The translations under genes and the position numbers were made by a program. The notes beneath the pieces were generated by a model. The model searched no databases, was not told the origin of the DNA, and was given only the letters and a program-made list of their open reading frames with translations. Of a stretch of DNA of 64,000 bases, positions 1-64,000 are shown in pieces. Each line of letters starts with the position of its first letter. Positions within the stretch are counted from its first letter, which is position 1. The stretch covers positions 186,001 to 250,000 of the forward strand of contig JARYMF010000004.1 in the NCBI GenBank assembly GCA_029907255.1, given 5' to 3'. The stretch comes from Armatimonadota bacterium (GTDB taxonomy: Bacteria; Armatimonadota; UBA5829; DTJY01).

Positions 1-1602
1 TGGTGCCATCCTAACCAATACGATGCAGAAATCGTCGAAATTGAGCTTGATTTGATGAACAAAATTGGACTGAATACCGTCTCGTTGATTTATGAGAATC
101 CAGTTGAGATTCCCTATGCCTTTGTAGACTTCATGGAGCGAGCACATAAGCATGGAATCAAATGCCACGTCTATATTGCTGGCCTTGAGCCGCTGTGGCC
201 AAAGCCTGAAAAAGCACTAGAGCTGATAAAGAAAGCCAGACTTTGGGAACGTCCGGCAATGTTCGCCTACGACACGGGTTGGGAAGTTCGCATCGGCCGC
301 GAAGAGAGGCGGCGGCTTTTTGACGCCGAATGGAAGCGTTGGATTGAAGACCAATATGGTAGTGTGGAGAACGCAGAGAAAGATTGGCAGTTTACCCTCC
401 GCAAGAAGCCTGATGGCGGAGTACATGGGCCGACAGACGAACAAGTCTCCAGCGACGGTCCTTGGAGGCGAATGGTAGCCGCATATCGGCGATTCTGGGA
501 CGATCGCCTCAGCCGACAATACATGAAAACCGCACAAGTCATACGCAGCATTGATCCCTACCATCCAATCAGCGTTCGGAGCGGCTTTGGTGGCACTGGA
601 ACAATGGCTGCGTATGCACTTCCCCAAATGCCGGTTGACCTCTGTTCAGGCGCAAAACACCTTGACTTCATATCACCGGAGGGCTACAACTTCGCCGGCG
701 ACATGCAAAGCTTTCGAGAAGGCGGGTTTACCACCCTCTACGGCAAGTTCGTAAGCGGCGGGAAGCCGATTTACTGGGCTGAGCTTGGATATTCTGCATC
801 CCCAAACCCTACTCCTGAGACCCTCGAAGCACAACGAGAATACTATGAGAAAATCTACAAAGTGTTTTATGAAACCCGTTCGGCTGGCTCGGCAGCCTGG
901 TGGTGGCCTGGATACCTAATCTGGGAAAAAAGCGACTACGCGGTTATAAATCCTGATTTTACTCTCCGCCCAGCCGCGTTCGAATTCACCAAGATGGCAA
1001 AAATGGCTGCAAAACCATACCCTCTAAAGAAGCCTGACTACTGGATAGAAATTGACCGCGACCTCCATACCATCGGGTACGCAGGCATTCTTGCCGCCAA
1101 GCGTGCAGAATATGGCATGGCAGTGAGCAAAGGAAAGACTGTCGGCTTGAGAACCAAAGGCACGGGCACTGATTCCTCTAACTTCCCGAGGATTGCTGTG
1201 GGCGGAACACCGCTTAACGGCAATAATCCACCAAAGTTCTTAAATGCAGAGTTTAATTCGCTTGAAATCCAAGATGCATCGGGCAAATGGATTAAAGTTG
1301 AGGATGGTGACAAAATTTCCATAAAATCGAACACGCCAATATTCGCCCGCGCATCTCTTGGAAATACAAATGAGGTGAAATGGCTAGCGAAAGGGGAGTC
1401 GGCAGTATACCTCCGCGCAATTATCGGTGAATCGAAGGTCCTAGCGCCCATCTCACAGGATACTCCCTTCCTATGCGACGCTGAAGTTCGGGCTTTCAAG
1501 TTATCAGATGGAATCACGACTGAGACCTTGGTGAGCTTTCAGATGGTAACTGGCGATATTGCTTTTGGGGAGAAAAGGTATGTGAGTCTACTGCCAAATT
1601 GA
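1..1602 (+). CDS. Glycoside hydrolase-like TIM-barrel protein (5' truncated by window)
   Basis: The frame is open from base 1, so the N-terminus lies outside the window and the in-frame TTG at 52 is not a convincing start; 533 residues are visible. Alternating strand/helix segments over about the first 330 residues look like a clan GH-A (beta/alpha)8 barrel of the GH42/GH5 type, and the rest is beta-rich, like an accessory domain. Candidate catalytic carboxylates are in DTGWE (around residue 95) and the Glu of YWAELGY (around residue 260), which lies where GH-A nucleophiles normally sit. It converges on the sulfatase gene and belongs to a run of glycan-processing genes. The family is inferred from fold-like features only; the substrate is unknown. 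Confidence 0.6.
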   Translation, partial: WCHPNQYDAEIVEIELDLMNKIGLNTVSLIYENPVEIPYAFVDFMERAHKHGIKCHVYIAGLEPLWPKPEKALELIKKARLWERPAMFAYDTGWEVRIGREERRRLFDAEWKRWIEDQYGSVENAEKDWQFTLRKKPDGGVHGPTDEQVSSDGPWRRMVAAYRRFWDDRLSRQYMKTAQVIRSIDPYHPISVRSGFGGTGTMAAYALPQMPVDLCSGAKHLDFISPEGYNFAGDMQSFREGGFTTLYGKFVSGGKPIYWAELGYSASPNPTPETLEAQREYYEKIYKVFYETRSAGSAAWWWPGYLIWEKSDYAVINPDFTLRPAAFEFTKMAKMAAKPYPLKKPDYWIEIDRDLHTIGYAGILAAKRAEYGMAVSKGKTVGLRTKGTGTDSSNFPRIAVGGTPLNGNNPPKFLNAEFNSLEIQDASGKWIKVEDGDKISIKSNTPIFARASLGNTNEVKWLAKGESAVYLRAIIGESKVLAPISQDTPFLCDAEVRAFKLSDGITTETLVSFQMVTGDIAFGEKRYVSLLPN

Positions 1603-1691
1603 CATTCCCTTGGATGCGCAGCCTCGCAAATTACGCGCCCTGTAAGGAAATAGTGCGCCCCCAGAAAGCAGACTAAAGAAAAATTCTGCGG

Positions 1692-3107
1692 CTATCCACG
1701 CTGGCTAGCCTTTGCGGGATCATAATCTGGGTTTGGAGCTGGCATTGCCGCACCTACGGACTTCCGCCAATCTGCAAGCATTGTTCTTAACTCCGCGGCT
1801 TTCTCCGGCATTTTGGCAGCAAGATCAGTAGTCTCGCCTACGTCATCCTTTAAATTATAAAGTTCGATGCGTCCGTCTTCGAAATACTCGATTAGCTTCC
1901 AATCGCCACATCGAATTGCGCCTGCTGGGCTGGTTCCGCCTGGATGATAGTGCGGATAGTGCCAGTATACAGCCTTTCGATTTATGCCACCTGTTTGCTT
2001 TAATAGCGAGACAATGCTCACACCATCAATTGGCTGATTTTCCGGCGGCTTGACGCCTGCTATTTCGCAAATCGTCCGGTAGTAATCAGTACTCGTCACG
2101 ACCTCATTGCATATGCTTCCTTCTTTGACCTTGCCAGGCCAGCGCACGATTAGCGGGTCTCTAATTCCTCCCTCATAGAGAGTACCCTTGCCAGCACGTA
2201 GAGGGGCATTGGATGTAGCTTTGACGTAGCCACCATTATCCGAATTGAAGATGACAACTGTGTTGTCCGCAATGCCCAATTCGTCAAGTTTAGCCATTAT
2301 TCTGCCCACGCTTTCGTCAACGCTCTGAATCATTGCGGCATAAACAGGGTTATATTGGCCATCCTTTGGTTTCGGCTTTGCCTCGTATTTGCTTACATAC
2401 TCCTTCTTCGCCTGGAGCGGCGTGTGCACTGCGAAGTGCGGCATATATAGAAAGAAAGGTTTGTCCTTGTTCTTTTCAATAAACTTTTCTGCCTCATCAG
2501 TAAGTCGGTCGGTAAGGTATTCACCCTCTTTGCCAGAAGATATTGTTGGAATATTGTATGGATAGAAGTAGCTCGGTGGGCTGCCTTTATTCGTACCCCC
2601 AAAGTTCAAATCAAAGCCATGTCTCTCAGGGTAGTATCCCTCCTTGCCTAGATGCCATTTGCCTATATTTGCAGTTGCATAACCAGCTCTTTTTAGTGTC
2701 TCGGCGATTGTGATTTCCTCAAGTGGCAGCTCTTGGTGGAATGCTGGCGGCTTCAATTTTGCCCAAGGAAAATTGTGACCCGGTATCCAATCGGTTAAAC
2801 CAATCCTGGCAGGATATTTTCCTGTGAGAATACTTGCACGTGTCGGCGAGCAAACGGGACACGCCGAATAAGCGTTCGTAAACTTTATCCCTTGGCTGGC
2901 TAGCTTATCTATATTCGGCGTCTCATGGAACGTATTCCCGTAGCACCCCAAATCTGCCCATCCCATATCATCCATAAGAATAAAGATAAAATTCGGCTTT
3001 CTCTCGCGAGCAAAAACAATATTTGAACCCACTATATTCATCGCACTTGCTCCTACCGCTCCCCAGCTTATTTTGGATAAGAATGTTCTTCTGCTTATTT
3101 GGCTCAT
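1692..3107 (-). CDS. Sulfatase, arylsulfatase A-like, Tat-exported
   Basis: A 471-residue type I sulfatase that hydrolyses sulfate esters, probably on glycans, outside the cytoplasm. The N-terminus carries a twin-arginine signal (SRRTFL, Arg6-Arg7) before a hydrophobic stretch. Metal-site residues Asp46-Asp47 (MDDMG) precede the signature Cys86-Ser-Pro-Thr-Arg90, whose Cys is converted to formylglycine by a maturase; no maturase gene is in the window. A TGKYPARIG stretch follows, as in the family. I chose the ATG at 3107 because an AGGCGGTG ribosome site lies 6 bases upstream; a GTG three codons earlier overlaps that site. It lies downstream of an MFS transporter and an SGNH hydrolase on the same strand, suggesting a sulfated or acylated glycan locus. 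Confidence 0.93.
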   Translation of the reverse strand: MSQISRRTFLSKISWGAVGASAMNIVGSNIVFARERKPNFIFILMDDMGWADLGCYGNTFHETPNIDKLASQGIKFTNAYSACPVCSPTRASILTGKYPARIGLTDWIPGHNFPWAKLKPPAFHQELPLEEITIAETLKRAGYATANIGKWHLGKEGYYPERHGFDLNFGGTNKGSPPSYFYPYNIPTISSGKEGEYLTDRLTDEAEKFIEKNKDKPFFLYMPHFAVHTPLQAKKEYVSKYEAKPKPKDGQYNPVYAAMIQSVDESVGRIMAKLDELGIADNTVVIFNSDNGGYVKATSNAPLRAGKGTLYEGGIRDPLIVRWPGKVKEGSICNEVVTSTDYYRTICEIAGVKPPENQPIDGVSIVSLLKQTGGINRKAVYWHYPHYHPGGTSPAGAIRCGDWKLIEYFEDGRIELYNLKDDVGETTDLAAKMPEKAAELRTMLADWRKSVGAAMPAPNPDYDPAKASQRG

Positions 3108-3139
3108 CCTTTGCACCGCCTAATCATTAATCAATCATT

Positions 3140-4567
3140 CTAGGCTATTCTGCATGCATCACTATTCATCCTCTCCTGACCCTTCACCGCCGAAGTTATC
3201 ACACCAATGGTGCATATAATAGCTGCCACTAAGAATGCATCCCTGAATGCGTTAACCCGTGCGGCAACATCATCTAGCCTTGTTTGGTAATACATCAGCC
3301 TGCTCGAGTATACCGCTTGCGAAATTGCCACGCCCGTAACCATTCCGAGGTTGCGCATAGTCGCAAGCATTCCACCGGCGACACCAAGCATTCCCTTTGG
3401 AACCGAACTCATCAGTGCGTTGTTATTTGGCGATTGAAAGATAGCAGTACCCAGCCCCACAACCACCAACGCAATAACTACGCGAATATGTGAAGGCGAA
3501 GCCCCAAGGCAGCCGATAAGCACCAAGCCAATGCTAGCTAACCCAAGCCCAATCGATCCTAAAACTCTCGAGCCTATTCGGTCAGATAGATTACCACTCA
3601 GAGGAGCAACCAAAGCTACCGTAATCGGTGTAGCGGTTAATGTCAACCCCATGCGCCGAGGTTCATACCCAAGCACTTGTGACAGATAGAATGGCATAAG
3701 AAAAGCAACGGAGAACGTCGAGGAGAAATTAATGAAAGCGCTTGCACATGCCGCGGCAAACAGTCGCTGTCGAAAAAGTGTCAGAGTGAGTATTGAATGG
3801 GGCGTCCTCTTCTCGTGCAATATAAACAAAGCTCCGAAGACAACGCACGTAATTAATAAAGCAACAATCTCGTTAGAATTCCACCCTTTTTGAGGACCCT
3901 GGCTTAGCGCCATCGTCAGGGACACTAGGCTTACGAGAAAAAGAGCGGCGCCAAAAATGTCAAAATTTTGTTCTAACCGCAGCTGTTCGCATTTGAGCAC
4001 TCTTTGAACAAATATCATGCCAAAGACGCCAATGGGCAAGTTAACAAAGAAAATCCAAGGCCATCCGGCGGCTTCAACTATGAACCCTCCCAACACCGGC
4101 CCAATCGTAAGCCCGCTAGCAACCACCATAGCGAACATCCCCAATGCCTTTCCCCGTTCACCAATTGGAAAGGCATCGGTGATAACGGCAGGACCGTTTG
4201 CCATTATCATTGCTGCACCAACCGCCTGAATACCCCTGGACGCAATGAGCAGGAATGGACTTCTAGACAAGCCACAGAGGAGTGAACCAATTGTGAAAAC
4301 TGCGTATCCCCAGACTAAAACCAGTTTGCGGCCCGCTAAATCGGCAAGACGACCTAGCGTCAAGAGTAGGCCGGTGATTACCAGCAGGTATATTGCAACA
4401 ACCCATTGAATCGTGGGCAGGTTGGTCCTCAAAGAGGCCATAATAACGGGAAGCGAGACATTTACAATGCTCGAATCCACGGTCGCCATAAAAGTGCCAA
4501 TGGACACCGCAACCATTGCAAGCCACTTGTACTCAATTCGTCCCACGTATGACCCTTTTTCTTGCAT
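3140..4567 (-). CDS. MFS transporter, DHA2 (14-TM, EmrB/QacA-like) family
   Basis: About 475 residues with some 14 hydrophobic segments, the length and topology of drug:H+ antiporter family 2. Motif A-like GRLADLAGRK lies between TM2 and TM3, and the antiporter motif C-like GLTIGPVLGGFI lies in TM5. The early segment ATVDSSIVNVSLP is typical of EmrB/QacA proteins. It probably exports a small hydrophobic compound through the inner membrane. The start is uncertain: the ATG at 4567 is chosen, a TTG at 4624 has no ribosome site, and a GTG a few codons further in has a weak AAGG before it. No EmrA-type membrane-fusion partner is adjacent. It lies between the SGNH hydrolase and the sulfatase, all on the minus strand, possibly co-transcribed. 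Confidence 0.88.
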   Translation of the reverse strand: MQEKGSYVGRIEYKWLAMVAVSIGTFMATVDSSIVNVSLPVIMASLRTNLPTIQWVVAIYLLVITGLLLTLGRLADLAGRKLVLVWGYAVFTIGSLLCGLSRSPFLLIASRGIQAVGAAMIMANGPAVITDAFPIGERGKALGMFAMVVASGLTIGPVLGGFIVEAAGWPWIFFVNLPIGVFGMIFVQRVLKCEQLRLEQNFDIFGAALFLVSLVSLTMALSQGPQKGWNSNEIVALLITCVVFGALFILHEKRTPHSILTLTLFRQRLFAAACASAFINFSSTFSVAFLMPFYLSQVLGYEPRRMGLTLTATPITVALVAPLSGNLSDRIGSRVLGSIGLGLASIGLVLIGCLGASPSHIRVVIALVVVGLGTAIFQSPNNNALMSSVPKGMLGVAGGMLATMRNLGMVTGVAISQAVYSSRLMYYQTRLDDVAARVNAFRDAFLVAAIICTIGVITSAVKGQERMNSDACRIA

Positions 4568-4640
4568 GAGATATTTCCCAAAAATATTCTCTTGCGACTT
4601 GGAAATCTTGTCAAACAATGGCAAGCTGATGAAGAATTGT

Positions 4641-5942
4641 CTAACGAGGCGACATCAGGGCCATTAGAGTCTCGGCAAAAAACTTATGGCCTAGGTCATT
4701 TGGGTGGTTTATGCCATTGGCTTGAAGAATCATGTACGGAATGCCGATATCTCGAAGATGCGCCCATATATTTGTTGTATCGCCCAAGGCTACCTTATTT
4801 TCAAAGGCAGCCTTGCGCATTGCAGGAACGGATTTGTCGAAGTTACCCATCCAATCTGGCATTACAAAATGAGGAGTTAGAATGATAAACTCGATAATAG
4901 GATTTTTCGCCCTAGCCCTGGCAATGAACCAAGCGTAATTCGATGCTATGTGCTCAGGGGTCATGCCGGCATCATTCACATACTCAACAGTGATGAGATC
5001 GGGATTATGTGAAAGAACTTCTTGGTCGAACCTTTCTCGGCGAGAATCGGTGTTTGAGCCGCCTATTCCCGCGTTAATAACTATAATCTCAGCTTTTGGA
5101 TAGGCAGCCTTTAACTGTGCACGAAAGAGCTCGACATAGCATTTATCATGGGAGCTGGGAGAGCCTCCCGCTGTAACGCTGTCGCCCCAACATACAATTG
5201 TCACCCGTTTACCTTTGGCAAGAAGTTCTAGCGTATGCGCCAGATACTCGCGCCCAGAAACCTTGATAAAATCTCGCCAAGTAATATCATCGCTAGGCAG
5301 AGGGTAAATGTTTTCACTTGTAATTGCCTTCGTGCGGTAAGGGACATAAATGTGTGCAAGGGGAGTCATCCCAGGATGAGGCTCAGGAATCTCGGCATTT
5401 ACAGCCACAGAGCGTTCTTTTCGTATCACTACAGCCCCAAGAGGAGAAACTTCTATCAAATCTACACGCTGTAGGTAAACCTCATAATCTATGTAGACTG
5501 GCTTATCCTTTGGAATGCTGCCAGTCTCCAAGCGCGAAATCCCACCCCAAACATCATCGAGGAAGTAGTCCTTCCCCTCTTGATATATTGTGCCACCATT
5601 AGGAGATGAATGAACCCTTACCGAGTCTGGAACAATGGCATATGGGAGGCGTGTGCCTGTATCCACTGGTCCAAGGGTCTTTTTAAGTGCAGTGCCAGAA
5701 TGCCAGGCGATTGGCTTTTGGTCGCTTAATACATGCTCTTCGTTTACCACTCTGATTTTGTCAGGAGGCTCGATAGCTAAGTCGGTAGTCTTACTGACCT
5801 CTACCACGTGTCCGCGCACTACATATTTCCCAGCCTCCACGCGAACTCCCATTCCTGGTTTTTCGAGAGGTAGGATGGCAGAGTAAGCAGCGGAGCAGTA
5901 AAGCATCAAGAAGACAGCTATTATGCAAGAATATGGCGACAT
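4641..5942 (-). CDS. Exported SGNH/GDSL-type hydrolase
   Basis: A 433-residue protein with a Sec-type N-terminal hydrophobic segment, a beta-rich N-terminal domain (about 25-220) and a C-terminal SGNH hydrolase domain. Block I is WGDSVTAGG with nucleophile Ser255; block II is GIGGSNT (Gly293 region); block III is EYVNDAG (Asn323); block V is NGINHPNDLGH with His413. SGNH enzymes deacylate carbohydrates, lipids or esters. Odd: the Asp that normally sits three residues before the catalytic His (DxxH) is not there; the residues are N-G-I-N-H, so the triad may be a dyad. The start ATG has AGGAG upstream. It is first of a minus-strand run with the MFS transporter and sulfatase; glycan deacetylation is an inference. 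Confidence 0.85.
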   Translation of the reverse strand: MSPYSCIIAVFLMLYCSAAYSAILPLEKPGMGVRVEAGKYVVRGHVVEVSKTTDLAIEPPDKIRVVNEEHVLSDQKPIAWHSGTALKKTLGPVDTGTRLPYAIVPDSVRVHSSPNGGTIYQEGKDYFLDDVWGGISRLETGSIPKDKPVYIDYEVYLQRVDLIEVSPLGAVVIRKERSVAVNAEIPEPHPGMTPLAHIYVPYRTKAITSENIYPLPSDDITWRDFIKVSGREYLAHTLELLAKGKRVTIVCWGDSVTAGGSPSSHDKCYVELFRAQLKAAYPKAEIIVINAGIGGSNTDSRRERFDQEVLSHNPDLITVEYVNDAGMTPEHIASNYAWFIARARAKNPIIEFIILTPHFVMPDWMGNFDKSVPAMRKAAFENKVALGDTTNIWAHLRDIGIPYMILQANGINHPNDLGHKFFAETLMALMSPR

Positions 5943-6147
5943 TGCTACTTTCTCCTAATAAACAAACTTACAATTTGTTCAAAACTATGAGTACGAAAAG
6001 CCAAGGTTAAAGACCTATTCCAACAAGCGCATGATTAAATAGTTTTTTAAAGCTATCCTGTTAGTAAAATAACCCAAATTGAAACAGAGTATATCAAAGA
6101 GTATGACGGCAGTCAACAAACATCGAATGGAATAAGCTTAAGCTGGA

Positions 6148-6156
6148 TGTTATAAT
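6148..6156 (+). promoter_or_regulatory. Extended -10 promoter for the radical SAM gene
   Basis: A perfect TATAAT at 6151-6156 preceded by TG at -15/-14 (TGTTATAAT). No good -35 hexamer lies 16-18 bases upstream, which is common for extended -10 promoters. Transcription would start near 6163, leaving about six bases before the ATG at 6169, so the mRNA would be nearly leaderless. Confidence 0.5.
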
Positions 6157-6168
6157 CTAATAACATCT

Positions 6169-7254
6169 ATGCGAAAGAGCAATCCCATGAAATATTCACA
6201 TCGCGGTGAGTTCACACCAAGACTCGTGTTTTGGGAGCTTACCACAGCATGCAATCTGAAATGCATCCACTGTCGAGCCGTTCCCACTGAGAAGCGGTCG
6301 CCGGACGAGCTTTCGACGTCGGAAGCAAGGGTTCTAATTAACCAAATCGCTTCTTTTGCAAAACCAGTTATTGTGCTTAGCGGCGGCGAACCACTTGTTC
6401 GTGCTGACGTCTTCGAAATAGCATCCTATGCTAAGTCGAAGGAACTGCCGGTCGCGCTGGCAACCAATGGCACGCTAATCACACCAAAAATTGCTCAAGC
6501 AATCAAAGAATCAGGGATTCGGCGTGTAAGTGTGAGCATCGATGGCCCCGACGCCGCCTCCCACGACAGATTTCGACAAGCCTACGGCTCATTTGATGCC
6601 GCTTTGCAGGGAATCGAATATCTAAAAAGAGATGGCATACCCTTTCAAATCAACACGACAGTTACGAAGCAAAACGTAGACCAAATCCCAGCAATCCTCA
6701 AACTCGCGGTCAGCCGAGGGGCGGCGGCACTGCATATCTTCCTTCTTGTCCCAACGGGCTGTGGAAAAGAAATAGCCGACGATGAGATGATCGAACCAGC
6801 GGAATATGAGCGCGTGCTTAACTGGCTGTATGATCGGTCGAAAGACTCTAAAATCAACTTGAAGGCTACCTGCGCTCCCCATTACTTTCGAATCATTCAC
6901 CAACGCGCCCGAGCAGAGGGCGCCAAGATCGCCTCGGAAACACATGGCTTTGAGGCAATGACAAAAGGATGTCTTGCTGGGTCTGGGGTCTGCTTTGTTT
7001 CTAGCAAAGGCGAAGTGTATCCCTGCGGTTATCTGCCAATCTCGGCCGGGAACATACGCCAGGCCCACTTCAAGGACATATGGGATAATGCCGAAGTTTT
7101 CCGTCGCCTTCGTGACGAAGACAATCTCCACGGGAAATGTGGTTATTGCGAATTTCGGCGAATATGCATGGGATGCCGCGCCCGTGCCTACGCTCTTACC
7201 GGCGACTACCTTGCCCCAGAACCATATTGCATATACGAACCCAGGAAAAGGTGA
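6169..7254 (+). CDS. Radical SAM/SPASM protein of the NirJ/AhbC/AhbD type
   Basis: A 361-residue radical SAM enzyme. The AdoMet-binding cluster motif is C28-x3-C32-x2-C35 (TACNLKCIHC), followed by the SGGEP motif. The C-terminal SPASM region has Cys residues in CLAGSGVC, YPCGY, KCGYCEFRRIC, MGCRARAYA and PYC, an arrangement typical of enzymes that trim tetrapyrrole side chains (NirJ, AhbC, AhbD). The family catalyses radical removal of acetate or carboxyl groups from siroheme derivatives or coproheme. No other heme or d1 gene is nearby; instead selD follows after 48 bases in the same direction. So the substrate is open: tetrapyrrole by homology, or something selenium-linked by context. A second in-frame ATG at 6187 is an alternative start. 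Confidence 0.85.
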   Translation: MRKSNPMKYSHRGEFTPRLVFWELTTACNLKCIHCRAVPTEKRSPDELSTSEARVLINQIASFAKPVIVLSGGEPLVRADVFEIASYAKSKELPVALATNGTLITPKIAQAIKESGIRRVSVSIDGPDAASHDRFRQAYGSFDAALQGIEYLKRDGIPFQINTTVTKQNVDQIPAILKLAVSRGAAALHIFLLVPTGCGKEIADDEMIEPAEYERVLNWLYDRSKDSKINLKATCAPHYFRIIHQRARAEGAKIASETHGFEAMTKGCLAGSGVCFVSSKGEVYPCGYLPISAGNIRQAHFKDIWDNAEVFRRLRDEDNLHGKCGYCEFRRICMGCRARAYALTGDYLAPEPYCIYEPRKR

Positions 7255-7302
7255 TTCTTCAAATTGGGAAAAATAATAATTGCGTGAAAGGTGGTGATTC
7301 CG

Positions 7303-8352
7303 GTGGCTGAAAGCAAAATACGATTGACCTTGCTGACCCACGGCGGCGGTTGAGCGTGCAAGGTCAGCCCAGCCGACCTGGCGCAGGTTCTGCGCCGTCT
7401 ACCACCAATCACAGATCCAAATGTCCTTGTTGGCTTGAATACCGCAGACGATGCGGCGGTCTACAAAGTCAGCGACGACCTAGCGATTGCCGCTACGGTG
7501 GATTATTTCACGCCGGTGGTTGATGACCCTTATGACTTTGGGCAGATTGCCGTCGCGAATGCACTCAGCGACTGTTATGCAATGGGTGTTCAACCCTCAA
7601 TCGCGCTTAATCTCGTCGGCTTTCCAGTAAGGACTCTCCCGCTATTTGTTCTTGATCAAATTCTGGCTGGCGGAAGTGACAAAGCAAAGGAAGCAGGGGT
7701 AACCATCGTAGGCGGCCATACGATTGACGACCCCGAGCCAAAGTACGGCATGGCAGTCATCGGGTTCACCACACCAGAGGCGCCAGTCACGAATGCCGGA
7801 GCGCGGAGGGGTGATGCCCTTGTTCTAACAAAGCCACTTGGGATTGGAATAATTACCACCGGCATCAAAGCTGACGAAACTACACCTCAAGCCGCACACC
7901 AGGCTATTGAAATTATGAAAACTCTCAATCGGACCGCTTCCATAGTAATGACTGAAATCGGAGTCCATGCATGCACCGACGTAACAGGCTTTGGATTGTT
8001 AGGCCACCTCTGGGAAATGACTTCAGCAAGTAAAGTTGGGGCCGAAATATTTCTTTCCAGAATTCCTGTACTAGCTGAAGCATGGCGGCTGGTGGAGGAA
8101 GGAGTCATCCCTGGTGGCGCCTATTCAAATCGCGAATATGTGGCGGCTAACGTTACGTTCGCACCCGAGATAAAAGAAGACGCGCAGCTTATACTGAGCG
8201 ACCCGCAAACCTCAGGCGGCCTTCTCATGGCGGTTGCGCCAGAAAAGCTCGATAATCTTGTCGCGAAACTCAAATCGGCAGGCGTTCCTACCGCGGCTGT
8301 CATAGGCTCAATAACCTCGGACCTTCCAGGACGAATCAAAGTCTTTCCATAA
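7303..8352 (+). CDS. selD: Selenide, water dikinase, itself a selenoprotein (Sec17)
   Basis: SelD makes selenophosphate from selenide and ATP, the Se donor for selenocysteine tRNA and selenouridine. The reading frame crosses an in-frame UGA at 7351-7353, so a simple ORF search finds only the part after 7435. Upstream of the UGA the frame gives RLTLLTHGGG, then U17-A-C-K20, matching the catalytic Cys17/Lys20 positions of E. coli SelD; the full product is 349 residues, the family's usual length. The GTG start at 7303 has an AGGTGGTGA ribosome site, and an in-frame stop at 7285 excludes earlier starts. A SECIS-like hairpin lies at 7380-7396. Later motifs include NTADDAAVY, VGGHTIDDPEP and TDVTGFGLLGHL. 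The organism must therefore have SelA, SelB and tRNA-Sec elsewhere. Confidence 0.95.
7351..7396 (+). promoter_or_regulatory. Selenocysteine UGA and bacterial SECIS element
   Basis: UGA at 7351-7353 is followed by a perfect 7-bp hairpin: GGCGCAG (7380-7386) pairs with CTGCGCC (7390-7396). Drawn with 6 bp, the apical loop is GGTTC, starting with two guanines about 32 bases after the UGA, within the 16-37 base window known for bacterial SECIS elements. The core GCAGGTTCTGC resembles the GCAGGUCUGC core of the E. coli fdhF SECIS, the SelB-binding site. Confidence 0.85.
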
Positions 8353-8524
8353 ACTTCTTGTAATTTTGTTAGCGCTAGTATCTTCTTATTAACCGACAAT
8401 TCCTTAAGTTATATAGCTGTTGTTCAAACGCCGCTGCCGCTTGAGAATGAATTACCTCCTTGCTTTCTATTTTTCAAACGATGTGCTGCGAACATAAAAA
8501 CCTCTGGGAAATGTGTTATAGGCA

Positions 8525-9691
8525 TCAGCTTAAGCAAAACTTGTACACGTGTACGTCGTTTGGGCCAAAAGAATCCGTGAACGAACCACTTCTAGCTTTG
8601 ATTGCGCGATTTTCAAATAAGACTTCGATATCGCCATCTAAGAAATCGCCCAAGAATGTAACCGGCGTCTCAGCGCTCTCACGCTTGGCAGCGAAAATGT
8701 ATACGTTCGATCCTACCTTTCTAGTAGTAAACTCAATGTCGGGTGCACCTGTTGCGCTTAAAGGCAGGTCCGAAGGGGGAGCAACAAGCGCTGAATACAA
8801 TTCTGTTCCTTTTTTAAACTCACTAAGGAGCGGCCGCAAGACCTCTTCCCAAAATGTCCAATTATAGCCTAGCTCTGCATTCTTGCCCTGCAAGGCAACT
8901 GGCATACCAAAGAAAACAAGGCCACGCGCACCTTTGATGATAGCCTGGTAAGCCATATAGCGCTCCTGGTGAAAAGTTGGCATTACAAGAATCCTTTTTG
9001 GAGGCGTAACCCCGCTCCAGCAAACCTGGAGGACCATAAAGAAAGGCTTTTTCCCGCGCACAGCACGATTGATGAAGTCAGCATAATCACCTACAACGCT
9101 GATATTTTTGTTTGGCAGATGACTGTGAAGGCCCATCGGCACGGAAATTGGGTAGATGTCAATGCCAGCTATATCACATGCCTTGCAATATTTAGCCAAC
9201 AGCTCGACAGTATCCCTAGGGGCATGAACCATCCATGCAGGGTGATCGGGGTCAATTTGCTTGAGATACTTATAAGCTGCCATCATTCCAGGAATTGAGT
9301 GCTTACCCCAAGCCGGCTCGTCCATGGTTTTGTAAATTGCCAGCGCTGGATGCTCTTTAAAGCGCTCGACGAACTGTCGAAGCCGTTCCTTCCTTTCAGG
9401 ATGTTTTGGGTCAAAAACTGTCATATCGGCAATGTACGGCCAGCCATAAACCCCATGCTCAGCAAACCAGTCGAGATACTTTTGGCATTCTTCGTCCTCG
9501 GCAGGGTCATTGTGTCCTCTCCCAATGCGAAAGGAGTCCACGCCACCCTCCGCCAACACCTCAATTGCGTCTCTCCCTGTCGGATCCTTCGCTCCCAGAG
9601 GCGGCGCAAACGGAGTAAAGCAAATAGGAAACCACGGCTCGCCATTAAGAAAAATGCGTCTGTTTTCGTCAATGGTAACTTTGTTGGGCAT
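8525..9691 (-). CDS. Glycoside hydrolase-like TIM-barrel protein
   Basis: A 388-residue protein without a clear signal peptide. The N-terminal strand (FLNGEPWFPICFTPFAPP) resembles the entry into GH-A barrels (GH2/GH5/GH42-like: 'name the substrate pocket after a beta hairpin'). Repeated strand-helix units follow, with LAIYKTMDEPAWG (Asp-Glu-Pro) where the acid/base Glu of such enzymes is found. A short beta-sandwich-like tail closes the protein (about 310-388). The ATG at 9691 is chosen because GGAGG lies 5 bases before it; a GTG four codons upstream is inside that site. It follows the 1013-residue glycosidase-like gene by 45 bases on the same strand, likely co-transcribed. Substrate unknown. 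Confidence 0.6.
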   Translation of the reverse strand: MPNKVTIDENRRIFLNGEPWFPICFTPFAPPLGAKDPTGRDAIEVLAEGGVDSFRIGRGHNDPAEDEECQKYLDWFAEHGVYGWPYIADMTVFDPKHPERKERLRQFVERFKEHPALAIYKTMDEPAWGKHSIPGMMAAYKYLKQIDPDHPAWMVHAPRDTVELLAKYCKACDIAGIDIYPISVPMGLHSHLPNKNISVVGDYADFINRAVRGKKPFFMVLQVCWSGVTPPKRILVMPTFHQERYMAYQAIIKGARGLVFFGMPVALQGKNAELGYNWTFWEEVLRPLLSEFKKGTELYSALVAPPSDLPLSATGAPDIEFTTRKVGSNVYIFAAKRESAETPVTFLGDFLDGDIEVLFENRAIKARSGSFTDSFGPNDVHVYKFCLS

Positions 9692-9736
9692 TTTCTCCTC
9701 CACTCAACCTCATTATGTTTATTGATAATGAAGCAA

Positions 9737-12700
9737 TCACCAATCAATCTCCCATGGCTTAACGCCACCGGTAGTAAAGGCAAAAGCATCAAGGAACTTG
9801 CAATATTTATCGCCTTTCTTGCGCTTTGCAATCACACGAATTTCAAGGGTATTATCACCTTCTCGCAGCTGGGCTTTCCCATAATTACGCCAAGCAAACA
9901 CTATTTTTGAATCATCGTAGAGCGCCCACGGCCCGCAGAACTGCTTGTCATGCTCCTCAAGCTTGTCCGGAGCGAGGGTCCACCTGCCTCCATTCACCAC
10001 CCAATGGCAAGGCGATTTACCAACCCATTCTCTAACCCAAAGGTCAAACTCGCCAGCTTGCTGGGATTTGAACGTATATTTCGCATAGTAACCAGTCTCA
10101 GGAGAAGGGTCAACAAATGTGTCAAGAGCCCACAATGCGCCGTTCGAGAGCCTAGTCATTCCGCCATATTTGCCTAGATTGAAGTTGCTGTCAATGAAAT
10201 CCTCTGCTTCAATCCAAATATTTGGAGGGCAATTCGGCGCTTGATAGGCTGGAAATATCTCTTCCGGTTTGGCAATGTCCTCTGGAGCTAAACCATCTAT
10301 TATAAGTGCCTCCTCCCATTTCTCAGTAGGACAGTGCTTACCACGAATATATGGCACGTCAACTTCAACAATTTCAGGCTGTCTCTTCAATGGAATACGC
10401 AAGTTGAGCGAGCCGTCTTTCGCCTTGCCGCCAGCTTTCTCGGAATTAGCATATCGTGCCTTGACCTTATTAGCCTTTTCAGGCGATATCCGGATGCTCG
10501 ATTTCATTTTTTCCGACCAAAGATACGTAATAGGTCGACCAGCTAGAGTAAAGCTAAAGCCACGTATGTCAGGGTCGAGACGAAACTCTCGCACACCAAG
10601 AACCTCGGCTAGGAAACGCTCTGGCTGGTGTATCTGGTCTACTAGGGGAATGCGAAGGCCTTCTGGCTGCCAGCCTTCCTTGTCCTCAACTTCCTTGCTA
10701 ATGATTTGAAGGTTGCCTTCAATCATATTCCACACATGACCATCGGGGCTCTTAGAAAGCACCTCGCTCTTAGGTCCAGGGTTAAGAACCTGAATCCTTC
10801 GACCATCGGCGTCAGTAGCAAACTTGCTGGTGAAGTATTTGTCAAGCGACGGAATGGCACCTAGGTCCAGCCGGAAGCCAATATATGTAAGCAGCGGTTT
10901 GCCCGCCTCGATAATCCTTTCTAACTCTGCACCATATTTCAAGCTTGCCGGCGAATCATTTAGATTCGCAATGATTAGCGGCGTGTCCACCGAAGTTGTC
11001 CATGTTGGGAGAATCCATGTACCGTCTGGTCCTCGCATGATCGCGCGTGAATTACCGCCGCTGTATCCCGTCCAACCACCATCAATGCCAACAAAATCAC
11101 TCAGGGGCAGGCTAAACGCACTAGCCTCCATACGCCGTGCAGGGAACCTATAATAATACGTAGGCCGATAGTCTGGAAGCTTTGTACTACTTTCTATAAT
11201 TCGGCGGAAGGTAGCTATCCACTCAAGCTGTCGAGGATCGCGGATAAACTCGCTCTTCCAGAACTGACCGCTATTCCAAGGGCCAAATGCAAGCCCGAAG
11301 ACGAAAATCCCTTTCGCACCTGCACCCAAAAGAGCACTCATATCGGCATACATGCTTTCGCGGTCCATATGCCCAATATTTTCTAGCTGATTTTCAAAGG
11401 CGGCCTGTGAAAACTCTGTTACCACTAACCACATATTCCGCGCCGACTGTTCTACCTCCGACCAACATACGGCGGCATTCATTGGGATAAGCGTTTCACC
11501 AACGCCATATGCCTCCATCCCGATTCCGTCAAAACCTGCTTGTTCAGGGTTGATTCTGTAAGTTGCAATTGGCCCAGAATGTTTGAAAACAATCGGCACA
11601 TCTGCGATTCTTTCTTTGAAAAATTTACACAAGGCATTACAGTACCTAGCTACCCGTTCACCCAAAAAGTCTATAAAGTCATACCACGCTTGAGACCGCT
11701 TAGCATCAGTCTTGTAAATCTTCCCTGTATTCGGGTCGAAAAATACGCCAATGGCTGAGGGCTTGCAGGTTTCAACCACTCTAATAGGCACAAAACGACC
11801 GGCAGTCTCGAAATCAGGGATTTTGCTTGTCGCCGCCCATGCCTCATTTAACTTTTCAATAGATCCATACCTAGCGACTAGCCATCTTGCAAATTGCCTA
11901 CCATACTCTTGCGAAGCCGGCAGGAAAGTATGTGAAATATTCATCTCGTTTTGAAGAGGATCGACAACAAACCTAAAGCCCTTGCCAAATTTGACCTTAC
12001 TAAAGTGCTTAAGTAACTTCTCCTGATACTTTTCAAGGCCGCCCTCCCAGAAGTATGGTTGTCCCCCAATCACCTTTGGAGTAAAGCAGAGGCAAAGCGT
12101 CCGATTTGGCGGACAGTGTACATCAACTTCGAGCCCCTTCTTTTTGACAATCTCAGGCTGGCCGTTGCTGAGGTTCTTTCCGGTTGGCTCCTCCCGCTCA
12201 TAAATCTTTGCCCAACCAGCGTCAACTATCTCGCAAGTCTGCCCATCTAGGAGAACATAGATTCCACTTATTGCGTCTGGACACTCAACTCCGTAAGTCC
12301 CAGACCTTGTAATGCCATCAACCTTCAAACCTTCATTCTGTACCAAATAGCCCACCCCAGGTCCTGGTCCATCTGCAAGTTCAATGCCATATCTAAAGCC
12401 CTTTACCTCTAAGTAATCAATCACCCTTTGGAGACATTCCGGCGGACATGCCATGCAAAAGTGGATATATATGTCAATTACGCCTTTTTCTTTCAGCATA
12501 TCAATCTGATTCTTAGTAAGCTGCCAGCCAGTTTCATTCTGCTCCCATATATAAGGCGGACAATACATACCGCCAACTGGCAAGTACGGCCTTCCATCCC
12601 ATATCAAAGTGTGCGCTTGATTCACATGCCAGGGGTGCTTAACGCCGTCTCGGTCAACATAAACGCCAGAGCATGGGGGTTTGGCAATCATTGCAGCTTG

Positions 12701-12775
12701 CTCGGCATGTACGGGGAAACCAAACAATGCTAGAGAAACGCTAACAAGCAAAGCTAGAACAAAAGCCACCTTCAA
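9737..12775 (-). CDS. Large exported GH42-like glycoside hydrolase with C-terminal CBM-like domain
   Basis: About 1012 residues with a classical signal peptide ending near PVHA. The section after the barrel start has LQNEMN (Asn-Glu around residue 277), followed by a stretch of the form FARWLVARYGSIEKLNEAW, very like beta-galactosidases of family GH42, where Asn-Glu is the acid/base pair. Another Glu in VVTEFSQ could be the nucleophile. The C-terminus (about 860-1000) starts IEAEDF and looks like a CBM6/35-type carbohydrate-binding module. The TTG at 12775 is taken as start because AGAAGG lies six bases upstream and the protein then begins M-K-V-A-F; the ORF can be extended to a GTG at 12781. 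Probable extracellular or periplasmic glycanase, substrate unknown. Confidence 0.7.
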   Translation of the reverse strand: MKVAFVLALLVSVSLALFGFPVHAEQAAMIAKPPCSGVYVDRDGVKHPWHVNQAHTLIWDGRPYLPVGGMYCPPYIWEQNETGWQLTKNQIDMLKEKGVIDIYIHFCMACPPECLQRVIDYLEVKGFRYGIELADGPGPGVGYLVQNEGLKVDGITRSGTYGVECPDAISGIYVLLDGQTCEIVDAGWAKIYEREEPTGKNLSNGQPEIVKKKGLEVDVHCPPNRTLCLCFTPKVIGGQPYFWEGGLEKYQEKLLKHFSKVKFGKGFRFVVDPLQNEMNISHTFLPASQEYGRQFARWLVARYGSIEKLNEAWAATSKIPDFETAGRFVPIRVVETCKPSAIGVFFDPNTGKIYKTDAKRSQAWYDFIDFLGERVARYCNALCKFFKERIADVPIVFKHSGPIATYRINPEQAGFDGIGMEAYGVGETLIPMNAAVCWSEVEQSARNMWLVVTEFSQAAFENQLENIGHMDRESMYADMSALLGAGAKGIFVFGLAFGPWNSGQFWKSEFIRDPRQLEWIATFRRIIESSTKLPDYRPTYYYRFPARRMEASAFSLPLSDFVGIDGGWTGYSGGNSRAIMRGPDGTWILPTWTTSVDTPLIIANLNDSPASLKYGAELERIIEAGKPLLTYIGFRLDLGAIPSLDKYFTSKFATDADGRRIQVLNPGPKSEVLSKSPDGHVWNMIEGNLQIISKEVEDKEGWQPEGLRIPLVDQIHQPERFLAEVLGVREFRLDPDIRGFSFTLAGRPITYLWSEKMKSSIRISPEKANKVKARYANSEKAGGKAKDGSLNLRIPLKRQPEIVEVDVPYIRGKHCPTEKWEEALIIDGLAPEDIAKPEEIFPAYQAPNCPPNIWIEAEDFIDSNFNLGKYGGMTRLSNGALWALDTFVDPSPETGYYAKYTFKSQQAGEFDLWVREWVGKSPCHWVVNGGRWTLAPDKLEEHDKQFCGPWALYDDSKIVFAWRNYGKAQLREGDNTLEIRVIAKRKKGDKYCKFLDAFAFTTGGVKPWEIDW

Positions 12776-12905
12776 CACCACCCTTCTGGCTTTTGCGAAA
12801 TGATAATTTCCAACCGCTCAAAAGCCTCTTCCTTTGTGCACAGCTTAAAACAACTGGTAGTTAATCTTGTTCTTACACCCAGCAAATCTGCCCTTTTATA
12901 TAAAC

Positions 12906-12927
12906 ATACAGTTCCTTCTAGCTGTAT
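12906..12927. promoter_or_regulatory. Inverted repeat upstream of the GH42-like gene
   Basis: ATACAG at 12906-12911 and CTGTAT at 12922-12927 form a perfect 6-bp dyad with a 10-base spacer, about 130 bases upstream of the GH42-like gene and next to an AT-rich TATATA stretch. It could be a repressor operator. The rest of the 290-base gap holds only the cspA terminator. Confidence 0.25.
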
Positions 12928-12995
12928 TTTAAGTTACAAAATTGTGTCTTCCTTCAATTTCCAACTTGGTAATGCAAAGAATTGCATTAAGCAGA

Positions 12996-13032
12996 CAAAA
13001 AAGAAAACCCCCGCACCAACCCGGAGCGGGGG
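12996..13032 (-). terminator. Rho-independent terminator after the cold-shock gene
   Basis: On the minus strand CCCCCGC and GCGGGGG (13008-13014 and 13026-13032) form a 7-bp GC stem with an 11-base loop, followed by a T-rich run (complement of 12996-13007). It is placed 37 bases after the cold-shock gene. Confidence 0.9.
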
Positions 13033-13068
13033 CTTCGCTATCTCTAGCTATTTCAGCAGGGCGAAAAA

Positions 13069-13269
13069 TCAGGCCGGTTCCACGTTCGCCGCCTGGGGTC
13101 CCTTCGGCCCTTGGACGATGTCGAACTGGACTTCCTGTCCCTCGAAGAGATTCCTTCTACCGGTTCCGACAATTCCGGTGTAATGGACGAAGATGTCGTT
13201 CCCATCGTCCATGGCTATAAATCCATAGCCTTTGGTTTCGCTGAACCATTTGACCTTGCCGGTAGCCAT
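13069..13269 (-). CDS. Cold-shock domain protein
   Basis: A 66-residue single cold-shock domain, the usual CspA length. RNP1 is KGYGFI and RNP2 is DIFVH; the N-terminus [15 protein letters not shown] is canonical. Such proteins bind single-stranded RNA and DNA, melt mRNA structure and act as antiterminators or RNA chaperones. The ATG at 13269 has AAAGGAGG upstream, so the extra eight codons of the longer ORF (MAGKGGLG) are the translated ribosome site, not protein. A promoter at 13398-13425 gives a leader of about 120 bases with a small hairpin, as in cold-inducible csp genes; cold regulation is inferred. A strong terminator follows, so the gene is monocistronic. Confidence 0.96.
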
Positions 13270-13397
13270 CCCCAAACCTCCTTTTCCAGCCAAGCGTTAA
13301 GTTCGCAACTAGGAGGTCTGGCATTACAGCCGCTTTGCCTACGAAGTTGTTACTTAAGCACTTGCGGTATTTCAGGCGTCTTTGCGCCTTTAGTTGC

Positions 13398-13425
13398 AGT
13401 ATAGCACTTTTTTTGCAAAATGCAA
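13398..13425 (-). promoter_or_regulatory. Promoter of the cold-shock gene
   Basis: Minus strand: -35 TTGCAT (13425-13420), 16-base spacer, extended -10 TGCTATACT (TATACT at 13403-13398). Start expected near 13391. The ~120-base leader contains an AGGCG/CGCCT hairpin (13374-13389). Confidence 0.7.
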
Positions 13426-13480
13426 GGCAATTTTTTAAAAAGCGCCTGAATACGAAATTTTGGCATATAAAATTGCGCCC

Positions 13481-15115
13481 TTATTTTGTCATCAGCTTGA
13501 CGGACTTCCAAATTCCCCCTGCGCCGGCGGTGTCCAAAACCTTCACTGCAAGGACGTTTTCGCCAGGCTTTAAATCCTTTGTGATATCTAGCTTAAAAGG
13601 AATAAGCCAGCCAATTCCGCCAAGATCGTGTTTGCCGACAAAACTGCCATTCAACCATACCCAGGCTGACTCATCCACCGCCCCAAAAACGAGAAAGACC
13701 TGCTTCCCTGGCTCAATTTTCGGCGCGATAAACTTCAAACGATACCAAGAAAAACCATCATAGTTCTCGCCCTGCTCTTCCCAAAACTTTCCAATACTAA
13801 TCGTTCGCCATTCCGAATCATTAAAAGTCGGCTGAGCCCATCCCTGTTTTTCACCAGAATTAGATTCATCCCGACTGAATCGCCACCCATTCTTTGGTAG
13901 GTCATAAACCTCCTCTAGAGTCTTTCGAAACTCAGCGAAAGTCTGCTCATCTGAGTAGCCAGGCTGTTCTGCGGCACGCGGCACACCTACTGAAAGCTGA
14001 CGAGGCTGCCAGTTGCCAGGTCCGGGACCGCTTTTCGCAAGAGCAAGGGCCTCGATATATTCGCTCGGCACGTTGAAGTCCCACCACCGCAACCTCTCGG
14101 AGTAAATCCACACATAGCCGTCGCTGAATTTTAGAGCAAAGTGGACGGATGCCCTGAGCGCTGAAGGCGAAAAGTAATTTTTGGTAAAATCCTCAGGATG
14201 CCACCCAAGCTTTCCGCTTGAATAATCAGCCCAGATGCCGAATCCCGCTTTAACATGCTTTGCGAAAGCCTTTGGTGCAGTTGAAATCGTTTTAGCACCC
14301 TCAAGAATTGCGCGCCGCCCTTGTTCAAAAGGTTTTTGTCCAATGAAGCCATACGACTGCTCATAGCCATCTATGAGAATTGTGCCCGGAGTTGCCGCCT
14401 CGCAGATTCCATCATAGAAAGCAGCAAGGAGCGAGTAATCCGCATTTTCAATGCCACCACATGCAACTGATTGCTCGTATGGTAGCGCTGGACCAAATAG
14501 AGCTAGGATTGTAATATCTGGGAACTCCTTATTGATTGCACGGATGAACTCCCTACCCCGCTCCCTAACTTTTGCCACGTAGTCACCATAAGTATGCGCC
14601 GCCTTTGCTTCGGCAGGCTGTGCCTTGTAGCTCCAAATCTGATGCTCACCATACATCTCAGGATCGAACATTATCCCTTTGCATCCACCGAGCTTGGCAA
14701 CTTTCGCAAGACAGGCAGCATTATAAGCCACTGCTGACCATTCGGGATCAAACCAATCAACATCGCCGGGCATGGCGATAACCTGAATGAAATTATCCGT
14801 CAACTTAGAAGATTTTATACTGGCAAGATCTTTTATTGCGTGGGCATACTCAGATGGCCTAAACTTTACTTTAGAAAATACCCGCCAACCCAGGCTCCAC
14901 CCCCCTTCTGGGTGAGCAACTTTGATTACCACGCCATCGAAAGGCAACTTTTCCATTTCCTTGACGTTCTTCTTAAAGAAAGCCGTAGTCGGACAATCCC
15001 AACCATACTCAATGAGCTTTTTTTCAGAATTAGCGGCACACCCAAGATGCGTTAGCGTACATAAAGCGAACATAAGAGATAGAATAACCATTCCCATGCA
15101 AAGCCTACGGTTCAT
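13481..15115 (-). CDS. Exported TIM-barrel protein with C-terminal galactose-binding-like domain
   Basis: A 544-residue protein beginning with a signal sequence; Cys in THLGC could be a lipid attachment site, but the residue three before Cys is His, so the lipobox is poor. Residues 30-400 show barrel-like alternation with motifs such as GVVIKVAHPEGGWSLGW and MFDPEMYGEHQIW; no catalytic family is recognised. Residues about 430-544 resemble the jelly-roll sugar-binding domain of GH2 enzymes: FSWYRLKF, WVWLNGSFVG and GENVLAVKVLDT. The gene follows a Gfo/Idh/MocA dehydrogenase by 27 bases on the same strand and is likely in one transcript with it and the nitroreductase. A role in glycan binding or hydrolysis is inferred. 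Confidence 0.6.
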   Translation of the reverse strand: MNRRLCMGMVILSLMFALCTLTHLGCAANSEKKLIEYGWDCPTTAFFKKNVKEMEKLPFDGVVIKVAHPEGGWSLGWRVFSKVKFRPSEYAHAIKDLASIKSSKLTDNFIQVIAMPGDVDWFDPEWSAVAYNAACLAKVAKLGGCKGIMFDPEMYGEHQIWSYKAQPAEAKAAHTYGDYVAKVRERGREFIRAINKEFPDITILALFGPALPYEQSVACGGIENADYSLLAAFYDGICEAATPGTILIDGYEQSYGFIGQKPFEQGRRAILEGAKTISTAPKAFAKHVKAGFGIWADYSSGKLGWHPEDFTKNYFSPSALRASVHFALKFSDGYVWIYSERLRWWDFNVPSEYIEALALAKSGPGPGNWQPRQLSVGVPRAAEQPGYSDEQTFAEFRKTLEEVYDLPKNGWRFSRDESNSGEKQGWAQPTFNDSEWRTISIGKFWEEQGENYDGFSWYRLKFIAPKIEPGKQVFLVFGAVDESAWVWLNGSFVGKHDLGGIGWLIPFKLDITKDLKPGENVLAVKVLDTAGAGGIWKSVKLMTK

Positions 15116-15142
15116 TTTGAATCCCCGGCTGCGACCCCTTTC

Positions 15143-16411
15143 CTAAACTGGCCTTACTTGCTCAGTCTTTTGGTCAAACTCCATCACTTTGCCTTCCTTG
15201 TAAGAGCGAACGCCCATGTGGAGAACGGTCATAACCTGATAGCCAAGAATTTCGTGGCTCCTGGGCTTCTGGCGGCTGCGAATACACTCCAGGAAGTCAC
15301 GGAAATGTTCCTCTAGCGAGAAATTCCGTGCGGCTTTGATCTCTTCCCTGGATCTTTTCTCGCCTACAACCGCCTTCTGTGGCTCGATGACTGCACCATT
15401 TATGTCGAGGTTGATTGTGCCCTCATAGCCTCGTATTACCCAAGGCAAGCCAGCATTCGTCGCAAGCGAAGCAACAAGAAGCACCGATGGGCCTTCAGGA
15501 TACTCAGCAGTGATTGTGAATATATCCGGTATCTCGCGCCCATCTTTGTGCTGATATTGGCCTCCCGTGCCGATAACACGTTTCGGGAATCCAAGACCCA
15601 TCGCTCGAATAAGCGGCGTTAATGAATGAGGGAAGAAGTCAGTGCCAATACCGCCCGAGTAGTCCCAAAACGAACGGAATGCAAAGAACCGACCAGGCTC
15701 CCACGGCCGTTTTTTTGCTGGACCAAGCCACATTTTCCAATCTAGGTTCTTTGAAGGATCAGCCTGCCCATCATTAGCATTTGGGTCGTAGACTCCTATA
15801 TAGCCATTACGCATATCGCTTGCTTGAGCGTGGATTAGCTTGCCGATTGCACCAGCTCTAATGCGCTCGTTTACCTCTTCCCATATGCTTGATGACATAT
15901 ATTGCGTGCCAACTTGCATCACGCGCTTATTTCGGGCGATTGCGTCAACAACATCCTTAGCCTCTTGGAGATTCCGCCAGTGAGTCATTGGCTTTTCGCA
16001 GTAGACATCTTTCCCCGCATCTGCAGCGTCCACAACCATGCGCGAGTGCCAGTGGTCGGGAGTAGCGATTGTGACTGCATCAATATCCTTGCACTCGAGA
16101 AGTTTGCGATAATCCTGATATGCCATGCCACTTGTTCGGCTTGCAGCAGCATCTAATCTGGGCTGGTATACATCGCATACGGCAATTATTTCGACCGGAT
16201 AGCCGGAACCCTTCAAGGCGAGAAGCGCATTTATGTGAGCATTACCCATGCCGCCACAACCAATTACGCCAACATTTATGCGCTCATTAGGCGAAGTTGA
16301 CTTACTATTGGCCCCAAGAGCAGATAGATTGCCACTCAGAAGTGCAATCCCACCTACAACTGCCGACTGCTTTATAAACTCCCGCCTGCTTACCCGCTTG
16401 TCTGTTTTCAC
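15143..16411 (-). CDS. Gfo/Idh/MocA-family oxidoreductase, Tat-exported
   Basis: A 422-residue NAD(P)-dependent dehydrogenase of the sugar/inositol family. A Tat signal (SRREFIKQSA, Arg9-Arg10) is followed by a hydrophobic helix, as in the many exported members of Planctomycetes- and Armatimonadota-like genomes. The Rossmann motif is VGVIGCGGMGNAH (about 47-59); the family signature EKPMTHW contains the usual Glu-Lys-Pro. The second domain is the mixed beta-sheet substrate domain. The GTG start shares its G with the last base of the TAG stop of the nitroreductase, implying translational coupling. The substrate is probably a sugar or sugar acid from the surrounding glycan genes; the exact reaction cannot be read. 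Confidence 0.93.
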   Translation of the reverse strand: MKTDKRVSRREFIKQSAVVGGIALLSGNLSALGANSKSTSPNERINVGVIGCGGMGNAHINALLALKGSGYPVEIIAVCDVYQPRLDAAASRTSGMAYQDYRKLLECKDIDAVTIATPDHWHSRMVVDAADAGKDVYCEKPMTHWRNLQEAKDVVDAIARNKRVMQVGTQYMSSSIWEEVNERIRAGAIGKLIHAQASDMRNGYIGVYDPNANDGQADPSKNLDWKMWLGPAKKRPWEPGRFFAFRSFWDYSGGIGTDFFPHSLTPLIRAMGLGFPKRVIGTGGQYQHKDGREIPDIFTITAEYPEGPSVLLVASLATNAGLPWVIRGYEGTINLDINGAVIEPQKAVVGEKRSREEIKAARNFSLEEHFRDFLECIRSRQKPRSHEILGYQVMTVLHMGVRSYKEGKVMEFDQKTEQVRPV

Positions 16412-16992
16412 TAAACCCCACCTACCTTAAGGATAATCTCTTCCAATGGCCGCTTGGGGACATGGTGGACATCGTGAGAATCACGGTAGTACTTGATACT
16501 CCCATCAGGACCGACGTCCTCAAGAACCACCTTCTCACTGGGGTAGCCAAGTGCAATTACAAGCAGAATTTCATACCGCTCAGGAAGCCCAAGTACCTCA
16601 CGAAGTCTCTGCCTATCTATAGCACCAATCATGCATCCGCCAATCCCTTTTTCTGCAGCACCAAGCATTATGCTCTGAGCAGCGATGCCATGGTCGCAAC
16701 CAAAGTTCTTTGTTATTTCTGTATCGCCGAGAATGATTATGTAAGCAACGGGCCGCTCGCCCTCCGCTGGCCCCATCCAAGGCCGCAAATAGCCTGCCCA
16801 TGCAAGAGTTGGAAATATTCGTTCATTCAAATTACGGTCGGCAGAGATAATATATTTCAAAGGCTGAAGGTTAGCCGCCGATGGCGAGAGCCTCGCTAGA
16901 TTGACCAAATATCTGAGTGTGTCCTCGCTTATAGGCTTGTCTTCATGAAACCTTCGATAGCTCCGACTTGCTTTTATGATGTCTTCAATCAT
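16411..16992 (-). CDS. Nitroreductase-family flavoprotein
   Basis: A 193-residue FMN-dependent oxidoreductase of the small nitroreductase type. The N-terminal FMN-phosphate contact region is SRSYRRFHEDKP, followed by LARLSPSAANLQP and the glycine-rich GAAEKGIGGCMIGAI; the C-terminal LVIALGYPSEK is a family hallmark. The Cys-containing tail seen in ferredoxin fusions is absent. Reactions in the family include reduction of nitro compounds, quinones and enones; the physiological role is unknown. It has its own promoter (17025-17053) and a GGAGG-containing ribosome site, and is first in a unit with the Gfo/Idh/MocA gene. Confidence 0.9.
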   Translation of the reverse strand: MIEDIIKASRSYRRFHEDKPISEDTLRYLVNLARLSPSAANLQPLKYIISADRNLNERIFPTLAWAGYLRPWMGPAEGERPVAYIIILGDTEITKNFGCDHGIAAQSIMLGAAEKGIGGCMIGAIDRQRLREVLGLPERYEILLVIALGYPSEKVVLEDVGPDGSIKYYRDSHDVHHVPKRPLEEIILKVGGV

Positions 16993-17024
16993 CCTTTCAC
17001 CCTCCGCTTTTATAATTGCTTGGT

Positions 17025-17053
17025 ATGTTAGAATTGAGAATACACATTGTCAA
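17025..17053 (-). promoter_or_regulatory. Promoter of the nitroreductase unit
   Basis: Minus strand: perfect -35 TTGACA (17053-17048), 17-base spacer, -10 TAACAT (17030-17025). Start expected near 17018, giving a ~26-base leader. Confidence 0.65.
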
Positions 17054-17110
17054 GAGGCACAAGTGATACTGGGGTCACCGCCAAAAACCACGGTATTTAA
17101 ATGAAACACT

Positions 17111-17587
17111 TTAATCCATTCTCGGGCAAGGCCAGGCTCTAGCCTGCGAGAAAACGTCACTAAGAGAACGGATAGTCAAGCCAAATGCCATTGCCCCAAA
17201 AAGCATGCCAAGCGCACCCGCAACGATTACCCAAATCCCCATTCGGTCACCGCGACCATACGCGACTGAACCTAATACTATCGAAACTGCGCCCAGCAAG
17301 AATAAAGGACAGCACATAAAGGAGAGCGCCGCAAGAATGAAGCCTCCGATAATAAGTCCACTTGTGCCTCCCGAAGGCTGACTAGACGGATATTGTGGAT
17401 ATTGTTGTGCTGGAGGAGGCGTCGCCTGATTCATCTGAGGCTGGGCTATCGGCGGGGGTGTCTTCGGTTGTTCCAGCTGCCCTTCTTGTGGCGGTAGCGG
17501 CCGACCGCAGCGCCAGCATATCTCGCTAGAAAGAAAATTGTTCGCTTGACAATATGGGCAAACTTTTCTATTGGTTGACTCTGACAT
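17111..17587 (-). CDS. Zinc-ribbon membrane protein (DUF4190-like)
   Basis: A 158-residue protein of unknown function. It has an N-terminal zinc ribbon with C10-x2-C13 and C24-x2-C27 (CPYC, CWRC), a Pro/Gln-rich linker (about 28-72), then two or three transmembrane helices with a small Gly-rich turn (YGRGDRMG), the pattern of DUF4190-type proteins. The zinc-ribbon start CPxCxxxN...CWxC is shared with the protein at 58864-59283. It probably sits in the inner membrane with the ribbon in the cytoplasm. ATG start with GGAG upstream. It stands alone between the nitroreductase and DUF2752 genes. Confidence 0.75.
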   Translation of the reverse strand: MSESTNRKVCPYCQANNFLSSEICWRCGRPLPPQEGQLEQPKTPPPIAQPQMNQATPPPAQQYPQYPSSQPSGGTSGLIIGGFILAALSFMCCPLFLLGAVSIVLGSVAYGRGDRMGIWVIVAGALGMLFGAMAFGLTIRSLSDVFSQARAWPCPRMD

Positions 17588-17681
17588 GCAAATTGCTCCG
17601 CTGATAGAGTTAACTTATTTCTTGTTCAACCAATATAGACAATTATCCTGCATCGCCCATATTGGCATACTTTTCATGAAA

Positions 17682-18110
17682 TTACATCAAAAGTATCCGA
17701 AGCATATCCCAAGTAAGAAGTACAACAAACCCCAAGACAACCAAAATATTTAGGTGACGGCTAAACCAATCATCAAGCCATGTTCTCCGGCCATAGACGG
17801 TCTTGTAAACTAAATTACCCCACCATACACCGAAAGCTGCAATAAGAAGGGGAGCCAGTGCATTATAAGCAAACGCCTTATGGAAATCTAGGCGTGTCAG
17901 AGCAATAACCGACCTCGTCATGCCACAAGTTGGGCAAGGATAGCCAGTTAGTTTATAAAACACGCAGATGCCTGGCATGTGCTCGTACGGAAAAAACTTT
18001 GCCGCAACGATGAGTACAGGAAACGACGCAACCGAGGCAAGCTTTTTCAACACGAGTTCAAATCCTAAAAAGCTTCTCCTTGACGCAAAATGTGCTGTCC
18101 AAACAATCAA
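17682..18110 (-). CDS. DUF2752-family membrane protein
   Basis: Up to 142 residues with three hydrophobic segments and the DUF2752 signature CPTCGMTRSV (Cys-Pro-x-Cys-Gly) after the first segment. The biochemical role of the family is unknown; the Cys pair may bind a metal or be redox-active. The start is uncertain: the frame is open back to a TAA just after the preceding lipoprotein gene, the TTG at 18110 has no ribosome site, and a GTG about 18 codons in follows AAGGAG and AGGA. It is probably co-transcribed with the tiny lipoprotein gene upstream. Confidence 0.8.
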   Translation of the reverse strand: MIVWTAHFASRRSFLGFELVLKKLASVASFPVLIVAAKFFPYEHMPGICVFYKLTGYPCPTCGMTRSVIALTRLDFHKAFAYNALAPLLIAAFGVWWGNLVYKTVYGRRTWLDDWFSRHLNILVVLGFVVLLTWDMLRILLM

Positions 18111-18160
18111 AATAGTGTTATACGTATGGCAACTTCCGGACCGGAAGTCGGCGACTTACC

Positions 18161-18241
18161 TCACGGACCCCCTTTGCACCCGCCAACTAACGCCGAAACA
18201 ACAAGTGCCAAAATTACTAGCGCAATAGTCTTGGTTTTCAT
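18161..18241 (-). CDS. Tiny lipoprotein, 26 residues
   Basis: A short open frame: ATG at 18241 with AGGAG nine bases upstream, then M-K-T-K-T, a hydrophobic stretch and a lipobox V-G-G-C (Cys22), ending K-G-G-P. After signal peptidase II cleavage only five residues (CKGGP) would remain as a lipid-anchored tail, similar in layout to small entericidin-like lipoproteins. It lies 50 bases before the DUF2752 gene on the same strand. Function unknown; it could be a real small envelope protein or a leader peptide. Confidence 0.55.
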   Translation of the reverse strand: MKTKTIALVILALVVSALVGGCKGGP

Positions 18242-18338
18242 ATCCGCCCACTCCTATCAATTGGAATTTATTATTTTACTGGCGAATTCACAAACTCTAT
18301 TGTTGCCAATTTCCAAACTGTGTTTTCAATTCGCCTCA

Positions 18339-19643
18339 TTATGCAATAACCTCGTGAACTATCGGTTGGGGAGGCGGCGGTTCTGAGTTAAAATTGTATG
18401 CACTAAGCACAATTTCCTCCGCCGTTAAGGCGAGCCTCTCGTTCCCGGCATGAATTTCCCCCAAAACCTCGCCAGCCGACACTTTATCACCAACCTTCCG
18501 ATGCAGAACAATCCCAACCGTTGGATCTGGTGATGCTCCTACCTCGCCTCTGCAGCCTCCAAGTTCTACCTCTGCTCGAGCAACTTTATAGGCATCCAAC
18601 TGCCAAATATAACCACTAGCAGGCGAAACAATTTCCCGAACCACAGGAGCCTTCGGAAGAAGCGTTGGGTCATCTACAACTGCTGGGTTGCCTCCCTGAG
18701 CTTCGATTATCTCTTTGAACTTTGCGGCCCCGCTCCCCGAGCAAAGTGCTTCGTGGACCGCTTTTTCTCCCTCAGCCAGTGTTAAAGCCTTCCGCCCCAG
18801 CACCAACGCTATGCTTCCGAGACGCACGCAGAGTTCAACCAAGTCTGGCGGCCCATTCCCTTTCAGAGTCTCAATGGCCTCCTTTACCTCAAGTGAATTT
18901 CCAACAGCACGTCCAAGCGGCTGGTCCATATTGGTTATGACGGCTACAGTTTCCTTACCCACATTTTTGCCAATACTTACCATAGTTTGTGCTAGTTGCT
19001 GAGCCTCAGCGATGGTCTTCATGAATGCTCCCAACCCTGCCTTAACGTCAAGGACAATTGCATCAGCGCCGGCTGCAATCTTCTTGCTCATCACACTTGC
19101 CGCAATAAGTGGAATGGATTCCACAGTGGCGGTGAGGTCTCTTAGCGCATAAATCTTCTTGTCAGCAGGAACTAGGTTTTCTGACTGGGCCACAATAACC
19201 GCACCTATTCGTCTCACCTGGTCTACCATTTGCTGAGTCGAGAGCTCTGTTCGAAATCCCGGGACTGACTCTATTTTGTCAATTGTGCCACCTGTAAAAC
19301 CAAGGCTTCGACCAGAAACTTTTATCACCGGGAGTCCGACAGCGGCTAAGAGAGGAACCAAAACTATAGTAGTCTTGTCGCCGACACCCCCAGTACTGTG
19401 CTTATCAACCTTTCGCCCAGGAATGCAGCTAAGATCAAGGGTACAGCCACTTCTAACCATGGCCATAGTGAGAGCGGCAGTTTCACTGGCACTCATGCCG
19501 CGAAAGTAGACCGCCATTAACCAGGCAGCCATTTGAAAATCGGATACCTCGCCACGAATGTATGCTTCTATGAAAAAATTAATCTCTTCAGGAGAATTTT
19601 CTTCGCCATCTCGCTTTTTGCGAATAATATCCAGGGGCCGCAC
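18339..19643 (-). CDS. pdp: Pyrimidine-nucleoside (thymidine) phosphorylase
   Basis: A 434-residue enzyme that phosphorolyses thymidine, deoxyuridine or uridine to the base and (deoxy)ribose-1-phosphate in nucleoside salvage. The phosphate-binding signature KHSTGGVGDK (about 81-90) and SGRSLGFTGGTIDKIES (about 110-126) are complete, and the C-terminal alpha/beta domain shows the DPTVGIVLHRKVGDKV segment. Length is that of Pdp/DeoA. Whether it prefers thymidine only or all pyrimidine nucleosides cannot be read. GTG start with AGAGG six bases upstream. It stands alone on the minus strand, divergent from the STN-domain genes. Confidence 0.95.
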   Translation of the reverse strand: MRPLDIIRKKRDGEENSPEEINFFIEAYIRGEVSDFQMAAWLMAVYFRGMSASETAALTMAMVRSGCTLDLSCIPGRKVDKHSTGGVGDKTTIVLVPLLAAVGLPVIKVSGRSLGFTGGTIDKIESVPGFRTELSTQQMVDQVRRIGAVIVAQSENLVPADKKIYALRDLTATVESIPLIAASVMSKKIAAGADAIVLDVKAGLGAFMKTIAEAQQLAQTMVSIGKNVGKETVAVITNMDQPLGRAVGNSLEVKEAIETLKGNGPPDLVELCVRLGSIALVLGRKALTLAEGEKAVHEALCSGSGAAKFKEIIEAQGGNPAVVDDPTLLPKAPVVREIVSPASGYIWQLDAYKVARAEVELGGCRGEVGASPDPTVGIVLHRKVGDKVSAGEVLGEIHAGNERLALTAEEIVLSAYNFNSEPPPPQPIVHEVIA

Positions 19644-19792
19644 TTTTATCCTCTTTCTCTAATAAGTTCCACACTTTTTCAAGCTAAGTTTCTCTAACCC
19701 TATGACTCTTACCTCCAAACCCATAAGCTATTCTCGTTGCAAATGCAAAGACCTCTACCACGACAAAAAAGCCCTTTGACCAAGAAATACGG

Positions 19793-19821
19793 TTGACAAT
19801 TCACCCTTTCCGACATATAGT
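19793..19821 (+). promoter_or_regulatory. Promoter of the first STN-domain gene pair
   Basis: -35 TTGACA (19793-19798, perfect), 17-base spacer, -10 TATAGT (19816-19821). Start near 19828, directly before the GAGGTGA ribosome site of the gene at 19844. Confidence 0.8.
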
Positions 19822-19843
19822 TAACCCGAGGTGAAAAGTAAAT

Positions 19844-21487
19844 ATGATGCCAGCGCCCAAAAAAGTCACAACGTTTGCTTTCCTCTTCGTTTTCACAGTC
19901 TGCCTCTTTATTGGCCTCAGCCAATGTGGTCTTTCCGAGCTAGCAAAAGACCCTCGGCTAGACCAAAAAGTAAGCGTAAAGGTATCAGGACAACCTCTTA
20001 ACGATTTTCTCGCAAATATCTCAAGGCAAACCGGCGTCAAGTTAAGAACCCATGCAAACGTAGGGGACCTTAGATTAATAGTTATGGCAAAGGATATCCA
20101 ATTGGGAAATCTCCTTGACTCGGTCGCCCAAGCACTCCACCTCCAAATATCCAGAAAAGGGGTGGAGGGGCAGTGGGAATATGTATTCTACCAAGACGCC
20201 AAGACCGCCCGGGAGGCAAATACCTTAAAGAAGAATGCAGAGCAACAGCTTGCACGCCAGATGGCGCTAGCTGTGGAAACTTTGAAGCTGCCTGAAGAAG
20301 AAATTCAAAAGAAAATCAAGGAAGACCGTATTGTTGCTCCCTTTATAGACCAAAAAGAGTTTAGAATGGCCGTTGCCCTCTACGGCTGGCTCGATGATGC
20401 AAAGAAGTCTCGGCTGTGGAAAAATGGCACACTCCCAATTAAAATTTCTGAGCTACCTGCTGATTTGCGCAAACGCATCATTAGCCATTTTGATGAAAAT
20501 ATCAAGTATCGCGAAAAATCCGAGAACATAAAACTTGGCGATAAACTAGTAGCTATATGCTTTGAAGCTCAGGATGACCCTTTAGGCGGAAGATCTCTCT
20601 GGCTAACACTAAAGGGCAGCAACAATAACAACATGAGCCTTGTACTCAACCCATCTCCAGAATCAGGTGTTGATATTGCGCAGAACACAGACCTTTTTAT
20701 GATAACAACCGAGCCCGACCCAGTATTAGGTGAAGTCTACAAAGTTGTGCCAAAAAAACCTCTTGAAGGCCGTCTTGCAGAGAAAGCAAAGACGCAGTTT
20801 CCTAAGTCAGTAGTTCTCCCGCAAGCTCTAGAGCTAATGTGCGACGCTGAAGGCATTAACTTTGTTTGCGATTATTTTGTACCTCGCTATCTAACCTCTA
20901 TGGGAGTCAATGAGTGGATCTTTGTCAGTGGGGACTCGCTCGCACAACTAATCGAGAAGGTCGCCGGCCTGTTCTACTGCCGTTGGAAGATGAATGGCCC
21001 AACATGCATACTATATGGCAAAGAATGGTACTATGACAGGGATAGCAACGTACCCCAAAGCAAGATAGCCCATTGGATGGATGTACTAAAAACATCAGGC
21101 AGGCTCGGATTGAAAGAGTTAATAGAGATTGCCAACCTAAATGACAAACAAATAAAAGCACTGAGATTCATGGGGGTGCCTTATCCGCCATCACTCTTGG
21201 ATGCTGTAAAGCCCTTGAAATTTGCATACACCCTCAATAGCGAACAATGGAAGCTAGCCGAAAGCAAACAAGGTCTGCCATCCAAGAAATTATCCCAGCT
21301 TCAGAAGGATAGATTAGTTGCATGGCTTGAGTCTGCGATGCCTCCTGACCGTGATCCTTCGAAATTTTTTGCGCCGGATGCTGAAGGAGCAACTGTTTGG
21401 ATTAAAAAGCAGGGGGATGACAATGTTGTATTTAGCGTTAAAACTCGAGACGGCCGCATCAGAACAGATATTTTGAAGCTCAAATAA
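19844..21487 (+). CDS. Exported protein with two STN-like domains, unknown function
   Basis: 547 residues. A signal peptide (about 1-30) precedes a domain (about 38-125) with the pattern of the secretin/TonB short N-terminal (STN) domain: VSVKVSGQPLNDFLANIS, QTGVKL and LGNLLDSVAQALHLQIS. A helical linker follows, then a second, divergent STN-like unit (about 315-400) and a C-terminal helical region with GLKELIEIANLNDKQI. No secretin pore or TonB-receptor barrel is present, so it cannot be a channel itself. It is paralogous over its whole length to the next gene (27 bases downstream), sharing linker and C-terminal motifs. Probably periplasmic; perhaps a scaffold or substrate-binding protein. 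I do not recognise a characterised family. Confidence 0.7.
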   Translation: MMPAPKKVTTFAFLFVFTVCLFIGLSQCGLSELAKDPRLDQKVSVKVSGQPLNDFLANISRQTGVKLRTHANVGDLRLIVMAKDIQLGNLLDSVAQALHLQISRKGVEGQWEYVFYQDAKTAREANTLKKNAEQQLARQMALAVETLKLPEEEIQKKIKEDRIVAPFIDQKEFRMAVALYGWLDDAKKSRLWKNGTLPIKISELPADLRKRIISHFDENIKYREKSENIKLGDKLVAICFEAQDDPLGGRSLWLTLKGSNNNNMSLVLNPSPESGVDIAQNTDLFMITTEPDPVLGEVYKVVPKKPLEGRLAEKAKTQFPKSVVLPQALELMCDAEGINFVCDYFVPRYLTSMGVNEWIFVSGDSLAQLIEKVAGLFYCRWKMNGPTCILYGKEWYYDRDSNVPQSKIAHWMDVLKTSGRLGLKELIEIANLNDKQIKALRFMGVPYPPSLLDAVKPLKFAYTLNSEQWKLAESKQGLPSKKLSQLQKDRLVAWLESAMPPDRDPSKFFAPDAEGATVWIKKQGDDNVVFSVKTRDGRIRTDILKLK

Positions 21488-21514
21488 ACTCACCCAATAA
21501 TAAGGAGAAAAACC

Positions 21515-23347
21515 ATGCGCAGACGCCTTGCCCAAGTTTCCCTTTTCTTTGCGATCTCAAAGTGCCTTACATTGTCAACCTACGCAGCCGAAAACCCGAA
21601 AGTTAACAATTTCGCAGATGATAGCCGTCTTGTCAACAAAGTGAGCATAAGGGCAATAGGGATATCCCTCACGGAATTTCTTGAAAAGTTAAGTGCAAAA
21701 ACAGGTGTGAAATTTACCGCCGACAAGGAAGTCTCAGAAAGCAAGCTCGCTGTTTTCGTCAAAGACATTCCGATTCTGAAATTGCAGAGCGCCATCGGGG
21801 CAACTCTTCACCTTCAAAGTTCACGGGAGAAAGGCAAAGACGGGAAATGGCAATATAACTTCCAAATGGATTCTACGGCACGCGCTGAAGCCGCAGCAAA
21901 TAGGCGGCGTGAGATCGAGAATTTGCGTAAATATGTCCAAGAGCTTGCCGCTGCATCTAAACTTTCGCCTGAGGAACTGAAGAGCAAATACCAGGAAATC
22001 GACCCGATTTACCTTGACCTTCGGGACGAAATCAACATAATGATTCTTCGCCTATATGACGCTTTGCCTACTTCCAAAAAGAACATTTTGTGGCAAAGCA
22101 GTGAGCTCAGGATAAGTAGCCAACAGATGACGCCAGAGTTCTCGGCTTTGCTGCTAGCGGCCCTAAATCAAAGAACAAATGAATGGCAAGAGGCGGCGGA
22201 GCAACAGCTCCAGACGGATTCTGAAAATCAGACGGCAAATACCAAAGCCACAAACGCAAAGGCTGCCTCTTGGAAATCTATTGGAAGCATTGTATTCACA
22301 ATTAAACAAGACGACCTAGATTTTGGCACAGTCCTGGAATGCACTATTTACGGAGAAAAAGAAAGGACTTCTGAAAAGGTAGCAGATGCGAAAAATTGCA
22401 CGCACGTAATTACTTTTGCCACCCTCCCCAGGGAGGAAACATTAAAAGACAACGAAGCCGCTGATGAAAAAGCTGATGGAGCATGGCCAAAACCAAAAGC
22501 ACCAACGCGGCCACCTGTGCAACTCCAACTTAACAAGCCACTCGCGTTGTACCACCTGCTCGATGAGATTGCTCAACAAACAGGAATTCCAATTATCACC
22601 GAATATTTTACATACCTTGCCCAAAATGAATGGGAACCAGAAGAGCTTGACGAACCAGAGCCACCCGAGTCATTCATATACCGAATTGCATTCTTGACCG
22701 ACTGCGAAGTAGCTGAGTTAGACGGAATCTATATCATATCAAGCCCAAACTGGTTCAGATACAGACAAAGAGAAATCCCTTGCAAATTGCTAGCACGCTG
22801 GAAGCAAATTAAAAAGCAGCGCGGGTTAGGATTGCAGGAGTTATTTGAAATTGCAGCATTAAATGACAGACAACTAGACGACCTCAGCTTCTACGGGCTA
22901 GGCGACGGCAAGGAAATAAAAAACAACAAGCGACTCCTCTTATTTCTGGGCAGCCTCACCCCACAACAACGTGCAAAAGCCGAAACTAACGATGGCCTTC
23001 CATTCGATGAGCTAAGCGAAAACCAAAGAAAGCTTCTCAAAAGCTGGGCAACTTCAGATGAGTATTCTGCATCAATATGGAAAGATCAAGCCTCTGATAC
23101 AAGGAATGAACAGTCCGAATTTGTTACCCTCAAGCTAAAACAAAGCCGCATGCGTATTGGTAATGGACCTTGGATACCCATATGGAGCATTTCAGTTCAC
23201 CGCAGAAATGGTACCGGCTCCGGAACTTTTTTAGATACTGCGCAAATGCTCAACCCTGGCATGGAAAACGATATGGATAACCCCGACTCCTGCGGGTGGA
23301 TGGAGATTGGGACAACAAATTCCCCTGCCAAGGCAACGGTCAGGTAA
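21515..23347 (+). CDS. Exported protein with two STN-like domains, paralogue of the preceding gene
   Basis: 610 residues, signal peptide about 1-25. STN-like domain 1 (about 30-115) has VSIRAIGISLTEFLEKLS and KTGVKF; an Ala/Glu-rich helical linker follows (Asn/Thr/Ala-rich around 235-255). A second STN-like unit lies at about 340-430 (QLNKPLALYHLLDEIA, QQTGIPI), and the C-terminal motif GLQELFEIAALNDRQL matches GLKELIEIANLNDKQI of the upstream paralogue at 11 of 16 positions. The tail is Asp/Gly/Ser-rich. ATG with AAGGAGAAA upstream; in one operon with the previous gene from the promoter at 19793. No secretin domain. Function unknown. Confidence 0.7.
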   Translation: MRRRLAQVSLFFAISKCLTLSTYAAENPKVNNFADDSRLVNKVSIRAIGISLTEFLEKLSAKTGVKFTADKEVSESKLAVFVKDIPILKLQSAIGATLHLQSSREKGKDGKWQYNFQMDSTARAEAAANRRREIENLRKYVQELAAASKLSPEELKSKYQEIDPIYLDLRDEINIMILRLYDALPTSKKNILWQSSELRISSQQMTPEFSALLLAALNQRTNEWQEAAEQQLQTDSENQTANTKATNAKAASWKSIGSIVFTIKQDDLDFGTVLECTIYGEKERTSEKVADAKNCTHVITFATLPREETLKDNEAADEKADGAWPKPKAPTRPPVQLQLNKPLALYHLLDEIAQQTGIPIITEYFTYLAQNEWEPEELDEPEPPESFIYRIAFLTDCEVAELDGIYIISSPNWFRYRQREIPCKLLARWKQIKKQRGLGLQELFEIAALNDRQLDDLSFYGLGDGKEIKNNKRLLLFLGSLTPQQRAKAETNDGLPFDELSENQRKLLKSWATSDEYSASIWKDQASDTRNEQSEFVTLKLKQSRMRIGNGPWIPIWSISVHRRNGTGSGTFLDTAQMLNPGMENDMDNPDSCGWMEIGTTNSPAKATVR

Positions 23348-23357
23348 GAATACTAGG

Positions 23358-23386
23358 TTGCAAATTCCACTATCATATGGTATTAT
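23358..23386 (+). promoter_or_regulatory. Promoter of the 6S-like RNA
   Basis: -35 TTGCAA (23358-23363), 17-base spacer, -10 TATTAT (23381-23386), starting 11 bases after the stop of the preceding gene. No ORF follows directly, so it probably drives a non-coding RNA beginning near 23393. Confidence 0.6.
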
Positions 23387-23392
23387 CAAAAT

Positions 23393-23611
23393 AGCACCAC
23401 AGGATTGTCGAGAAACCCTGCTGTGTTCGTGATTTAGCCGAGGAAGTTTTGAGCCGACACTCAAAGTAAAAATGGGGCCTGATTCGGTTGTGGCGTGGCA
23501 GCCCCGCTCAAAATTTCTTTTGGGGAATCGCAAAGCAATCGTGAGGGCACCCGCCCGTGCTTTACGGGTTCAAAAACTTGTTAGGCACACGGCACCGTGG
23601 GGTTTCTAATC
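23393..23611 (+). ncRNA. ssrS: Candidate 6S RNA
   Basis: A ~215-base region with its own promoter, no ORF and a long rod-like fold. The ends pair: AGAAACCC (23411-23418) with GGGTTTCT (23600-23607), extended by GATT/AATC and, inward, by GTG/CAC pairs. Inside, AGTTTTGAGC (23445-23454) pairs with GCTCAAAATT (23506-23515), capped by a GGGG/CCCC stem; on the 3' side CCCGT/ACGGG forms a small hairpin. A closing stem, a large internal bubble and an apical stem in ~200 bases are the 6S RNA architecture, which mimics an open promoter and sequesters sigma-70 RNA polymerase. Placement just upstream of rarA fits what I recall for several Gram-positive lineages. It is not SRP RNA, tmRNA or RNase P by motif. 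No covariance search was possible. Confidence 0.55.
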
Positions 23612-23615
23612 TAGC

Positions 23616-23691
23616 GAGTAACGAGTAACTAGCAAAACAATTTCCATTTATATTTAAGGGCAAGGGAAAGGTTACTCGTTACTCGTTACTC
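23616..23691. repeat. GAGTAAC heptamer inverted repeat upstream of rarA
   Basis: Two direct copies of GAGTAAC (23616-23629) are followed, after 41 bases, by three copies of the reverse complement GTTACTC (23671-23691). The arms can form a 14-bp perfect stem. The block ends 11 bases before the first possible rarA start and no ribosome site is visible for rarA, so the repeat occupies the translation-initiation region. Confidence 0.8.
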
Positions 23692-23702
23692 TTTTCAGTG
23701 CC

Positions 23703-25121
23703 ATGCGAACCTCTGCGGAAAACTCCCAGCCAATGGATTTGTTCGACCATGCGGCGGAGTCACATTCTGAGATGCCGCTTGCTGCTCGAATGCGTCCTCG
23801 GACGCTAGATGAATTCGTCGGCCAGGAACATATAATTGGACCAGGAAAGCTTCTCCGTCGAGCAATCGAAGCTGATGAGCTCCAATCAGCCATATTTTGG
23901 GGACCTCCTGGATGCGGGAAGAGTAGCCTAGCAGCTATTATTGCGAAGACTTCTAAAGCTGCATTCGAAAACTTTAGTGCTGTTACCTCAGGCGTCGCTG
24001 ACATCCGCAAGATAATAGAAAGAGCAAAGGAACGCCAGAAACTCCATGGCAGAAAAACAATCCTCTTCGTAGATGAAATACATCGCTTCAATAAAGCTCA
24101 ACAAGATGCGTTTCTTCCACACGTGGAAAATGGCACAATTGTGTTAATTGGCGCAACAACCGAAAACCCTTTCTTTGAAGTAAATTCGCCCCTAATCTCA
24201 CGTTCTCGCATATTCAGGTTTGAGCGCCTTACAGCAAAACAAATCGAACAGCTAATCCGAACAGCAATTGAAGATAAGGAGCGAGGCCTTGGCAATTGGA
24301 ATGTCGTTATAACTGACGAAGCAATGGCACACCTGGTTGATGTGGCAAATGGCGATGCTCGGGTCGCACTAAATGCTTTAGAACTAGCCGCTCTAACCGT
24401 CCCGCCAGACGAAAACGGGCGCCGGGTTGTGACCCTCCAGGTCGCCGAAGACGCCATCCAACAGCGAGCGCTAGCATATGACAAGGATGGCGATAATCAC
24501 TACGACGTAATCTCGGCGTTCATTAAGTCGATGCGCGGCTCAGACCCAGATGCCGCCCTTTATTGGCTAGCTAGGATGATTTACGCGGGCGAGGACCCCA
24601 GATTCATTGCCCGCCGAATTGTAATCCAAGCAGCCGAAGACATAGGGAATGCAGACCCCATGGCGCTTGTTGTAGCAACCGCTGCCGCTCATGCAGTAGA
24701 ATACGTCGGGATGCCAGAGGCACAAATCCCACTCGCCCAAGCTACTATCTATCTTGCATGTGCACCAAAAAGCAATGCCTCATACAAGGGTATAAACCGT
24801 GCCCTCAAAGACGTTGCAGAGAAAGAAACCAAGCCAGTGCCAATTCACCTTCGTGACGCAAACTACCGCGGAGCCAGCCAGCTGGGCCATGGAAAGGGAT
24901 ACAAATACCCCCATGACTTCCCAGATAATTGGGTCGAACAACAGTACATGCCCGACGGAATAAAGTCAGGCCCATATTACGAGCCGACCGACCATGGATA
25001 CGAAGCAAAAATAAAAGAAAGGCTGGAACAGCTGCGAAGCAAGCAAGAAGCTTCAAAGGAAGTTGCCGAAGACTCCATGGAAACAAACAAACCGCCAAAC
25101 CCTCAAAGCACTGAGCACTAA
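23703..25121 (+). CDS. rarA: Replication-associated recombination protein A (AAA+ ATPase)
   Basis: A 472-residue clamp-loader-like AAA+ ATPase (RarA/MgsA/WRNIP1 family) that acts at stalled replication forks. Walker A is GPPGCGKS (residues 67-74), Walker B LFVDEIHRFN (121-130), and the sensor region is GATTENPFFEV. The C-terminal tetramerisation domain follows (GSDPDAALYWLARMI, EDPRFIARRI, KGYKYPHDF). The start is uncertain: ATG 23703 or ATG 23733 (MDLFD, where many homologues begin); neither has a Shine-Dalgarno sequence. The gene sits after the 6S-like RNA and a heptamer repeat, and converges with glyS. Confidence 0.96.
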   Translation: MRTSAENSQPMDLFDHAAESHSEMPLAARMRPRTLDEFVGQEHIIGPGKLLRRAIEADELQSAIFWGPPGCGKSSLAAIIAKTSKAAFENFSAVTSGVADIRKIIERAKERQKLHGRKTILFVDEIHRFNKAQQDAFLPHVENGTIVLIGATTENPFFEVNSPLISRSRIFRFERLTAKQIEQLIRTAIEDKERGLGNWNVVITDEAMAHLVDVANGDARVALNALELAALTVPPDENGRRVVTLQVAEDAIQQRALAYDKDGDNHYDVISAFIKSMRGSDPDAALYWLARMIYAGEDPRFIARRIVIQAAEDIGNADPMALVVATAAAHAVEYVGMPEAQIPLAQATIYLACAPKSNASYKGINRALKDVAEKETKPVPIHLRDANYRGASQLGHGKGYKYPHDFPDNWVEQQYMPDGIKSGPYYEPTDHGYEAKIKERLEQLRSKQEASKEVAEDSMETNKPPNPQSTEH

Positions 25122-25216
25122 AAACTGAACGCTGGTGAGCCTGACCAAAGAAAGCCAGCTAATATCTCTTAAGAACTTCTCCCTAAAGCTAGCCAAAATT
25201 CCAGCAAACCACAAGC

Positions 25217-26608
25217 TTAGCTTTCTTCCAACTTGTCACGAACCCAATCTTTCACCTTGTCTAAAGAAATACGTACCTGCTGCATCGTGTCGCGGTCGCG
25301 GATGGTGACCGCCTGGTCCTCTAGCGTCTGGAAATCAACAGTCGCACACCAAGGTGTTCCAATTTCATCTTGGCGCCTGTAGCGCCGGCCAATGCTTCGA
25401 GCATCATCGTAATCTGCAAAGAAATACTTACGAAGTTCCTGGTACAACTTTTGGCCAATCTCTGGTAGGCCGCTCTTTTTGGAAAGAGGGAGAACTGCAA
25501 TCTTGATTGGTGCAATCCTGGGGTGTAGCCGAAGTATGACCTCGACCTCCGCACCAGCTTCCCCGCGCCCACCAGGGATTTCCTCATAGGCATCTGATAG
25601 AAACGCTAGTAGCGTCCGGTCTACGCCGCCCGATGGCTCAATTACATAGGGCACAAATCGTTCACCCGTTTCCTCATCAAAGTAACTAAGGTCCTTCCCG
25701 CTGAACTCCATGTGGCGCTTGAGATCATAGTCCGTCCTGTTCGCAATCCCCTCAAGCTCGCTCCACCCCATGGGGAACTTGTATTCAACATCAGAGCATG
25801 CACTAGCATAGTGGGCTAACTCATCCTCGCCATGTGGCCGAAGCCGCAGATTATCCCGCTTTATGCCAAGGCTAACATACCAATTGTAGCGCTCTTCCAG
25901 CCAATATTTATACCACTCCTCAGCCTCCTCAGGACGCGTAAAGTATTCGATTTCCATTTGCTCGAACTCCCGCGTTCTGAAAATGAAGTTGCCAGGGGTA
26001 ATCTCGTTGCGGAATGATTTGCCAATTTGTGCAATACCAAACGGCAGTTTCTTTCTAGTAGCATTTAGTACGTTTTTGAAGTTTACAAAAATTCCTTGTG
26101 CCGTTTCAGGCCGAAGGTACACGATTGCCGCACTTTCCTCCACAGGCCCCATGTAAGTCTTGAACATCATGTTGAACTGCCGCATAGGAGTAAGCTCACC
26201 GCCACATTCAGGACACCTTACGCCTTCGAGTGCCTTCTCAAGATTCCTTAACTCCTCAGGCGTGCGCTTGACGGCATCCTCCTCCGTCCGCATTGCCTCA
26301 ACTAGGTGGTCGGCCCGGAAACGCCGCTTGCATTGCTTGCAGTCAACCATTGGGTCAGTGAACGACTCAACATGACCGCTTGCCCTCCAAACATCTGGAT
26401 GCATCATGATTGCAGCGTCAAGTCCAACTATGTCGTCACGCTCTTGAACAATAGACTTCCACCATTCGGCTTTGATATTGTTTTTCAATAGGACGCCAAT
26501 AGGTCCGTAGTCCCAAGTCGAACCTATCCCACCGTATATCTCACTTGAAGGGAATATCAATCCTCTTCGCTTACAAAGGTTCACAATACTATCCAAGCTT
26601 TCGGCCAT
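25217..26608 (-). CDS. glyS: Glycine--tRNA ligase, alpha2 dimer type
   Basis: A 463-residue class II synthetase of the single-polypeptide type also found in archaea and eukaryotes, not the bacterial GlyQ/GlyS tetramer. The start [20 protein letters not shown] and the motif [13 protein letters not shown] are diagnostic. A zinc-like insertion has Cys pairs CKQC and CPEC. Motif 2 is [11 protein letters not shown], motif 3 is [13 protein letters not shown], and the C-terminal anticodon-binding domain starts near 350 ([14 protein letters not shown]). It charges tRNA-Gly in the cytoplasm. Its own promoter lies at 26656-26685 and GGAGA precedes the ATG; no T-box leader is seen. Confidence 0.97.
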
Positions 26609-26655
26609 GCCAAATCTCCAGAAAAGTAAAAATTAAGCAGAAGAATATCCTAAAG

Positions 26656-26685
26656 ATTATAGCCGAACTGATGGGCTTGATTCAA
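26656..26685 (-). promoter_or_regulatory. Promoter of glyS
   Basis: Minus strand: -35 TTGAAT (26685-26680), 18-base spacer, perfect -10 TATAAT (26661-26656). Start near 26649, ~40-base leader. Confidence 0.7.
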
Positions 26686-26711
26686 GTGCGGGATTGCAGT
26701 AAGCAAGGCTC

Positions 26712-26742
26712 AAAAGAAAAAGACCGCCCGAAAGGACGGTCT
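26712..26742 (-). terminator. Rho-independent terminator after the CAP-domain gene
   Basis: Minus strand: a 9-bp stem, AGACCGTCC with GGGCGGTCT (26742-26734 and 26729-26721), TTTC loop, then TTTTTCTTTTG. It ends the CAP gene and separates it from glyS. Confidence 0.92.
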
Positions 26743-26773
26743 CCTAAGGTTATAGCAATTCAGGCCAGGGAAG

Positions 26774-27286
26774 TTAGTCAGTTTTAGCTAAAAACATTTG
26801 GGTTACGTAGAATTCGCCGGACTCCGTGATATAACTGCCCACACCAATCGCCGTAAATCTGGGCTCAAGGATATTTGCTCGGTGGCCTTCGCTATCCATA
26901 AGCGCCTGATGCCCACGCGCCACATCAACTATCGAACAGTAAAATAGGTTCTCTCCAACAAGAGCCCAAGTTGGTCGGCGCTTGAGCGCCGCAAGATATC
27001 GGTCCATCGCGGTTTTTAATCCAGGCGTCGGAGAGTTATGAGAAAAATAGTGCTTTACTGCCATCTCCTCGCTGTGGGCTCGCGCAACCTGTACTAAGAG
27101 CGGATCAACCGTAAGCTGTGGGAGTCCTCGACTAGCTCGTTCTTTATTGACTAGCTCTACGAACCTAATCTCTTCCTGGGTCATCACCACGCTGTCATAT
27201 CCGGTAGGCGGACGGTTGGTTACCGTGGTGGATGTAAAGTTACTTACGGTCATCAAAAGACCGAGGAAAAGCGATATCTTGGTCAT
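26774..27286 (-). CDS. CAP-domain (SCP/PR-1-like) secreted protein
   Basis: 170 residues with a short signal sequence (about 1-20) and a single CAP domain of the YkwD type. The pattern LVNKERASRGLPQL, HSEEMAVKHYFSHNSP, GENLFYC and WxxSxGHRANIL-like LMDSEGHRANILEP is complete, including the two His and two Glu of the CAP cavity. Bacterial CAP proteins are secreted and their activity is mostly unknown; several occur on spores or cell walls. The gene is monocistronic: sigma-70 promoter at 27379-27407, strong terminator at 26712-26742. Confidence 0.92.
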   Translation of the reverse strand: MTKISLFLGLLMTVSNFTSTTVTNRPPTGYDSVVMTQEEIRFVELVNKERASRGLPQLTVDPLLVQVARAHSEEMAVKHYFSHNSPTPGLKTAMDRYLAALKRRPTWALVGENLFYCSIVDVARGHQALMDSEGHRANILEPRFTAIGVGSYITESGEFYVTQMFLAKTD

Positions 27287-27378
27287 TCATCCCTCCTCCA
27301 CTACCAACCTTATCATTCCATACTTTTGCGCTAAAGCGTGGATGGAATTTCGGCGGCAGACCAACAAATGTATGCGTA

Positions 27379-27407
27379 ATTTTAATGCATCAAGATAACT
27401 ATGTCAA
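27379..27407 (-). promoter_or_regulatory. Promoter of the CAP-domain gene
   Basis: Minus strand: perfect -35 TTGACA (27407-27402), 17-base spacer, -10 TAAAAT (27384-27379). Start near 27372, ~85-base leader. Confidence 0.8.
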
Positions 27408-27695
27408 GCCATAAATAGAGACCTATTCTCTGATAGTAGTAAATGCTTTCTCGCCCCCTATTCCACCCAGGGATTGGTTCCCTTTTAAAATCAGAAATTG
27501 AAAACTCTGTCGTAAGTCGTCCAGTGACTTTACTATGAGTAGCCCATTCTGATAAAATTGGCGGCGATGTACCTCGCCTTCAATTAAACAAAAGGCTGGG
27601 TTCGCTTATTGAGATGTCTACTTGTAAAGCGGATGGCTCTAGGCAATATTTAGGTTCAAATTGCTAATTAAAGACTGCATGGGAGGTAAAAGACC
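27408..27695. other. Intergenic region upstream of proS
   Basis: About 290 bases between the CAP promoter and proS. No ORF with a ribosome site and no T-box signature (no AGGGTGGNACCGCG-like stretch) were found, although such leaders can precede synthetase genes. No convincing -35/-10 pair was seen for proS; the GGGAGGT ribosome site of proS lies at its right edge. Confidence 0.5.
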
Positions 27696-29390
27696 TTGCG
27701 TTATTCTCGCTTGTTTGCTCCTACACTCAGAGAAGTTCCTGCTGATGTCGAGATGCGGAGTCATGTTCTGCTATTAAGGGCAGGATTTATCCGCCAGCTT
27801 GCAGCTGGAATCTACGAATTCCTACCACTTGGGTGGCGAGTGCTTAACAAGATATCGGACATTATCCGTGACGAGATGAACAAAGCCGGCGCTCAAGAGC
27901 TACTTCTGCCCACGCTTCACCCAAGGGACCTTTGGGCGGAAAGTGGCCGTGAGGCGGCAATGAGCGATGTTCTTCTCAGCACAGAGGACCGCAAGGGTAC
28001 GAAGTATTATCTTGGGCCCACGCACGAAGAGGTCATTACCGATTTAGTAAAGCGAAACGTGCGCTCATACCGTGACCTGCCGCTCAACCTCTATCAGATA
28101 CAGATGAAGTTCCGCGACGAACCAAGGCCACGCGGCGGGTTAATTCGCGCACGGGAATTTCTAATGAAAGACGCTTACTCATTCCACAGCAGTGAAGCAG
28201 ACCTTGACGCAGAGTATCTTAAAATGTATGACACATATACCGCCATTTTTAAGCGATGCGGCCTATCCACAATTGCTGTTGATGCGAGCAGTGGTGCAAT
28301 TGGCGGCAAGGAAACAAAGGAGTTTATGCTCCTCACTGATGCAGGTGAAGATTCGATATTCCTGTGCCCATCTTGTGGCTATGCAGCAAACCAGGAAGTC
28401 GCGGACTTTCGGCTAATCATTCCGGAAGTTGCCGAGCCAAAGCGAGAGATGGCAGAAGTGGACACACCCGGCGTTCACACAGTTGAACAAGTTTGCGAAT
28501 TCCTCCGCACAACCCCCGACCGCTTACTCAAGACCCTCATTTACATGGCGGATGGCAAGCCCGTCGCGGCGCTAGTTCGGGGCGACCGAGAGCTAAATGA
28601 AGGACGCTTCAAAGCAATTCTAGGAGCTAAAACGCTTGAGATGGCAACTCCTGAACAGATTCAAGAATACACGGGCGGACCACTTGGCTTCAGCGGTCCT
28701 GTGGGATTAAAAATACCGATGTACGCAGACGAAGAGACGCGCGGCATGGTGAACTTCGTGACAGGAGCAAACAAGAAAGATACCCATTTGGTGAACGTAA
28801 ACTGGTCCGACATCAAACATCCAGTCACATGGAAGCGCCTGAGATTCGCTGTTGCAGGCGACATCTGTGACATATGCGAAACTCCGTTCGAAGAAAAGCG
28901 CGGCATTGAGCTTGGCCACATTTTCAAGCTCCGATATGCAATCTCAGAACCACTCAGCGCAACTTTTACCGACGAGGACGGAGCAGATAAGCTCATAATT
29001 ATGGGTTGCTATGGGATTGGCGTCAGCCGTATCATCTCAGCAGTCGCCGAGGTTAGCAACGACGAAAATGGCCTTATTTGGCCGCCTAGCATTGCTCCAT
29101 ACACGGTCCATCTAATCTGTGCGAACATCACGGAGGAAGCCCAACAGAACCTTGCTGAAAAGACTTACGACCTCCTATGTAAAGCTGGCATTGAGGTGCT
29201 TTACGACGACCGCGAGGAGCGTGCTGGGGTAAAATTCAAAGATGCCGATTTGATTGGTATACCCATCCAGATTGTTGTCGGCAGGACAGCTGCGGAAGGC
29301 AAGGTCGAAATTCGCGATCGAGCAACCAAGACAAGTGAAATGGTCGCCGCAGAAGAAGTTGTCCAGTCTGTTCGCCGACGACTGGAATAA
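27696..29390 (+). CDS. proS: Proline--tRNA ligase, bacterial type with editing domain
   Basis: A 564-residue class II synthetase of the bacterial ProS type. It starts MRYSRLFAPTLREVPADVE, with motif 1 near MNKAGAQELLLP, motif 2 FRDEPRPRGGLIRAREF and motif 3 YGIGVSRIISA. Between motifs 2 and 3 the ~180-residue INS domain (about 224-405), which clears mischarged Ala-tRNA-Pro, is intact. The C-terminal anticodon-binding domain begins near 470. TTG start with GGGAGGT upstream. It converges with galK, the stops being only seven bases apart. Confidence 0.97.
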   Translation: MRYSRLFAPTLREVPADVEMRSHVLLLRAGFIRQLAAGIYEFLPLGWRVLNKISDIIRDEMNKAGAQELLLPTLHPRDLWAESGREAAMSDVLLSTEDRKGTKYYLGPTHEEVITDLVKRNVRSYRDLPLNLYQIQMKFRDEPRPRGGLIRAREFLMKDAYSFHSSEADLDAEYLKMYDTYTAIFKRCGLSTIAVDASSGAIGGKETKEFMLLTDAGEDSIFLCPSCGYAANQEVADFRLIIPEVAEPKREMAEVDTPGVHTVEQVCEFLRTTPDRLLKTLIYMADGKPVAALVRGDRELNEGRFKAILGAKTLEMATPEQIQEYTGGPLGFSGPVGLKIPMYADEETRGMVNFVTGANKKDTHLVNVNWSDIKHPVTWKRLRFAVAGDICDICETPFEEKRGIELGHIFKLRYAISEPLSATFTDEDGADKLIIMGCYGIGVSRIISAVAEVSNDENGLIWPPSIAPYTVHLICANITEEAQQNLAEKTYDLLCKAGIEVLYDDREERAGVKFKDADLIGIPIQIVVGRTAAEGKVEIRDRATKTSEMVAAEEVVQSVRRRLE

Positions 29391-29396
29391 CTTTGC

Positions 29397-30575
29397 TTAA
29401 TTACACGCGATAACAGCGGCCCCATCTGACGGGGAGCATACATATACGTGCGGAGTTATCCCTATGCGCGCTTTGTAATCTTGAGGCACGCGCTCAAGAA
29501 ATTCATCCACAGCTTCGTTGGCGACTAAGCTAACAGTGCATCCACCAAACCCGGCTCCCGTCATCCTGCTTCCATACACGCCGGGTATTTTCCAAGCCGC
29601 CTCAACCAGCGCATCGAGCTCCCTACAACTGACTTCATAAAGATCTCTAAGCGATTCATGCGACTGGTTCATCAACCGACCGAAGATGGAGAGCTTGCCA
29701 TGACGTAATGCCTCAGTGCTCTTAAGAACGCGCTCATTCTCGGTAATTACGTGTTCTGCCCGCCTGCGTACCGTTGGTGGAAGGTGGTGACCATATCTAC
29801 GAAAATCCGAAACCGTCACATCCCGAAGGGCACGTATATGCGGAAGGTAGCGCCTAAGTATTGATACCGCCTCCTCACACTGGGCACGCCGAACATTGTA
29901 TTCAGAATCCACCAGCCCCCTCTTCCGTGTGGTGTCTGCAACAATCACTTTTACCTCTTCTGATGGTAGGGGCACAGGTGAGGATTCCAGAGTCCGACAG
30001 TCAATAAAAAGTGCGTGATCTTTGCTACCCAAGCGTGAAATGAACTGATCCATGATGCCACAGTTCACGCCTACAAACTTATTCTCCGCAGCTTGACAAA
30101 GAAGCGCCATCTCCTCGCCGGTCATCTCAAAACCATAAAGCGCCTGGAATGCCATAGCTGATGCGACCTCAAAGGCGGCAGACGAGCTCAAGCCTGCACC
30201 TAAGGGCACATCTCCGTGTATGACCATGTTTGTTGGTTCTATGTGCTTTCTGCGCTTTTGAAGCATCCACGCCACGCCCCGAGGGTAATTGCTCCATTTG
30301 TTTTCTGGGTCTTTTTGAATGTTGTCTAATGAGAAAACAGCAATTCGGTCGAAGTTGTCTGAATACAAGTGGAACATCGAGTCCGACGACTTAGAAGCGG
30401 CTATAAGTATCTCACGGTCTATTGCAATTGGAAGCACATATCCATCGTTATAGTCGGTATGTTCACCGATAAGATTCACGCGTCCCGGAGCGCGTACAAT
30501 TACTTTAGGAGGCCCGGCAAAGACTTCCTCAAACTTCTCTTTTAAATGCTCAATACGCTGCTTAAGATCCGCCAT
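29397..30575 (-). CDS. galK: Galactokinase
   Basis: A 392-residue GHMP kinase phosphorylating galactose to galactose-1-phosphate, first step of the Leloir pathway. The galactokinase signature PGRVNLIGEHTDYNDG (about 31-46) is complete. The ATP-binding GLSSSAAFEVA lies near 130, the catalytic Asp region is NCGIMDQF, and the third GHMP motif is MTGAGFGGCTV near 345. ATG start preceded by GAGGG. It lies 32 bases downstream of galT in a cluster with a ROK kinase and a sialidase-like protein. No galE or galM is in the window. Confidence 0.97.
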   Translation of the reverse strand: MADLKQRIEHLKEKFEEVFAGPPKVIVRAPGRVNLIGEHTDYNDGYVLPIAIDREILIAASKSSDSMFHLYSDNFDRIAVFSLDNIQKDPENKWSNYPRGVAWMLQKRRKHIEPTNMVIHGDVPLGAGLSSSAAFEVASAMAFQALYGFEMTGEEMALLCQAAENKFVGVNCGIMDQFISRLGSKDHALFIDCRTLESSPVPLPSEEVKVIVADTTRKRGLVDSEYNVRRAQCEEAVSILRRYLPHIRALRDVTVSDFRRYGHHLPPTVRRRAEHVITENERVLKSTEALRHGKLSIFGRLMNQSHESLRDLYEVSCRELDALVEAAWKIPGVYGSRMTGAGFGGCTVSLVANEAVDEFLERVPQDYKARIGITPHVYVCSPSDGAAVIACN

Positions 30576-30607
30576 AATTCAACCCTCGATAAACGAAACT
30601 ATCCATA

Positions 30608-31585
30608 TTAGGTCTTAGGCTTTGCTTCCCGAAGTTCCTTTGCTTTTTCTTCTGCAAGTGTATCATTAATAAAAACCCCAGCGCCCGACTCCGACCCCGC
30701 AAGAAATTTGAGCTTGGTTGGCGTTCTGTAGGGAGGATAGAATTCAATGTGGAAATGATAGTACTTGTACTGCTTTCCGTCGGTCGGCTTTTGATGAAGC
30801 ACCATCATATAGGGCAGGTCAAAACCCCAAAGGTTGTCATATTTAGTCAGCACTGTCTTTAAAATCCGAGCAAGGTCCAATCTCTCGCCTTCGGTAAACT
30901 CCTTAAGCGAACGCTTGTGGTCTCGCGGGAGTATGTGCACCTCATACGGATATCTTGCATAAAATGGGACAAACGCTACGAAACTTTTATTAGTATCTAC
31001 AATTCGTCGCCCATCCATAATCTCGCGCTCAATAATATCGCAAAGTAGGCACCGCCTAGTCTTTTTATAATGCTTTCGACAAGAATCAAGTTCCTTTTGA
31101 ATGATTGGTGGAATGAAAGGATATGCGTAAATTTGTCCATGGGGATGCGTAAGCGTGACGCCAATTTCCTTACCCTTATTCTCGAATATAAAGACATAGT
31201 CTACAAAATCAAGGCGGCCAAGCTCACAATAACGGTCAGTCCATACAGCAATCAGGTTTTTAATATGCTCAACACTCATCCCCGTCAGCGTGCCCTGATG
31301 CTCTGGCGAATAAAGAACAACCTCACAAACCCCGGCAGCTGGGCGGACTTTGTATATATCGTTCCCTTCTATGGCTGGTTCTGGAGGTCGTCGCTGAAGA
31401 GATGGAAACTTGTTGTCAAATGCAACGATTTCATAGTTTTCCGCCGGAACTTCCGTTGGAAAACCGCCTTTCTTGGTAGGACACAGCGGACAATAATCGT
31501 CAGGAGGGAAAAAAGTCCGGTCCTGGCGATGTGTTGCAGTAATTACCCACTGCTCAAGCAGAGGATTCCACCGTAGTTCTGACAC
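30608..31585 (-). CDS. galT: Galactose-1-phosphate uridylyltransferase
   Basis: A 325-residue HIT-superfamily enzyme exchanging UMP between UDP-glucose and galactose-1-phosphate. The active-site His-Pro-His is in LTHPHGQIYAYPF (about 163-168). Zinc/iron ligands include CPLC near 32 and a His further on, and the first-half motif FDNKFPSL is present. The C-terminal half has ARYPYEVHILP and the closing FYPPYRTPTKLKF. GTG start with AAGGAG seven bases upstream. It precedes galK by 32 bases, so the pair is an operon. The C-terminal 20 residues are rich in Lys/Glu. Confidence 0.96.
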   Translation of the reverse strand: MSELRWNPLLEQWVITATHRQDRTFFPPDDYCPLCPTKKGGFPTEVPAENYEIVAFDNKFPSLQRRPPEPAIEGNDIYKVRPAAGVCEVVLYSPEHQGTLTGMSVEHIKNLIAVWTDRYCELGRLDFVDYVFIFENKGKEIGVTLTHPHGQIYAYPFIPPIIQKELDSCRKHYKKTRRCLLCDIIEREIMDGRRIVDTNKSFVAFVPFYARYPYEVHILPRDHKRSLKEFTEGERLDLARILKTVLTKYDNLWGFDLPYMMVLHQKPTDGKQYKYYHFHIEFYPPYRTPTKLKFLAGSESGAGVFINDTLAEEKAKELREAKPKT

Positions 31586-31770
31586 TTGATACTCCTTTTG
31601 AGGCTAAGCTTGACTTATGAAGTGTATTGCAATTCTTAATTGGTAGAGTTAGACGCTAGCTTTCTTGTTACAATGCTTTTTTGCACTCCACTTTTTACGT
31701 TTATTGCTAGAGTGCGTAAACCAGTAATATGTGAGTAAACGGCCATCTTCCTTCACAATTGTCTGCTTTT

Positions 31771-32763
31771 TCATTTGCACGCTTCCAACTCCTGAAGCAC
31801 CAACACAACGCCGCCAAGTATCCCTGCATCGTCTCCAAGCGCAGCAGGCACTACTTGGCACACACTCAACGCCTCAGCAAGAGCGTTTGCCTTAACAGTA
31901 GCCATAAGAGGTTCCCACAGCACTGGCCCAGCCTGGGAAATCCCGCCACCTATAACAACCATCTCTGGATTCAGGAAGTTTATGGCATTTGCCACTCCAA
32001 TCCCAACCCAATATCCGGTTTGACGCATAACTTCGCGCGCGACTTCATCGCCTTCGGTTGCCGCCTCCGCAATCATCGCAGGCGTTATGTCATCAAGGTT
32101 TGGGCCGCCGCGCTCTAGAAGAACGCTCTTATGGCCAGCGCGAATCATTCGCTGGGCTCGCTCAATTATTCCTGCTTGCGCCGCTTCCGCCTCAAGGTCG
32201 CCAAACCGGCCGCATCCACACCGAAAGCCGCTATTCGGATTCACAATTTGATGCCCGATTTCGCCGCCACCTTCATTTGCGCCAAGCCAAAGTTTTCCAT
32301 CGAGAATAATCCCGCCGCCGATTCCTGTGCCAAGGGTCAGCATTACCAAGCTGTTGACATCCTTTCCTGCACCGAAACGAAATTCGCCAAGTGCTGCAAC
32401 ATTGACATCATTGCCCATATAAGCCGGCACTCCAATTGCTTCGCGAATAGGCGCAAGAAGTTGAACGCCGCCCCAATCTTTGAAATTTGGTGACCACAGT
32501 ACGATGCCTTCCTTGGAAATATGACGGCCTGGAACGCCCATCCCAATTCCGCAAATATCATCAACGTCTACCTTGGCAGCGGAAATTGCATCACGAATCG
32601 CCTGAATAATCTGGGCAAGTGTAATCTCAAAGCCCTCCATTGCCAGCGAAGGCCGACGACCTTCTCCTAAGAAATTGCCCTCTTTATCGGTGATTGCGGC
32701 CCGGACGTTTGTGCCGCCTAGGTCTACACCAATTATGTATTTGCCATTTACATTTGGTCGCAC
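31771..32763 (-). CDS. ROK-family sugar kinase (glucokinase-like)
   Basis: A 330-residue ROK protein. It starts with the ATP-phosphate motif GVDLGGTNVRAA and has the family zinc site in GHQIVNPNSGFRCGCGRFG (Cys-x-Cys-x4-Cys-type, here CGCG followed by GDLE), plus the catalytic Asp in YMGNDVNVAA. ROK kinases phosphorylate glucose, mannose, N-acetylglucosamine or N-acetylmannosamine; glucokinase is most likely next to gal genes, but the sialidase upstream leaves an amino sugar possible. No DNA-binding domain is present. The GTG at 32763 has AGGAG upstream; the ORF extends to an ATG at 32829, but that stretch is the promoter itself. It lies 185 bases before galT. Confidence 0.92.
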   Translation of the reverse strand: MRPNVNGKYIIGVDLGGTNVRAAITDKEGNFLGEGRRPSLAMEGFEITLAQIIQAIRDAISAAKVDVDDICGIGMGVPGRHISKEGIVLWSPNFKDWGGVQLLAPIREAIGVPAYMGNDVNVAALGEFRFGAGKDVNSLVMLTLGTGIGGGIILDGKLWLGANEGGGEIGHQIVNPNSGFRCGCGRFGDLEAEAAQAGIIERAQRMIRAGHKSVLLERGGPNLDDITPAMIAEAATEGDEVAREVMRQTGYWVGIGVANAINFLNPEMVVIGGGISQAGPVLWEPLMATVKANALAEALSVCQVVPAALGDDAGILGGVVLVLQELEACK

Positions 32764-32799
32764 GAGCCAACCCTCTCCTACAGGTTTGATTTTCTCAAA

Positions 32800-32829
32800 A
32801 GTATAACGACCGCGCGCAAGACATGTCAA
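32800..32829 (-). promoter_or_regulatory. Promoter of the ROK kinase / gal genes
   Basis: Minus strand: perfect -35 TTGACA (32829-32824), 18-base spacer, -10 TATACT (32805-32800). Start near 32793, so the ROK mRNA begins about 30 bases before the GTG at 32763. Confidence 0.8.
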
Positions 32830-32838
32830 TCACCGTCG

Positions 32839-33906
32839 TCAAGGTTGATAGAGCCATTCAAGTGGTATGCTCCGGAATTTAAGAGATAAGCCATCAGTCC
32901 AGTTTTCTGTCTCATAATAAGTCAGCAGCACGTTTTTCCCCACGAATAGGATGCTCGCATAAGCCCATGACTTTCCTGGTGCGGATTCAATGTTCCTAAT
33001 GTTGGTCCAAGTTTTTCCGCCATCGTGGGATATGCCCACCGTCAAAGGATTACGTATGCCCCCATGGCTTTTCTCCGGCTCAAAGTTGTTGTTCCAAACT
33101 AAAAGCAAGTCGCCAGTTCCCGGAATCCGCTTGATGCTTGCCGGCGACTCCGGTGAAACTACACCCATTGGCCTTGCCTCCTCCCAATGTGCCCCACCGT
33201 CGCATGAGTAGGTATGATATATCCTCCCTGTCTGCGTTCGAATTATCATCAAGACTCGTCCGTCTGCAAGCTCGACAACGCCGGGTTCCATTGCGCCCCT
33301 CTTCGGCGCATGGATGTCTGGCGACGACTTTTTCCACGTGCGCCCTTCATCGTCAGAATATAGCACAAACGAAACTGCCGGCGTTGGCTTGCTGATATCC
33401 GGCGTATAGGCAATAGGAGCTAGAATTCGCCCGCTGGATAACTGAATTACCCTGTCGTTGTTCATGACGTTGTAGCCTTCATCGGGCGTTATACGCATCG
33501 GAGAACCCCAGGTTTTGCCTTCATCCGAAGAATATCTAGCATAGGCCTGCAAGTCGCTTAGCGAGTTTTTTACTAAATAAAACATGCCTATCCTTCCAGA
33601 TTTCAGGCGAAGGAGGCTTACCGACATAACATTGCATTTCCCAATGTTCTCCTGAAGCAGGAATGGCTTGCTCCATGACCGACCGCCATCGCTGGAAGTA
33701 ACTCCCGCAATCACCGCCCCTGCATTATCAGCCGTGCCACCATAGAATTGGGTCCATGCAAGTAAAAGTCGGCCATCCTTAAGTTCAACTACTGACCCCT
33801 CGGTATTTCTTGGAAACATATTGGTCGCTGGGGCCACCATGTTTGTAAATCCCACATCTATGCTCGTTGTTATTGCATAACCAAGAATCGCAAGTATTCC
33901 AAACAA
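32839..33906 (-). CDS. Sialidase/BNR-repeat family protein, exported
   Basis: A 355-residue six-bladed beta-propeller of the exo-sialidase superfamily. Five Asp-boxes (SxDxGxxW) are visible: SSDGGRSW, SSDEGKTW, SDDEGRTW, SCDGGAHW and SHDGGKTW. An N-terminal hydrophobic segment (about 1-20) suggests export or anchoring. An arginine-triad assignment is not certain, so it may act on sialic acid, on another glycan or only bind sugars. The TTG at 33906 has GGAGGTG six bases upstream; a longer frame begins at a TTG at 33924, inside the ribosome site. It is upstream of the ROK/gal genes on the same strand but with a separate promoter between. Confidence 0.88.
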   Translation of the reverse strand: MFGILAILGYAITTSIDVGFTNMVAPATNMFPRNTEGSVVELKDGRLLLAWTQFYGGTADNAGAVIAGVTSSDGGRSWSKPFLLQENIGKCNVMSVSLLRLKSGRIGMFYLVKNSLSDLQAYARYSSDEGKTWGSPMRITPDEGYNVMNNDRVIQLSSGRILAPIAYTPDISKPTPAVSFVLYSDDEGRTWKKSSPDIHAPKRGAMEPGVVELADGRVLMIIRTQTGRIYHTYSCDGGAHWEEARPMGVVSPESPASIKRIPGTGDLLLVWNNNFEPEKSHGGIRNPLTVGISHDGGKTWTNIRNIESAPGKSWAYASILFVGKNVLLTYYETENWTDGLSLKFRSIPLEWLYQP

Positions 33907-33956
33907 ACTCCCCACCTCCACCAACTTTAGTATATCATGCCGATTATTTGCATGTC

Positions 33957-33986
33957 TTGACTGCCCGAAATTAAACTGGGTATAAT
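33957..33986 (+). promoter_or_regulatory. Promoter of the glycosyltransferase at 34050
   Basis: -35 TTGACT (33957-33962), 18-base spacer, perfect -10 TATAAT (33981-33986). Start near 33993. Confidence 0.75.
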
Positions 33987-34049
33987 ATTAAAGAAAAACC
34001 ATACTTCTTGTGTGCGCCCATCCAAACCGGACTCCATCGGAGGCATCCT

Positions 34050-34730
34050 TTGAAACTTTCGGTCATAATCCCTTGCTTCAATGAGGTTCAGAACATTACC
34101 GACGTCCTTGACGCAGTCAGAGCCGTAGACATACCTAAAGAGATAATAGTTATTGATGACGGCTCCACGGACAACACCGCCGAGGTATTGCAAGAATATA
34201 GCAAACGCTACCCAATAGTAATCCACTCGTCCGCAAAAAATGCAGGCAAGGGCGCGGCGATTCGCAAGGGACTTGAATATGTAACTGGAGACATTGTAAT
34301 AATTCAAGATGCCGACATGGAATATGACCCAAAACAGTATCCTGAATTAATTAAGCCAATACTTGAAGGCAAAGCAGATGTTGTATACGGCTCACGCTTT
34401 CGTGGGAAAATAGAAGGGATGCGATTGCCAAACCTAATTGCCAATCGCATACTTACCTTGGCGGCAAACATCCTATATCGAGCTGGTATAACCGACGAAG
34501 CCACCTGCTATAAGGCATTTCGCGCCGACGTTATAAAAAAACTTCCGCTTAAGTGCATGCGGTTTGAATTCTGCCCAGAGGTAACCGCAAAACTTCGGAA
34601 GCGAGGCATAACCATCCATGAAGTCCCCATCCACTATAAAGCACGAAATACTGCGCAGGGGAAAAAGATTAAATGGACAGATGGTGTGCAAGCTCTCTGG
34701 ACGCTCATCAAGTACCGATTCGTAGATTAG
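34050..34730 (+). CDS. Family-2 glycosyltransferase (DPM1/DPG synthase-like)
   Basis: A 226-residue GT-A transferase. The nucleotide-binding DDGSTDNT (about 36-43) and the metal/substrate motif DADMEYDP (about 90-97) identify it as GT2, close to polyprenyl-phosphate glucosyl- or mannosyltransferases; YGSRF follows. The absence of transmembrane helices means the membrane attachment, if any, is peripheral. The TTG at 34050 is chosen because GGAGG lies six bases upstream and the protein then starts directly with KLSVIIPCFNE; an earlier start at 34008 has no ribosome site. It converges with another GT2 gene; the stop codons are 13 bases apart. Confidence 0.9.
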   Translation: MKLSVIIPCFNEVQNITDVLDAVRAVDIPKEIIVIDDGSTDNTAEVLQEYSKRYPIVIHSSAKNAGKGAAIRKGLEYVTGDIVIIQDADMEYDPKQYPELIKPILEGKADVVYGSRFRGKIEGMRLPNLIANRILTLAANILYRAGITDEATCYKAFRADVIKKLPLKCMRFEFCPEVTAKLRKRGITIHEVPIHYKARNTAQGKKIKWTDGVQALWTLIKYRFVD

Positions 34731-34742
34731 CCACGTTATTCA

Positions 34743-35471
34743 TTAAGGTTTACAAGATTTGGAGGGACGGAAGCGGCTGAACCTTAAACGCCAAGGCATT
34801 AACGCAGCTTCAAACATTATTTTTCTTGACATCTTTGAGCTTCCCTCTCTCCTTTCAGTGAATATGATGGGAACTTCTGCTATGTCAAAACCACACTTAT
34901 ATGCGCGATAAAGAGTCTCAACAAGGAAAGAGTAGCCGTTGGATTTGATTGTATCAAGATTAATCGATTCAAGCACGTGCCTTCGAAAACCTCTGAACCC
35001 AGTTGTGGGATCTCCAACCTTTAAACCGGTGATTAATCGTACATACTTTCCGGCAAATACGCTCAGAAAAAGCCGAAACAAAGGCCAGTTCACAACGCTC
35101 ACGCGACCTTCAAAGTATCGCGAACCTAGTACCATATCATGTTCTTCTAATGCCTTCGCCAAGCTTGGCAAACTTTCTGGATCATGCGAAAAATCCGCAT
35201 CCATGCTGAATATCGCATCATATCCGTTTTCAAGCGCCCACTTGAAACCATCAACATAAGAAGGGCCAAAACCTCGATTCCCAGTGCGCTTCATCAGATG
35301 AACCCGGGCGTTTGTCAAGCTTATTTGTTCAACTAAATCGGCGGTGCCGTCGGGGGAGTTATCGTCAACAATTAGCATGTCCAGTTCTATCGGGATTTTC
35401 ATCACGGCCCCAATTAACTGAACAATATTGTCCCTCTCATTATAAGTTGGCACAACCACTATGCCACGCAT
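34743..35471 (-). CDS. Family-2 glycosyltransferase, polyprenyl-phosphate mannose synthase-like
   Basis: A 242-residue GT2 enzyme of the DPM1 type: VDDNSPDGTADLV (about 36-48), GNRGFGPSYVDG, MDADFSHDPESLP and the typical GSRYFEG and FRGFRRHVLESI. Such enzymes transfer mannose from GDP-mannose to a polyprenyl phosphate for glycan or protein O-mannosylation. The C-terminal transmembrane segment of some bacterial members is missing. The ATG at 35471 has GGAGG five bases upstream; the GTG/ATG at 35483 lies within that site. A perfect 7-bp inverted repeat (CATGCGT, 35481-35500) sits just before the ribosome site and could form a hairpin in the leader. Confidence 0.92.
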   Translation of the reverse strand: MRGIVVVPTYNERDNIVQLIGAVMKIPIELDMLIVDDNSPDGTADLVEQISLTNARVHLMKRTGNRGFGPSYVDGFKWALENGYDAIFSMDADFSHDPESLPSLAKALEEHDMVLGSRYFEGRVSVVNWPLFRLFLSVFAGKYVRLITGLKVGDPTTGFRGFRRHVLESINLDTIKSNGYSFLVETLYRAYKCGFDIAEVPIIFTERREGSSKMSRKIMFEAALMPWRLRFSRFRPSKSCKP

Positions 35472-35524
35472 TGCACCCTCCATGCGTACTTAAACGCATG
35501 AGCTTAAACATTTACACAATTGAC

Positions 35525-35554
35525 ATTATAGTATTTGACATTCACCATAATCAA
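35525..35554 (-). promoter_or_regulatory. Promoter of the DPM1-like gene
   Basis: Minus strand: -35 TTGATT (35554-35549), 18-base spacer, perfect -10 TATAAT (35530-35525). Start near 35518. Confidence 0.65.
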
Positions 35555-35713
35555 CCCAATACGCTAACCTCGAATCAACCCCCAATACATCTTTCAAACA
35601 TAAAAAGCCTACATGTGCAAATAAACTAAATCGTAAAAAATTCGAAGTTTTTATTAGCCTAAAAATTGGAAGATTATACTGATGCGAATGACGCTCGAAA
35701 AGGAGGAAGTTAT

Positions 35714-36913
35714 ATGAAAACAAGCACTTTAATTCGCGCCACGCTAATCTTGAGTTTGGTTTTGCTAGCTAGCTGTGCACTAATGGCACAGGCAAACCAA
35801 CAACTTCGTGCTACAGTTAAAGCGGCTCCCGCTATGCACCCCGGCTTGCCGGCAGCGGCGGATATCTTCATAGACGGCCGATTTGCTATGCGTATTCCTG
35901 CTTCGGCAGGAGGTATGAGTCCTATGCAACGCGCCAGAATCGTTGCTGAAAGGCTCAACAATGCCTTCTCAGCAGGTCAGAACTGGGAAAATATGCGTGT
36001 CGCCCAGGTAAACGGCAATTGGGTAGTTGCCCTTGGCGACCACGTGATTGTTACCGCAGACTCCAAATCAGCACGCGCCTTTAATAGGACGCCTGGCAGA
36101 CTTGCAAGTTTATGGGCGCGAACAACCGTAGTAGCTCTTGGTGGCCAGCCTAGCAGGATTGCAATGCAAATCGAGCCAATAGCCGTAAGAGTTGCCGGCG
36201 CCCGTGAAGAACTAATAATGTGGCAGAATTCCCCAACAAAAACGCTGCCTCTGCTGGATTCATCTACCGGCAATACATTGGGTAGTGTGACCGTAGCAGG
36301 TCCCCAGAGTAGGCTTGACCTCGTGAAATCTGTAGTATACTACTCATCAACTTCGGACGATGCAGTGGTCTGGACATTTGTGCCGATTACTGGCACATCA
36401 ATTACAGGGACGCTTACGCGAGTAAATGGTGTAGGCGTTGTAAGCATGCCGTCGAATTTCATATCCATGGACATGATTCGAACAGGCATGGATATCAGGG
36501 ATACTATCAACAGGATGCGCTCAAGCTGGAACCAAATGATTAATAATAAGCTAAAAGAGCACAATCTAGCCTTCCCAGCCGGCGTAAATACGAAGATTGT
36601 TCCAATTTGCTCACACGAGACTGGGGTCATTATTGGAGCCGCACAAATAGTTGGCACTTCAAGCGCCATTTCCAATGCTATGTGCGTAGCAACCTCTTCC
36701 GAGGACAACTTTATGCGCTTCGACGTGAGCTCAGAAGCCTGCAGGGCATTTGCTGAAAAGCCGCCCACTCTAAATAACGCGGTGATTTCATCGCTTATTA
36801 TGTTTCCAAGACAGAGCGGAACTATGACTATGCCGGGAGTCTCCACGACGACTTCACCACAGACAAACCAGGAAGAGATGTCTCCCGCACCAATGCCCGA
36901 AGAGGAGATGTAG
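35714..36913 (+). CDS. Exported (possible lipo-) protein of unknown function
   Basis: 399 residues. The N-terminus is a signal with a lipobox L-A-S-C (Cys21), or alternatively a type I cleavage after LMAQA. Residues about 45-110 (DIFIDGRFAMRIPAS, MSPMQRARIVAERLN) resemble the N-terminal periplasmic domain seen before cyanobacterial-type mechanosensitive channels, but no channel follows. The central part is beta-rich and the C-terminus is Thr/Pro/Glu-rich and probably disordered. ATG with AAGGAGG upstream (the frame could be opened from 35666, without a ribosome site). A terminator follows at 36959, so it is monocistronic. Function not recognised. Confidence 0.7.
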   Translation: MKTSTLIRATLILSLVLLASCALMAQANQQLRATVKAAPAMHPGLPAAADIFIDGRFAMRIPASAGGMSPMQRARIVAERLNNAFSAGQNWENMRVAQVNGNWVVALGDHVIVTADSKSARAFNRTPGRLASLWARTTVVALGGQPSRIAMQIEPIAVRVAGAREELIMWQNSPTKTLPLLDSSTGNTLGSVTVAGPQSRLDLVKSVVYYSSTSDDAVVWTFVPITGTSITGTLTRVNGVGVVSMPSNFISMDMIRTGMDIRDTINRMRSSWNQMINNKLKEHNLAFPAGVNTKIVPICSHETGVIIGAAQIVGTSSAISNAMCVATSSEDNFMRFDVSSEACRAFAEKPPTLNNAVISSLIMFPRQSGTMTMPGVSTTTSPQTNQEEMSPAPMPEEEM

Positions 36914-36958
36914 GCTTAGTGGTTATCGTCAAATTAAAATAGATAATCAACCACTAAG

Positions 36959-37002
36959 AAGTGGAGTATCGCATTATTCCCTGCTGCGGTACTCCACTTT
37001 TT
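36959..37002 (+). terminator. Terminator after the gene at 35714
   Basis: AAGTGGAGTA (36959-36968) pairs perfectly with TACTCCACTT (36990-36999), followed by TTTTTA. Confidence 0.8.
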
Positions 37003-37097
37003 AATTTCCCATTCGCTTCTTTTTTGATATACTAATAATCCCGATGAGTGCATAATAACTCAGAACCTCCAAAGCCTGAAATAAAGGAGAAACCGCT

Positions 37098-37802
37098 TTG
37101 ACGCTTAGCGCAATCTTTATATCATCGTTCATGGTGGCCCTTTCGGGAGCACTTATGCCTGGACCTCTACTTACGGTAACCATTGCCCAGACTGCAAAGA
37201 AAGGCTTCGTTTCGTCAGTTCTTCTCGTTGCAGGTCACGTAACTTTGGAACTTATTGTAGTTATCTTTCTGCTTTCCGGCTTGGGTCACCTCCTTAGGAT
37301 AAAGCCAATAACAGGCGGAATCGCCATTATCGGAGGAATTATGCTTCTTTTTATGGGCTGGAGCATGTTTCATGACGCTCGGCGCGGTGCCCTCGACCTT
37401 CCATCAACAAAAACAGCTAACCAAGAAACCCAATCCACGGGTTCCATGCTAAACTCCATGCTTACCGGAATGGTAGTAAGTATTACAAATCCTTACTGGG
37501 TTATCTGGTGGGCAACAATTGGTCTCGCTGGAATAACATTTTTCGCAGGACTTCGGCAAAACATGCTCTGGGCACTCGGGGCATTCTATATAGGCCACAG
37601 CATGGGAGACATCATATGGTACTTGATAGTGGGCGCGGCTGTCGCTAGTGGACGAAGGCTCCTGAGCACAAATATCTATCGCGCAATAGTGCAAATTTGC
37701 GCTCTATTTCTCATTTTCCTTGGCGGCTCATTTATCTATTTAGTCGCTACAGGCAACCTTTGGAAAATTCAAATGGCTACGGATTGGGCAAAAAGTTGGT
37801 AA
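37098..37802 (+). CDS. LysE/RhtB-family amino-acid exporter
   Basis: 234 residues with six predicted transmembrane helices, the LysE translocator layout. The N-terminal SGALMPGPLLTVTIAQTAKKG carries the family's P-G-P motif in helix 1, and SITNPYWVIWWATIG in the middle is a second signature. Members export basic amino acids, homoserine, threonine or other small metabolites across the inner membrane by proton antiport; the substrate cannot be read. The TTG start at 37098 has AAAGGAGA eight bases upstream. It converges with the P-loop kinase gene (38 bases between stops). Confidence 0.9.
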   Translation: MTLSAIFISSFMVALSGALMPGPLLTVTIAQTAKKGFVSSVLLVAGHVTLELIVVIFLLSGLGHLLRIKPITGGIAIIGGIMLLFMGWSMFHDARRGALDLPSTKTANQETQSTGSMLNSMLTGMVVSITNPYWVIWWATIGLAGITFFAGLRQNMLWALGAFYIGHSMGDIIWYLIVGAAVASGRRLLSTNIYRAIVQICALFLIFLGGSFIYLVATGNLWKIQMATDWAKSW

Positions 37803-37840
37803 TGTTAACCAAGGTATTGTTGCCTCAAATCAAGAGCACC

Positions 37841-38308
37841 CTAATCAACAGATTGCCCGGTATCGACCACAACCGCACCTTCATCTTCGCCAATTGGCTC
37901 AAATCGTGCCTTAACCTGGTAGTAAAGGTCTTCATTCCGATCTGCAGCCGGATGGTCCTGCAGAGCAATTCTCCGGAGCGCAACCTCATCTGGACAAACG
38001 CAATAGAGCAACTCGAATTCTGCACCCACCTCCTTCGCAAGCGCTCTTGCCGCATCACGCTCGGACCGCTTAGAAAACGGCATTCCTTCGAGGATAACGT
38101 CCCTGCCTTGGCTTAGAAAATACCGGGCAATGAAGAGCATTGCACCGAAAGCTAAAGCCTTCTCGGAATCTGAGTAACTCGGTGGGGTGAAGAGCTTTGC
38201 CCTAACTTCATCACGACTCAACCGGAGTGCGCCCATCTCATCTGCTAGGCGCATAGCTAGGTGGGTTTTGCCAGTGCCAGGAAGTCCAGCGATACAGATT
38301 AGCTTCAT
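37841..38308 (-). CDS. P-loop kinase of the AAA_33 / zeta-toxin-like type
   Basis: A 155-residue nucleoside/nucleotide-kinase-like protein with Walker A GLPGTGKT (residues 8-15), the substrate-loop LSRDEVRAKLF and LEGMPFSKRSERDAA, which fits ATP-dependent kinases of the AAA_33 family. It may phosphorylate a small molecule or RNA end; no specific substrate can be given. The ATG at 38308 begins one base after the stop of the upstream STN/GHL10 gene and has AGGTG seven bases before it; an in-frame TTG at 38329 overlaps the upstream gene. Third gene of an operon with the two STN-domain genes, so it is presumably co-translated with them. Confidence 0.8.
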   Translation of the reverse strand: MKLICIAGLPGTGKTHLAMRLADEMGALRLSRDEVRAKLFTPPSYSDSEKALAFGAMLFIARYFLSQGRDVILEGMPFSKRSERDAARALAKEVGAEFELLYCVCPDEVALRRIALQDHPAADRNEDLYYQVKARFEPIGEDEGAVVVDTGQSVD

Positions 38309-38309
38309 G

Positions 38310-40358
38310 TCATGGCACCTGTTTGCCAATCGCCTCCAAAGCCGCTCTCAGACCAGAAACATCGCCGACAAGTATATAGCCCCTAAGGTTTTCATCTTTC
38401 GCCAATTTAACAACTCGGCTCAGTGCTGTAATTTGCTCAGCTAGCCTTCCAGCACCAAACTCACCGGCCGCCGGGATTACTGCAGCAGCTTTGAGAGATG
38501 CACGGTTCAAGCTTACTATCGCCTCTGCCTCGCTTTGTGAATAAACATATGTGCCCTCACTCTCGGACTTTTCCAATGTAAGTTTTGGAATGAGAGCATC
38601 AACTCTGGGTATCTCCGCCCAGTGAACAGGTGACTGGCTATCAGAAGCAAGATCAACGGTCACCGCAAAAATGCTGTTAGGATTGTCCATCTTAAACTGC
38701 TTTGAAAGTTCCGTCAAAAGACCTATGAGCTTCCCCCGGCGGAACTTATCCCATAATGCCAAAGCTTGCACATCAGCGTCAGTTCGCGCCCCCCATAAAT
38801 CAACATCAATAGGGTCAATATGGTGAAGGCGAATCATCTCTTTTCGCACCTCCACCGTGTATCCAAATGGCGGCGTGAGGTCCTGCCCAGCCACTATAAA
38901 AGGCTTACTATGTGCATAATCAACTCGATCGAGGCAAATACCATCAAGCTCATAGTTAAGGCTCAATTCGGCTAATAATGATTTCAGAAGCCTTGCCGCC
39001 TGGGACGAAGCTGGGCAGATGTAAACCTCCTTGCCAGAGGTTTTAGTCTCCGCAACCGGAATAACGTCAGCAGAAATCGGTTTGAGATTTTGCATCTCGG
39101 CGTTTTGCCAAACCTCTTGCTCAGCATAGCGCCTGCCGAGAAGGTTGCAATCTTGGATACTGGGATGGCTTGCAATTACCAGAGGAGCAGGATGCTCGGC
39201 ATCACCCCAAAGTGTTACATCCAACACACCAATTAACTTTAAGCCTTGCCCATGTGCCAAAGCAATTGCCCTCTTAAGCGGGTCATCGTCAGCATATTTC
39301 TTATCTTGAGTAAATATTTTGCTTGGATAGATTGGCTGTCCAGCTTTGAATATTGGAATGAAAATAGTATCAAAACCTTGTGTTTTAGCAAGCCTCACAA
39401 CATCATCTAGGCCATCGAAATCTACATCAGTAATCCATAACCCTTGGAGCTTGTCCTTAATTGCAATCTTTTTTTCCTCTCCCTTATCCCTGACTTCATC
39501 AATTTTAATTGTTCCAACTTTGGAAGGCGCAGGCGGAACTGCCTTTGGCACAATAGGCATAAGAGGCTTTTCAATGAGAAAATCTCCGCTCTTCGAACGA
39601 ATTATCATGGCAGCGTTTAGTTTCACCGGGATTTCTCGAAGATCCACTGCAAGCTGGTCAACTGGCGTCATTACCTCGCTTGTCTTGAAACCAGCGGCAC
39701 GAAGAGCAGCGTTCAGCCAATCTATCTGCGCTGGTGTCAAGGTAAGTAACGAGATCGCTTGCTGATAGGCAATCTGTTCTTGCTGGAGTGGCGTAAGCTG
39801 CCAAGCAGGGTCAACGCTCGGCAGGAATGGCATAGTCATGTTAAGCCAACGTCGAACATCTGCCTCAAGATTGCCAGCCTCTTGAGCTTTCTTGGCTTCC
39901 AAATATCTTTCTTTCCAAGCCATTACTGCAGAACCGCGGGCATCTCGTGTGAGAAAAAAGACGTCATCCACTAACCGCCATTGGAAGCCAGTAATTGCCT
40001 CAACCATGTTCATTATGCTTTTTAGGCGAGTTTCTCCAATGTGAACGACGATTTTTGTTTCCTCAAGCCTCTGGTCTACGTAAAACTCCGAGCTTGTTTG
40101 TTTGCTTAATACTGAGCACAATTCCTTCAAAGGCATCACTTTAGGCGGAATCGTGACCGATGCAATCATTCTCTCATCCGCCGCCCAATTCAACTCTCCC
40201 GCGCGTTCGGTTTGGGCAAGCGCACAACCCGCCGAAATAACTAGCAGGGTTACTAAGAAAGCCTGCATAAGTTGCGAGAAGCTAACCCTGTATCTTCTCC
40301 TCGAGAATGTCGGTAAATCAGAACTCAAGTTCTCAATTTCCAAATTTGCTATAGCCAT
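38310..40358 (-). CDS. Exported STN-domain protein fused to a GHL10-like TIM barrel
   Basis: 682 residues. An N-terminal hydrophobic segment (about 30-48) follows an unusually long polar leader. An STN-like domain (about 55-140, VTIPPKVMPLKELCSVLS and KIVVHIGETRLKSIM) comes next, then a helical linker with LTPLQQEQIAYQQ. From about 305 to 660 it resembles the GHL10/YngK glycosyl-hydrolase-like barrel: LQGLWITDVDFDGLDDVV, FDTIFIPIFKAGQ, LDGICLDRVDYAHSKP and a long alpha/beta tail. GHL10 proteins are putative glycosidases. The ATG overlaps the TAA of the upstream gene (TAATG), showing translational coupling; the P-loop kinase follows after one base. Fusion of STN and a barrel is unusual. Confidence 0.75.
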   Translation of the reverse strand: MAIANLEIENLSSDLPTFSRRRYRVSFSQLMQAFLVTLLVISAGCALAQTERAGELNWAADERMIASVTIPPKVMPLKELCSVLSKQTSSEFYVDQRLEETKIVVHIGETRLKSIMNMVEAITGFQWRLVDDVFFLTRDARGSAVMAWKERYLEAKKAQEAGNLEADVRRWLNMTMPFLPSVDPAWQLTPLQQEQIAYQQAISLLTLTPAQIDWLNAALRAAGFKTSEVMTPVDQLAVDLREIPVKLNAAMIIRSKSGDFLIEKPLMPIVPKAVPPAPSKVGTIKIDEVRDKGEEKKIAIKDKLQGLWITDVDFDGLDDVVRLAKTQGFDTIFIPIFKAGQPIYPSKIFTQDKKYADDDPLKRAIALAHGQGLKLIGVLDVTLWGDAEHPAPLVIASHPSIQDCNLLGRRYAEQEVWQNAEMQNLKPISADVIPVAETKTSGKEVYICPASSQAARLLKSLLAELSLNYELDGICLDRVDYAHSKPFIVAGQDLTPPFGYTVEVRKEMIRLHHIDPIDVDLWGARTDADVQALALWDKFRRGKLIGLLTELSKQFKMDNPNSIFAVTVDLASDSQSPVHWAEIPRVDALIPKLTLEKSESEGTYVYSQSEAEAIVSLNRASLKAAAVIPAAGEFGAGRLAEQITALSRVVKLAKDENLRGYILVGDVSGLRAALEAIGKQVP

Positions 40359-41050
40359 TAAGGCACCATCACCTTCTTTAAGTATATGTAAGGCATCGAA
40401 TCCATGCGCAAGGCAAGATCTTCCTTCCCACCAGGCTTTGGAATAAGCAAGTAAGGAATTACACGAAATAGCAACACTGTTTCCTCGGGCTTTGGCAAAG
40501 ATTTAACAACCTGCCCTGTATCGGTCAGGCCAACTGTGGGCGAAGCAAGCATTGCCCTGAGAATCTCCTGCTGGAAAGGAGTAAGCTCAAAATATGAAAG
40601 CGGAAACCCACGCGAAAGTCTAAAAAGCTGAGCGCCATCGAGCGATTTTAGTACCTCAGTCATGTACTCTTCCGGAGTGAGCTTATCTAGCGGCTTTTCG
40701 GGCACATCTTTTGTGGATATCTCCGCTGGCCGCCGGAATACAATGATGCTGCCTTCAATATACCAAGATAGACCTGTCATCTTCGTAAGCATATCGAGGA
40801 CCACCTTGAGCGGCTGACCCTTTAGGCTCGTGCTAATACCTTTTTCGGGGAAAGCTGGAGCGGCAATCTCAATATCCGCCTGCTTTGCTAACGCCTCCAC
40901 TGCATCCATCATTGACCCGTTAACAAGCATAATGTCCACTGGCTTTTTGAGTTTCTCAAAGTCAAAAGTCTTCTGAGCAACCGCAGGCAAAGCGAAGGCA
41001 AGAATTAGTATAAAATACAAGAGGAATCCTAATTTTATGGGCACCCTCAA
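40358..41050 (-). CDS. Exported STN-domain protein, short
   Basis: 230 residues: signal peptide (about 1-26), an STN-like domain (about 32-115: VDIMLVNGSMMDAVEALA, ISTSLKGQPLKVVLDMLTK, SWYIEGSIIVFRR), then a helical part with LTPEEYM and LTPFQQEILRAML, the latter matching LTPLQQEQIAYQQ in the next gene. No secretin domain. The TTG at 41050 is chosen because AAGGAG is eight bases upstream and the signal then starts MRVPIKLGF; a GTG three codons earlier is in the ribosome site. First gene of an operon with the STN/GHL10 fusion and a kinase, from the promoter at 41119-41147. Function unknown. Confidence 0.72.
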   Translation of the reverse strand: MRVPIKLGFLLYFILILAFALPAVAQKTFDFEKLKKPVDIMLVNGSMMDAVEALAKQADIEIAAPAFPEKGISTSLKGQPLKVVLDMLTKMTGLSWYIEGSIIVFRRPAEISTKDVPEKPLDKLTPEEYMTEVLKSLDGAQLFRLSRGFPLSYFELTPFQQEILRAMLASPTVGLTDTGQVVKSLPKPEETVLLFRVIPYLLIPKPGGKEDLALRMDSMPYIYLKKVMVP

Positions 41051-41118
41051 GGTTATCACTCCTTAATTGCAGAAAATGCCTAAGGCATATATGCCCAAAC
41101 TGAGGGTCTACTATTCGC

Positions 41119-41147
41119 ATTCTACCACGCAAGCCTTGGTTTGGCAA
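41119..41147 (-). promoter_or_regulatory. Promoter of the second STN operon
   Basis: Minus strand: -35 TTGCCA (41147-41142), 17-base spacer, -10 TAGAAT (41124-41119) with TG one base before. Only two bases separate its -35 from that of the tsaB promoter. Confidence 0.75.
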
Positions 41148-41149
41148 CA

Positions 41150-41178
41150 TTGACCGCATTGACACGTGGGAATATAAT
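41150..41178 (+). promoter_or_regulatory. Promoter of tsaB, probably giving a leaderless mRNA
   Basis: -35 TTGACC (41150-41155), 17-base spacer, perfect -10 TATAAT (41173-41178). The start point (~41184-41186) coincides with the GTG at 41184; no ribosome site exists. Confidence 0.8.
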
Positions 41179-41183
41179 TACAT

Positions 41184-41924
41184 GTGCCAATGAAAGTATT
41201 GACATTAGATACAACAACAGACACCTCGAGTATCGCAGTTGCCGACGAGAACAACCTACTCGCCGAATACAACTTTGCCCACAAAATGGACCTCTCCCGG
41301 CGGTTGATGCCAAATATTGTTTCAATGCTTAAAGACTGTGCACTGAGAATTAAAGACCTTAACTGCATTGGAGTTTCACTCGGACCTGGATCGTTTACTG
41401 GCTTGCGAATTGGAGTTGCAACAGCAAAGACCCTTGCACAAGTGCTCAATATCCCAATCGTTGGAATCATCACACTTGACCTTCTTGCCTACCAATTCGA
41501 TTACCTTCCCAATGCGACCGTCTGTCCGCTTGTGAAAGTTCGAAAGGGTGAGGTATACTGGGCTTTCTTTAACACATGCGATGGGAAAATTAAGCAGATT
41601 ACCGACTACTCGGCTGGACCAATAAATGAAGTAATTAAGATGGCCCAAAGTCTCTTCCCACATCCCAAAATAGAAAGCCAGAAATCAGAGCGCAGAATCA
41701 TTTTCTGCGGGGACGGCGTAGAGGACGCATTGGAGGAGCTAAGCAAGTCGCTCGGCGACCGGGTAGTCCCGGCATCCAAATGGCTTTCCTATCCAAAGGC
41801 TTCAATTCTAGCAAGGCTGACCTCAGAAAAAATTGCCGCCGGTGAAACATCCGACCCCCTTTCCCTCGTTCCTTTTTACATCCGCCGGTCCGCTCCCGAG
41901 ATGCGGCTCGAGCATGGCCAATAG
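41184..41924 (+). CDS. tsaB: tRNA threonylcarbamoyladenosine biosynthesis protein TsaB
   Basis: A 246-residue ASKHA-fold protein. The start VLTLDTTTDTSSIAV is the TsaB form of the phosphate motif, GVSLGPGSFTGLRIGVATAK is the family signature and FCGDG lies near 175. With TsaD and TsaE it completes t6A37 formation on ANN-decoding tRNAs; TsaB itself is a structural partner that lacks the metal-binding His of TsaD. Start GTG 41184 or ATG 41190, both inside the expected transcription-start zone, hence leaderless. serA follows with its own promoter six bases after the stop. Confidence 0.95.
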   Translation: MPMKVLTLDTTTDTSSIAVADENNLLAEYNFAHKMDLSRRLMPNIVSMLKDCALRIKDLNCIGVSLGPGSFTGLRIGVATAKTLAQVLNIPIVGIITLDLLAYQFDYLPNATVCPLVKVRKGEVYWAFFNTCDGKIKQITDYSAGPINEVIKMAQSLFPHPKIESQKSERRIIFCGDGVEDALEELSKSLGDRVVPASKWLSYPKASILARLTSEKIAAGETSDPLSLVPFYIRRSAPEMRLEHGQ

Positions 41925-41929
41925 TTCGG

Positions 41930-41959
41930 TTGACATTTCCACTTAGCTTGGTGTATCAT
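41930..41959 (+). promoter_or_regulatory. Promoter of serA
   Basis: Perfect -35 TTGACA (41930-41935), 18-base spacer, -10 TATCAT (41954-41959). Start near 41966, ~90-base leader. Confidence 0.8.
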
Positions 41960-42055
41960 CTCATTGTTCGCATTAATTAATTGCCGGCTACTCCAGGCAT
42001 GCCCCGCATATGTGCCAAAGGGGTAGATGGCAAGAACTGGAAGGACGAGGTGGGT

Positions 42056-43645
42056 ATGCCAAGGATCTTAGTAAGCGATCCTGTCGCAAAAGAAGGAATT
42101 GAAATTCTCCAGAAGCATTTCGACGTAGATGTAAAGACCGGATTGGAGAAATCCAAGTTAATCGAGATTATCGGCGACTATGATGCTCTGATTGTTCGAA
42201 GCGAGACAAAAGTCACAGCCGATGTTCTCGAAGCGGCAAAGAACATGAAAATCATCGGCCGGGCAGGCGTCGGCGTAGACAACATTGATGTCCCTGTTGC
42301 CACCGAGAAAGGAATCATTGTTGTCAATTCACCCGGCGGGAACACCATTGCTGCTGCTGAGCTTACAATGGCAATGATGTTAGCTCTCGCACGGAATATT
42401 CCCCAAGGGCATGCCTCATTGCGCGCTGGCGAGTGGAAACGAAGCAAATTCGTCGGTAATGAGCTCTATGGAAAAACACTAGGTATCTATGGGCTTGGAA
42501 AGATTGGAAGCGCTGTTGCCAAGCGGGCGCAAAGCTTCGAGATGGACATCATAGCATACGATCCATTCGTTTCCGAAGAGTACGCCAGCAAGATAGGCGT
42601 CGAGCTTGTTAGCATGGATGAACTCCTTAGAAGAAGTGACTACATTACAATTCACGTACCAGCAACAAAAGATACAAAGGGCTCAATCGGCAAAGATGAG
42701 ATTGCAAAAATGAAGCCCGGAGTACGCATCATTAATGTTGCCCGAGGAGGAATTGTCGACGAAGCCGCCCTGGCAAAAGCAGTCGAGGAAGGCAAGGTAG
42801 CAGGAATAGCCTTCGACGTTTACGAGTCAGAACCACCTCCTCCAGACAACCCGTTACTCAAGTTGGACAAAGCAATCACTACTCCACACTTAGGAGCATC
42901 AACCGAGGAAGCTCAGATTAATGTTGCAATTGACGTTGCTGAGCAGATTGTGGACGTCCTTAATGGCAAGCCTGCTCGCAGTGCAGTAAACATGCCAGCC
43001 CTGAGCGCCGAAGTACTAGCTGCAGTGGAACCATTCATGCTTCTAGGCGAACGGATTGGTATGATGGCAACACAACTTACGGATGGTGCTGTCAAGTCTA
43101 TCGAAATTGCTTACTGCGGCGATCTTTCCACTATGGAGTATGGCCCGGTCGGACGCTCTGTACTAAAAGGCCTGCTCCAACCGATTCTTACAGAACCGGT
43201 GAACCTAGTCAACGCCCCAGTCATTGCCGAATCAAGAGGCATTCGGATTACAGAAAGCAAGAGCGTAGGACCAGAAGACTATACCAGCCTTCTAGCCGTC
43301 AAGGTAAAGACCGACAGGGGCGAAAAGCTAATTGAGGGAACTGTCTTCGGAAAAAGAGATTTCAGGATAGTAAAGATTGATGGATTTATGATTGACGTAG
43401 TTCCCGACGGAGCAATGCTTGTCACGACCCACATAGATAAACCGGGAGTTATCGGCCGAGTAGGGACACTTCTCGGTAACCACAACATAAATATCGCCGG
43501 GATGCACGTTGGCAGAGCAGGCATCGGCAAGGAAGCAGTAATGGTTCTAAACGTTGACGACCCAGTGCCGGACCTAGTAATGGATGAGATTAGAAAGCTA
43601 GATGGCATAGAAACCGCAAAACTTGTGCAGTTCAACCAAAATTAA
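42056..43645 (+). CDS. serA: D-3-phosphoglycerate dehydrogenase
   Basis: A 529-residue type 1 SerA (long form) that oxidises 3-phosphoglycerate in serine synthesis. Substrate/NAD domains: GRAGVGVDNIDV, the Rossmann GLGKIGSAVAKRA, NVARGGIVDE and the catalytic His in TPHLGAST. Residues about 320-450 are the ASB intervening domain and 455-529 the ACT domain (VTTHIDKPGVIGRVG), the site of serine feedback. The ATG at 42056 has GAGGTG just upstream and gives the family length; the ORF is open further (from 41981) but this part carries no conserved sequence. Serine supply may feed the cysE product further on. Confidence 0.97.
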   Translation: MPRILVSDPVAKEGIEILQKHFDVDVKTGLEKSKLIEIIGDYDALIVRSETKVTADVLEAAKNMKIIGRAGVGVDNIDVPVATEKGIIVVNSPGGNTIAAAELTMAMMLALARNIPQGHASLRAGEWKRSKFVGNELYGKTLGIYGLGKIGSAVAKRAQSFEMDIIAYDPFVSEEYASKIGVELVSMDELLRRSDYITIHVPATKDTKGSIGKDEIAKMKPGVRIINVARGGIVDEAALAKAVEEGKVAGIAFDVYESEPPPPDNPLLKLDKAITTPHLGASTEEAQINVAIDVAEQIVDVLNGKPARSAVNMPALSAEVLAAVEPFMLLGERIGMMATQLTDGAVKSIEIAYCGDLSTMEYGPVGRSVLKGLLQPILTEPVNLVNAPVIAESRGIRITESKSVGPEDYTSLLAVKVKTDRGEKLIEGTVFGKRDFRIVKIDGFMIDVVPDGAMLVTTHIDKPGVIGRVGTLLGNHNINIAGMHVGRAGIGKEAVMVLNVDDPVPDLVMDEIRKLDGIETAKLVQFNQN

Positions 43646-43664
43646 AAGGCAATACTTAATCGTA

Positions 43665-43701
43665 TTTTAAGGGTGAGGCAATTAGTTGCCCCACCCTTAA
43701 A
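43665..43701 (+). terminator. Hairpin after serA, possible terminator
   Basis: TTTAAGGGTG-A-GGCAA (up to 43681) pairs with TTGCC-C-CACCCTTAAA (43686-43701), a long stem with one mismatch and a TTAG loop. No T-run follows, so termination would depend on the next hairpin at 43780. Confidence 0.5.
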
Positions 43702-43779
43702 TACCATTTCACCCAATTTTCACAAAAGGATTGGTTTTGCTTCTAAAACCCCTCTCTTGAATTTATACTCCTTGACAAA

Positions 43780-43813
43780 GCAAGAAAGCCGGCCTTTTAG
43801 CCGGCTTTCTTGC
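43780..43813. terminator. Bidirectional terminator-like hairpin
   Basis: A perfect 14-bp stem: 43780-43793 (GCAAGAAAGCCGGC) pairs with 43800-43813 (its exact complement), six-base loop. A/T tracts are part of the stem on both sides, as in bidirectional terminators. Confidence 0.7.
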
Positions 43814-44361
43814 TTCCAGCACGTTACGTATCTCGGAGGCGAGAGCAGATTCCAACCCCCCGTTGGCGCTAGCCATTTGAACCGCTTCTCGCCCCCTCTG
43901 TAGTGCACCCTCTGCTAGGGGCACATCCATTTAAGTTTGACAACAAATCGCCAAAAAAGGTTCCACCTATGTTGAAAATACCCATCCTCAATTCATACAG
44001 TGTTCACACTTTGCATTAAAATCTATTTGAACACTTCATTTTCCTAGTTCTCAAAGCACCCCCAGTTCAGCAACACCGTATATTTTAGCCACTTGGAATA
44101 TCGTAGATAACTGTTAATAATACCTGATTCTGGAATTTTGAACCAAAAATGATAAAAAAAGAGCCCCGAAGAAACGGGGCTCAAAACTAGCCGAGTCGCC
44201 GGCGCTCGGGACCTATTCAACAACCGGCGGCCCGGCCTGGGCAAGGAGGTATTTGGAAAGGAGCAAACTGCATCACGAATGTGTGCATTTTATTTATTTA
44301 TACGGCTGTGATGGCTCAAATGTTCCCAATAGGCGGAGAAAATTGAACATTTATTCAATAT
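43814..44361. other. Intergenic region with structured element
   Basis: About 550 bases without a supportable gene. At 43836-43899 the ends pair (minus strand GGGGGCGAGA with TCTCGCCTCC, 10 bp with one G-U), enclosing CCAAC/GTTGG; the segment recalls a degenerate, shortened tRNA-Ser-like sequence but lacks a usable anticodon stem. 43905-44152 is AT-rich with nothing recognised. 44185-44260 is GC-rich (GCCGGCG/GGGCCGG repeats) and can fold; no RNA family recognised. Confidence 0.4.
44153..44182 (-). terminator. Rho-independent terminator after the 1030-residue exported protein
   Basis: Minus strand: GAGCCCCG and CGGGGCTC (44182-44175, 44168-44161), an 8-bp perfect GC stem with a 6-base loop, followed by TTTTTTTATC. 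Confidence 0.92.
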
Positions 44362-47300
44362 TTAGTAAAAAATTATCTCGGCACTATTGCGCGGGCGGAT
44401 TATAGGAACCGTCCCGACATCGAGATTTTGTGCTCCGACCACACCCGTGACCACTGCAAAATCGCCAATTTGAGGCGGAGATGACAAGACAGAAGCATCA
44501 ACCCTGAGCCCGACGTTTGAGCTGCCATCCTCTAGGGATGAGCCATCGTCCACATAGAAGTAATCAACGCCAACGGAACTCACCTTACCCCAAACTGTAA
44601 CCAGCAGTCCTGCGGTCGTCACACCCTCGCAAGCACCAAGGTTTATATCTCTGGCTGTAATTGCAAGTGGCTTAAGAAAAGCATTCCCTTCCATCTTTTC
44701 CACTAGCGGATTAATTATCGTGCGCTCGCCACCAATTGTTGCAAGTTCGCCAGATACCTGCACTATATCGCCGACGCTGACACCAGAGCCTTCTACTTTC
44801 AAACCAGCCGAGCGCCCAATCTCTTCAATGTAAAATGCCGAATCAAACACGGCCGTGACTGCAACATTCGAAATTCGAATACTATTCCCGTCTTCCAAAT
44901 GCCGTGCCAGTCCGATGTTCGATATAGAAGTATACGCCTGCTCAAACTTTACTGCATCTGCAATTACCACATATCCTGATGGCGCGTTATTTGATAACTT
45001 AACCTGAACTGTGTTCCCTGCTTCCAAATAATATATTCCTAGCGTATTCCATTTGCCTCCATTAGTTTGCTGATTGACTATCTTTTCTTCCTCAGTTCCA
45101 CCATAGATGACCGAGTATCTCGCAGTTGTGGAACGGTTTGTTCCCTCCGACCACCAGGCGCAGATTCTATAAATGCCAGTTTCTGCCACTTGCCACGTCC
45201 AGTACGCATTTGAGGTACCAGTGGGGCTAGTCATCGCATAACGATAGTCAGAGCCATATTTCCCAGGAGCAGTTGAGCCCGTAGACCAGCTCCCAACTGT
45301 GGAAAAGCCTGCATCAACGTTGTCTATTACAACAGCACCAGATAGCTTTGTTAGGACATAGATATCCCTAACCTCGGCCAGCTCACCAAACTCATCTTCC
45401 GATGAAATGCTTATTTTATAGACACTCCCAGGCATGAGACCCGTCAAAACCACCCGATGCTTCAGAACCCTCTTGCTCGAGTAAACACTCGTCGTACCGC
45501 CCGATGAAGCAAGCTGGTACTCAACCTTTGAGTCTGCCGGGTTATTTGTCGTCCAGGTTACCTCTGCCGAATCGGTAGTTGTGCTAACATGCGTATCTCC
45601 AATCCTCAAGGGAACAGGGAAAAACTGAACGCGCGGATTGCCAAACCAATCCGTAACCCCAACTGCAATTGCCACAGTATCCAAAAGATCATATTGAATG
45701 CGCCACTGGTTTATTCCAACCTTCACGCTATCCATCCGGGCGTACGACCCATCATTGCCTTTTCGTGCGACAAATGGCTGAACCTGATATATCTCTTCAT
45801 CGGTGCTAAAAGTTACGGTGCGAACACTCCCTGAATCAGAGACTGAATATTGGATTGTTGGCGGCGTCACATCCGTTCCTTTTCGCCATTTCATCATGCA
45901 TTCGCGACCCGTAAGATATTCAAATTTAACGCATGGAATTTTATCAGCTGCATCAGTAAGTCGAGCATGCAGGTTCGCCACCTGCGTCGGGAAATCTGCC
46001 TCTTTTAGATGCGAAAATGCTGTAACAATTTGAGTGGTACCGGCAAGTGCTTTTAGAAAAATATTTTCCACCTCGGACGCTGTAATGCTGTTCATATACG
46101 CACAGCGCGATTCCCAACCACGCAGATTGCCGGGCACCTGATAGTCATTTGCATCGGGATGATAAGGCACCCATTCAGATGGAGCACGCCTCCAATCGTA
46201 AACGTTGTCAACAGGCTCTGTCGGATCTTCGCGATAAGCTGGCCAGGCATTCTCAAAACGATATGGAAACCAATCGTCGAGATATGACTGGAAAAAGTTA
46301 TCCATGCCATGCCAACCGCTCCTAAATGACGAAGGATAGAACATTCGATCAAGAATCATGTGAGCAACAGTTGTCTCAAAGTCATCTACGCAATATGTAA
46401 AGTCAGGCGCCTGATTCCAATGATACACCGAATCCCCATCTGGGTCGCTCCATATCCACGTATGATAGTGATATGCTAACTCATCACCCCACCGCTCAAT
46501 CGAGTCGCCATGGTTGTCTACCATAAGGTCAAGAGGTAAAAGTGGTCCGGTGCTCACACCACAAGAATATAAAGAACCCAAATTCATATACCATGTGAAC
46601 TTAATTGGATTGCCAAGGCTGTCTCGAAGGCCTTCTCTATATGACTCAGCCATAACTTGCGCTCCCTGGCCTTCTGGAGAAGTGTATGTATAATCATCCG
46701 CAGGAAAATTATTATAGTGGTTATTCACATTTATTCCGCCGGTTGAGGTATCGGAGCATACCTGTACGTAGACTCGGCCGGGTTCATATTGATTGGGGGT
46801 GTAAAACGCCAAGTCATCAACATAAAAGGTGCTCGTGTGCGGCAAGCTGATGTTTCCAATGCTCACTCGTGACGGCACATACACGTACGGCTGTGCCACA
46901 CTAGCATCTGGATTTGTATGGCCATCGAGATACAAATTGGTTATTGAGCCATCATATGTAATCCGAAATGAATGCCAAGCTCCATAAGTAAGAGGGAACG
47001 GAACGTTTGATGCCTTCCCACTCCAACCGCTGGTGGAATCCAAGACAAACAGCTGAACTGTTCCGCCTGGCAGTATGAAAATGATTGCCGCGATACCGCC
47101 GCTGGTTGATCGAAGACACCATGGAATCGCTTCATCGCCCATAGATTCTATGTACAAGTTAAATGTGCACGAAAAGCTTTGAGTAGCTGAAGTAAGGCAA
47201 GAATATGCATATATTGCTCCCTGCTGGTTGTTTGTTGAAACCTTCAGGCTATAAGGAGGCGACACCGAGCGCTCATTGCTCACAGTAATCGGACCTTCGA

Positions 47301-47454
47301 TTGAGAATTCCCACTTCGGGTTGTGAGTCCAATCGCCATCATCGAAGCTGTCCGAAAATATGAGGCATTCGGCTTTTGCTAAGTTAGAAACAAAGAGCAT
47401 AAAGGAGATAGCAAGCAAGAATATCAAACGGCTGTGGTGACGTTTTATAAACAT
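44362..47454 (-). CDS. Large exported multidomain protein: LamG-like, deacetylase-like, FN3, golvesin-like and OB-like domains
   Basis: 1030 residues with a signal peptide (about 1-28). In order: a concanavalin/LamG-like domain (about 30-200, FYVDDLAFY end); a region (about 205-520) resembling a NodB polysaccharide-deacetylase barrel, with FTWYMNLGS, LAYHYHTW (His-x-His) and SFRSGWHGMDN; an Ig/FN3 stretch with TDSAEVTWTTNNPADSK and GLMPGSVYKISI (about 540-700); a golvesin/CBM-like domain (about 705-850, TWQVAETGIYRICAWW, YVVIADAVKFEQA); and an OB-fold-like C-terminus (about 860-1030). The likely role is binding and perhaps deacetylating an extracellular glycan. The ATG at 47454 has GGAGGTG six bases upstream; the ORF opens earlier without a ribosome site. 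A terminator follows. Confidence 0.75.
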   Translation of the reverse strand: MFIKRHHSRLIFLLAISFMLFVSNLAKAECLIFSDSFDDGDWTHNPKWEFSIEGPITVSNERSVSPPYSLKVSTNNQQGAIYAYSCLTSATQSFSCTFNLYIESMGDEAIPWCLRSTSGGIAAIIFILPGGTVQLFVLDSTSGWSGKASNVPFPLTYGAWHSFRITYDGSITNLYLDGHTNPDASVAQPYVYVPSRVSIGNISLPHTSTFYVDDLAFYTPNQYEPGRVYVQVCSDTSTGGINVNNHYNNFPADDYTYTSPEGQGAQVMAESYREGLRDSLGNPIKFTWYMNLGSLYSCGVSTGPLLPLDLMVDNHGDSIERWGDELAYHYHTWIWSDPDGDSVYHWNQAPDFTYCVDDFETTVAHMILDRMFYPSSFRSGWHGMDNFFQSYLDDWFPYRFENAWPAYREDPTEPVDNVYDWRRAPSEWVPYHPDANDYQVPGNLRGWESRCAYMNSITASEVENIFLKALAGTTQIVTAFSHLKEADFPTQVANLHARLTDAADKIPCVKFEYLTGRECMMKWRKGTDVTPPTIQYSVSDSGSVRTVTFSTDEEIYQVQPFVARKGNDGSYARMDSVKVGINQWRIQYDLLDTVAIAVGVTDWFGNPRVQFFPVPLRIGDTHVSTTTDSAEVTWTTNNPADSKVEYQLASSGGTTSVYSSKRVLKHRVVLTGLMPGSVYKISISSEDEFGELAEVRDIYVLTKLSGAVVIDNVDAGFSTVGSWSTGSTAPGKYGSDYRYAMTSPTGTSNAYWTWQVAETGIYRICAWWSEGTNRSTTARYSVIYGGTEEEKIVNQQTNGGKWNTLGIYYLEAGNTVQVKLSNNAPSGYVVIADAVKFEQAYTSISNIGLARHLEDGNSIRISNVAVTAVFDSAFYIEEIGRSAGLKVEGSGVSVGDIVQVSGELATIGGERTIINPLVEKMEGNAFLKPLAITARDINLGACEGVTTAGLLVTVWGKVSSVGVDYFYVDDGSSLEDGSSNVGLRVDASVLSSPPQIGDFAVVTGVVGAQNLDVGTVPIIRPRNSAEIIFY

Positions 47455-47594
47455 GTGGGGCACCTCCAAGAATTGAGCGTGCAAGATTTATGCCAACGAG
47501 GAAGCAGCTATTAACTAAAAGCATACTCTTGGCGAATATTCAGCTAAAAAATATAGCTATTTGGAACTTTTAACTAAACTTAAGCGTCAAAAAA

Positions 47595-47624
47595 TTGAAG
47601 CGAACACAAGGGGGTTTGTATAGG
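47595..47624 (+). promoter_or_regulatory. Candidate promoter of a small RNA
   Basis: -35 TTGAAG (47595-47600), 18-base spacer, -10 TATAGG (47619-47624). Weak but placed correctly before the orphan terminator at 47674-47713. Confidence 0.4.
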
Positions 47625-47630
47625 ACCAGC

Positions 47631-47713
47631 GTTCCACGGGTATATACCCTAGCAATCCGACCTCCTTCCATCGCCCCGGCCGGGCGTTTCCTACCCGACC
47701 GGGGCTTTTCTTT
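47631..47713 (+). ncRNA. Candidate small RNA with intrinsic terminator
   Basis: No plus-strand gene lies nearby, yet 47674-47713 is a good plus-strand terminator: CCCCGGCCGGG pairs with CCCGACCGGGG (one mismatch), 9-base loop, then CTTTTCTTT. A smaller hairpin GGGTATATACCC (47638-47649) precedes it. Together with the promoter-like pair at 47595-47624 this suggests a ~85-base transcript. On the minus strand the hairpin has no T-run, so it is not the cysE terminator in the usual sense. Confidence 0.35.
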
Positions 47714-47719
47714 ACACCA

Positions 47720-48400
47720 TCAGACCTTGTTTTCCTCCACAGCTTCACCTAGATGAGCCGTGTCCTTGAGCTTCTTTATCTCATCCTCCAAATGGCGAAG
47801 CCGCTCTAGGATGCACTCGACAGCTTTCGCGACGGGATCGGGAAGCTCGTGTTGCTCTAGGTCAATTTCCCCTACGACTCTTCGACCATCTCGATACGTC
47901 ACACGGCCAGGCACACCGACAACAACTGAATTTGGCGGAACCTCATGAACCACTACCGAACCAGCACCGATTCTGCTGTTATCGCCCACCTTAAATGGTC
48001 CTAGGATCTTTGCGCCCGCGCCTATCACCACATTATTGCCAATTGTTGGGTGACGCTTTTCCTTTTTCCAGCTAGTGCCGCCCAAAGTCACCCCATGGTA
48101 GAGGGTAACGTTCTCGCCAATCTCTGCCGTCTCGCCAATCACCACGCCCATGCCATGGTCAATGAAAAAGCCTGGTCCAATCTTGGCTCCTGGGTGAATT
48201 TCGATGCCCGTGAAAAAACGCCCAATTTGGGAAATAATCCGAGCAAGCAACTTTAACTGATGATTCCACAGCCAATGCGCCAGTCGATGGAAAAAGAGTA
48301 TGTGAAAACCCGGGTAGCACGTAATTATCTCAAGCGTGCTACGGCACGCTGGATCTCTTTCTTTTACAGCCTGTATATCTCGCTTTAATGTCTCGAACAA
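47720..48400 (-). CDS. cysE: Serine O-acetyltransferase
   Basis: A 226-residue left-handed beta-helix acetyltransferase making O-acetylserine, the precursor of cysteine. Helical N-terminal domain (about 1-65), then hexapeptide repeats ([38 protein letters not shown]) with the active-site His residues in DHG and LYHG. The last 40 residues form a Leu/Glu-rich helical tail. TTG start with GGAGGTG seven bases upstream; the ribosome site is paired in a small hairpin (48407-48425). It is the last gene of the marR-like/iscU/nfu unit, 131 bases after nfu; no cysK is in the window. Confidence 0.95.
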
Positions 48401-48406
48401 GCTAAG

Positions 48407-48425
48407 CCACCTCCTTCAAAGGTGG
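48407..48425 (-). promoter_or_regulatory. Hairpin sequestering the cysE ribosome site
   Basis: Minus strand: CCACCT (48425-48420) pairs with AGGTGG (48412-48407), the latter being the core of the cysE Shine-Dalgarno sequence; 7-base loop. A six-base-pair stem could modulate translation initiation. Confidence 0.4.
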
Positions 48426-48531
48426 TTGATTTAATCTAGTATTCTAGCGCCACTCGATTAGTTCCCCTAGTTCAATAGTAAAGGGAAATTTCCACTACCT
48501 GACAAACTGCCAACGCTCTTTTTTATTCTTC

Positions 48532-48783
48532 TTAAAGATCCACCGCTGTGCCAGCAAATGGTACAGCCTCAACCTTTTGCACCTCGGGGATCCTTGATTT
48601 TATCACGCGCTCGACGCCCATCTGCAGAGTCATTTGGGACATTGGACACCCCGCACATGCTCCGACAAGCTTTACCGTTACAACGCCAGTCTCCTCATTA
48701 ACATCTACTAGTTCGATATCCCCACCATCGGCTTGCAAAGCTGGTCTAATCTCATTCAGTACTTCTTCAACCTTTTCTCGCAT
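48532..48783 (-). CDS. nfu: NifU C-terminal-domain Fe-S carrier (Nfu)
   Basis: An 83-residue single Nfu domain with the cluster-binding C43-A-G-C46 (GACAGCPMSQ), the family's usual length. Nfu proteins receive a [4Fe-4S] cluster and pass it to target apoproteins. N-terminal ALQADGGDIELVDV is typical. ATG with AGGAGG upstream. It follows iscU by 22 bases on the same strand, so scaffold and carrier are made together. No A-type carrier or cysteine desulfurase is in the window. Confidence 0.95.
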   Translation of the reverse strand: MREKVEEVLNEIRPALQADGGDIELVDVNEETGVVTVKLVGACAGCPMSQMTLQMGVERVIKSRIPEVQKVEAVPFAGTAVDL

Positions 48784-48805
48784 TTGATTTCCTCCTAGTT
48801 CATCT

Positions 48806-49222
48806 TTATTTTAGATATCTATTCTTCTCAAAATCGAGGCCTTTGCCGGTAGTTTTCCTTAGATAATCATCTATAGCAGCCTCAATTGCCTCCTCTGCCA
48901 AGACTGAGCAGTGCATCTTAACCGGCGGTAAGCCTCCTAGCGCCTCAGCCACAGCCTTGTTGCTGAGCTTCAGAGCCTCTTCTATTGTCTTGCCCTTTAT
49001 CATCTCTGTCGCCATACTGCTGGTGGCAATTGCAGCACCGCACCCGAAAGTTTTAAACTTTGCATCTACAATTACCCCATCTTTGACTTTTATGTACATC
49101 CGCATAATGTCGCCACATACAGGATTGCCAACATTGCCTATGCCATCGGCATCTGGAATCTCGCCTACGTTGCGAGGATTCATAAAATGCTCCATGACCT
49201 TTTCGCTGTATTGAATGCTCAT
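48806..49222 (-). CDS. iscU: Fe-S cluster scaffold protein IscU
   Basis: A 138-residue U-type scaffold. The cluster ligands Cys36, Asp38, Cys61 and Cys105 (with His104) are in NPVCGD, TFGCGAA and PPVKMHCS, matching the E. coli IscU positions by one or two. It assembles [2Fe-2S] or [4Fe-4S] clusters from iron and the sulfur of a desulfurase. The LPPVK motif recognised by HscA is present as GLPPVKMH. ATG with AGGAGG upstream, 24 bases after the MarR-like gene. IscS, HscA/B and Fdx are not in the window. Confidence 0.96.
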   Translation of the reverse strand: MSIQYSEKVMEHFMNPRNVGEIPDADGIGNVGNPVCGDIMRMYIKVKDGVIVDAKFKTFGCGAAIATSSMATEMIKGKTIEEALKLSNKAVAEALGGLPPVKMHCSVLAEEAIEAAIDDYLRKTTGKGLDFEKNRYLK

Positions 49223-49246
49223 GTTCTTTTCCTCCTAATCGGCCAA

Positions 49247-49801
49247 TTAAGTTCGCCGGATTGGCATTCCGGTAGCCGCCTGATATACCTCGTTGATTAC
49301 ACATTCCGGCATATGGTCTCGGCCGCAATGAGAGCAAACTTCAAGCGCCGTCCTATCATCCTTTATAACCGCTGTGATAAAATCCTCTAAAATTTGCACG
49401 AGCATCTCCCGACTAGCAGGTCTCATGCGGCCCAGTATTCGAGACATTTCGGTTACTCGCCGCAGTCTAATCTTCTCAGCAAGCTTAAACCCCTCATCTG
49501 TTAATTCAATCTCGGTTAGCCTGCGGTCGCGTGCATTTTCGCGGCGAGTGACCAAACCCTTCTTTACAAGACGATCAGCAAGCTGGCTCGCAGCCGAATA
49601 CGTCATCGAAAGCCCCTCGGCAATATCCTTAACAGAGCATACACCATGCTGGTGTATAAACTGAATCCCCTGCGCCAGTGCGGGAGTAATACCCAGACCA
49701 ACCTCGCGGAGTGGGCCAACTATGATTGCTTTGTGCAAAATCTCAGTAAAAAGATCAAGCACATGCTCAGCGTAGGCTATCGAGTCCTTTTTCATCAACA
49801 T
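49247..49801 (-). CDS. MarR-family regulator with a Cys-rich C-terminus
   Basis: A 184-residue winged-helix MarR-type repressor. The HTH runs from about 40 to 85 (GVCSVKDIAEGLSMTYSAASQLADRL) with the wing ENARDRRLTEIELTDEG (about 89-105). Unusually the C-terminal tail has C156-x2-C159-x3-H163-x3-C167 (CSHCGRDHMPEC), a compact metal- or cluster-binding motif; Cys55 sits in the HTH region. It is first gene of an operon with iscU, nfu and cysE, and a dyad (49829-49857) lies right after its own -10. It may sense iron, Fe-S status or cysteine, like IscR in other bacteria, but this is inference. ATG at 49801; a second ATG two codons in is also possible. Confidence 0.9.
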   Translation of the reverse strand: MLMKKDSIAYAEHVLDLFTEILHKAIIVGPLREVGLGITPALAQGIQFIHQHGVCSVKDIAEGLSMTYSAASQLADRLVKKGLVTRRENARDRRLTEIELTDEGFKLAEKIRLRRVTEMSRILGRMRPASREMLVQILEDFITAVIKDDRTALEVCSHCGRDHMPECVINEVYQAATGMPIRRT

Positions 49802-49828
49802 AATCCTCCGAAGGAACCCTGCAGAAGA

Positions 49829-49886
49829 TTAAGATACTTATTGATTTAGTTACTTAACTTATACCCAAAACTCTTTGTATTGTCAA
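49829..49886 (-). promoter_or_regulatory. Promoter and dyad operator of the marR-like/iscU/nfu/cysE operon
   Basis: Minus strand: perfect -35 TTGACA (49886-49881), 17-base spacer, -10 TATAAG (49863-49858). Directly downstream an imperfect dyad, TTAAGTAACT (49857-49848) and AGTATCTTAA (49838-49829), spans the expected start (~49851): 8 of 10 positions are symmetric, spacer 9 bases. This is where an autoregulating MarR protein would bind. Confidence 0.7.
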
Positions 49887-50059
49887 CCAAAACTATCAAA
49901 TTTTCTCAAAAAATCGCTGCCGTTGAGCCCAAATTCCTGGTTTAGGCTAAAGCCTATATTGGAAAAAGCATTCATGTCTTTGAGATGGACTGAATTTCAC
50001 CCACAAAGCTGCAATGCCGTTTTGCGTTTGAAACACCATAGAAAAGGGAGGTGATACAG

Positions 50060-50233
50060 GTGGAGGAAGAGGAGATGATGAAGCGCCTCGAAGAGGAAGT
50101 ACGCCGCGAGCTGGGAATCCAGCGAATCGGCCCGGAAATGACCACAGAGGAAGCTGGAAAGCTCGGTGGCTACATGGTTAAAAAACTGATCGAGCGCGGT
50201 GAGCGAGCCCTGCGAGAGGAAAAAGGAGAATAA
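50060..50233 (+). CDS. Alpha/beta-type SASP-like small protein
   Basis: A 57-residue protein with the two conserved blocks of alpha/beta small acid-soluble spore proteins, which coat spore DNA. The first block EEEVRRELGI aligns with the (Y/F)E(I/V)A-x-E-(F/L)-G-(V/I) segment; the residue where GPR protease cuts (Ala) is Arg here. The second block AGKLGGYMVKKLIERGE matches NGSVGGxMVKKLI-type DNA-binding helices, with Asn changed to Ala. N-terminus is unusually acidic (EEEEMM). GTG at 50060 with AAAGGGAGGTGA six bases upstream. Own terminator follows, so it is monocistronic. Whether the organism sporulates or uses it as a nucleoid protein is unknown. Confidence 0.7.
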   Translation: MEEEEMMKRLEEEVRRELGIQRIGPEMTTEEAGKLGGYMVKKLIERGERALREEKGE

Positions 50234-50271
50234 ATATACGACCATAGCCTCCTCTCGCATATGACTAGTTG

Positions 50272-50309
50272 AGGTAGTGGAGTGATAAACAGCTCCACTA
50301 CCTTTTATT
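50272..50309 (+). terminator. Terminator after the SASP-like gene
   Basis: Perfect 11-bp stem AGGTAGTGGAG (50272-50282) with CTCCACTACCT (50293-50303), 10-base loop, then TTTTATTT. Confidence 0.93.
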
Positions 50310-50316
50310 TCAAAGA

Positions 50317-50748
50317 TTAAAGTGCGTACACTTGTTCTGCAGTAAGGACGTTTATGCCTTTCGATAGCAGTGCTCTTATCCCCTCATCAATGTTTTCGAT
50401 TCGGAAAATTACAATAGCATCCTTCGATGATTTCTCGACAAACGCATACATATACTCAATGTTAATTTTTTCAGCCGCTAAAGCATTCAAAACACTTGCA
50501 AGGCCACCAGGACAATCAGGCACTTCAACGGCAATTACATCGGTCTCTTTCACAATAAAACCCTTATCCTGAAGCACTTTGCGGGCCTTTGCAATATCAT
50601 TTACAATCAATCGAAGTATACCAAAACCCGACGTATCAGCAAGCGAGAGCGCACGAATATTAATTCCCTCGGAGCCGAGTGCACCTGCCACTTCAGCCAA
50701 ACGGCCTGACTGATTTTCTAAGAATATCGAAAGCTGCTTGACTTTCAT
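50317..50748 (-). CDS. Tandem ACT-domain protein
   Basis: 143 residues made of two ACT domains (about 1-70 and 71-143): [21 protein letters not shown] and then [22 protein letters not shown] pairs bind amino acids, typically at dimer interfaces. Such stand-alone proteins regularly accompany phenylacetate-CoA ligase and indolepyruvate oxidoreductase genes and may sense an aromatic amino acid. Last gene of the iorA-iorB-paaK unit, 56 bases after paaK; ATG preceded by AAAGGAGG. No catalytic domain. Confidence 0.93.
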
Positions 50749-50804
50749 TGTTTGCCTCCTTTAAAGTGAGACCAAGACATCAAGTGATAAACGAGCCTCG
50801 TGTC

Positions 50805-52106
50805 CTACGTTTTCGGCCGCTTATCCAGAACCCTTTTTGCCTTTCCCTCGCTTCGCTCGATAGTCTTTGGCTCTTTTAGCCGGACTGCCACGCTCAAGCC
50901 GAGGACACTCTCGATTTCACGCTCAATCCTTTTTTCAAGGGCTTCTAATACCTTAATTTCGTCTGAAAAGACTTTTTCGCTAACCTCAACCCAAACCTCA
51001 AGAGAGTCAAGGGAATCAACTCGGTCAACAACGATAAGGTAATGAGGTGCAATGCCTTCAACCCCAAGCAATACACTTTCAATCTGACTTGGAAAGACGT
51101 TCACTCCGCGGATGATAAGCATGTCATCCGTCCTACCAGTGATTCTTCCCATTCTAAAATGAGTGCGACCGCATGGGCACGGGTCTATCATTAGCATGGA
51201 AAGGTCTCTGGTCCGATAGCGGATAATCGGAAAAGCTTCCTTGGTTAATGATGTAAACACAAGCTCACCAGGCGTGTTTGGAGGAAGGACTTCAAGCGTA
51301 TTAGGGTCAATCACTTCTGGCAGGAAATGGTCGTCAAATACGTGCAAGCCATTCTGAACTTCACACTCACTAGAAACGCCAGGACCGATGATTTCGCTTA
51401 GACCGTAGATGTCGGTTGCTCGGATTCCCATTTTTTCTTCAATTTCTTTGCGGAGGCTGTCGGTCCAAGGCTCCGCGCCAAAAATTCCATATTTTAGCGG
51501 CAGCTTCCGAATATCAACACCCATCTCAGCTGCGGTATCTGCGATATACAATGCGTAGGAAGGCGTGCAAGCAAGCATAGTGGAACCAAAGTCCTGCATG
51601 ACCATAATCTGCCGCTTTGTGTTACCACCGGAAATCGGAATAACCGTGGCACCAATTTTCTCTGCCCCGTAATGGATGCCCAATCCACCAGTGAACAAGC
51701 CATAGCCATACGCATTTTGGACAATGTCGTTCTTCCCAGCACCACCACATCCGATTGTTCTAGCCATCACCTCCGCCCAAACGTTGATGTCGTTCTTGGT
51801 ATAGCCAACGACTTTGGGCTTGCCAGTGGTGCCTGAGGACGAATGTATGCGCACGATTTCCTCCATAGGCACGGCAAACATGCCGAATGGGTAGTTCTCG
51901 ATTAAATCCTCCCTCGTTGTGAAGGGCAGATATTTAATGTCATCAACCGAGCGTATATCCTCTGGCTTGATTCCAGCCTCATCGAACTTTTTTCGATAGA
52001 CTGGAACCTTCTCATAGCAGCGCCGAACTGTTTTCTGAAGCAGTGCCGACTGCAGTTCCCTTCGCTGTTCTACTGGCATACACTCAGCTTCTTTATTCCA
52101 AATCAT
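50805..52106 (-). CDS. paaK: Phenylacetate-CoA ligase
   Basis: A 433-residue ANL-superfamily adenylate-forming ligase that activates aryl-acetates to CoA thioesters. The P-loop-like [14 protein letters not shown] (about 93-106), [16 protein letters not shown] and the hinge YRTRDLSML are present; the catalytic Lys lies in the small C-terminal domain of about 100 residues ([20 protein letters not shown]). Length fits PaaK. ATG overlaps the iorB stop (4 bases). In this operon it probably converts the acid products of indolepyruvate-type reactions, or runs the reverse reaction with ATP gain. Confidence 0.95.
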
Positions 52107-52723
52107 TTAGGAATCACCACTCCTAACTTCAAATCTCTCGTTAAGGATGCCTCGCGCCCCAGCTCAAAAGCCCTGAGATTTGCATCTAGGTTTCTGCCCT
52201 TAAACTTCTCAGTTATGACAGCCTCCCAAATTGGTTCCTTTATATTTAGACACGTCGCCAGTGCGCCCAGAAGGCAAACATTTACAGCTTTCACCGACCC
52301 AGCTTTCTTAGCCAACGCCAGCGCATTAATCGAGATAACATTTGCTGCAACAGTCATTAGGTATTTCTCAATTTCCGCTGGGTAATCTATTTTGCCCAAA
52401 GCAACCGATGAAGGGAATATCCGTTGTTCATTTACTATTACCGTGCCCCCCGGTTTAAGTGAATGAAGATATCGGAGTGCCTCCATCTGCTCGAACGCCA
52501 GGAGTATATCTACCTTACCTTCAGGAACTATCGGCGAATAGACCTTAGGGCCAAAACGAACATCACTAATAACTGTGCCGCCACGCTGAGCCATTCCGTG
52601 AACTTCCGTCTTCTTCACATCCAGGCCACTTGCAAGAAGCACGTCACACAAGATTTCACTCGCAACAAGAATGCCCTGGCCTCCAACACCTGCCAGTCGT
52701 ATGTTCATTGTGTTATTACTCAT
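52103..52723 (-). CDS. iorB: Indolepyruvate ferredoxin oxidoreductase, beta subunit
   Basis: A 206-residue gamma/beta-type subunit of the 2-oxoacid:ferredoxin oxidoreductase superfamily. The start [17 protein letters not shown] is the family hallmark, and [15 protein letters not shown] and [12 protein letters not shown] follow. With IorA it oxidises aryl-pyruvates (indolepyruvate, phenylpyruvate) to aryl-acetyl-CoA with ferredoxin reduction. Start ATG overlaps the iorA stop by 4 bases, and its own end overlaps paaK, so the three are translationally coupled. Confidence 0.94.
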
Positions 52724-54474
52724 TCTTTCTCACATTGAATTGCAGCCGAACGGCAGATTTGAATACAGACTTCACATCCTGAACACAAATCAGCATTTAT
52801 TTTGGCTTTCCGTCTATTCCCATCTGCACGTATGGACTCGATTGCTGGGCAGCCAAGCTTGAAACAGAGACCACAACCAGTACAAGCTTCCAGATTAACT
52901 GCGACAGCTTTCCTTTTAATCTTTCTATCAATTAAAAGACACGGGCGATTGGTAATTACTACCGAAGGCTTCCCAGCTTGTATTGCATCGCGAAGCGCCG
53001 CTTCAAGGGAGGCGAGGTCGTAAGGATCAACAATGTACACATCTTCAACGCCAACCGCCCGAACCAAAGCCACTAAATCAAGGCGTGGCGCATCTTCTCC
53101 TCGAAGCGTCTTGCCGGACGCGGGGTGATTCTGACCGCCAGTCATAGCGGTCGTATGATTATCGAGAATGCAAACTGTTATCGCCGTACCGTTGTAAATG
53201 GCGTCAATTAGGCCAGGTATTCCAGCATGTACGAAGGTCGAATCTCCAATTACGGCTACCACCGGTCTGCTGTCATCCTGCGGCATTGCTCTCTTAATAC
53301 CAAGAGCATTCCCGATGGAAGCCCCCATACATACGCACGTATCCATAGTTTCAAGCGGCGGAAGAACGCTTAATGTGTAGCAGCCAATATCACCCGTTAC
53401 AATCGCTCCAAGCTTGCGAAGAACATAAAAGAATCCCCTGTGTGGACATCCAGCACAAAGTGTTGGGGGCCGCGGGGGAACAGGTACGGTTTCCGCCTCT
53501 TGTTTGGGTATTTCAACCCCTAAACCCATTGCTACCAATGTCGGATTAAGCTCGCCAATTCTTGGGAAGCGGTCTTTCCCAATGACACTTATGCCCAGTG
53601 CCCGAATCTGGTCTTCAAGAAATGGATCAAGCTCCTCAACGACGTAAAGCGTTTTGACCTTTCCAGCAAAATTTCGTATTAGCTTATCTGGAAGTGGATA
53701 CGTCATACCCAGCTTCAGCACTGAAGCTTCAGGAAGTACTTCCTTTACATATTGGTAGCTTACTCCTGAAGTGATTATCCCTATGGAGGAATCACCCCAT
53801 TCGATGAAGTTCAAATCAATAGAATTTGATAAATCCCTAAGTCGAATGAGACGTTCCTCAACAACCGCGTGGCGCTTGATCCCATGGGCAGGAACCATCA
53901 CGTATTTGCAAAAATTGCGCTCAAATCGTCCTCTTGTATTAACCTTTGGCTTTGAAAGTCTGACAACCGACTTGCCGTGATTCACGCGTGTGGTTGTTCG
54001 GAGCAATACCGGCGTATCGTATTCCTCGCTGACTTCGAACGCCCGGACAGTGAAATCTTTTGCCTCCTGACTGTCGCTTGGCTCAAACATTGGAATCTTG
54101 GCAAACCGAGCGTAATGGCGATTATCTTGCTCATTTTGCGAGCTGTGCATACCTGGGTCGTCAGCGCTTACTAGTACAAAGCCAGCATTGACACCCGTAT
54201 AGGAAGCAGTAAGAAGAGGATCTGAAGCCACATTCACGCCAACATGTTTCATGGCCGCCAGAGCCCTAGCGCCACCATATGCGGCTCCGAGCGCAACTTC
54301 AAAAGCGACTTTCTCATTTGGTGCCCATTCGGCATAAATCGAGCTGTATTGAACTATGTTTTCAAGTATCTCGGTACTTGGGGTTCCGGGGTATCCTGCC
54401 GCCACCCGAACGTCCGCCTCGAAGGCACCGCGGGCGATAGCTTCATTACCCGATAACAATACTACATCTTTCAA
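52720..54474 (-). CDS. iorA: Indolepyruvate ferredoxin oxidoreductase, alpha subunit
   Basis: A 584-residue fusion of the pyrimidine-binding and TPP-binding domains of the 2-oxoacid:ferredoxin oxidoreductases plus a C-terminal di-cluster ferredoxin domain. YPGTPSTEI opens the alpha domain; GDIGCYTL and IGDSTFVHAGIPGL mark the TPP site. The last 60 residues carry two CxxCxxCxxxC-type motifs, CTGCGLCFKLGCP and CSGCEVCIQIC, for two [4Fe-4S] clusters. It is oxygen-sensitive in known homologues and implies an anaerobic or microaerophilic life. TTG start; promoter at 54508-54537. Confidence 0.96.
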   Translation of the reverse strand: MKDVVLLSGNEAIARGAFEADVRVAAGYPGTPSTEILENIVQYSSIYAEWAPNEKVAFEVALGAAYGGARALAAMKHVGVNVASDPLLTASYTGVNAGFVLVSADDPGMHSSQNEQDNRHYARFAKIPMFEPSDSQEAKDFTVRAFEVSEEYDTPVLLRTTTRVNHGKSVVRLSKPKVNTRGRFERNFCKYVMVPAHGIKRHAVVEERLIRLRDLSNSIDLNFIEWGDSSIGIITSGVSYQYVKEVLPEASVLKLGMTYPLPDKLIRNFAGKVKTLYVVEELDPFLEDQIRALGISVIGKDRFPRIGELNPTLVAMGLGVEIPKQEAETVPVPPRPPTLCAGCPHRGFFYVLRKLGAIVTGDIGCYTLSVLPPLETMDTCVCMGASIGNALGIKRAMPQDDSRPVVAVIGDSTFVHAGIPGLIDAIYNGTAITVCILDNHTTAMTGGQNHPASGKTLRGEDAPRLDLVALVRAVGVEDVYIVDPYDLASLEAALRDAIQAGKPSVVITNRPCLLIDRKIKRKAVAVNLEACTGCGLCFKLGCPAIESIRADGNRRKAKINADLCSGCEVCIQICRSAAIQCEKE

Positions 54475-54507
54475 GACTTGCTGATCCCTCTGAGCTAACT
54501 TTGAAGT

Positions 54508-54537
54508 ATCCTATCACGTTGCGCGCTCATCGGTCAA
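54508..54537 (-). promoter_or_regulatory. Promoter of the iorA-iorB-paaK-ACT operon
   Basis: Minus strand: -35 TTGACC (54537-54532), 18-base spacer, extended -10 TGATAGGAT (TAGGAT at 54513-54508). Confidence 0.65.
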
Positions 54538-54668
54538 GCAAATGAAAGGGCCTCAGGTAACGCAGAACATTTTCAATGCTAACTCACTAAAGCCTATAAA
54601 ATCGAGGAGAAAATAGGAGAAACTACTTAATTCAGCGGCAAGTCTTCTGCTATACAAAAAATTGGATA

Positions 54669-56066
54669 TTACTTATGAGTGCCTGCTACCCGTTGAGGTT
54701 TCTCGGTTTCTGCCCGCATGGTAAAGGGCAGAGCATAAACATCTCCTGTTTTCGAAGCAAAATAAAGGTGAGATTCTGATGGCTTGAGTGCATTGCCATC
54801 TGCCCAGAGGGCGTAGAAATCGGGATGGGCATCAACAACCCGGCGAGCGTATGTATGATTGTGCTTGCTATCCCTTGTGAGTGTGCGAACCCTTACCCAA
54901 GTTTTCCCTTGATTTCGACTAATCCACATTACCATCTCGCCGCCCGTGCACCATGCCTGCGGCCCAGGGTCAGAAGGGCCAATGATTCGCCATACTCCGT
55001 CGTCTTCGATATATAACGACCCCATATCATAATTGTGGTCGCAAGTTGTTACTCTGCGAATTTCCCACTGCTTGCCATTCCAACGGGCAGTCATCCAGGT
55101 ACGCGGCCCATTCTTGGGACCGGACTCGAATCCCCTACTCAATACGTAGAATATGACTGGATTGCCATCCCGGTCAAAGTTGACATCGTTTATATATACT
55201 AGAAAACCTTCTTTTTGGTAATCATGCACAAGAGCATCGTTTTGAACAGTTTCAAGCGGTATTTTAAGCGGTTTTCCGGCTGCATTCACCCATGTTCTTC
55301 CGTAATCGCGGGTCTCTATGTAATAGAGATTTGTGCGAGCGTTCAAGTTGCCCTGTGGGTGCCAGTTGAACGCCGTTCCCAATTTCTTTTTGTGTTTCCA
55401 ACTCACTTGATAGTGACCGTCAAAGCCGACAATCTTGCGGTCCTGAGTCCATTTCTTACCATCTACGCTGGTGCTCACATAGAGCTCCCGCCCACGGGTG
55501 TATTTGGTAAAGAGGAATACAAAACCAAAATCCTCGAAATACCAAGGCTGAGGATAGCTAAACTCGCGCTGCATGATTCGGTCAAAGCGGTCAATAGAAT
55601 AGGGAGCGTCGCTTCGGTATATGAAACCATCCTTGCCGCCATGTGATGCGCAAAACACCCAAAGATAACCATCTTTGTCAATCGAGATTACGGGATTGTG
55701 GTGCGCATCCGCCGTCCCTTTCTCCATTACAATGGTTGGTTTTGGAACCCTTTTTGTCTTGTGGTCGTAATAGCCAACTATTTCTAGGAGCGGTTTTGGA
55801 TTTTCTAGGCCCTTTGAACCACCATAGACAAAAAACGTTTTGCCTGCCTTCGGAGCATAGATAGCCAGAGGTATATGGTCGGCACAGTATGTTCCGAGCC
55901 CACCACTATATTTAAATGCATATTCATCACCAGAGGGCTGATTTGAATACCAGATTCCTCGGTAGCCTTCAGCCTTTGGAGCATTAGGTTTCGACGCAGC
56001 TATTGCGGCAAACGGAATCACCAGGCATGCGAACAGAATTTTTAGCCAATATTCCATGAAACTCAT
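54669..56066 (-). CDS. Exported BNR-repeat (BNR_4-like) protein
   Basis: 465 residues with a signal peptide (about 1-24). It begins GYRGIWYSNQPSGDEYAFKYSGGLGTYCADHIPLAIYAP, the opening of BNR_4-type putative neuraminidase propellers in Bacteroidetes, Planctomycetes and Armatimonadota genomes. HHNPVISIDKDGYLWVF and five blade-like segments follow, with Asp-box-like SVDGKKW and SRNQGKTW. Catalytic residues cannot be assigned. Probably binds or cleaves an extracellular glycan. The start is not certain: no close ribosome site, and an ATG three codons in (MEYW) is equally possible. Nothing similar adjoins; it precedes the mtnP gene divergently spaced by 54 bases on the same strand. Confidence 0.82.
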   Translation of the reverse strand: MSFMEYWLKILFACLVIPFAAIAASKPNAPKAEGYRGIWYSNQPSGDEYAFKYSGGLGTYCADHIPLAIYAPKAGKTFFVYGGSKGLENPKPLLEIVGYYDHKTKRVPKPTIVMEKGTADAHHNPVISIDKDGYLWVFCASHGGKDGFIYRSDAPYSIDRFDRIMQREFSYPQPWYFEDFGFVFLFTKYTRGRELYVSTSVDGKKWTQDRKIVGFDGHYQVSWKHKKKLGTAFNWHPQGNLNARTNLYYIETRDYGRTWVNAAGKPLKIPLETVQNDALVHDYQKEGFLVYINDVNFDRDGNPVIFYVLSRGFESGPKNGPRTWMTARWNGKQWEIRRVTTCDHNYDMGSLYIEDDGVWRIIGPSDPGPQAWCTGGEMVMWISRNQGKTWVRVRTLTRDSKHNHTYARRVVDAHPDFYALWADGNALKPSESHLYFASKTGDVYALPFTMRAETEKPQRVAGTHK

Positions 56067-56120
56067 ACTTGCCGAATCAAGAACCCTCCTAAATCTAAAC
56101 CTTGCCTCCCTGACTAAATA

Positions 56121-56927
56121 TTAATCCAACCTTGCATGCTCCAACGCCTTGCCACATTCGTCACAGGGCCCCACGGGCATCTTTTCAATCATCTGCAAAA
56201 TAACCTTCCGAACGCGTTCATTGTTTGCCTCAAGCACCTTGATAATCTCCTCAGCTGTTACCGGCTCCACGCCAGGTAGCCCAACACATCCTGCATCCCA
56301 ATCGGTAACTAGCGAGATATTCACATAACACATTTCAAGCTCACGAGCAAGTATTACCTCAGGGTATTGAGTCATATTGATGACTTCCCAGCCCATTTTT
56401 GTGTACCAACTACTCTCAGCCTTTGTCGAAAATCTTGGGCCTTGAATTACAACGACCGTACCTTGCTCATGGCATGTTATGCCGTTTGATTTGATAATTT
56501 CCACTGCCAGCTTGCGTAGTTGGCTACAATATGGATTTGCACCCATAATGTGTGTCGTAATGGGGCCGTCATAGAAGGTGTCTTTCCTTCCCGAAGTTCG
56601 GTCAACAAATTGATCGCAGACCACAAAGTCGCCTGGTTTGATATGCGGTTGAAGGCTTCCGCAAGCGCTGGGAGCAATAATCCTCGATACGCCAAGCTTC
56701 TTCATTGCAAAGGCATTCGCACGGTAGGGAATCATATGTGGTGGATGCTGGTGACGGCGGCCATGCCTTGGAAGAAATGCTACTCTTTTCCCAGCAACCG
56801 TCGCCAACGCAATTAAATCACTTGGCGCGCCATATGGGGTCTCGACCTTAATTTCATCAACATCATCAAGAAAAGAATAAAAACCTGAGCCACCGTAAAC
56901 GCCTATCTCCGCTCGAGCTTCCTTCAT
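56121..56927 (-). CDS. mtnP: S-methyl-5'-thioadenosine phosphorylase
   Basis: A 268-residue purine-nucleoside phosphorylase family member (MTAP type). It cleaves 5'-methylthioadenosine with phosphate to adenine and methylthioribose-1-phosphate in polyamine/methionine salvage. Diagnostic motifs are GVYGGSGFY, LPRHGRRHQHPPH (phosphate His and Arg), and TQYPEVILARELEMCYVNI near 195. The C-terminus has a Cys pair (CDECGK) that is not typical and could bind zinc. ATG with AGGAAGGAA upstream, overlapping the end of rnc; co-transcribed with rnc and the fab genes. Confidence 0.94.
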   Translation of the reverse strand: MKEARAEIGVYGGSGFYSFLDDVDEIKVETPYGAPSDLIALATVAGKRVAFLPRHGRRHQHPPHMIPYRANAFAMKKLGVSRIIAPSACGSLQPHIKPGDFVVCDQFVDRTSGRKDTFYDGPITTHIMGANPYCSQLRKLAVEIIKSNGITCHEQGTVVVIQGPRFSTKAESSWYTKMGWEVINMTQYPEVILARELEMCYVNISLVTDWDAGCVGLPGVEPVTAEEIIKVLEANNERVRKVILQMIEKMPVGPCDECGKALEHARLD

Positions 56928-56932
56928 GCTTA

Positions 56933-57643
56933 CTATTCCTTCCTCTGCAACTTATCGAAATGTGGATGTTGAAGCGCCTCAAATGCCGCCGCTTGCTCTG
57001 CCTGCTTCTTGCTTTTTCCAGTTCCAACACCCAGCGATATGCCATCTAGCTGGGCCTCGACCACAAAAGTCTTATCATGGTCAGCTCCAGACTCGCTAAT
57101 GACGACGTATCTTGGTGCTCGCTTGTAGAGGCTCTGGCTCAATTCCTGAAGAAGGGACTTGTAATTCCGATGGTGCTCCTCACGCTCAATGTCCTCCAAA
57201 GTCTGACGAAGAACGCTTAGCACCACTTGTCTTGCAACATCGAGTCCCTCGCTTAAATATACCGCCGCAATCACTGCTTCGAATGCATCGGCAAGGATTG
57301 ACGGCCGGTTTCTGCCGCCTGAGGCTTCCTCGCCAGTGCTAAGAAGCAAAGCATCAGGTATTAGAAGCTTCTTTGCCGCCTCAGCTAGAACCGGCTCGCT
57401 CACTGCAACAGCTTTTGCTTTTGCTAGTTCGCCCTCCCGCTTCTCTGTAAACTTGGCGAATAGATGCTCCGAGACTATCATGCCGAGCACGGCATCACCA
57501 AGGAACTCCAACCTTTCATTACTCTCTATCCCGGAGACTTCACCCAAGTATGATTTGTGCGTGAGGGCTTGCCACAAAATGCCCCAATTCTCCTTCTTTA
57601 TTTTTACCTTTCGAGCTACTCTCGCCAGCGGTGAAAGCGGCAT
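56933..57643 (-). CDS. rnc: Ribonuclease III
   Basis: A 236-residue RNase III: catalytic domain with the signature NERLEFLGDAVLGMIVSEHLF (about 39-59, metal-binding Glu and Asp) and the second acidic site EAVIAAVYL (Glu near 119), then the C-terminal double-stranded RNA-binding domain (about 160-230, GTGKSKKQAEQAAAFEAL). It processes rRNA precursors and structured mRNAs. ATG shortly after the aminotransferase stop. The acpP-fabF-rnc neighbourhood is widespread among bacteria. Confidence 0.97.
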   Translation of the reverse strand: MPLSPLARVARKVKIKKENWGILWQALTHKSYLGEVSGIESNERLEFLGDAVLGMIVSEHLFAKFTEKREGELAKAKAVAVSEPVLAEAAKKLLIPDALLLSTGEEASGGRNRPSILADAFEAVIAAVYLSEGLDVARQVVLSVLRQTLEDIEREEHHRNYKSLLQELSQSLYKRAPRYVVISESGADHDKTFVVEAQLDGISLGVGTGKSKKQAEQAAAFEALQHPHFDKLQRKE

Positions 57644-57653
57644 ACAGCCCCCA

Positions 57654-58847
57654 TTATTTAAGTTTCGCTACAGCCTCAGCGATTCGCTTGATTCCTTCCT
57701 TAATGTTTTCCATTGAGGTTGCATACGATAACCGAATGTTTTGGTCGGCGCCAAATCCCGACCCCGGTATGACAGCAACCTTCGAGTCGCCGCTGAGTAG
57801 ATATTCTGCAAATGAGTCTGACCCAGTTATCACCCCGCCATCGTACGTTTTGCCGATGATGCCTGATATGTTCGGGAAAACGTAAAATGCACCGCCGGGC
57901 TCTGGGCATACAATTCCAGGGATTGCGTTCAAGCCTGCCACCATGACCTTGCGCCGCTCATTGAATTCTCGAACCATCATTTCGGTGAAATCTTGAGGGC
58001 CATTTAGCGCCTCAATTGCACCATACTGAACAAAAGATACGGGATTCGATGTGGAGTTGTCCTGGATGCGTTCCATTGCATCAACAATTTCCTTTTCAGC
58101 GGCAGCAAAACCGACTCGCCAACCGGTCATTGAGTGGCTCTTTGAAAGGCCATTTATCGTAACTGTCAGCTTCTTTATGTCCTCGCCGAGGGAAGCTATG
58201 CTCAAATGTTTATTGCCATCATAAATGATTTTTTCATATATTTCATCTGAAATAACATATATGCCCTTCGCAACGGCAATTTCGGCAAATGCTTCAATAG
58301 CTTCGGGAGTATAGACCGCACCAGTAGGATTACTCGGGCTGTTTAAAATTAAAATCTTTGTCCTTGGCGTGATGGCATCCAAAAGCATATCGGGTGTCAT
58401 TCTGAAACCGGTACTTTCGTCTGTCTGTACGAAGACAGGCACCCCATCCGCCAACTTTACAAACTCAGGATATGACACCCAATACGGTGCAGGAATTATG
58501 ACTTCGTCGCCAGGGTCGCACAGGGCTAGGATGGCATTATAGATAGAATGCTTCGCGCCATTTGATACGATAATCTGCGTTGGCGGATAATCTAAACCGT
58601 TGTCCCGCTTAAGTTTCGCGGCAACCGCCTGCTTAAGCTCGATAAGGCCCGACGAAGCAGTATATTTAGTCGCGCCTTGTTGGAGTGCTTTTATTGCGGC
58701 GTCCTTGACATTCTGTGGAGTGTCGAAATCGGGCTCGCCAGCGCCGAAGCTGATAACGTCTATCCCATCAGCTTTCATCTTTTTTGCCTTGGCGGTGATA
58801 GCCAGCGTTGGCGAAGGGTTGACCCTCGCCGCCCTCTGTGAGATCAT
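57654..58847 (-). CDS. Pyridoxal-phosphate aminotransferase, class I (aspartate-type)
   Basis: A 397-residue fold-type I aminotransferase. The Schiff-base Lys236 is in GLSKSHSMTGWRVG, with the PLP-phosphate and stacking residues in NSPSNPTGAVY and ISDEIYEKI, and a conserved C-terminal Arg in NIRLSYATS. The N-terminus FGAGEPDFDTP is typical of thermophilic-type AspC (subgroup 1-gamma). It most probably transfers the amino group of aspartate to 2-oxoglutarate; aromatic substrates are possible. ATG with AGGAGG nine bases upstream. It lies in the fab-rnc cluster without an obvious functional link. Confidence 0.93.
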   Translation of the reverse strand: MISQRAARVNPSPTLAITAKAKKMKADGIDVISFGAGEPDFDTPQNVKDAAIKALQQGATKYTASSGLIELKQAVAAKLKRDNGLDYPPTQIIVSNGAKHSIYNAILALCDPGDEVIIPAPYWVSYPEFVKLADGVPVFVQTDESTGFRMTPDMLLDAITPRTKILILNSPSNPTGAVYTPEAIEAFAEIAVAKGIYVISDEIYEKIIYDGNKHLSIASLGEDIKKLTVTINGLSKSHSMTGWRVGFAAAEKEIVDAMERIQDNSTSNPVSFVQYGAIEALNGPQDFTEMMVREFNERRKVMVAGLNAIPGIVCPEPGGAFYVFPNISGIIGKTYDGGVITGSDSFAEYLLSGDSKVAVIPGSGFGADQNIRLSYATSMENIKEGIKRIAEAVAKLK

Positions 58848-58863
58848 TATAAACAGCCTCCTT

Positions 58864-59283
58864 TTATTCTTGCTCTTCTTCTTTATTCGGCAGTATGTCG
58901 TCCGATGGACTCAACTCTAGCTCCCTGACAGAAGTACCACTTTCAGGTTCAGTTTCCTTATCAAGGTCAAAAACAAATGGGGCAAACGGCTCGGAATCCT
59001 CTTCTTCTTTACTTGGAACTGCTTCTTCTGCTTCCGCAGTAGCAAGTTCAAAAGTAGAAGTCTCTTCTTCCGGCGAAACCTCTGAAGCCTGAGCAGTTTC
59101 CTCGGGCGAAGGTGGTGCTTCCGTCGGAGGTGGCGCCAGAATCTCTTCCCTTTGGGTCTCAGGAGCCTTAGCGGGTTGCTTAAACTGCTTGCCTGCCGCA
59201 GGCTGGCTCAGCTGGGCAAAGCAGTTCCAGCAAGCTGCACGGTTGTCTGTATTTTCAGAACCGCATCTAGGGCATATCTGCAT
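58864..59283 (-). CDS. Zinc-ribbon protein with acidic tail
   Basis: 139 residues: a zinc ribbon at the N-terminus (C4-x2-C7, C18-x2-C21; CPRC, CWNC), then a Pro/Glu/Ser-rich, probably disordered tail without transmembrane segments. The ribbon has the same CPxCxxxN...CWxC spacing as the membrane protein at 17111-17587, although the rest differs. Role unknown. ATG with TAGGAGG six bases upstream; it lies between fabF and the aminotransferase in the minus-strand run and is likely co-transcribed. Confidence 0.8.
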   Translation of the reverse strand: MQICPRCGSENTDNRAACWNCFAQLSQPAAGKQFKQPAKAPETQREEILAPPPTEAPPSPEETAQASEVSPEEETSTFELATAEAEEAVPSKEEEDSEPFAPFVFDLDKETEPESGTSVRELELSPSDDILPNKEEEQE

Positions 59284-59292
59284 GGCATCCTC

Positions 59293-60534
59293 CTACTCAT
59301 ATTTAGCCAATATGAGGGTTGCGTTGTGGCCTCCAAAACCAAATGAATTTGACATTGCTATTTTTACAGGCATTTTCCTTGGCTCATTCGGTACGTAGTC
59401 CAAATCACATTCAGGATCGGGCGTCTCATAGTTTATTGTTGGCGGAACAATGCCATCTCTAATCGCACAAATGCATGCGATTGCTTCAACTGCTCCCGCG
59501 GCGCCAAGCAGATGGCCAATCATGGACTTTGTGGAACTGATTGCAACTTTGTATGCATAATCGCCGAAGACTCGCTTGATAGCCATCGTCTCGGTCTTAT
59601 CATTATCCGGCGTGGACGTTCCATGTGCGTTGATATAATCAACATCCTCAGGCTTTATGCCAGCATCCTTAAGAGCAGCAGCCATTGATCTCGCTGCTCC
59701 CTCACCTTCTGGCGCTGGTGCCGTTATATGGAAGGCATCGCCGCTCATACCAAAGCCTGTAATTTCGCAGTAGATTTTTGCGCCACGTGCTAGCGCATGC
59801 TCTAATGACTCGAGTATCAATACACCAGCGCCCTCACCTATAACAAAGCCATCGCGGTTCAAGTCAAAAGGCCGGCTTGCCCGCTCTGGTTCGTCGTTTC
59901 TTGTCGAAAATGCCCTAGCCGCGCAGAATCCAGCGACCGCGAGTGGCGTGATGGCTGCTTCCGAACCACCCGCAATCATTACATCTGCATCACCACGCTG
60001 AATAATCTTTGCTGCCTCGCCAATAGCATGGGTGGCTGTTGCGCAAGCAGTAACAATCGCTAGATTAGGCCCCTTTGCTCCGAGAATTATTGATGCCATG
60101 CCTGATGCCATATCGGAAATTAGCATAGGGACAAAGAAAGGACTTACACGCCTGGGGCCTTTCTCAATTAGCGTTCTATGCTGTTCCTCCCAGGTGCTAG
60201 TCCCACCGATGCCAGACCCAATCAAGACTCCCACTCGTCCAGCGTTTTCGTCGGTTATTTGAAACCCGGAGTCCTGGATTGCAAGAATGCTTGCGGCAAC
60301 TGCGAACTGGGCAAAGCGGTCCATTCGCTTTGCTTCTTTGCGGTCCATATACTCCTCAGGGTCGAAATCTTTTATCTCTGCCGCTATCTGGGTGGAATAA
60401 TCGGATGCGTCAAAATGGGTTATCAACCCAACTCCTGAGACACCATTCAACAGCGCTTGCCAATATTTCTCAGTGCCTGTGCCAACTGGCGTAATCGGCG
60501 CCATCCCGGTTACTACTACCCTTTTTCGTTCCAT
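59293..60534 (-). CDS. fabF: 3-oxoacyl-ACP synthase II (FabF)
   Basis: A 413-residue ketosynthase that elongates acyl-ACP with malonyl-ACP. The Cys-His-His triad is Cys164 ([12 protein letters not shown]), His304 ([10 protein letters not shown]) and His341 ([12 protein letters not shown]), one residue off the E. coli FabF numbering. The ATG at 60534 has GGAG upstream; the ORF reaches one codon further to a TTG. It follows acpP after an 80-base gap holding a strong hairpin (60558-60608). Confidence 0.97.
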
Positions 60535-60557
60535 CAAACTCTCCTGCCATTTTACAA

Positions 60558-60608
60558 CACGGACACGGTTAAATGCGTCCTTACCAAGCGCTACTAACCG
60601 TGCCCGTG
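60558..60608 (-). repeat. Intercistronic hairpin between acpP and fabF
   Basis: Arms of 13 bases, CACGGACACGGTT (60558-60570) and AACCGTGCCCGTG (60596-60608), are complementary with one mismatch and a 25-base loop. No T-run follows on the minus strand, so it is not a standard terminator; it could stabilise the acpP mRNA or attenuate reading into fabF. Confidence 0.6.
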
Positions 60609-60620
60609 CACATGCTTATC

Positions 60621-60857
60621 TTATGCTTTAGTTTTTTCTTCGATGTACTTAACTGCGTCGGCTACTGTGACGATTTTCTCCGCGTCTTCGTCTGGAATTT
60701 CCAGATCAAACTCCTCCTCAAGTCCCATTACTAGCTCCACAACGTCAAGCGAATCCGCACCAAGATCATCTACAAACGAAGCATCTTCGGTTACCTCTTC
60801 TTCATTGACGTCCAGTTGCTCGACGACAACTTTCTTTACTCTATCAAAAGTTGACAC
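60621..60857 (-). CDS. acpP: Acyl carrier protein
   Basis: A 78-residue acidic ACP with the phosphopantetheine attachment site Ser36 in [14 protein letters not shown], the canonical DSL motif, and helix-rich composition. It carries acyl chains on the fatty-acid synthase. GTG start with a strong AAGGAGGTGA ribosome site, 12 bases after fabG. As expected for an abundant protein the ribosome site is near consensus. Confidence 0.98.
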
Positions 60858-60869
60858 CTTTTCACCTCC

Positions 60870-61619
60870 TTACATTACCATGCCGCCGTCAACGTTTATC
60901 ACCTGTCCGGTGATATAAGATGAGTCCTCGCTACACAAAAAAACTATAAGCCCGGCAACGTCGTCCGGTGTCCCGAGCCTTTGCAGCGGAATTTGTTTGC
61001 TTATATTCTCTCTTATATCTTCAGGCAGCTCATCGGTCATCGCAGTTTGGATAAACCCAGGTGCTACCGCATTTACGTTTATGCCTCGTGAGCCAAGCTC
61101 GCGGGCAGTTGTTTTTGTGAGTCCTATTATCCCCGCCTTAGACGCCGAGTAATTTGCCTGACCAATATTTCCTATGATTCCCATAACAGAAGCCACGTTC
61201 ACAATCTTGCCACTACGCTGCTTTAGCATCGGACGAATGACTGCTTTGGTACAGTTGAAAGTACCTTTCAAGTTCGTATTAATCACCAGATCCCAGTCTT
61301 CCTCAGACATTTTTATCATAAGTGCATCTCTGGTGATTCCAGCGTTGTTTACAAGTATATCAATTTTGCCAAACTCATCCAACGCCTTTTGAACAATAGC
61401 TTCGGCATCAGCTGGATTAGCAACGTTTGCACGTACGGCAACTGCACGCCTCCCAAGTAACCTGACCTCCTCGGCAACGGCCTCGGCGGCTTCGGCAACA
61501 TAGTCGGCGATAACGATATCAGCACCTTCGCGGGCGAGGGCAAGAGCTATGGACCGCCCGATTCCTTTGCCTTCCCTTCCAGCTCCCGTTACTATAGCAA
61601 CTTTTCCTTCAAGTTTCAA
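60870..61619 (-). CDS. fabG: 3-oxoacyl-ACP reductase
   Basis: A 249-residue short-chain dehydrogenase reducing 3-ketoacyl-ACP with NADPH. The cofactor motif is TGAGREGKGIGRS (11-23), NNAG at 91-94, and the catalytic Ser144, Tyr157 and Lys161 (YSASK). The insertion of Glu-Gly in the glycine motif (GREGKGIG) is a slight departure from the usual GxxxGIG but still contains Gly-Ile-Gly. TTG start with GGGGGAT upstream, 30 bases after fabD in the operon. Confidence 0.97.
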   Translation of the reverse strand: MKLEGKVAIVTGAGREGKGIGRSIALALAREGADIVIADYVAEAAEAVAEEVRLLGRRAVAVRANVANPADAEAIVQKALDEFGKIDILVNNAGITRDALMIKMSEEDWDLVINTNLKGTFNCTKAVIRPMLKQRSGKIVNVASVMGIIGNIGQANYSASKAGIIGLTKTTARELGSRGINVNAVAPGFIQTAMTDELPEDIRENISKQIPLQRLGTPDDVAGLIVFLCSEDSSYITGQVINVDGGMVM

Positions 61620-61649
61620 GATGATTTATCCCCCTCTATGGTTTTTCTT

Positions 61650-62615
61650 TTAATTTTGCTCAACCTTATTTCCCAATTTACTCATAAATTCATTAAGAGA
61701 TAACATATCGCCAACACTGTGCACCTCAGCCGAGCTAACAGTTCGCTTGATAAGACCAGCAAGCACCTTACCTGGTCCTATCTCTACATATATTTCAACG
61801 CCGTCAGCCTCCATGCGTCGAATAGTTTCTTCCCAACGAACGCTTCCAATAATTTGCTGCGCTAGGGTATCTCTAATTTCATCGCTCTTTTGAACATAAT
61901 CCGCTGTAAAATTTGCAATTATGGGAACCCTAGCATCTTTTAGAGCAGTTTTCTTCAACTCTTCAGCCAATGCCTTCGCAGCAGGACTCATAAGCCGCGA
62001 GTGGAACGCTCCGCTAACATTCAGTGGAACGACCTTCCGTGCGCCAGCCACTTGGGCGTATTCTAGGGCTAGCTCAACCGCCTTGGTTTCGCCTGAAATA
62101 ACAATTTGGCCTGGCGAGTTGTAGTTGGCAACATCAATAATGCCTGCACTGCTTGCACGACTGCAGACCCCAACCACCTCATCTGCATCAAGGCCAATAA
62201 TCGCTGCCATAGTACCTGGCTGCTTCAAGCCAGCTTCTTGCATCAGCTCTCCCCTCTTGCGAACTAGGCGCAATGCATCTTCGAATGACAACGCCCCGGC
62301 CGCTACTATGGCAGCATACTCGCCAATGCTGTGACCGGCAACTACATCAGGCCTAATGCCTTGCTTCTCTATAAGACGAAGAATGGCTATGCTGGTTGTG
62401 AAGATGGCTGGCTGTGTGTTAGAGGTGAGACGAAGTTCGTCCTCCGGCCCCAAAAAGCAGAGCTGGCTAAGATTGAACCCTAAAATACGGTCGGCATTTT
62501 CATAAATCTCCCGAACCTCCGGAAATCCTTCATAAAGGTCTTTCCCCATGCCAACATACTGCGAACCCTGGCCTGGGAATACGAAAGCAATTTTTCTCAT
62601 GTTTTGGGTTAGCAT
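61650..62615 (-). CDS. fabD: Malonyl-CoA:ACP transacylase
   Basis: A 321-residue enzyme that loads malonyl groups from CoA onto ACP. The nucleophile is Ser96 in AGHSIGEYAAI and the partner His205 in GAFHSRLMSP; PGQGSQYVGMG near the start and GKVLAGLIKR near the end are conserved. ATG 62615 with AGGAAG upstream; a second ATG five codons in (62600, directly MRKIAFVFPGQGSQ) would put the active residues at 91/200, close to the E. coli numbers, so the start may be there. Starts 13 bases after fabH. Confidence 0.97.
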   Translation of the reverse strand: MLTQNMRKIAFVFPGQGSQYVGMGKDLYEGFPEVREIYENADRILGFNLSQLCFLGPEDELRLTSNTQPAIFTTSIAILRLIEKQGIRPDVVAGHSIGEYAAIVAAGALSFEDALRLVRKRGELMQEAGLKQPGTMAAIIGLDADEVVGVCSRASSAGIIDVANYNSPGQIVISGETKAVELALEYAQVAGARKVVPLNVSGAFHSRLMSPAAKALAEELKKTALKDARVPIIANFTADYVQKSDEIRDTLAQQIIGSVRWEETIRRMEADGVEIYVEIGPGKVLAGLIKRTVSSAEVHSVGDMLSLNEFMSKLGNKVEQN

Positions 62616-62628
62616 AGAAGCTCGCTTC

Positions 62629-63642
62629 CTATTCTTTCAAATATGGCATTGTCCACTTTATTACACCGGCCGCCCATGTTAGCCCTGCGCCGAATCCTAC
62701 TACCACGACTACATCGCCATACTTAAGGCGCCCCTGCTGATATGCTTCGTCCAAAGCCAGCGGTATCGACGCCGCCGATGTGTTCCCATAGCTCTGAACA
62801 TTAACAAAAACCTTCTCAGGTGGAAGGTTCAATCGCTCTGCCGCCGCCTCAATTATACGAATATTTGCTTGGTGAGGGACGAAGAGGCTAACATCTTCCG
62901 GCGTCAAGCCTGAAGATGCCAATGCTGCTAGCGAGGCTTCACCCATTATTCTGACGGCGAACTTGAAAACTTCTCTGCCTTCCATCTTAATGTAATGTTG
63001 GCGGTTGAGCACTGTTTCTTCGCTTGGAGGATTCTTTGACCCTCCTGCGGGAATTTTCAGCAGGTCGCCGCCAGATCCATCGGCACCGAGACAAAAAGAC
63101 AGCAAACCCATATCAGGTTCCACAGGTGCAACCACAGCCGCACCAGCAGCATCACCAAAGAGGACACAGGTAGAACGATCGGTCCAATCTGTAAAGCTGG
63201 AAAGAACATCTACACCAACAACCAGGATTTTTTCATATGCGCCTGTCTCGATGAATTGGGCTGCGGTTGAAAGAGAATAAACCCATCCAGAACAGCCAGC
63301 CTGAAGGTCAAAAGCGGCGGCATTCTTGGCTCCTATTCGGTCCTGAATTAGACAAGAAGTTGCTGGGAAGGGATAATCACCGGTTATTGTGGCGCAGATT
63401 ATTAAATCAAGCTTTTCTGCAGGCAGTGATGCAGTCGATAACGCTTTCTTCGCGGCTTCAACTGCAAGGTCGGAGGCCGCCATTCCATTTTCAACTATGC
63501 GCCTTTCACGAATTCCCGACCTTGTGACAATCCATTCGTTCGTCGTATCTACAATCTTCTCCAAATCGGCATTGGTGAGAACTTTCTGCGGAGCAAATGA
63601 CCCTATTCCTACTATCCCCGCGCGTCGTGATTTATGCGCCAT
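62629..63642 (-). CDS. fabH: 3-oxoacyl-ACP synthase III (FabH)
   Basis: A 337-residue initiating ketosynthase condensing acetyl-CoA with malonyl-ACP. The triad is Cys117 (DLQAGCSGWVY), His257 (VPHQANIRII) and Asn287 (YGNTSAASIP). TTNEWIVTRSGIRERRI near the N-terminus binds CoA. ATG with AGGAG upstream, 13 bases after plsX, the usual plsX-fabH order. Confidence 0.97.
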   Translation of the reverse strand: MAHKSRRAGIVGIGSFAPQKVLTNADLEKIVDTTNEWIVTRSGIRERRIVENGMAASDLAVEAAKKALSTASLPAEKLDLIICATITGDYPFPATSCLIQDRIGAKNAAAFDLQAGCSGWVYSLSTAAQFIETGAYEKILVVGVDVLSSFTDWTDRSTCVLFGDAAGAAVVAPVEPDMGLLSFCLGADGSGGDLLKIPAGGSKNPPSEETVLNRQHYIKMEGREVFKFAVRIMGEASLAALASSGLTPEDVSLFVPHQANIRIIEAAAERLNLPPEKVFVNVQSYGNTSAASIPLALDEAYQQGRLKYGDVVVVVGFGAGLTWAAGVIKWTMPYLKE

Positions 63643-63655
63643 GTGCTCTCCTATC

Positions 63656-64000
63656 CTAGTAATTATCTTTCACGTTGGGAGGTTGGTTCGGCAAGGCTTT
63701 CCCTTCAGCACTTAATTCTTGCTCGTAATGTTTTATTCTTGCGTCAGGCTGGTCATCTCCTCTGCACGCAAGACCCCTCTGCTGTAGTGCCGTACTAATG
63801 CACCCAACTACATTATTCTCAACGGCTTTTGCAGCTGCCCGTATTGCATTTCGGATAGCCCGGCCGTTCGACCTCCCATGACCGATAACGCACACGCCAT
63901 TTACGCCAAGTAGAGGCGCGCCGCCATACTCGGCATAGTCAAGCTTGGATTTGGCTCGCCTGAGGGCTGGCATTGCAAGCAGAGCTCCTATCTTGGAAAC
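63656..64000 (-). CDS. plsX: Phosphate acyltransferase PlsX, C-terminal part (truncated by window)
   Basis: The last 114 codons of PlsX, which makes acyl-phosphate from acyl-ACP for phospholipid synthesis. The frame is open to the window edge, so the internal ATG at 63973 is not the start. Diagnostic stretch: [19 protein letters not shown], then [21 protein letters not shown] and the AIRNAI helix. After that, a tail of about 40 residues is longer than usual for PlsX and rich in charged residues. It heads the fab operon on the minus strand. Confidence 0.93.

Follow-up and report, generated by a model that had tools for sequence, protein, structure and literature searches.

The selD gene in the window (the whole 64,000-nucleotide stretch of Armatimonadota DNA analysed here) almost certainly encodes a selenocysteine (Sec)-containing selenophosphate synthetase, in which Sec would be inserted at codon 17 by SelB and a SECIS hairpin. 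Our analysis confirmed the prediction of a full-length Sec-containing SelD that is broken only by the UGA, and this prediction is well supported by the frame, the downstream RNA structure, and the gene content of the genome (Table 1). All computable checks suggested in the first-pass annotation gave favourable results. The gene, the location of its UGA, the conserved hairpin, and the partner genes selA, selB, and selC are direct observations. Both the incorporation of Sec and the SelD enzyme activity are what we infer from homology.

Table 1. Features of the selD locus and of the Sec-related genes in the source genome. Plain positions refer to the window; C4, C7, and C11 are contigs of the source genome (G000).
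Feature	Location	Strand	Evidence
selD, predicted selenide, water dikinase, 349 aa with Sec17	7303..8352	+	TIGR00476, 393 bits; 3u0o alignment, 2e-76
In-frame TGA, predicted to be read as selenocysteine, catalytic position	7351..7353	+	Only TGA/TGC/TGT in 110 homologues
Ribosome-binding site AAAGGTGGTGA, 5' of the selD GTG	7287..7297	+	Sequence; conserved in the relative from the same genus
bSECIS upper stem-loop, 7 bp, GGCGCAG-GUU-CUGCGCC, -11.3 kcal/mol	7380..7396	+	Folding; pairing in homologues
ahbD-type radical SAM/SPASM heme b synthase	6169..7254	+	TIGR04545, 534.6 bits (cut-off 500)
selA	C11:63326-64687		598.6 bits (cut-off 267.9)
selB	C7:170484-172364		403.8 bits (cut-off 242.25)
tRNA-Sec (selC), anticodon TCA	C11:62382-62474		69.4 bits (gathering score 47)
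Peroxiredoxin (L145), in-frame TGA at the peroxidatic Cys, outside the window	G000:C4:39839-40234		AhpC-TSA search

The selD reading frame and its UGA codon

The frame runs from the GTG start at 7303 to a TAA stop (8350-8352) and translates into 349 residues. It is interrupted only once, by the TGA of codon 17, around which the translation reads LLTHGGG[U]ACKVSP; the preceding in-frame stop on the 5' side of the GTG is a TGA at 7285-7287. Cys19 and Lys20 follow the UGA, as the first-pass annotation had noted, and a UxxK motif (U17-A-C-K20) is present. The NCBIfam profile TIGR00476 matches residues 7-315, on both sides of the UGA (393.2 bits, 7.9e-118; cut-off, 125 bits), and the Pfam domains AIRS and AIRS_C were also found. 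In SelD 3u0o, the nearest solved structure by sequence, a Cys lies opposite the UGA. The translation and this alignment agree with the earlier claim that the lone SelD-like frame crosses a UGA at the position of the catalytic Cys, and the ribosome-binding site together with the profile match beginning at residue 7 bears out the claim that the region before the UGA is conserved SelD sequence with its own GTG start. No second SelD was found in the genome, where the next-best matches are only 29-32% identical and are presumably other AIRS-domain proteins.

ORF finding with translation table 11 yields at this locus only a frame of 305 aa (7435-8352, TTG start). The statement that automatic calling misses the gene goes slightly beyond this result; the gene would be truncated to about 305 aa and not lost entirely. 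This short form, being an open frame in table 11, might be regarded as the main product, with readthrough of the UGA minor or absent, but such an interpretation is very unlikely: the short form has no catalytic loop, the codons upstream of it are conserved as protein, and a ribosome site precedes them.

Conservation of the UGA codon

The TGA is found at the identical codon in a same-genus genome (G001; 97% identical protein) and in a same-family genome (G003; 71%). Among 110 SelD homologues drawn from relatives and named public genomes, the catalytic codon is TGA in 62, TGC in 28, and TGT in 20, with no other codon. Over its first 100 codons, selD differs from the gene of the same-genus genome by 18 synonymous and no nonsynonymous changes, and the 16 codons 5' of the TGA contain three synonymous changes and no nonsynonymous ones, which indicates that the 5' part of the gene is under protein-coding constraint.

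These observations bear on the possibility that the true codon is Cys and was misread, or that the gene is a pseudogene broken at the UGA. TGA is one base away from TGC and TGT, and the table-11 ORF is truncated, which speaks for this reading. Nevertheless, sharing of the TGA by the two relatives and by 62 of the 110 homologues, the purely synonymous divergence, and the maintenance of the SECIS render an error or a pseudogene highly improbable, even more so than the short form. The restriction of the homologues to TGA, TGC, and TGT and the occurrence of TGA in both relatives led us to conclude that the TGA is not a sequencing error, in line with the first-pass annotation; the frame shift or different codon in close relatives that would count against it was looked for, and the TGA was found to be kept.

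An RNA hairpin downstream of the UGA

A bSECIS-type hairpin is located behind the UGA, where the first-pass annotation had suggested looking for one. Its 7-bp stem is perfect, its apical loop GUU begins 33 nt after the UGA, and the RNA around and 3' of the UGA folds at z = -2.55 relative to shuffled sequences. The published bSECIS model describes a loop of 3-9 nt with a G in loop positions 1-2, a stem of 4-16 bp, a spacing of 16-37 nt, and an MFE of at most -7.5 (PMC13188914), and the selD hairpin agrees with this model in full.

All seven stem pairs are formed in 42 of 61 distinct Sec homologues and in none of 48 Cys homologues, and pairs are exchanged at the same stem positions among the Sec homologues (e.g. 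GC to TA or AT). As a control, codons were redrawn synonymously with the protein unchanged (300 draws). Pairing in the Sec homologues (373 of 427 positions) exceeded these controls (mean 265, maximum 285), whereas the value observed for the Cys homologues (160) did not leave the range of the simulations (mean 146, maximum 163). The stem is thus under selection at the RNA level, and this applies only to genes with UGA at the catalytic codon.

A second hairpin between the UGA and the SECIS (7362-7378, GGTC...GACC) was rejected; it is ascribed to the protein sequence, since its pairing is not clearly better in Sec than in Cys homologues. An Rfam search at a lax threshold gave no relevant match near the selD UGA. 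Six other TGA triplets in the window are followed by a hairpin of bSECIS geometry, and none of them has a plausible read-through frame. Apart from selD, genome-wide matches to GCAGGTNCTGC included none in read-through genes.

The Sec machinery and a second selenoprotein gene

The source genome (3.23 Mb, 33 contigs, 99.7% complete) was searched for selA, selB, and selC, whose absence would speak against the first-pass interpretation; all three are present, selA and the tRNA-Sec gene sharing a contig at a distance of about 0.9 kb. The first-pass annotation had also taken the UGA as proof of a Sec-decoding organism. The UGA alone is no proof, but Sec decoding is supported by selABC and the SECIS jointly. 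Across 61 genomes, a clear SelD (above 200 bits) occurs in 38, and selA scores above its cut-off in 37 of these and in none of the other 23. The exception, G057, has a SelD with TGA in an assembly of 220 contigs in which selA was not found. The genome looks complete and its siblings G030 and G044 have selA, so that the absence is probably an assembly gap.

The peroxiredoxin gene of the source genome carries its TGA in the context FYPGDFTFV-U-PTE (TxxU). An in-frame TGA also occurs in the peroxiredoxins of G001, G003, G014, G015, and G020, and the context FTFV-U-PTE was read in the source genome, G001, G014, and G015. No internal stop was found in the best peroxiredoxin matches of the Sec-less genomes G002 and G004. 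A SECIS-like hairpin with the loop GGUC, recognized by eye, lies 17 nt behind the peroxiredoxin UGA; its stem exhibits a compensatory change between G014 (GGCGGC-GGUC-GCCGCC) and G015 (GGCAGC-GGUC-GCUGCC) and is shorter in the source genome (4 bp). With this TGA-containing gene in the same genome, SelD is not the only client of the Sec machinery.

Reassignment of UGA to an ordinary amino acid such as Trp, which might be considered given in-frame TGAs in two genes (selD and the peroxiredoxin), is the least probable alternative, to the point of being negligible, as the ORFs neighbouring selD are full-length under table 11, the genome contains selA, selB, and tRNA-Sec, and both TGAs coincide exactly with a catalytic Cys and have a SECIS-like hairpin behind them.

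Other candidate selenoproteins were rejected in this partial census of the genome: no stop codon interrupts the frame of a formate dehydrogenase-like protein (C1:304227), and the HdrA-like matches included no strong match interrupted by TGA. A SelW-like search found nothing.

Inheritance and switching between Sec and Cys

In a maximum-likelihood tree calculated with the Sec/Cys site masked, the window SelD groups with its own genus and family, beside members of its class, a placement expected under vertical descent. The Sec and Cys states require eight changes on the tree. One switch to Cys, in G006 and G008, is recent, these two being nested among Sec forms, and the SECIS stem has been lost in them. 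Such switching has been described before in the SelD family (PMC1794560, PMC4561486).

Complete losses of SelD and selA occur within the window's own family, in G002 and G004, which have neither. The lineage lends itself to natural comparison: a single class includes genomes that retain Sec-SelD, genomes that recently changed to Cys-SelD and no longer have the SECIS stem, and genomes from which both SelD and selA have disappeared.

Two further genomes were conspicuous. G012 contains a 51-residue SelD fragment with TGA (C8:114870-115022) and broken selA pieces (C3:85386-85952), one of them with TAA; these remnants look like a Sec trait in decay. Of the two SelDs in G022 (C23:7487-8524 and C121:48455-49477), only one has the TGA; the other is encoded some 1.7 kb from selA.

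Comparison with known systems and proposed mechanism

The Cys-containing SelD 3u0o is the same enzyme, with HGAG-C-GCK in place of HGGG-U-ACK in the window protein; Cys replaces Sec in the Cys forms, and these have no SECIS. The bSECIS of E. coli fdhF is a minimal stem-loop of the same size as the selD hairpin and likewise has GU in its apical loop. Unlike it, the selD hairpin has no bulged U, has a 3-nt loop, and lies about 15 nt further from the UGA. Among prokaryotic selenoprotein families, only one is more widespread than SelD (PMC13188914), and Sec-SelD, a UxxK selenoprotein family, is widespread in bacteria (PMC13188914, PMC1794560). The window protein resembles Sec-SelD (TIGR00476) in domain, length, catalytic Sec, UxxK, downstream bSECIS, and the presence of selABC in the genome, and no substantial difference was found, the SECIS loop at 33 nt being toward the long end of 16-37. 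The first-pass annotation was right that Sec-SelD is already known from other bacteria, where the arrangement is common and long known. The present case is correct but ordinary and confirms existing knowledge. Its value is that an uncharacterised lineage gains a well-supported selenoprotein together with a complete Sec-decoding trait, and that a selD gene truncated by automatic calling is corrected.

In the proposed mechanism, ribosomes would arrive at the UGA of codon 17, where SelB with Sec-tRNA-Sec, bound to the stem-loop, would insert Sec and allow synthesis of the full 349-aa SelD. Sec17, in a mobile N-terminal loop, would handle selenide, and SelD would use ATP to produce selenophosphate. 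SelA would then use selenophosphate to charge tRNA-Sec, which in turn would serve the synthesis of SelD and of one or more peroxiredoxins. As SelD would need Sec for its own synthesis, one might speculate, although we consider it rather unlikely, that the system is a putative self-limiting selenium sensor, in which the level of SelD rises or collapses with the selenium supply. If so, SelD-dependent proteins, including at least one peroxiredoxin, would follow selenium, and the Cys-switched relatives would have escaped the loop.

Genomic neighbourhood

The ahbD-type gene ends 48 bp 5' of selD on the same strand and is possibly co-transcribed with it. The adjacency is kept in G001, and in G003 a gap of about 0.9 kb separates the two genes, between which no obvious functional link is seen. 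Elsewhere in the window, an ORF of 1014 aa (9737-12781, minus strand) and the two ORFs flanking it (8525-9703, minus strand, and 12800-13183, plus strand) have no Pfam or NCBIfam match. A comparison with known plasmids gave no near match. A 6S RNA was identified at 23412-23607 on the plus strand (Rfam RF00013, 88.5 bits).

Follow-up and report, generated by a model that had tools for sequence, protein, structure and literature searches.

A 57-residue protein encoded in the genome of an Armatimonadota bacterium belongs to the SASP sequence family and departs from spore SASPs on two counts: its GPR cleavage site is altered, and the GPR protease is missing from the genome. The presence of SASPs is usually taken to indicate an endospore former, and two papers present them as endospore proteins (PMC7985256, PMC8999374), spore SASPs binding DNA non-specifically through the minor groove according to the second (PMC8999374). 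The reading proposed here is that the gene, present in one copy, encodes an alpha/beta SASP family protein which works outside endospore formation, putatively as a DNA coat, and its chances appear evenly balanced.

The gene lies in the 64,000-nucleotide stretch of DNA that was analysed, referred to throughout as the window, and stands alone with its own Shine-Dalgarno run and terminator (Table 1). The start at 50060 is the likelier one, because an alternative GTG at 50051 falls within the Shine-Dalgarno run, whose GGAGG core is eight bases from the GTG. The corresponding run of the UBP13 SASP genes is AAAGGAGGTGAT. As evidence the strength of such a run is weak: the window contains GGAGGTGAT two times, a count reached by 11 of 100 shuffles. 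The rest of the interval marked in an earlier, sequence-only reading of this DNA, 3′ of the open reading frame, contains the intrinsic terminator, and in the same-genus relative the stem is retained and the loop altered. No sigma-70 promoter was found ahead of the gene.

Table 1. Features of the SASP locus, in window coordinates.
Feature	Position	Strand	Basis
MarR-family regulator, divergent, neighbour only	49247..49801	-	Domain match; same neighbour in G224, G222, G225
Shine-Dalgarno run GGGAGGTGAT, strong, ahead of GTG	50046..50055	+	Sequence
SASP-family gene, 57 aa, GTG start, TAA stop	50060..50233	+	ORF list, PF00269, predicted helices
Intrinsic terminator, 13-pair stem then TTATTT	50271..50304	+	Folding z -4.72
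ACT-domain-pair protein, convergent, neighbour only	50317..50748	-	Domain match

The surrounding genes also include NifU-like proteins and two genes whose sequences we take to be phenylacetate-CoA-ligase-like and indolepyruvate-oxidoreductase-like. An AT-rich block by the MarR start (CTTATTGATT.AGTTACTTAACTTATAC, window 49825-49865) is conserved in three related genomes, G224, G222 and G225. G225 has the MarR neighbour and no SASP gene, so the block belongs to MarR, likely as its operator or promoter and independent of the SASP gene, and a regulatory link between the SASP gene and the divergent MarR gene was rejected on that ground. Elsewhere in the window, a 6S RNA (23412-23607, plus strand, 88.5 bits) lies just ahead of an open frame at 23703, which presumably encodes an AAA+ ATPase-like protein.

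The sequence-only reading had named a fruitless search with the Pfam SASP profile (PF00269) as its refutation. The search returned a significant match of 39.4 bits (E 5.7e-10) against a cut-off of 22 bits, with residues 3-51 placed on profile positions 8-59 of 59, and no other Pfam family matches the protein. Both SASP blocks are kept (E-V-R-R-E-L-G and E-E-A-G-K-L-G-G) and the N-terminus is acidic (MEEEE), as that reading had described, and the conserved loop Gly, helix-2 Gly pair and basic residue are all in place. None of the NCBIfam profiles matched the protein, and a phmmer search of PDB sequences returned SspC (2z3x) only, at an E of 0.056 that is not significant alone. An independent HMM, made from five plasmid or phage SASPs and holding no sequence of the Armatimonadota/UBP13 group, gave the window protein 33.9 bits, within a span of 29.1 to 35.3 bits for the protein and its relatives, and the best two of 2000 shuffles of the protein reached 18.0 and 7.8. 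The window has 1156 stop-to-stop frames, and the only one that this HMM matches at E<=10 is the frame holding the SASP gene. In PHROGs the protein falls into phrog_10367. This family, whose function PHROGs leaves unassigned, is the SASP family, taking both phage SPO1 gp34.25 at 1.7e-41 and a protein of a Ruminococcus phage at 3.5e-23. The Ruminococcus phage SASP (L012/L016 set) is matched by 61 phage records, and those listed among the 13 without names come from human faeces.

An AF2 model computed from seven sequences and no templates (pLDDT 90.1, pTM 0.68) predicts a helix at residues 2-18, a loop at 19-28 and a second helix at 29-54. The top Foldseek match is the SASP-DNA complex 2z3x_A (prob 0.98, TM 0.68/0.69, rmsd 1.4 over 46 columns, E 0.25), followed by a second match with a prob of only 0.16. 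With VIA-align, 2z3x reached a Z of 6.6, and unrelated TIM9/TIM10 helix pairs reached 6.1 and 6.0; rows other than 2z3x were taken as common helix pairs, not relatives. The fold alone would not decide the family, because the TIM9/TIM10 pairs score nearly as high and the Foldseek E is 0.25; the predicted two-helix fold supports membership without proving it. The gene is under purifying selection, with dN/dS values of 0.069 against the G224 gene and 0.026 between two UBP13 genes, both rough because the sites are few; synonymous sites are saturated against G222 and L008. Taken together, the Pfam match, the second HMM and the dN/dS values rule out a chance match or mistranslation.

The window genome (G000) is a draft of 3.23 Mb in 33 contigs, 99.7% complete. 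At E<=0.001, PF00269 matches four of 291 Armatimonadota genomes, all above the cut-off: G000, G224 of the same genus, G222 of a sister genus, and the remote G210. Within the family of G000 the gene is present in three of five genomes, and it is dispensable, since the other two lack it, one of them (G225) with the paaK-ACT-MarR-NifU order kept and 172 bp in place of the SASP gene. The earlier impression that the neighbourhood is not that of Firmicutes holds, the relative sharing the neighbours (L006) being from Armatimonadetes. That the gene reached this assembly through a binning error, or that the match arose by chance, is scarcely credible; the genome is a fragmented draft, but the contig (C4) is 298 kb long, the score lies far above the shuffles, and the same neighbours accompany the gene in two other genomes, a neighbourhood common to three genomes that rules out binning error.

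A profile (A2) run to find more divergent members matched seven of the 291 genomes. Two of the extra matches (G011 and G012) are false, lying within transporter-like proteins, and the third (G189) was set aside at 21.2 bits, slightly below the cut-off, for matching over the second helix only. The G189 protein (L024 1423-1635) is short and acidic and carries the second SASP helix block alone (MTVREAGHLGGEKVRDLIEKG); it reminds us of KGG-type stress proteins, with no such Pfam match. In G210 (L010 4839-5160, G210:C66), two SASP domains stand in tandem in one open frame, with 71.2 bits in all; the frame continues in a long C-terminal stretch that overlaps an opposite-strand open frame and may be untranslated.

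Beyond Armatimonadota, a motif scan of 84,980 species genomes, a pattern search that may miss members with other motifs, yielded 373 stretches, five of them encoding relatives: two from Armatimonadetes and three from the UBP13 phylum. Each of the three UBP13 genomes searched has one SASP copy above the PF00269 cut-off. In the UBP13 loci examined, the SASP gene lies outside the Armatimonadota neighbourhood and precedes another gene, which we take from its sequence to be proA-like.

Such a distribution could suit a gene that came in from a spore former, a plasmid or a phage and survives only as a functionless relic. The family is patchy in the phylum, phages and plasmids of spore formers do carry SASPs, and the absence in G225 is a clean one between the same neighbours. 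The low dN/dS values and the retained terminator stem nevertheless speak for a working gene, as does its retention in one genus, its sister genus and every UBP13 genome searched. Neither phage nor plasmid sequences match the protein closely, the best E values being 0.5 and 2, and none of 137 candidate stretches from viral contigs was confirmed. A relic is very improbable.

Seven domains of the Armatimonadota/UBP13 group, excluding the near-identical G224 protein, were compared with 15 distinct SASPs: one from a Pusillibacter plasmid, two from Bacillus plasmids, two from phages and ten from two SASP-rich genomes. The phylogeny of SASP-like proteins outside Firmicutes, called for by the sequence-only reading, splits the seven from the fifteen on a branch of 0.79 (57 columns, LG+G4; SH-aLRT 95.7, UFBoot 97), a result limited by the shortness of the alignment and by the few deep Bacillota sampled. 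One column, which we take to be part of the GPR cleavage site, holds Ala in all 15 comparison SASPs and, among the seven domains, Arg in five, Lys in one and Ile in one, so the Arg first remarked on in the window protein stands. The Ala noted in place of a conserved Asn is likewise present, but it is no special departure: among the 15 SASPs that column holds Asn in seven, Thr in three, Ala in two, Gly in one and a gap in two, and this variability rules out the substitution as the mark of a new kind.

The window protein is acidic, with a pI of 4.98 and a net charge (K+R minus D+E) of -4, and the seven domains range from -1 to -4. In the comparison set, where some frames include untranslated leader, 11 of 15 frames lie at 0 to +3, two at +4 and the others at -1 and -2. 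The claim of DNA binding is weakened by this acidity relative to the comparison frames. The window protein also lacks the V-P segment that most comparison SASPs carry at the N-terminus. Both traits would be the mark of a repurposed SASP fold, one that does not coat DNA and instead binds protein or RNA through acidic helices, and the single-domain PF00269 scores of 35-45 bits, far under the 80.8 and 105.3 of two comparison proteins, point the same way. Repurposing is nonetheless rather unlikely: conservation across the comparison is strongest at the loop Gly, at the Gly pair of helix 2 and at the Lys/Arg four positions further along, the columns that spore SASPs keep as well, and the comparison SASPs are themselves near-neutral.

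The sequence-only reading had suggested looking for GPR protease and SpoIVA, and neither turned up: the GPR profile matched none of the seven SASP-bearing genomes and none of 21 relatives, and the SpoIVA profile none of nine genomes. The Spo0A C-domain profile drew a blank in the same number (0/9), as did that of spore photoproduct lyase (SPL) in 13, with Bacillus subtilis as a positive control matching in every such search. The joint absence of sporulation genes is strong in G000, G224 and G222, which are 97-99.7% complete; single absences are weak in G210 (88%) and in the UBP13 trio, for which there is no completeness figure. Bacillota-type endospore formation is thus not supported in the SASP-bearing organisms.

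It might still be argued that these bacteria use a divergent machinery to form resting cells, endospore-like or otherwise, the window protein being their spore SASP. The rarity of the family elsewhere lends this something, as only five of 386 genomes reached as UBP13 relatives (phyla not specified) match: the three UBP13 genomes and two with six matches each, presumably spore formers. Against it stand the missing GPR, Spo0A, SpoIVA and SPL, the loss of the GPR-site Ala and the single gene copy in place of the many of spore formers, and it is improbable. A non-endospore resting cell stage with a SASP is possible. The earlier alternative, between resting cells using SASPs and SASP-like nucleoid proteins, accordingly leans to the nucleoid-protein arm, while its other arm, as an endospore of known type, is left without GPR, Spo0A, SpoIVA and SPL.

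The HU profile matches seven of nine genomes, including six of the seven that bear a SASP gene, and the SASP protein is therefore an addition to HU, not a substitute for it. In the proposed DNA coat, the two-helix protein would cover DNA non-specifically via the minor groove in the manner of spore SASPs and would protect the chromosome of a starved, dry or damaged cell alongside HU. In an organism lacking GPR the cleavage site would no longer be maintained, which would explain why its residue is not kept, and the protein would have to be released or degraded by some other route. A SASP that works, or has long worked, outside germination would be expected to show both changes, the site lost and the protease absent. 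Family membership, the modelled fold, the purifying selection and the change at the protease site are all consistent with a DNA protein of the nucleoid or of resting cells, although DNA binding, the timing of production and the protective role are all inferred.

Among known systems, the alpha/beta-type SASPs of Bacillota (SspA, SspB, SspC; 2z3x) share with the window protein its two-helix fold, its size, a gene of its own and the blocks E-x(5)-G and A/N-G-x-x-G-G-x-x-x-K/R. Unlike them, the window protein has the GPR-site Ala replaced, lacks the N-terminal V-P, is acidic, occurs in one copy and sits in genomes without GPR, Spo0A, SpoIVA and SPL. Two minor SASPs (L048 and L049), which we take to be SspF, resemble it in reading D-A-G for A-N-G and in a similar M-V-K helix, but have a four-column gap in that block, keep the GPR-site Ala and fall on a separate branch. 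The phage SASPs (SPO1 gp34.25, CampHawk, gut phages) likewise occur outside a spore genome; their known hosts, in contrast, are spore-forming bacilli, the two compared keep the GPR-site Ala, and the sequences are not close. HU and other nucleoid-associated proteins would share the proposed job, but their fold is unrelated and HU is present besides the SASP protein.

The open-licence PMC literature, where the term UBP13 retrieves plant, yeast and similar papers, yielded nothing on SASPs from either Armatimonadota or UBP13, and nothing of use on SASP-DNA contacts. According to Galperin 2012, Spo0A has not been observed outside Firmicutes, and several SASP genes are retained in some asporogenous clostridia (PMC3533761), so Firmicutes themselves offer a precedent for SASPs in organisms that form no spores. 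In another paper, a phage SASP is presumed to protect phage DNA (PMC3868849). The SASP-family protein of the present lineage, in which no trace of the endospore machinery was seen, may protect DNA in ordinary or resting cells. More tentatively, the seven domains could represent a distinct SASP subfamily, core to UBP13 and shared by a few Armatimonadota, which would serve in the nucleoid of never-sporulating cells and would have been either recruited from spore formers with loss of GPR control or handed down as a survivor from before the endospore. If true, a subfamily in phyla without Spo0A, SpoIVA and GPR would separate DNA coating from sporulation and bear on the origin of SASPs, and, with its altered GPR site, would allow natural variation to tell the SASP residues that serve DNA from those that serve the protease. 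A SASP gene alone in a metagenome calls for caution before sporulation is inferred.
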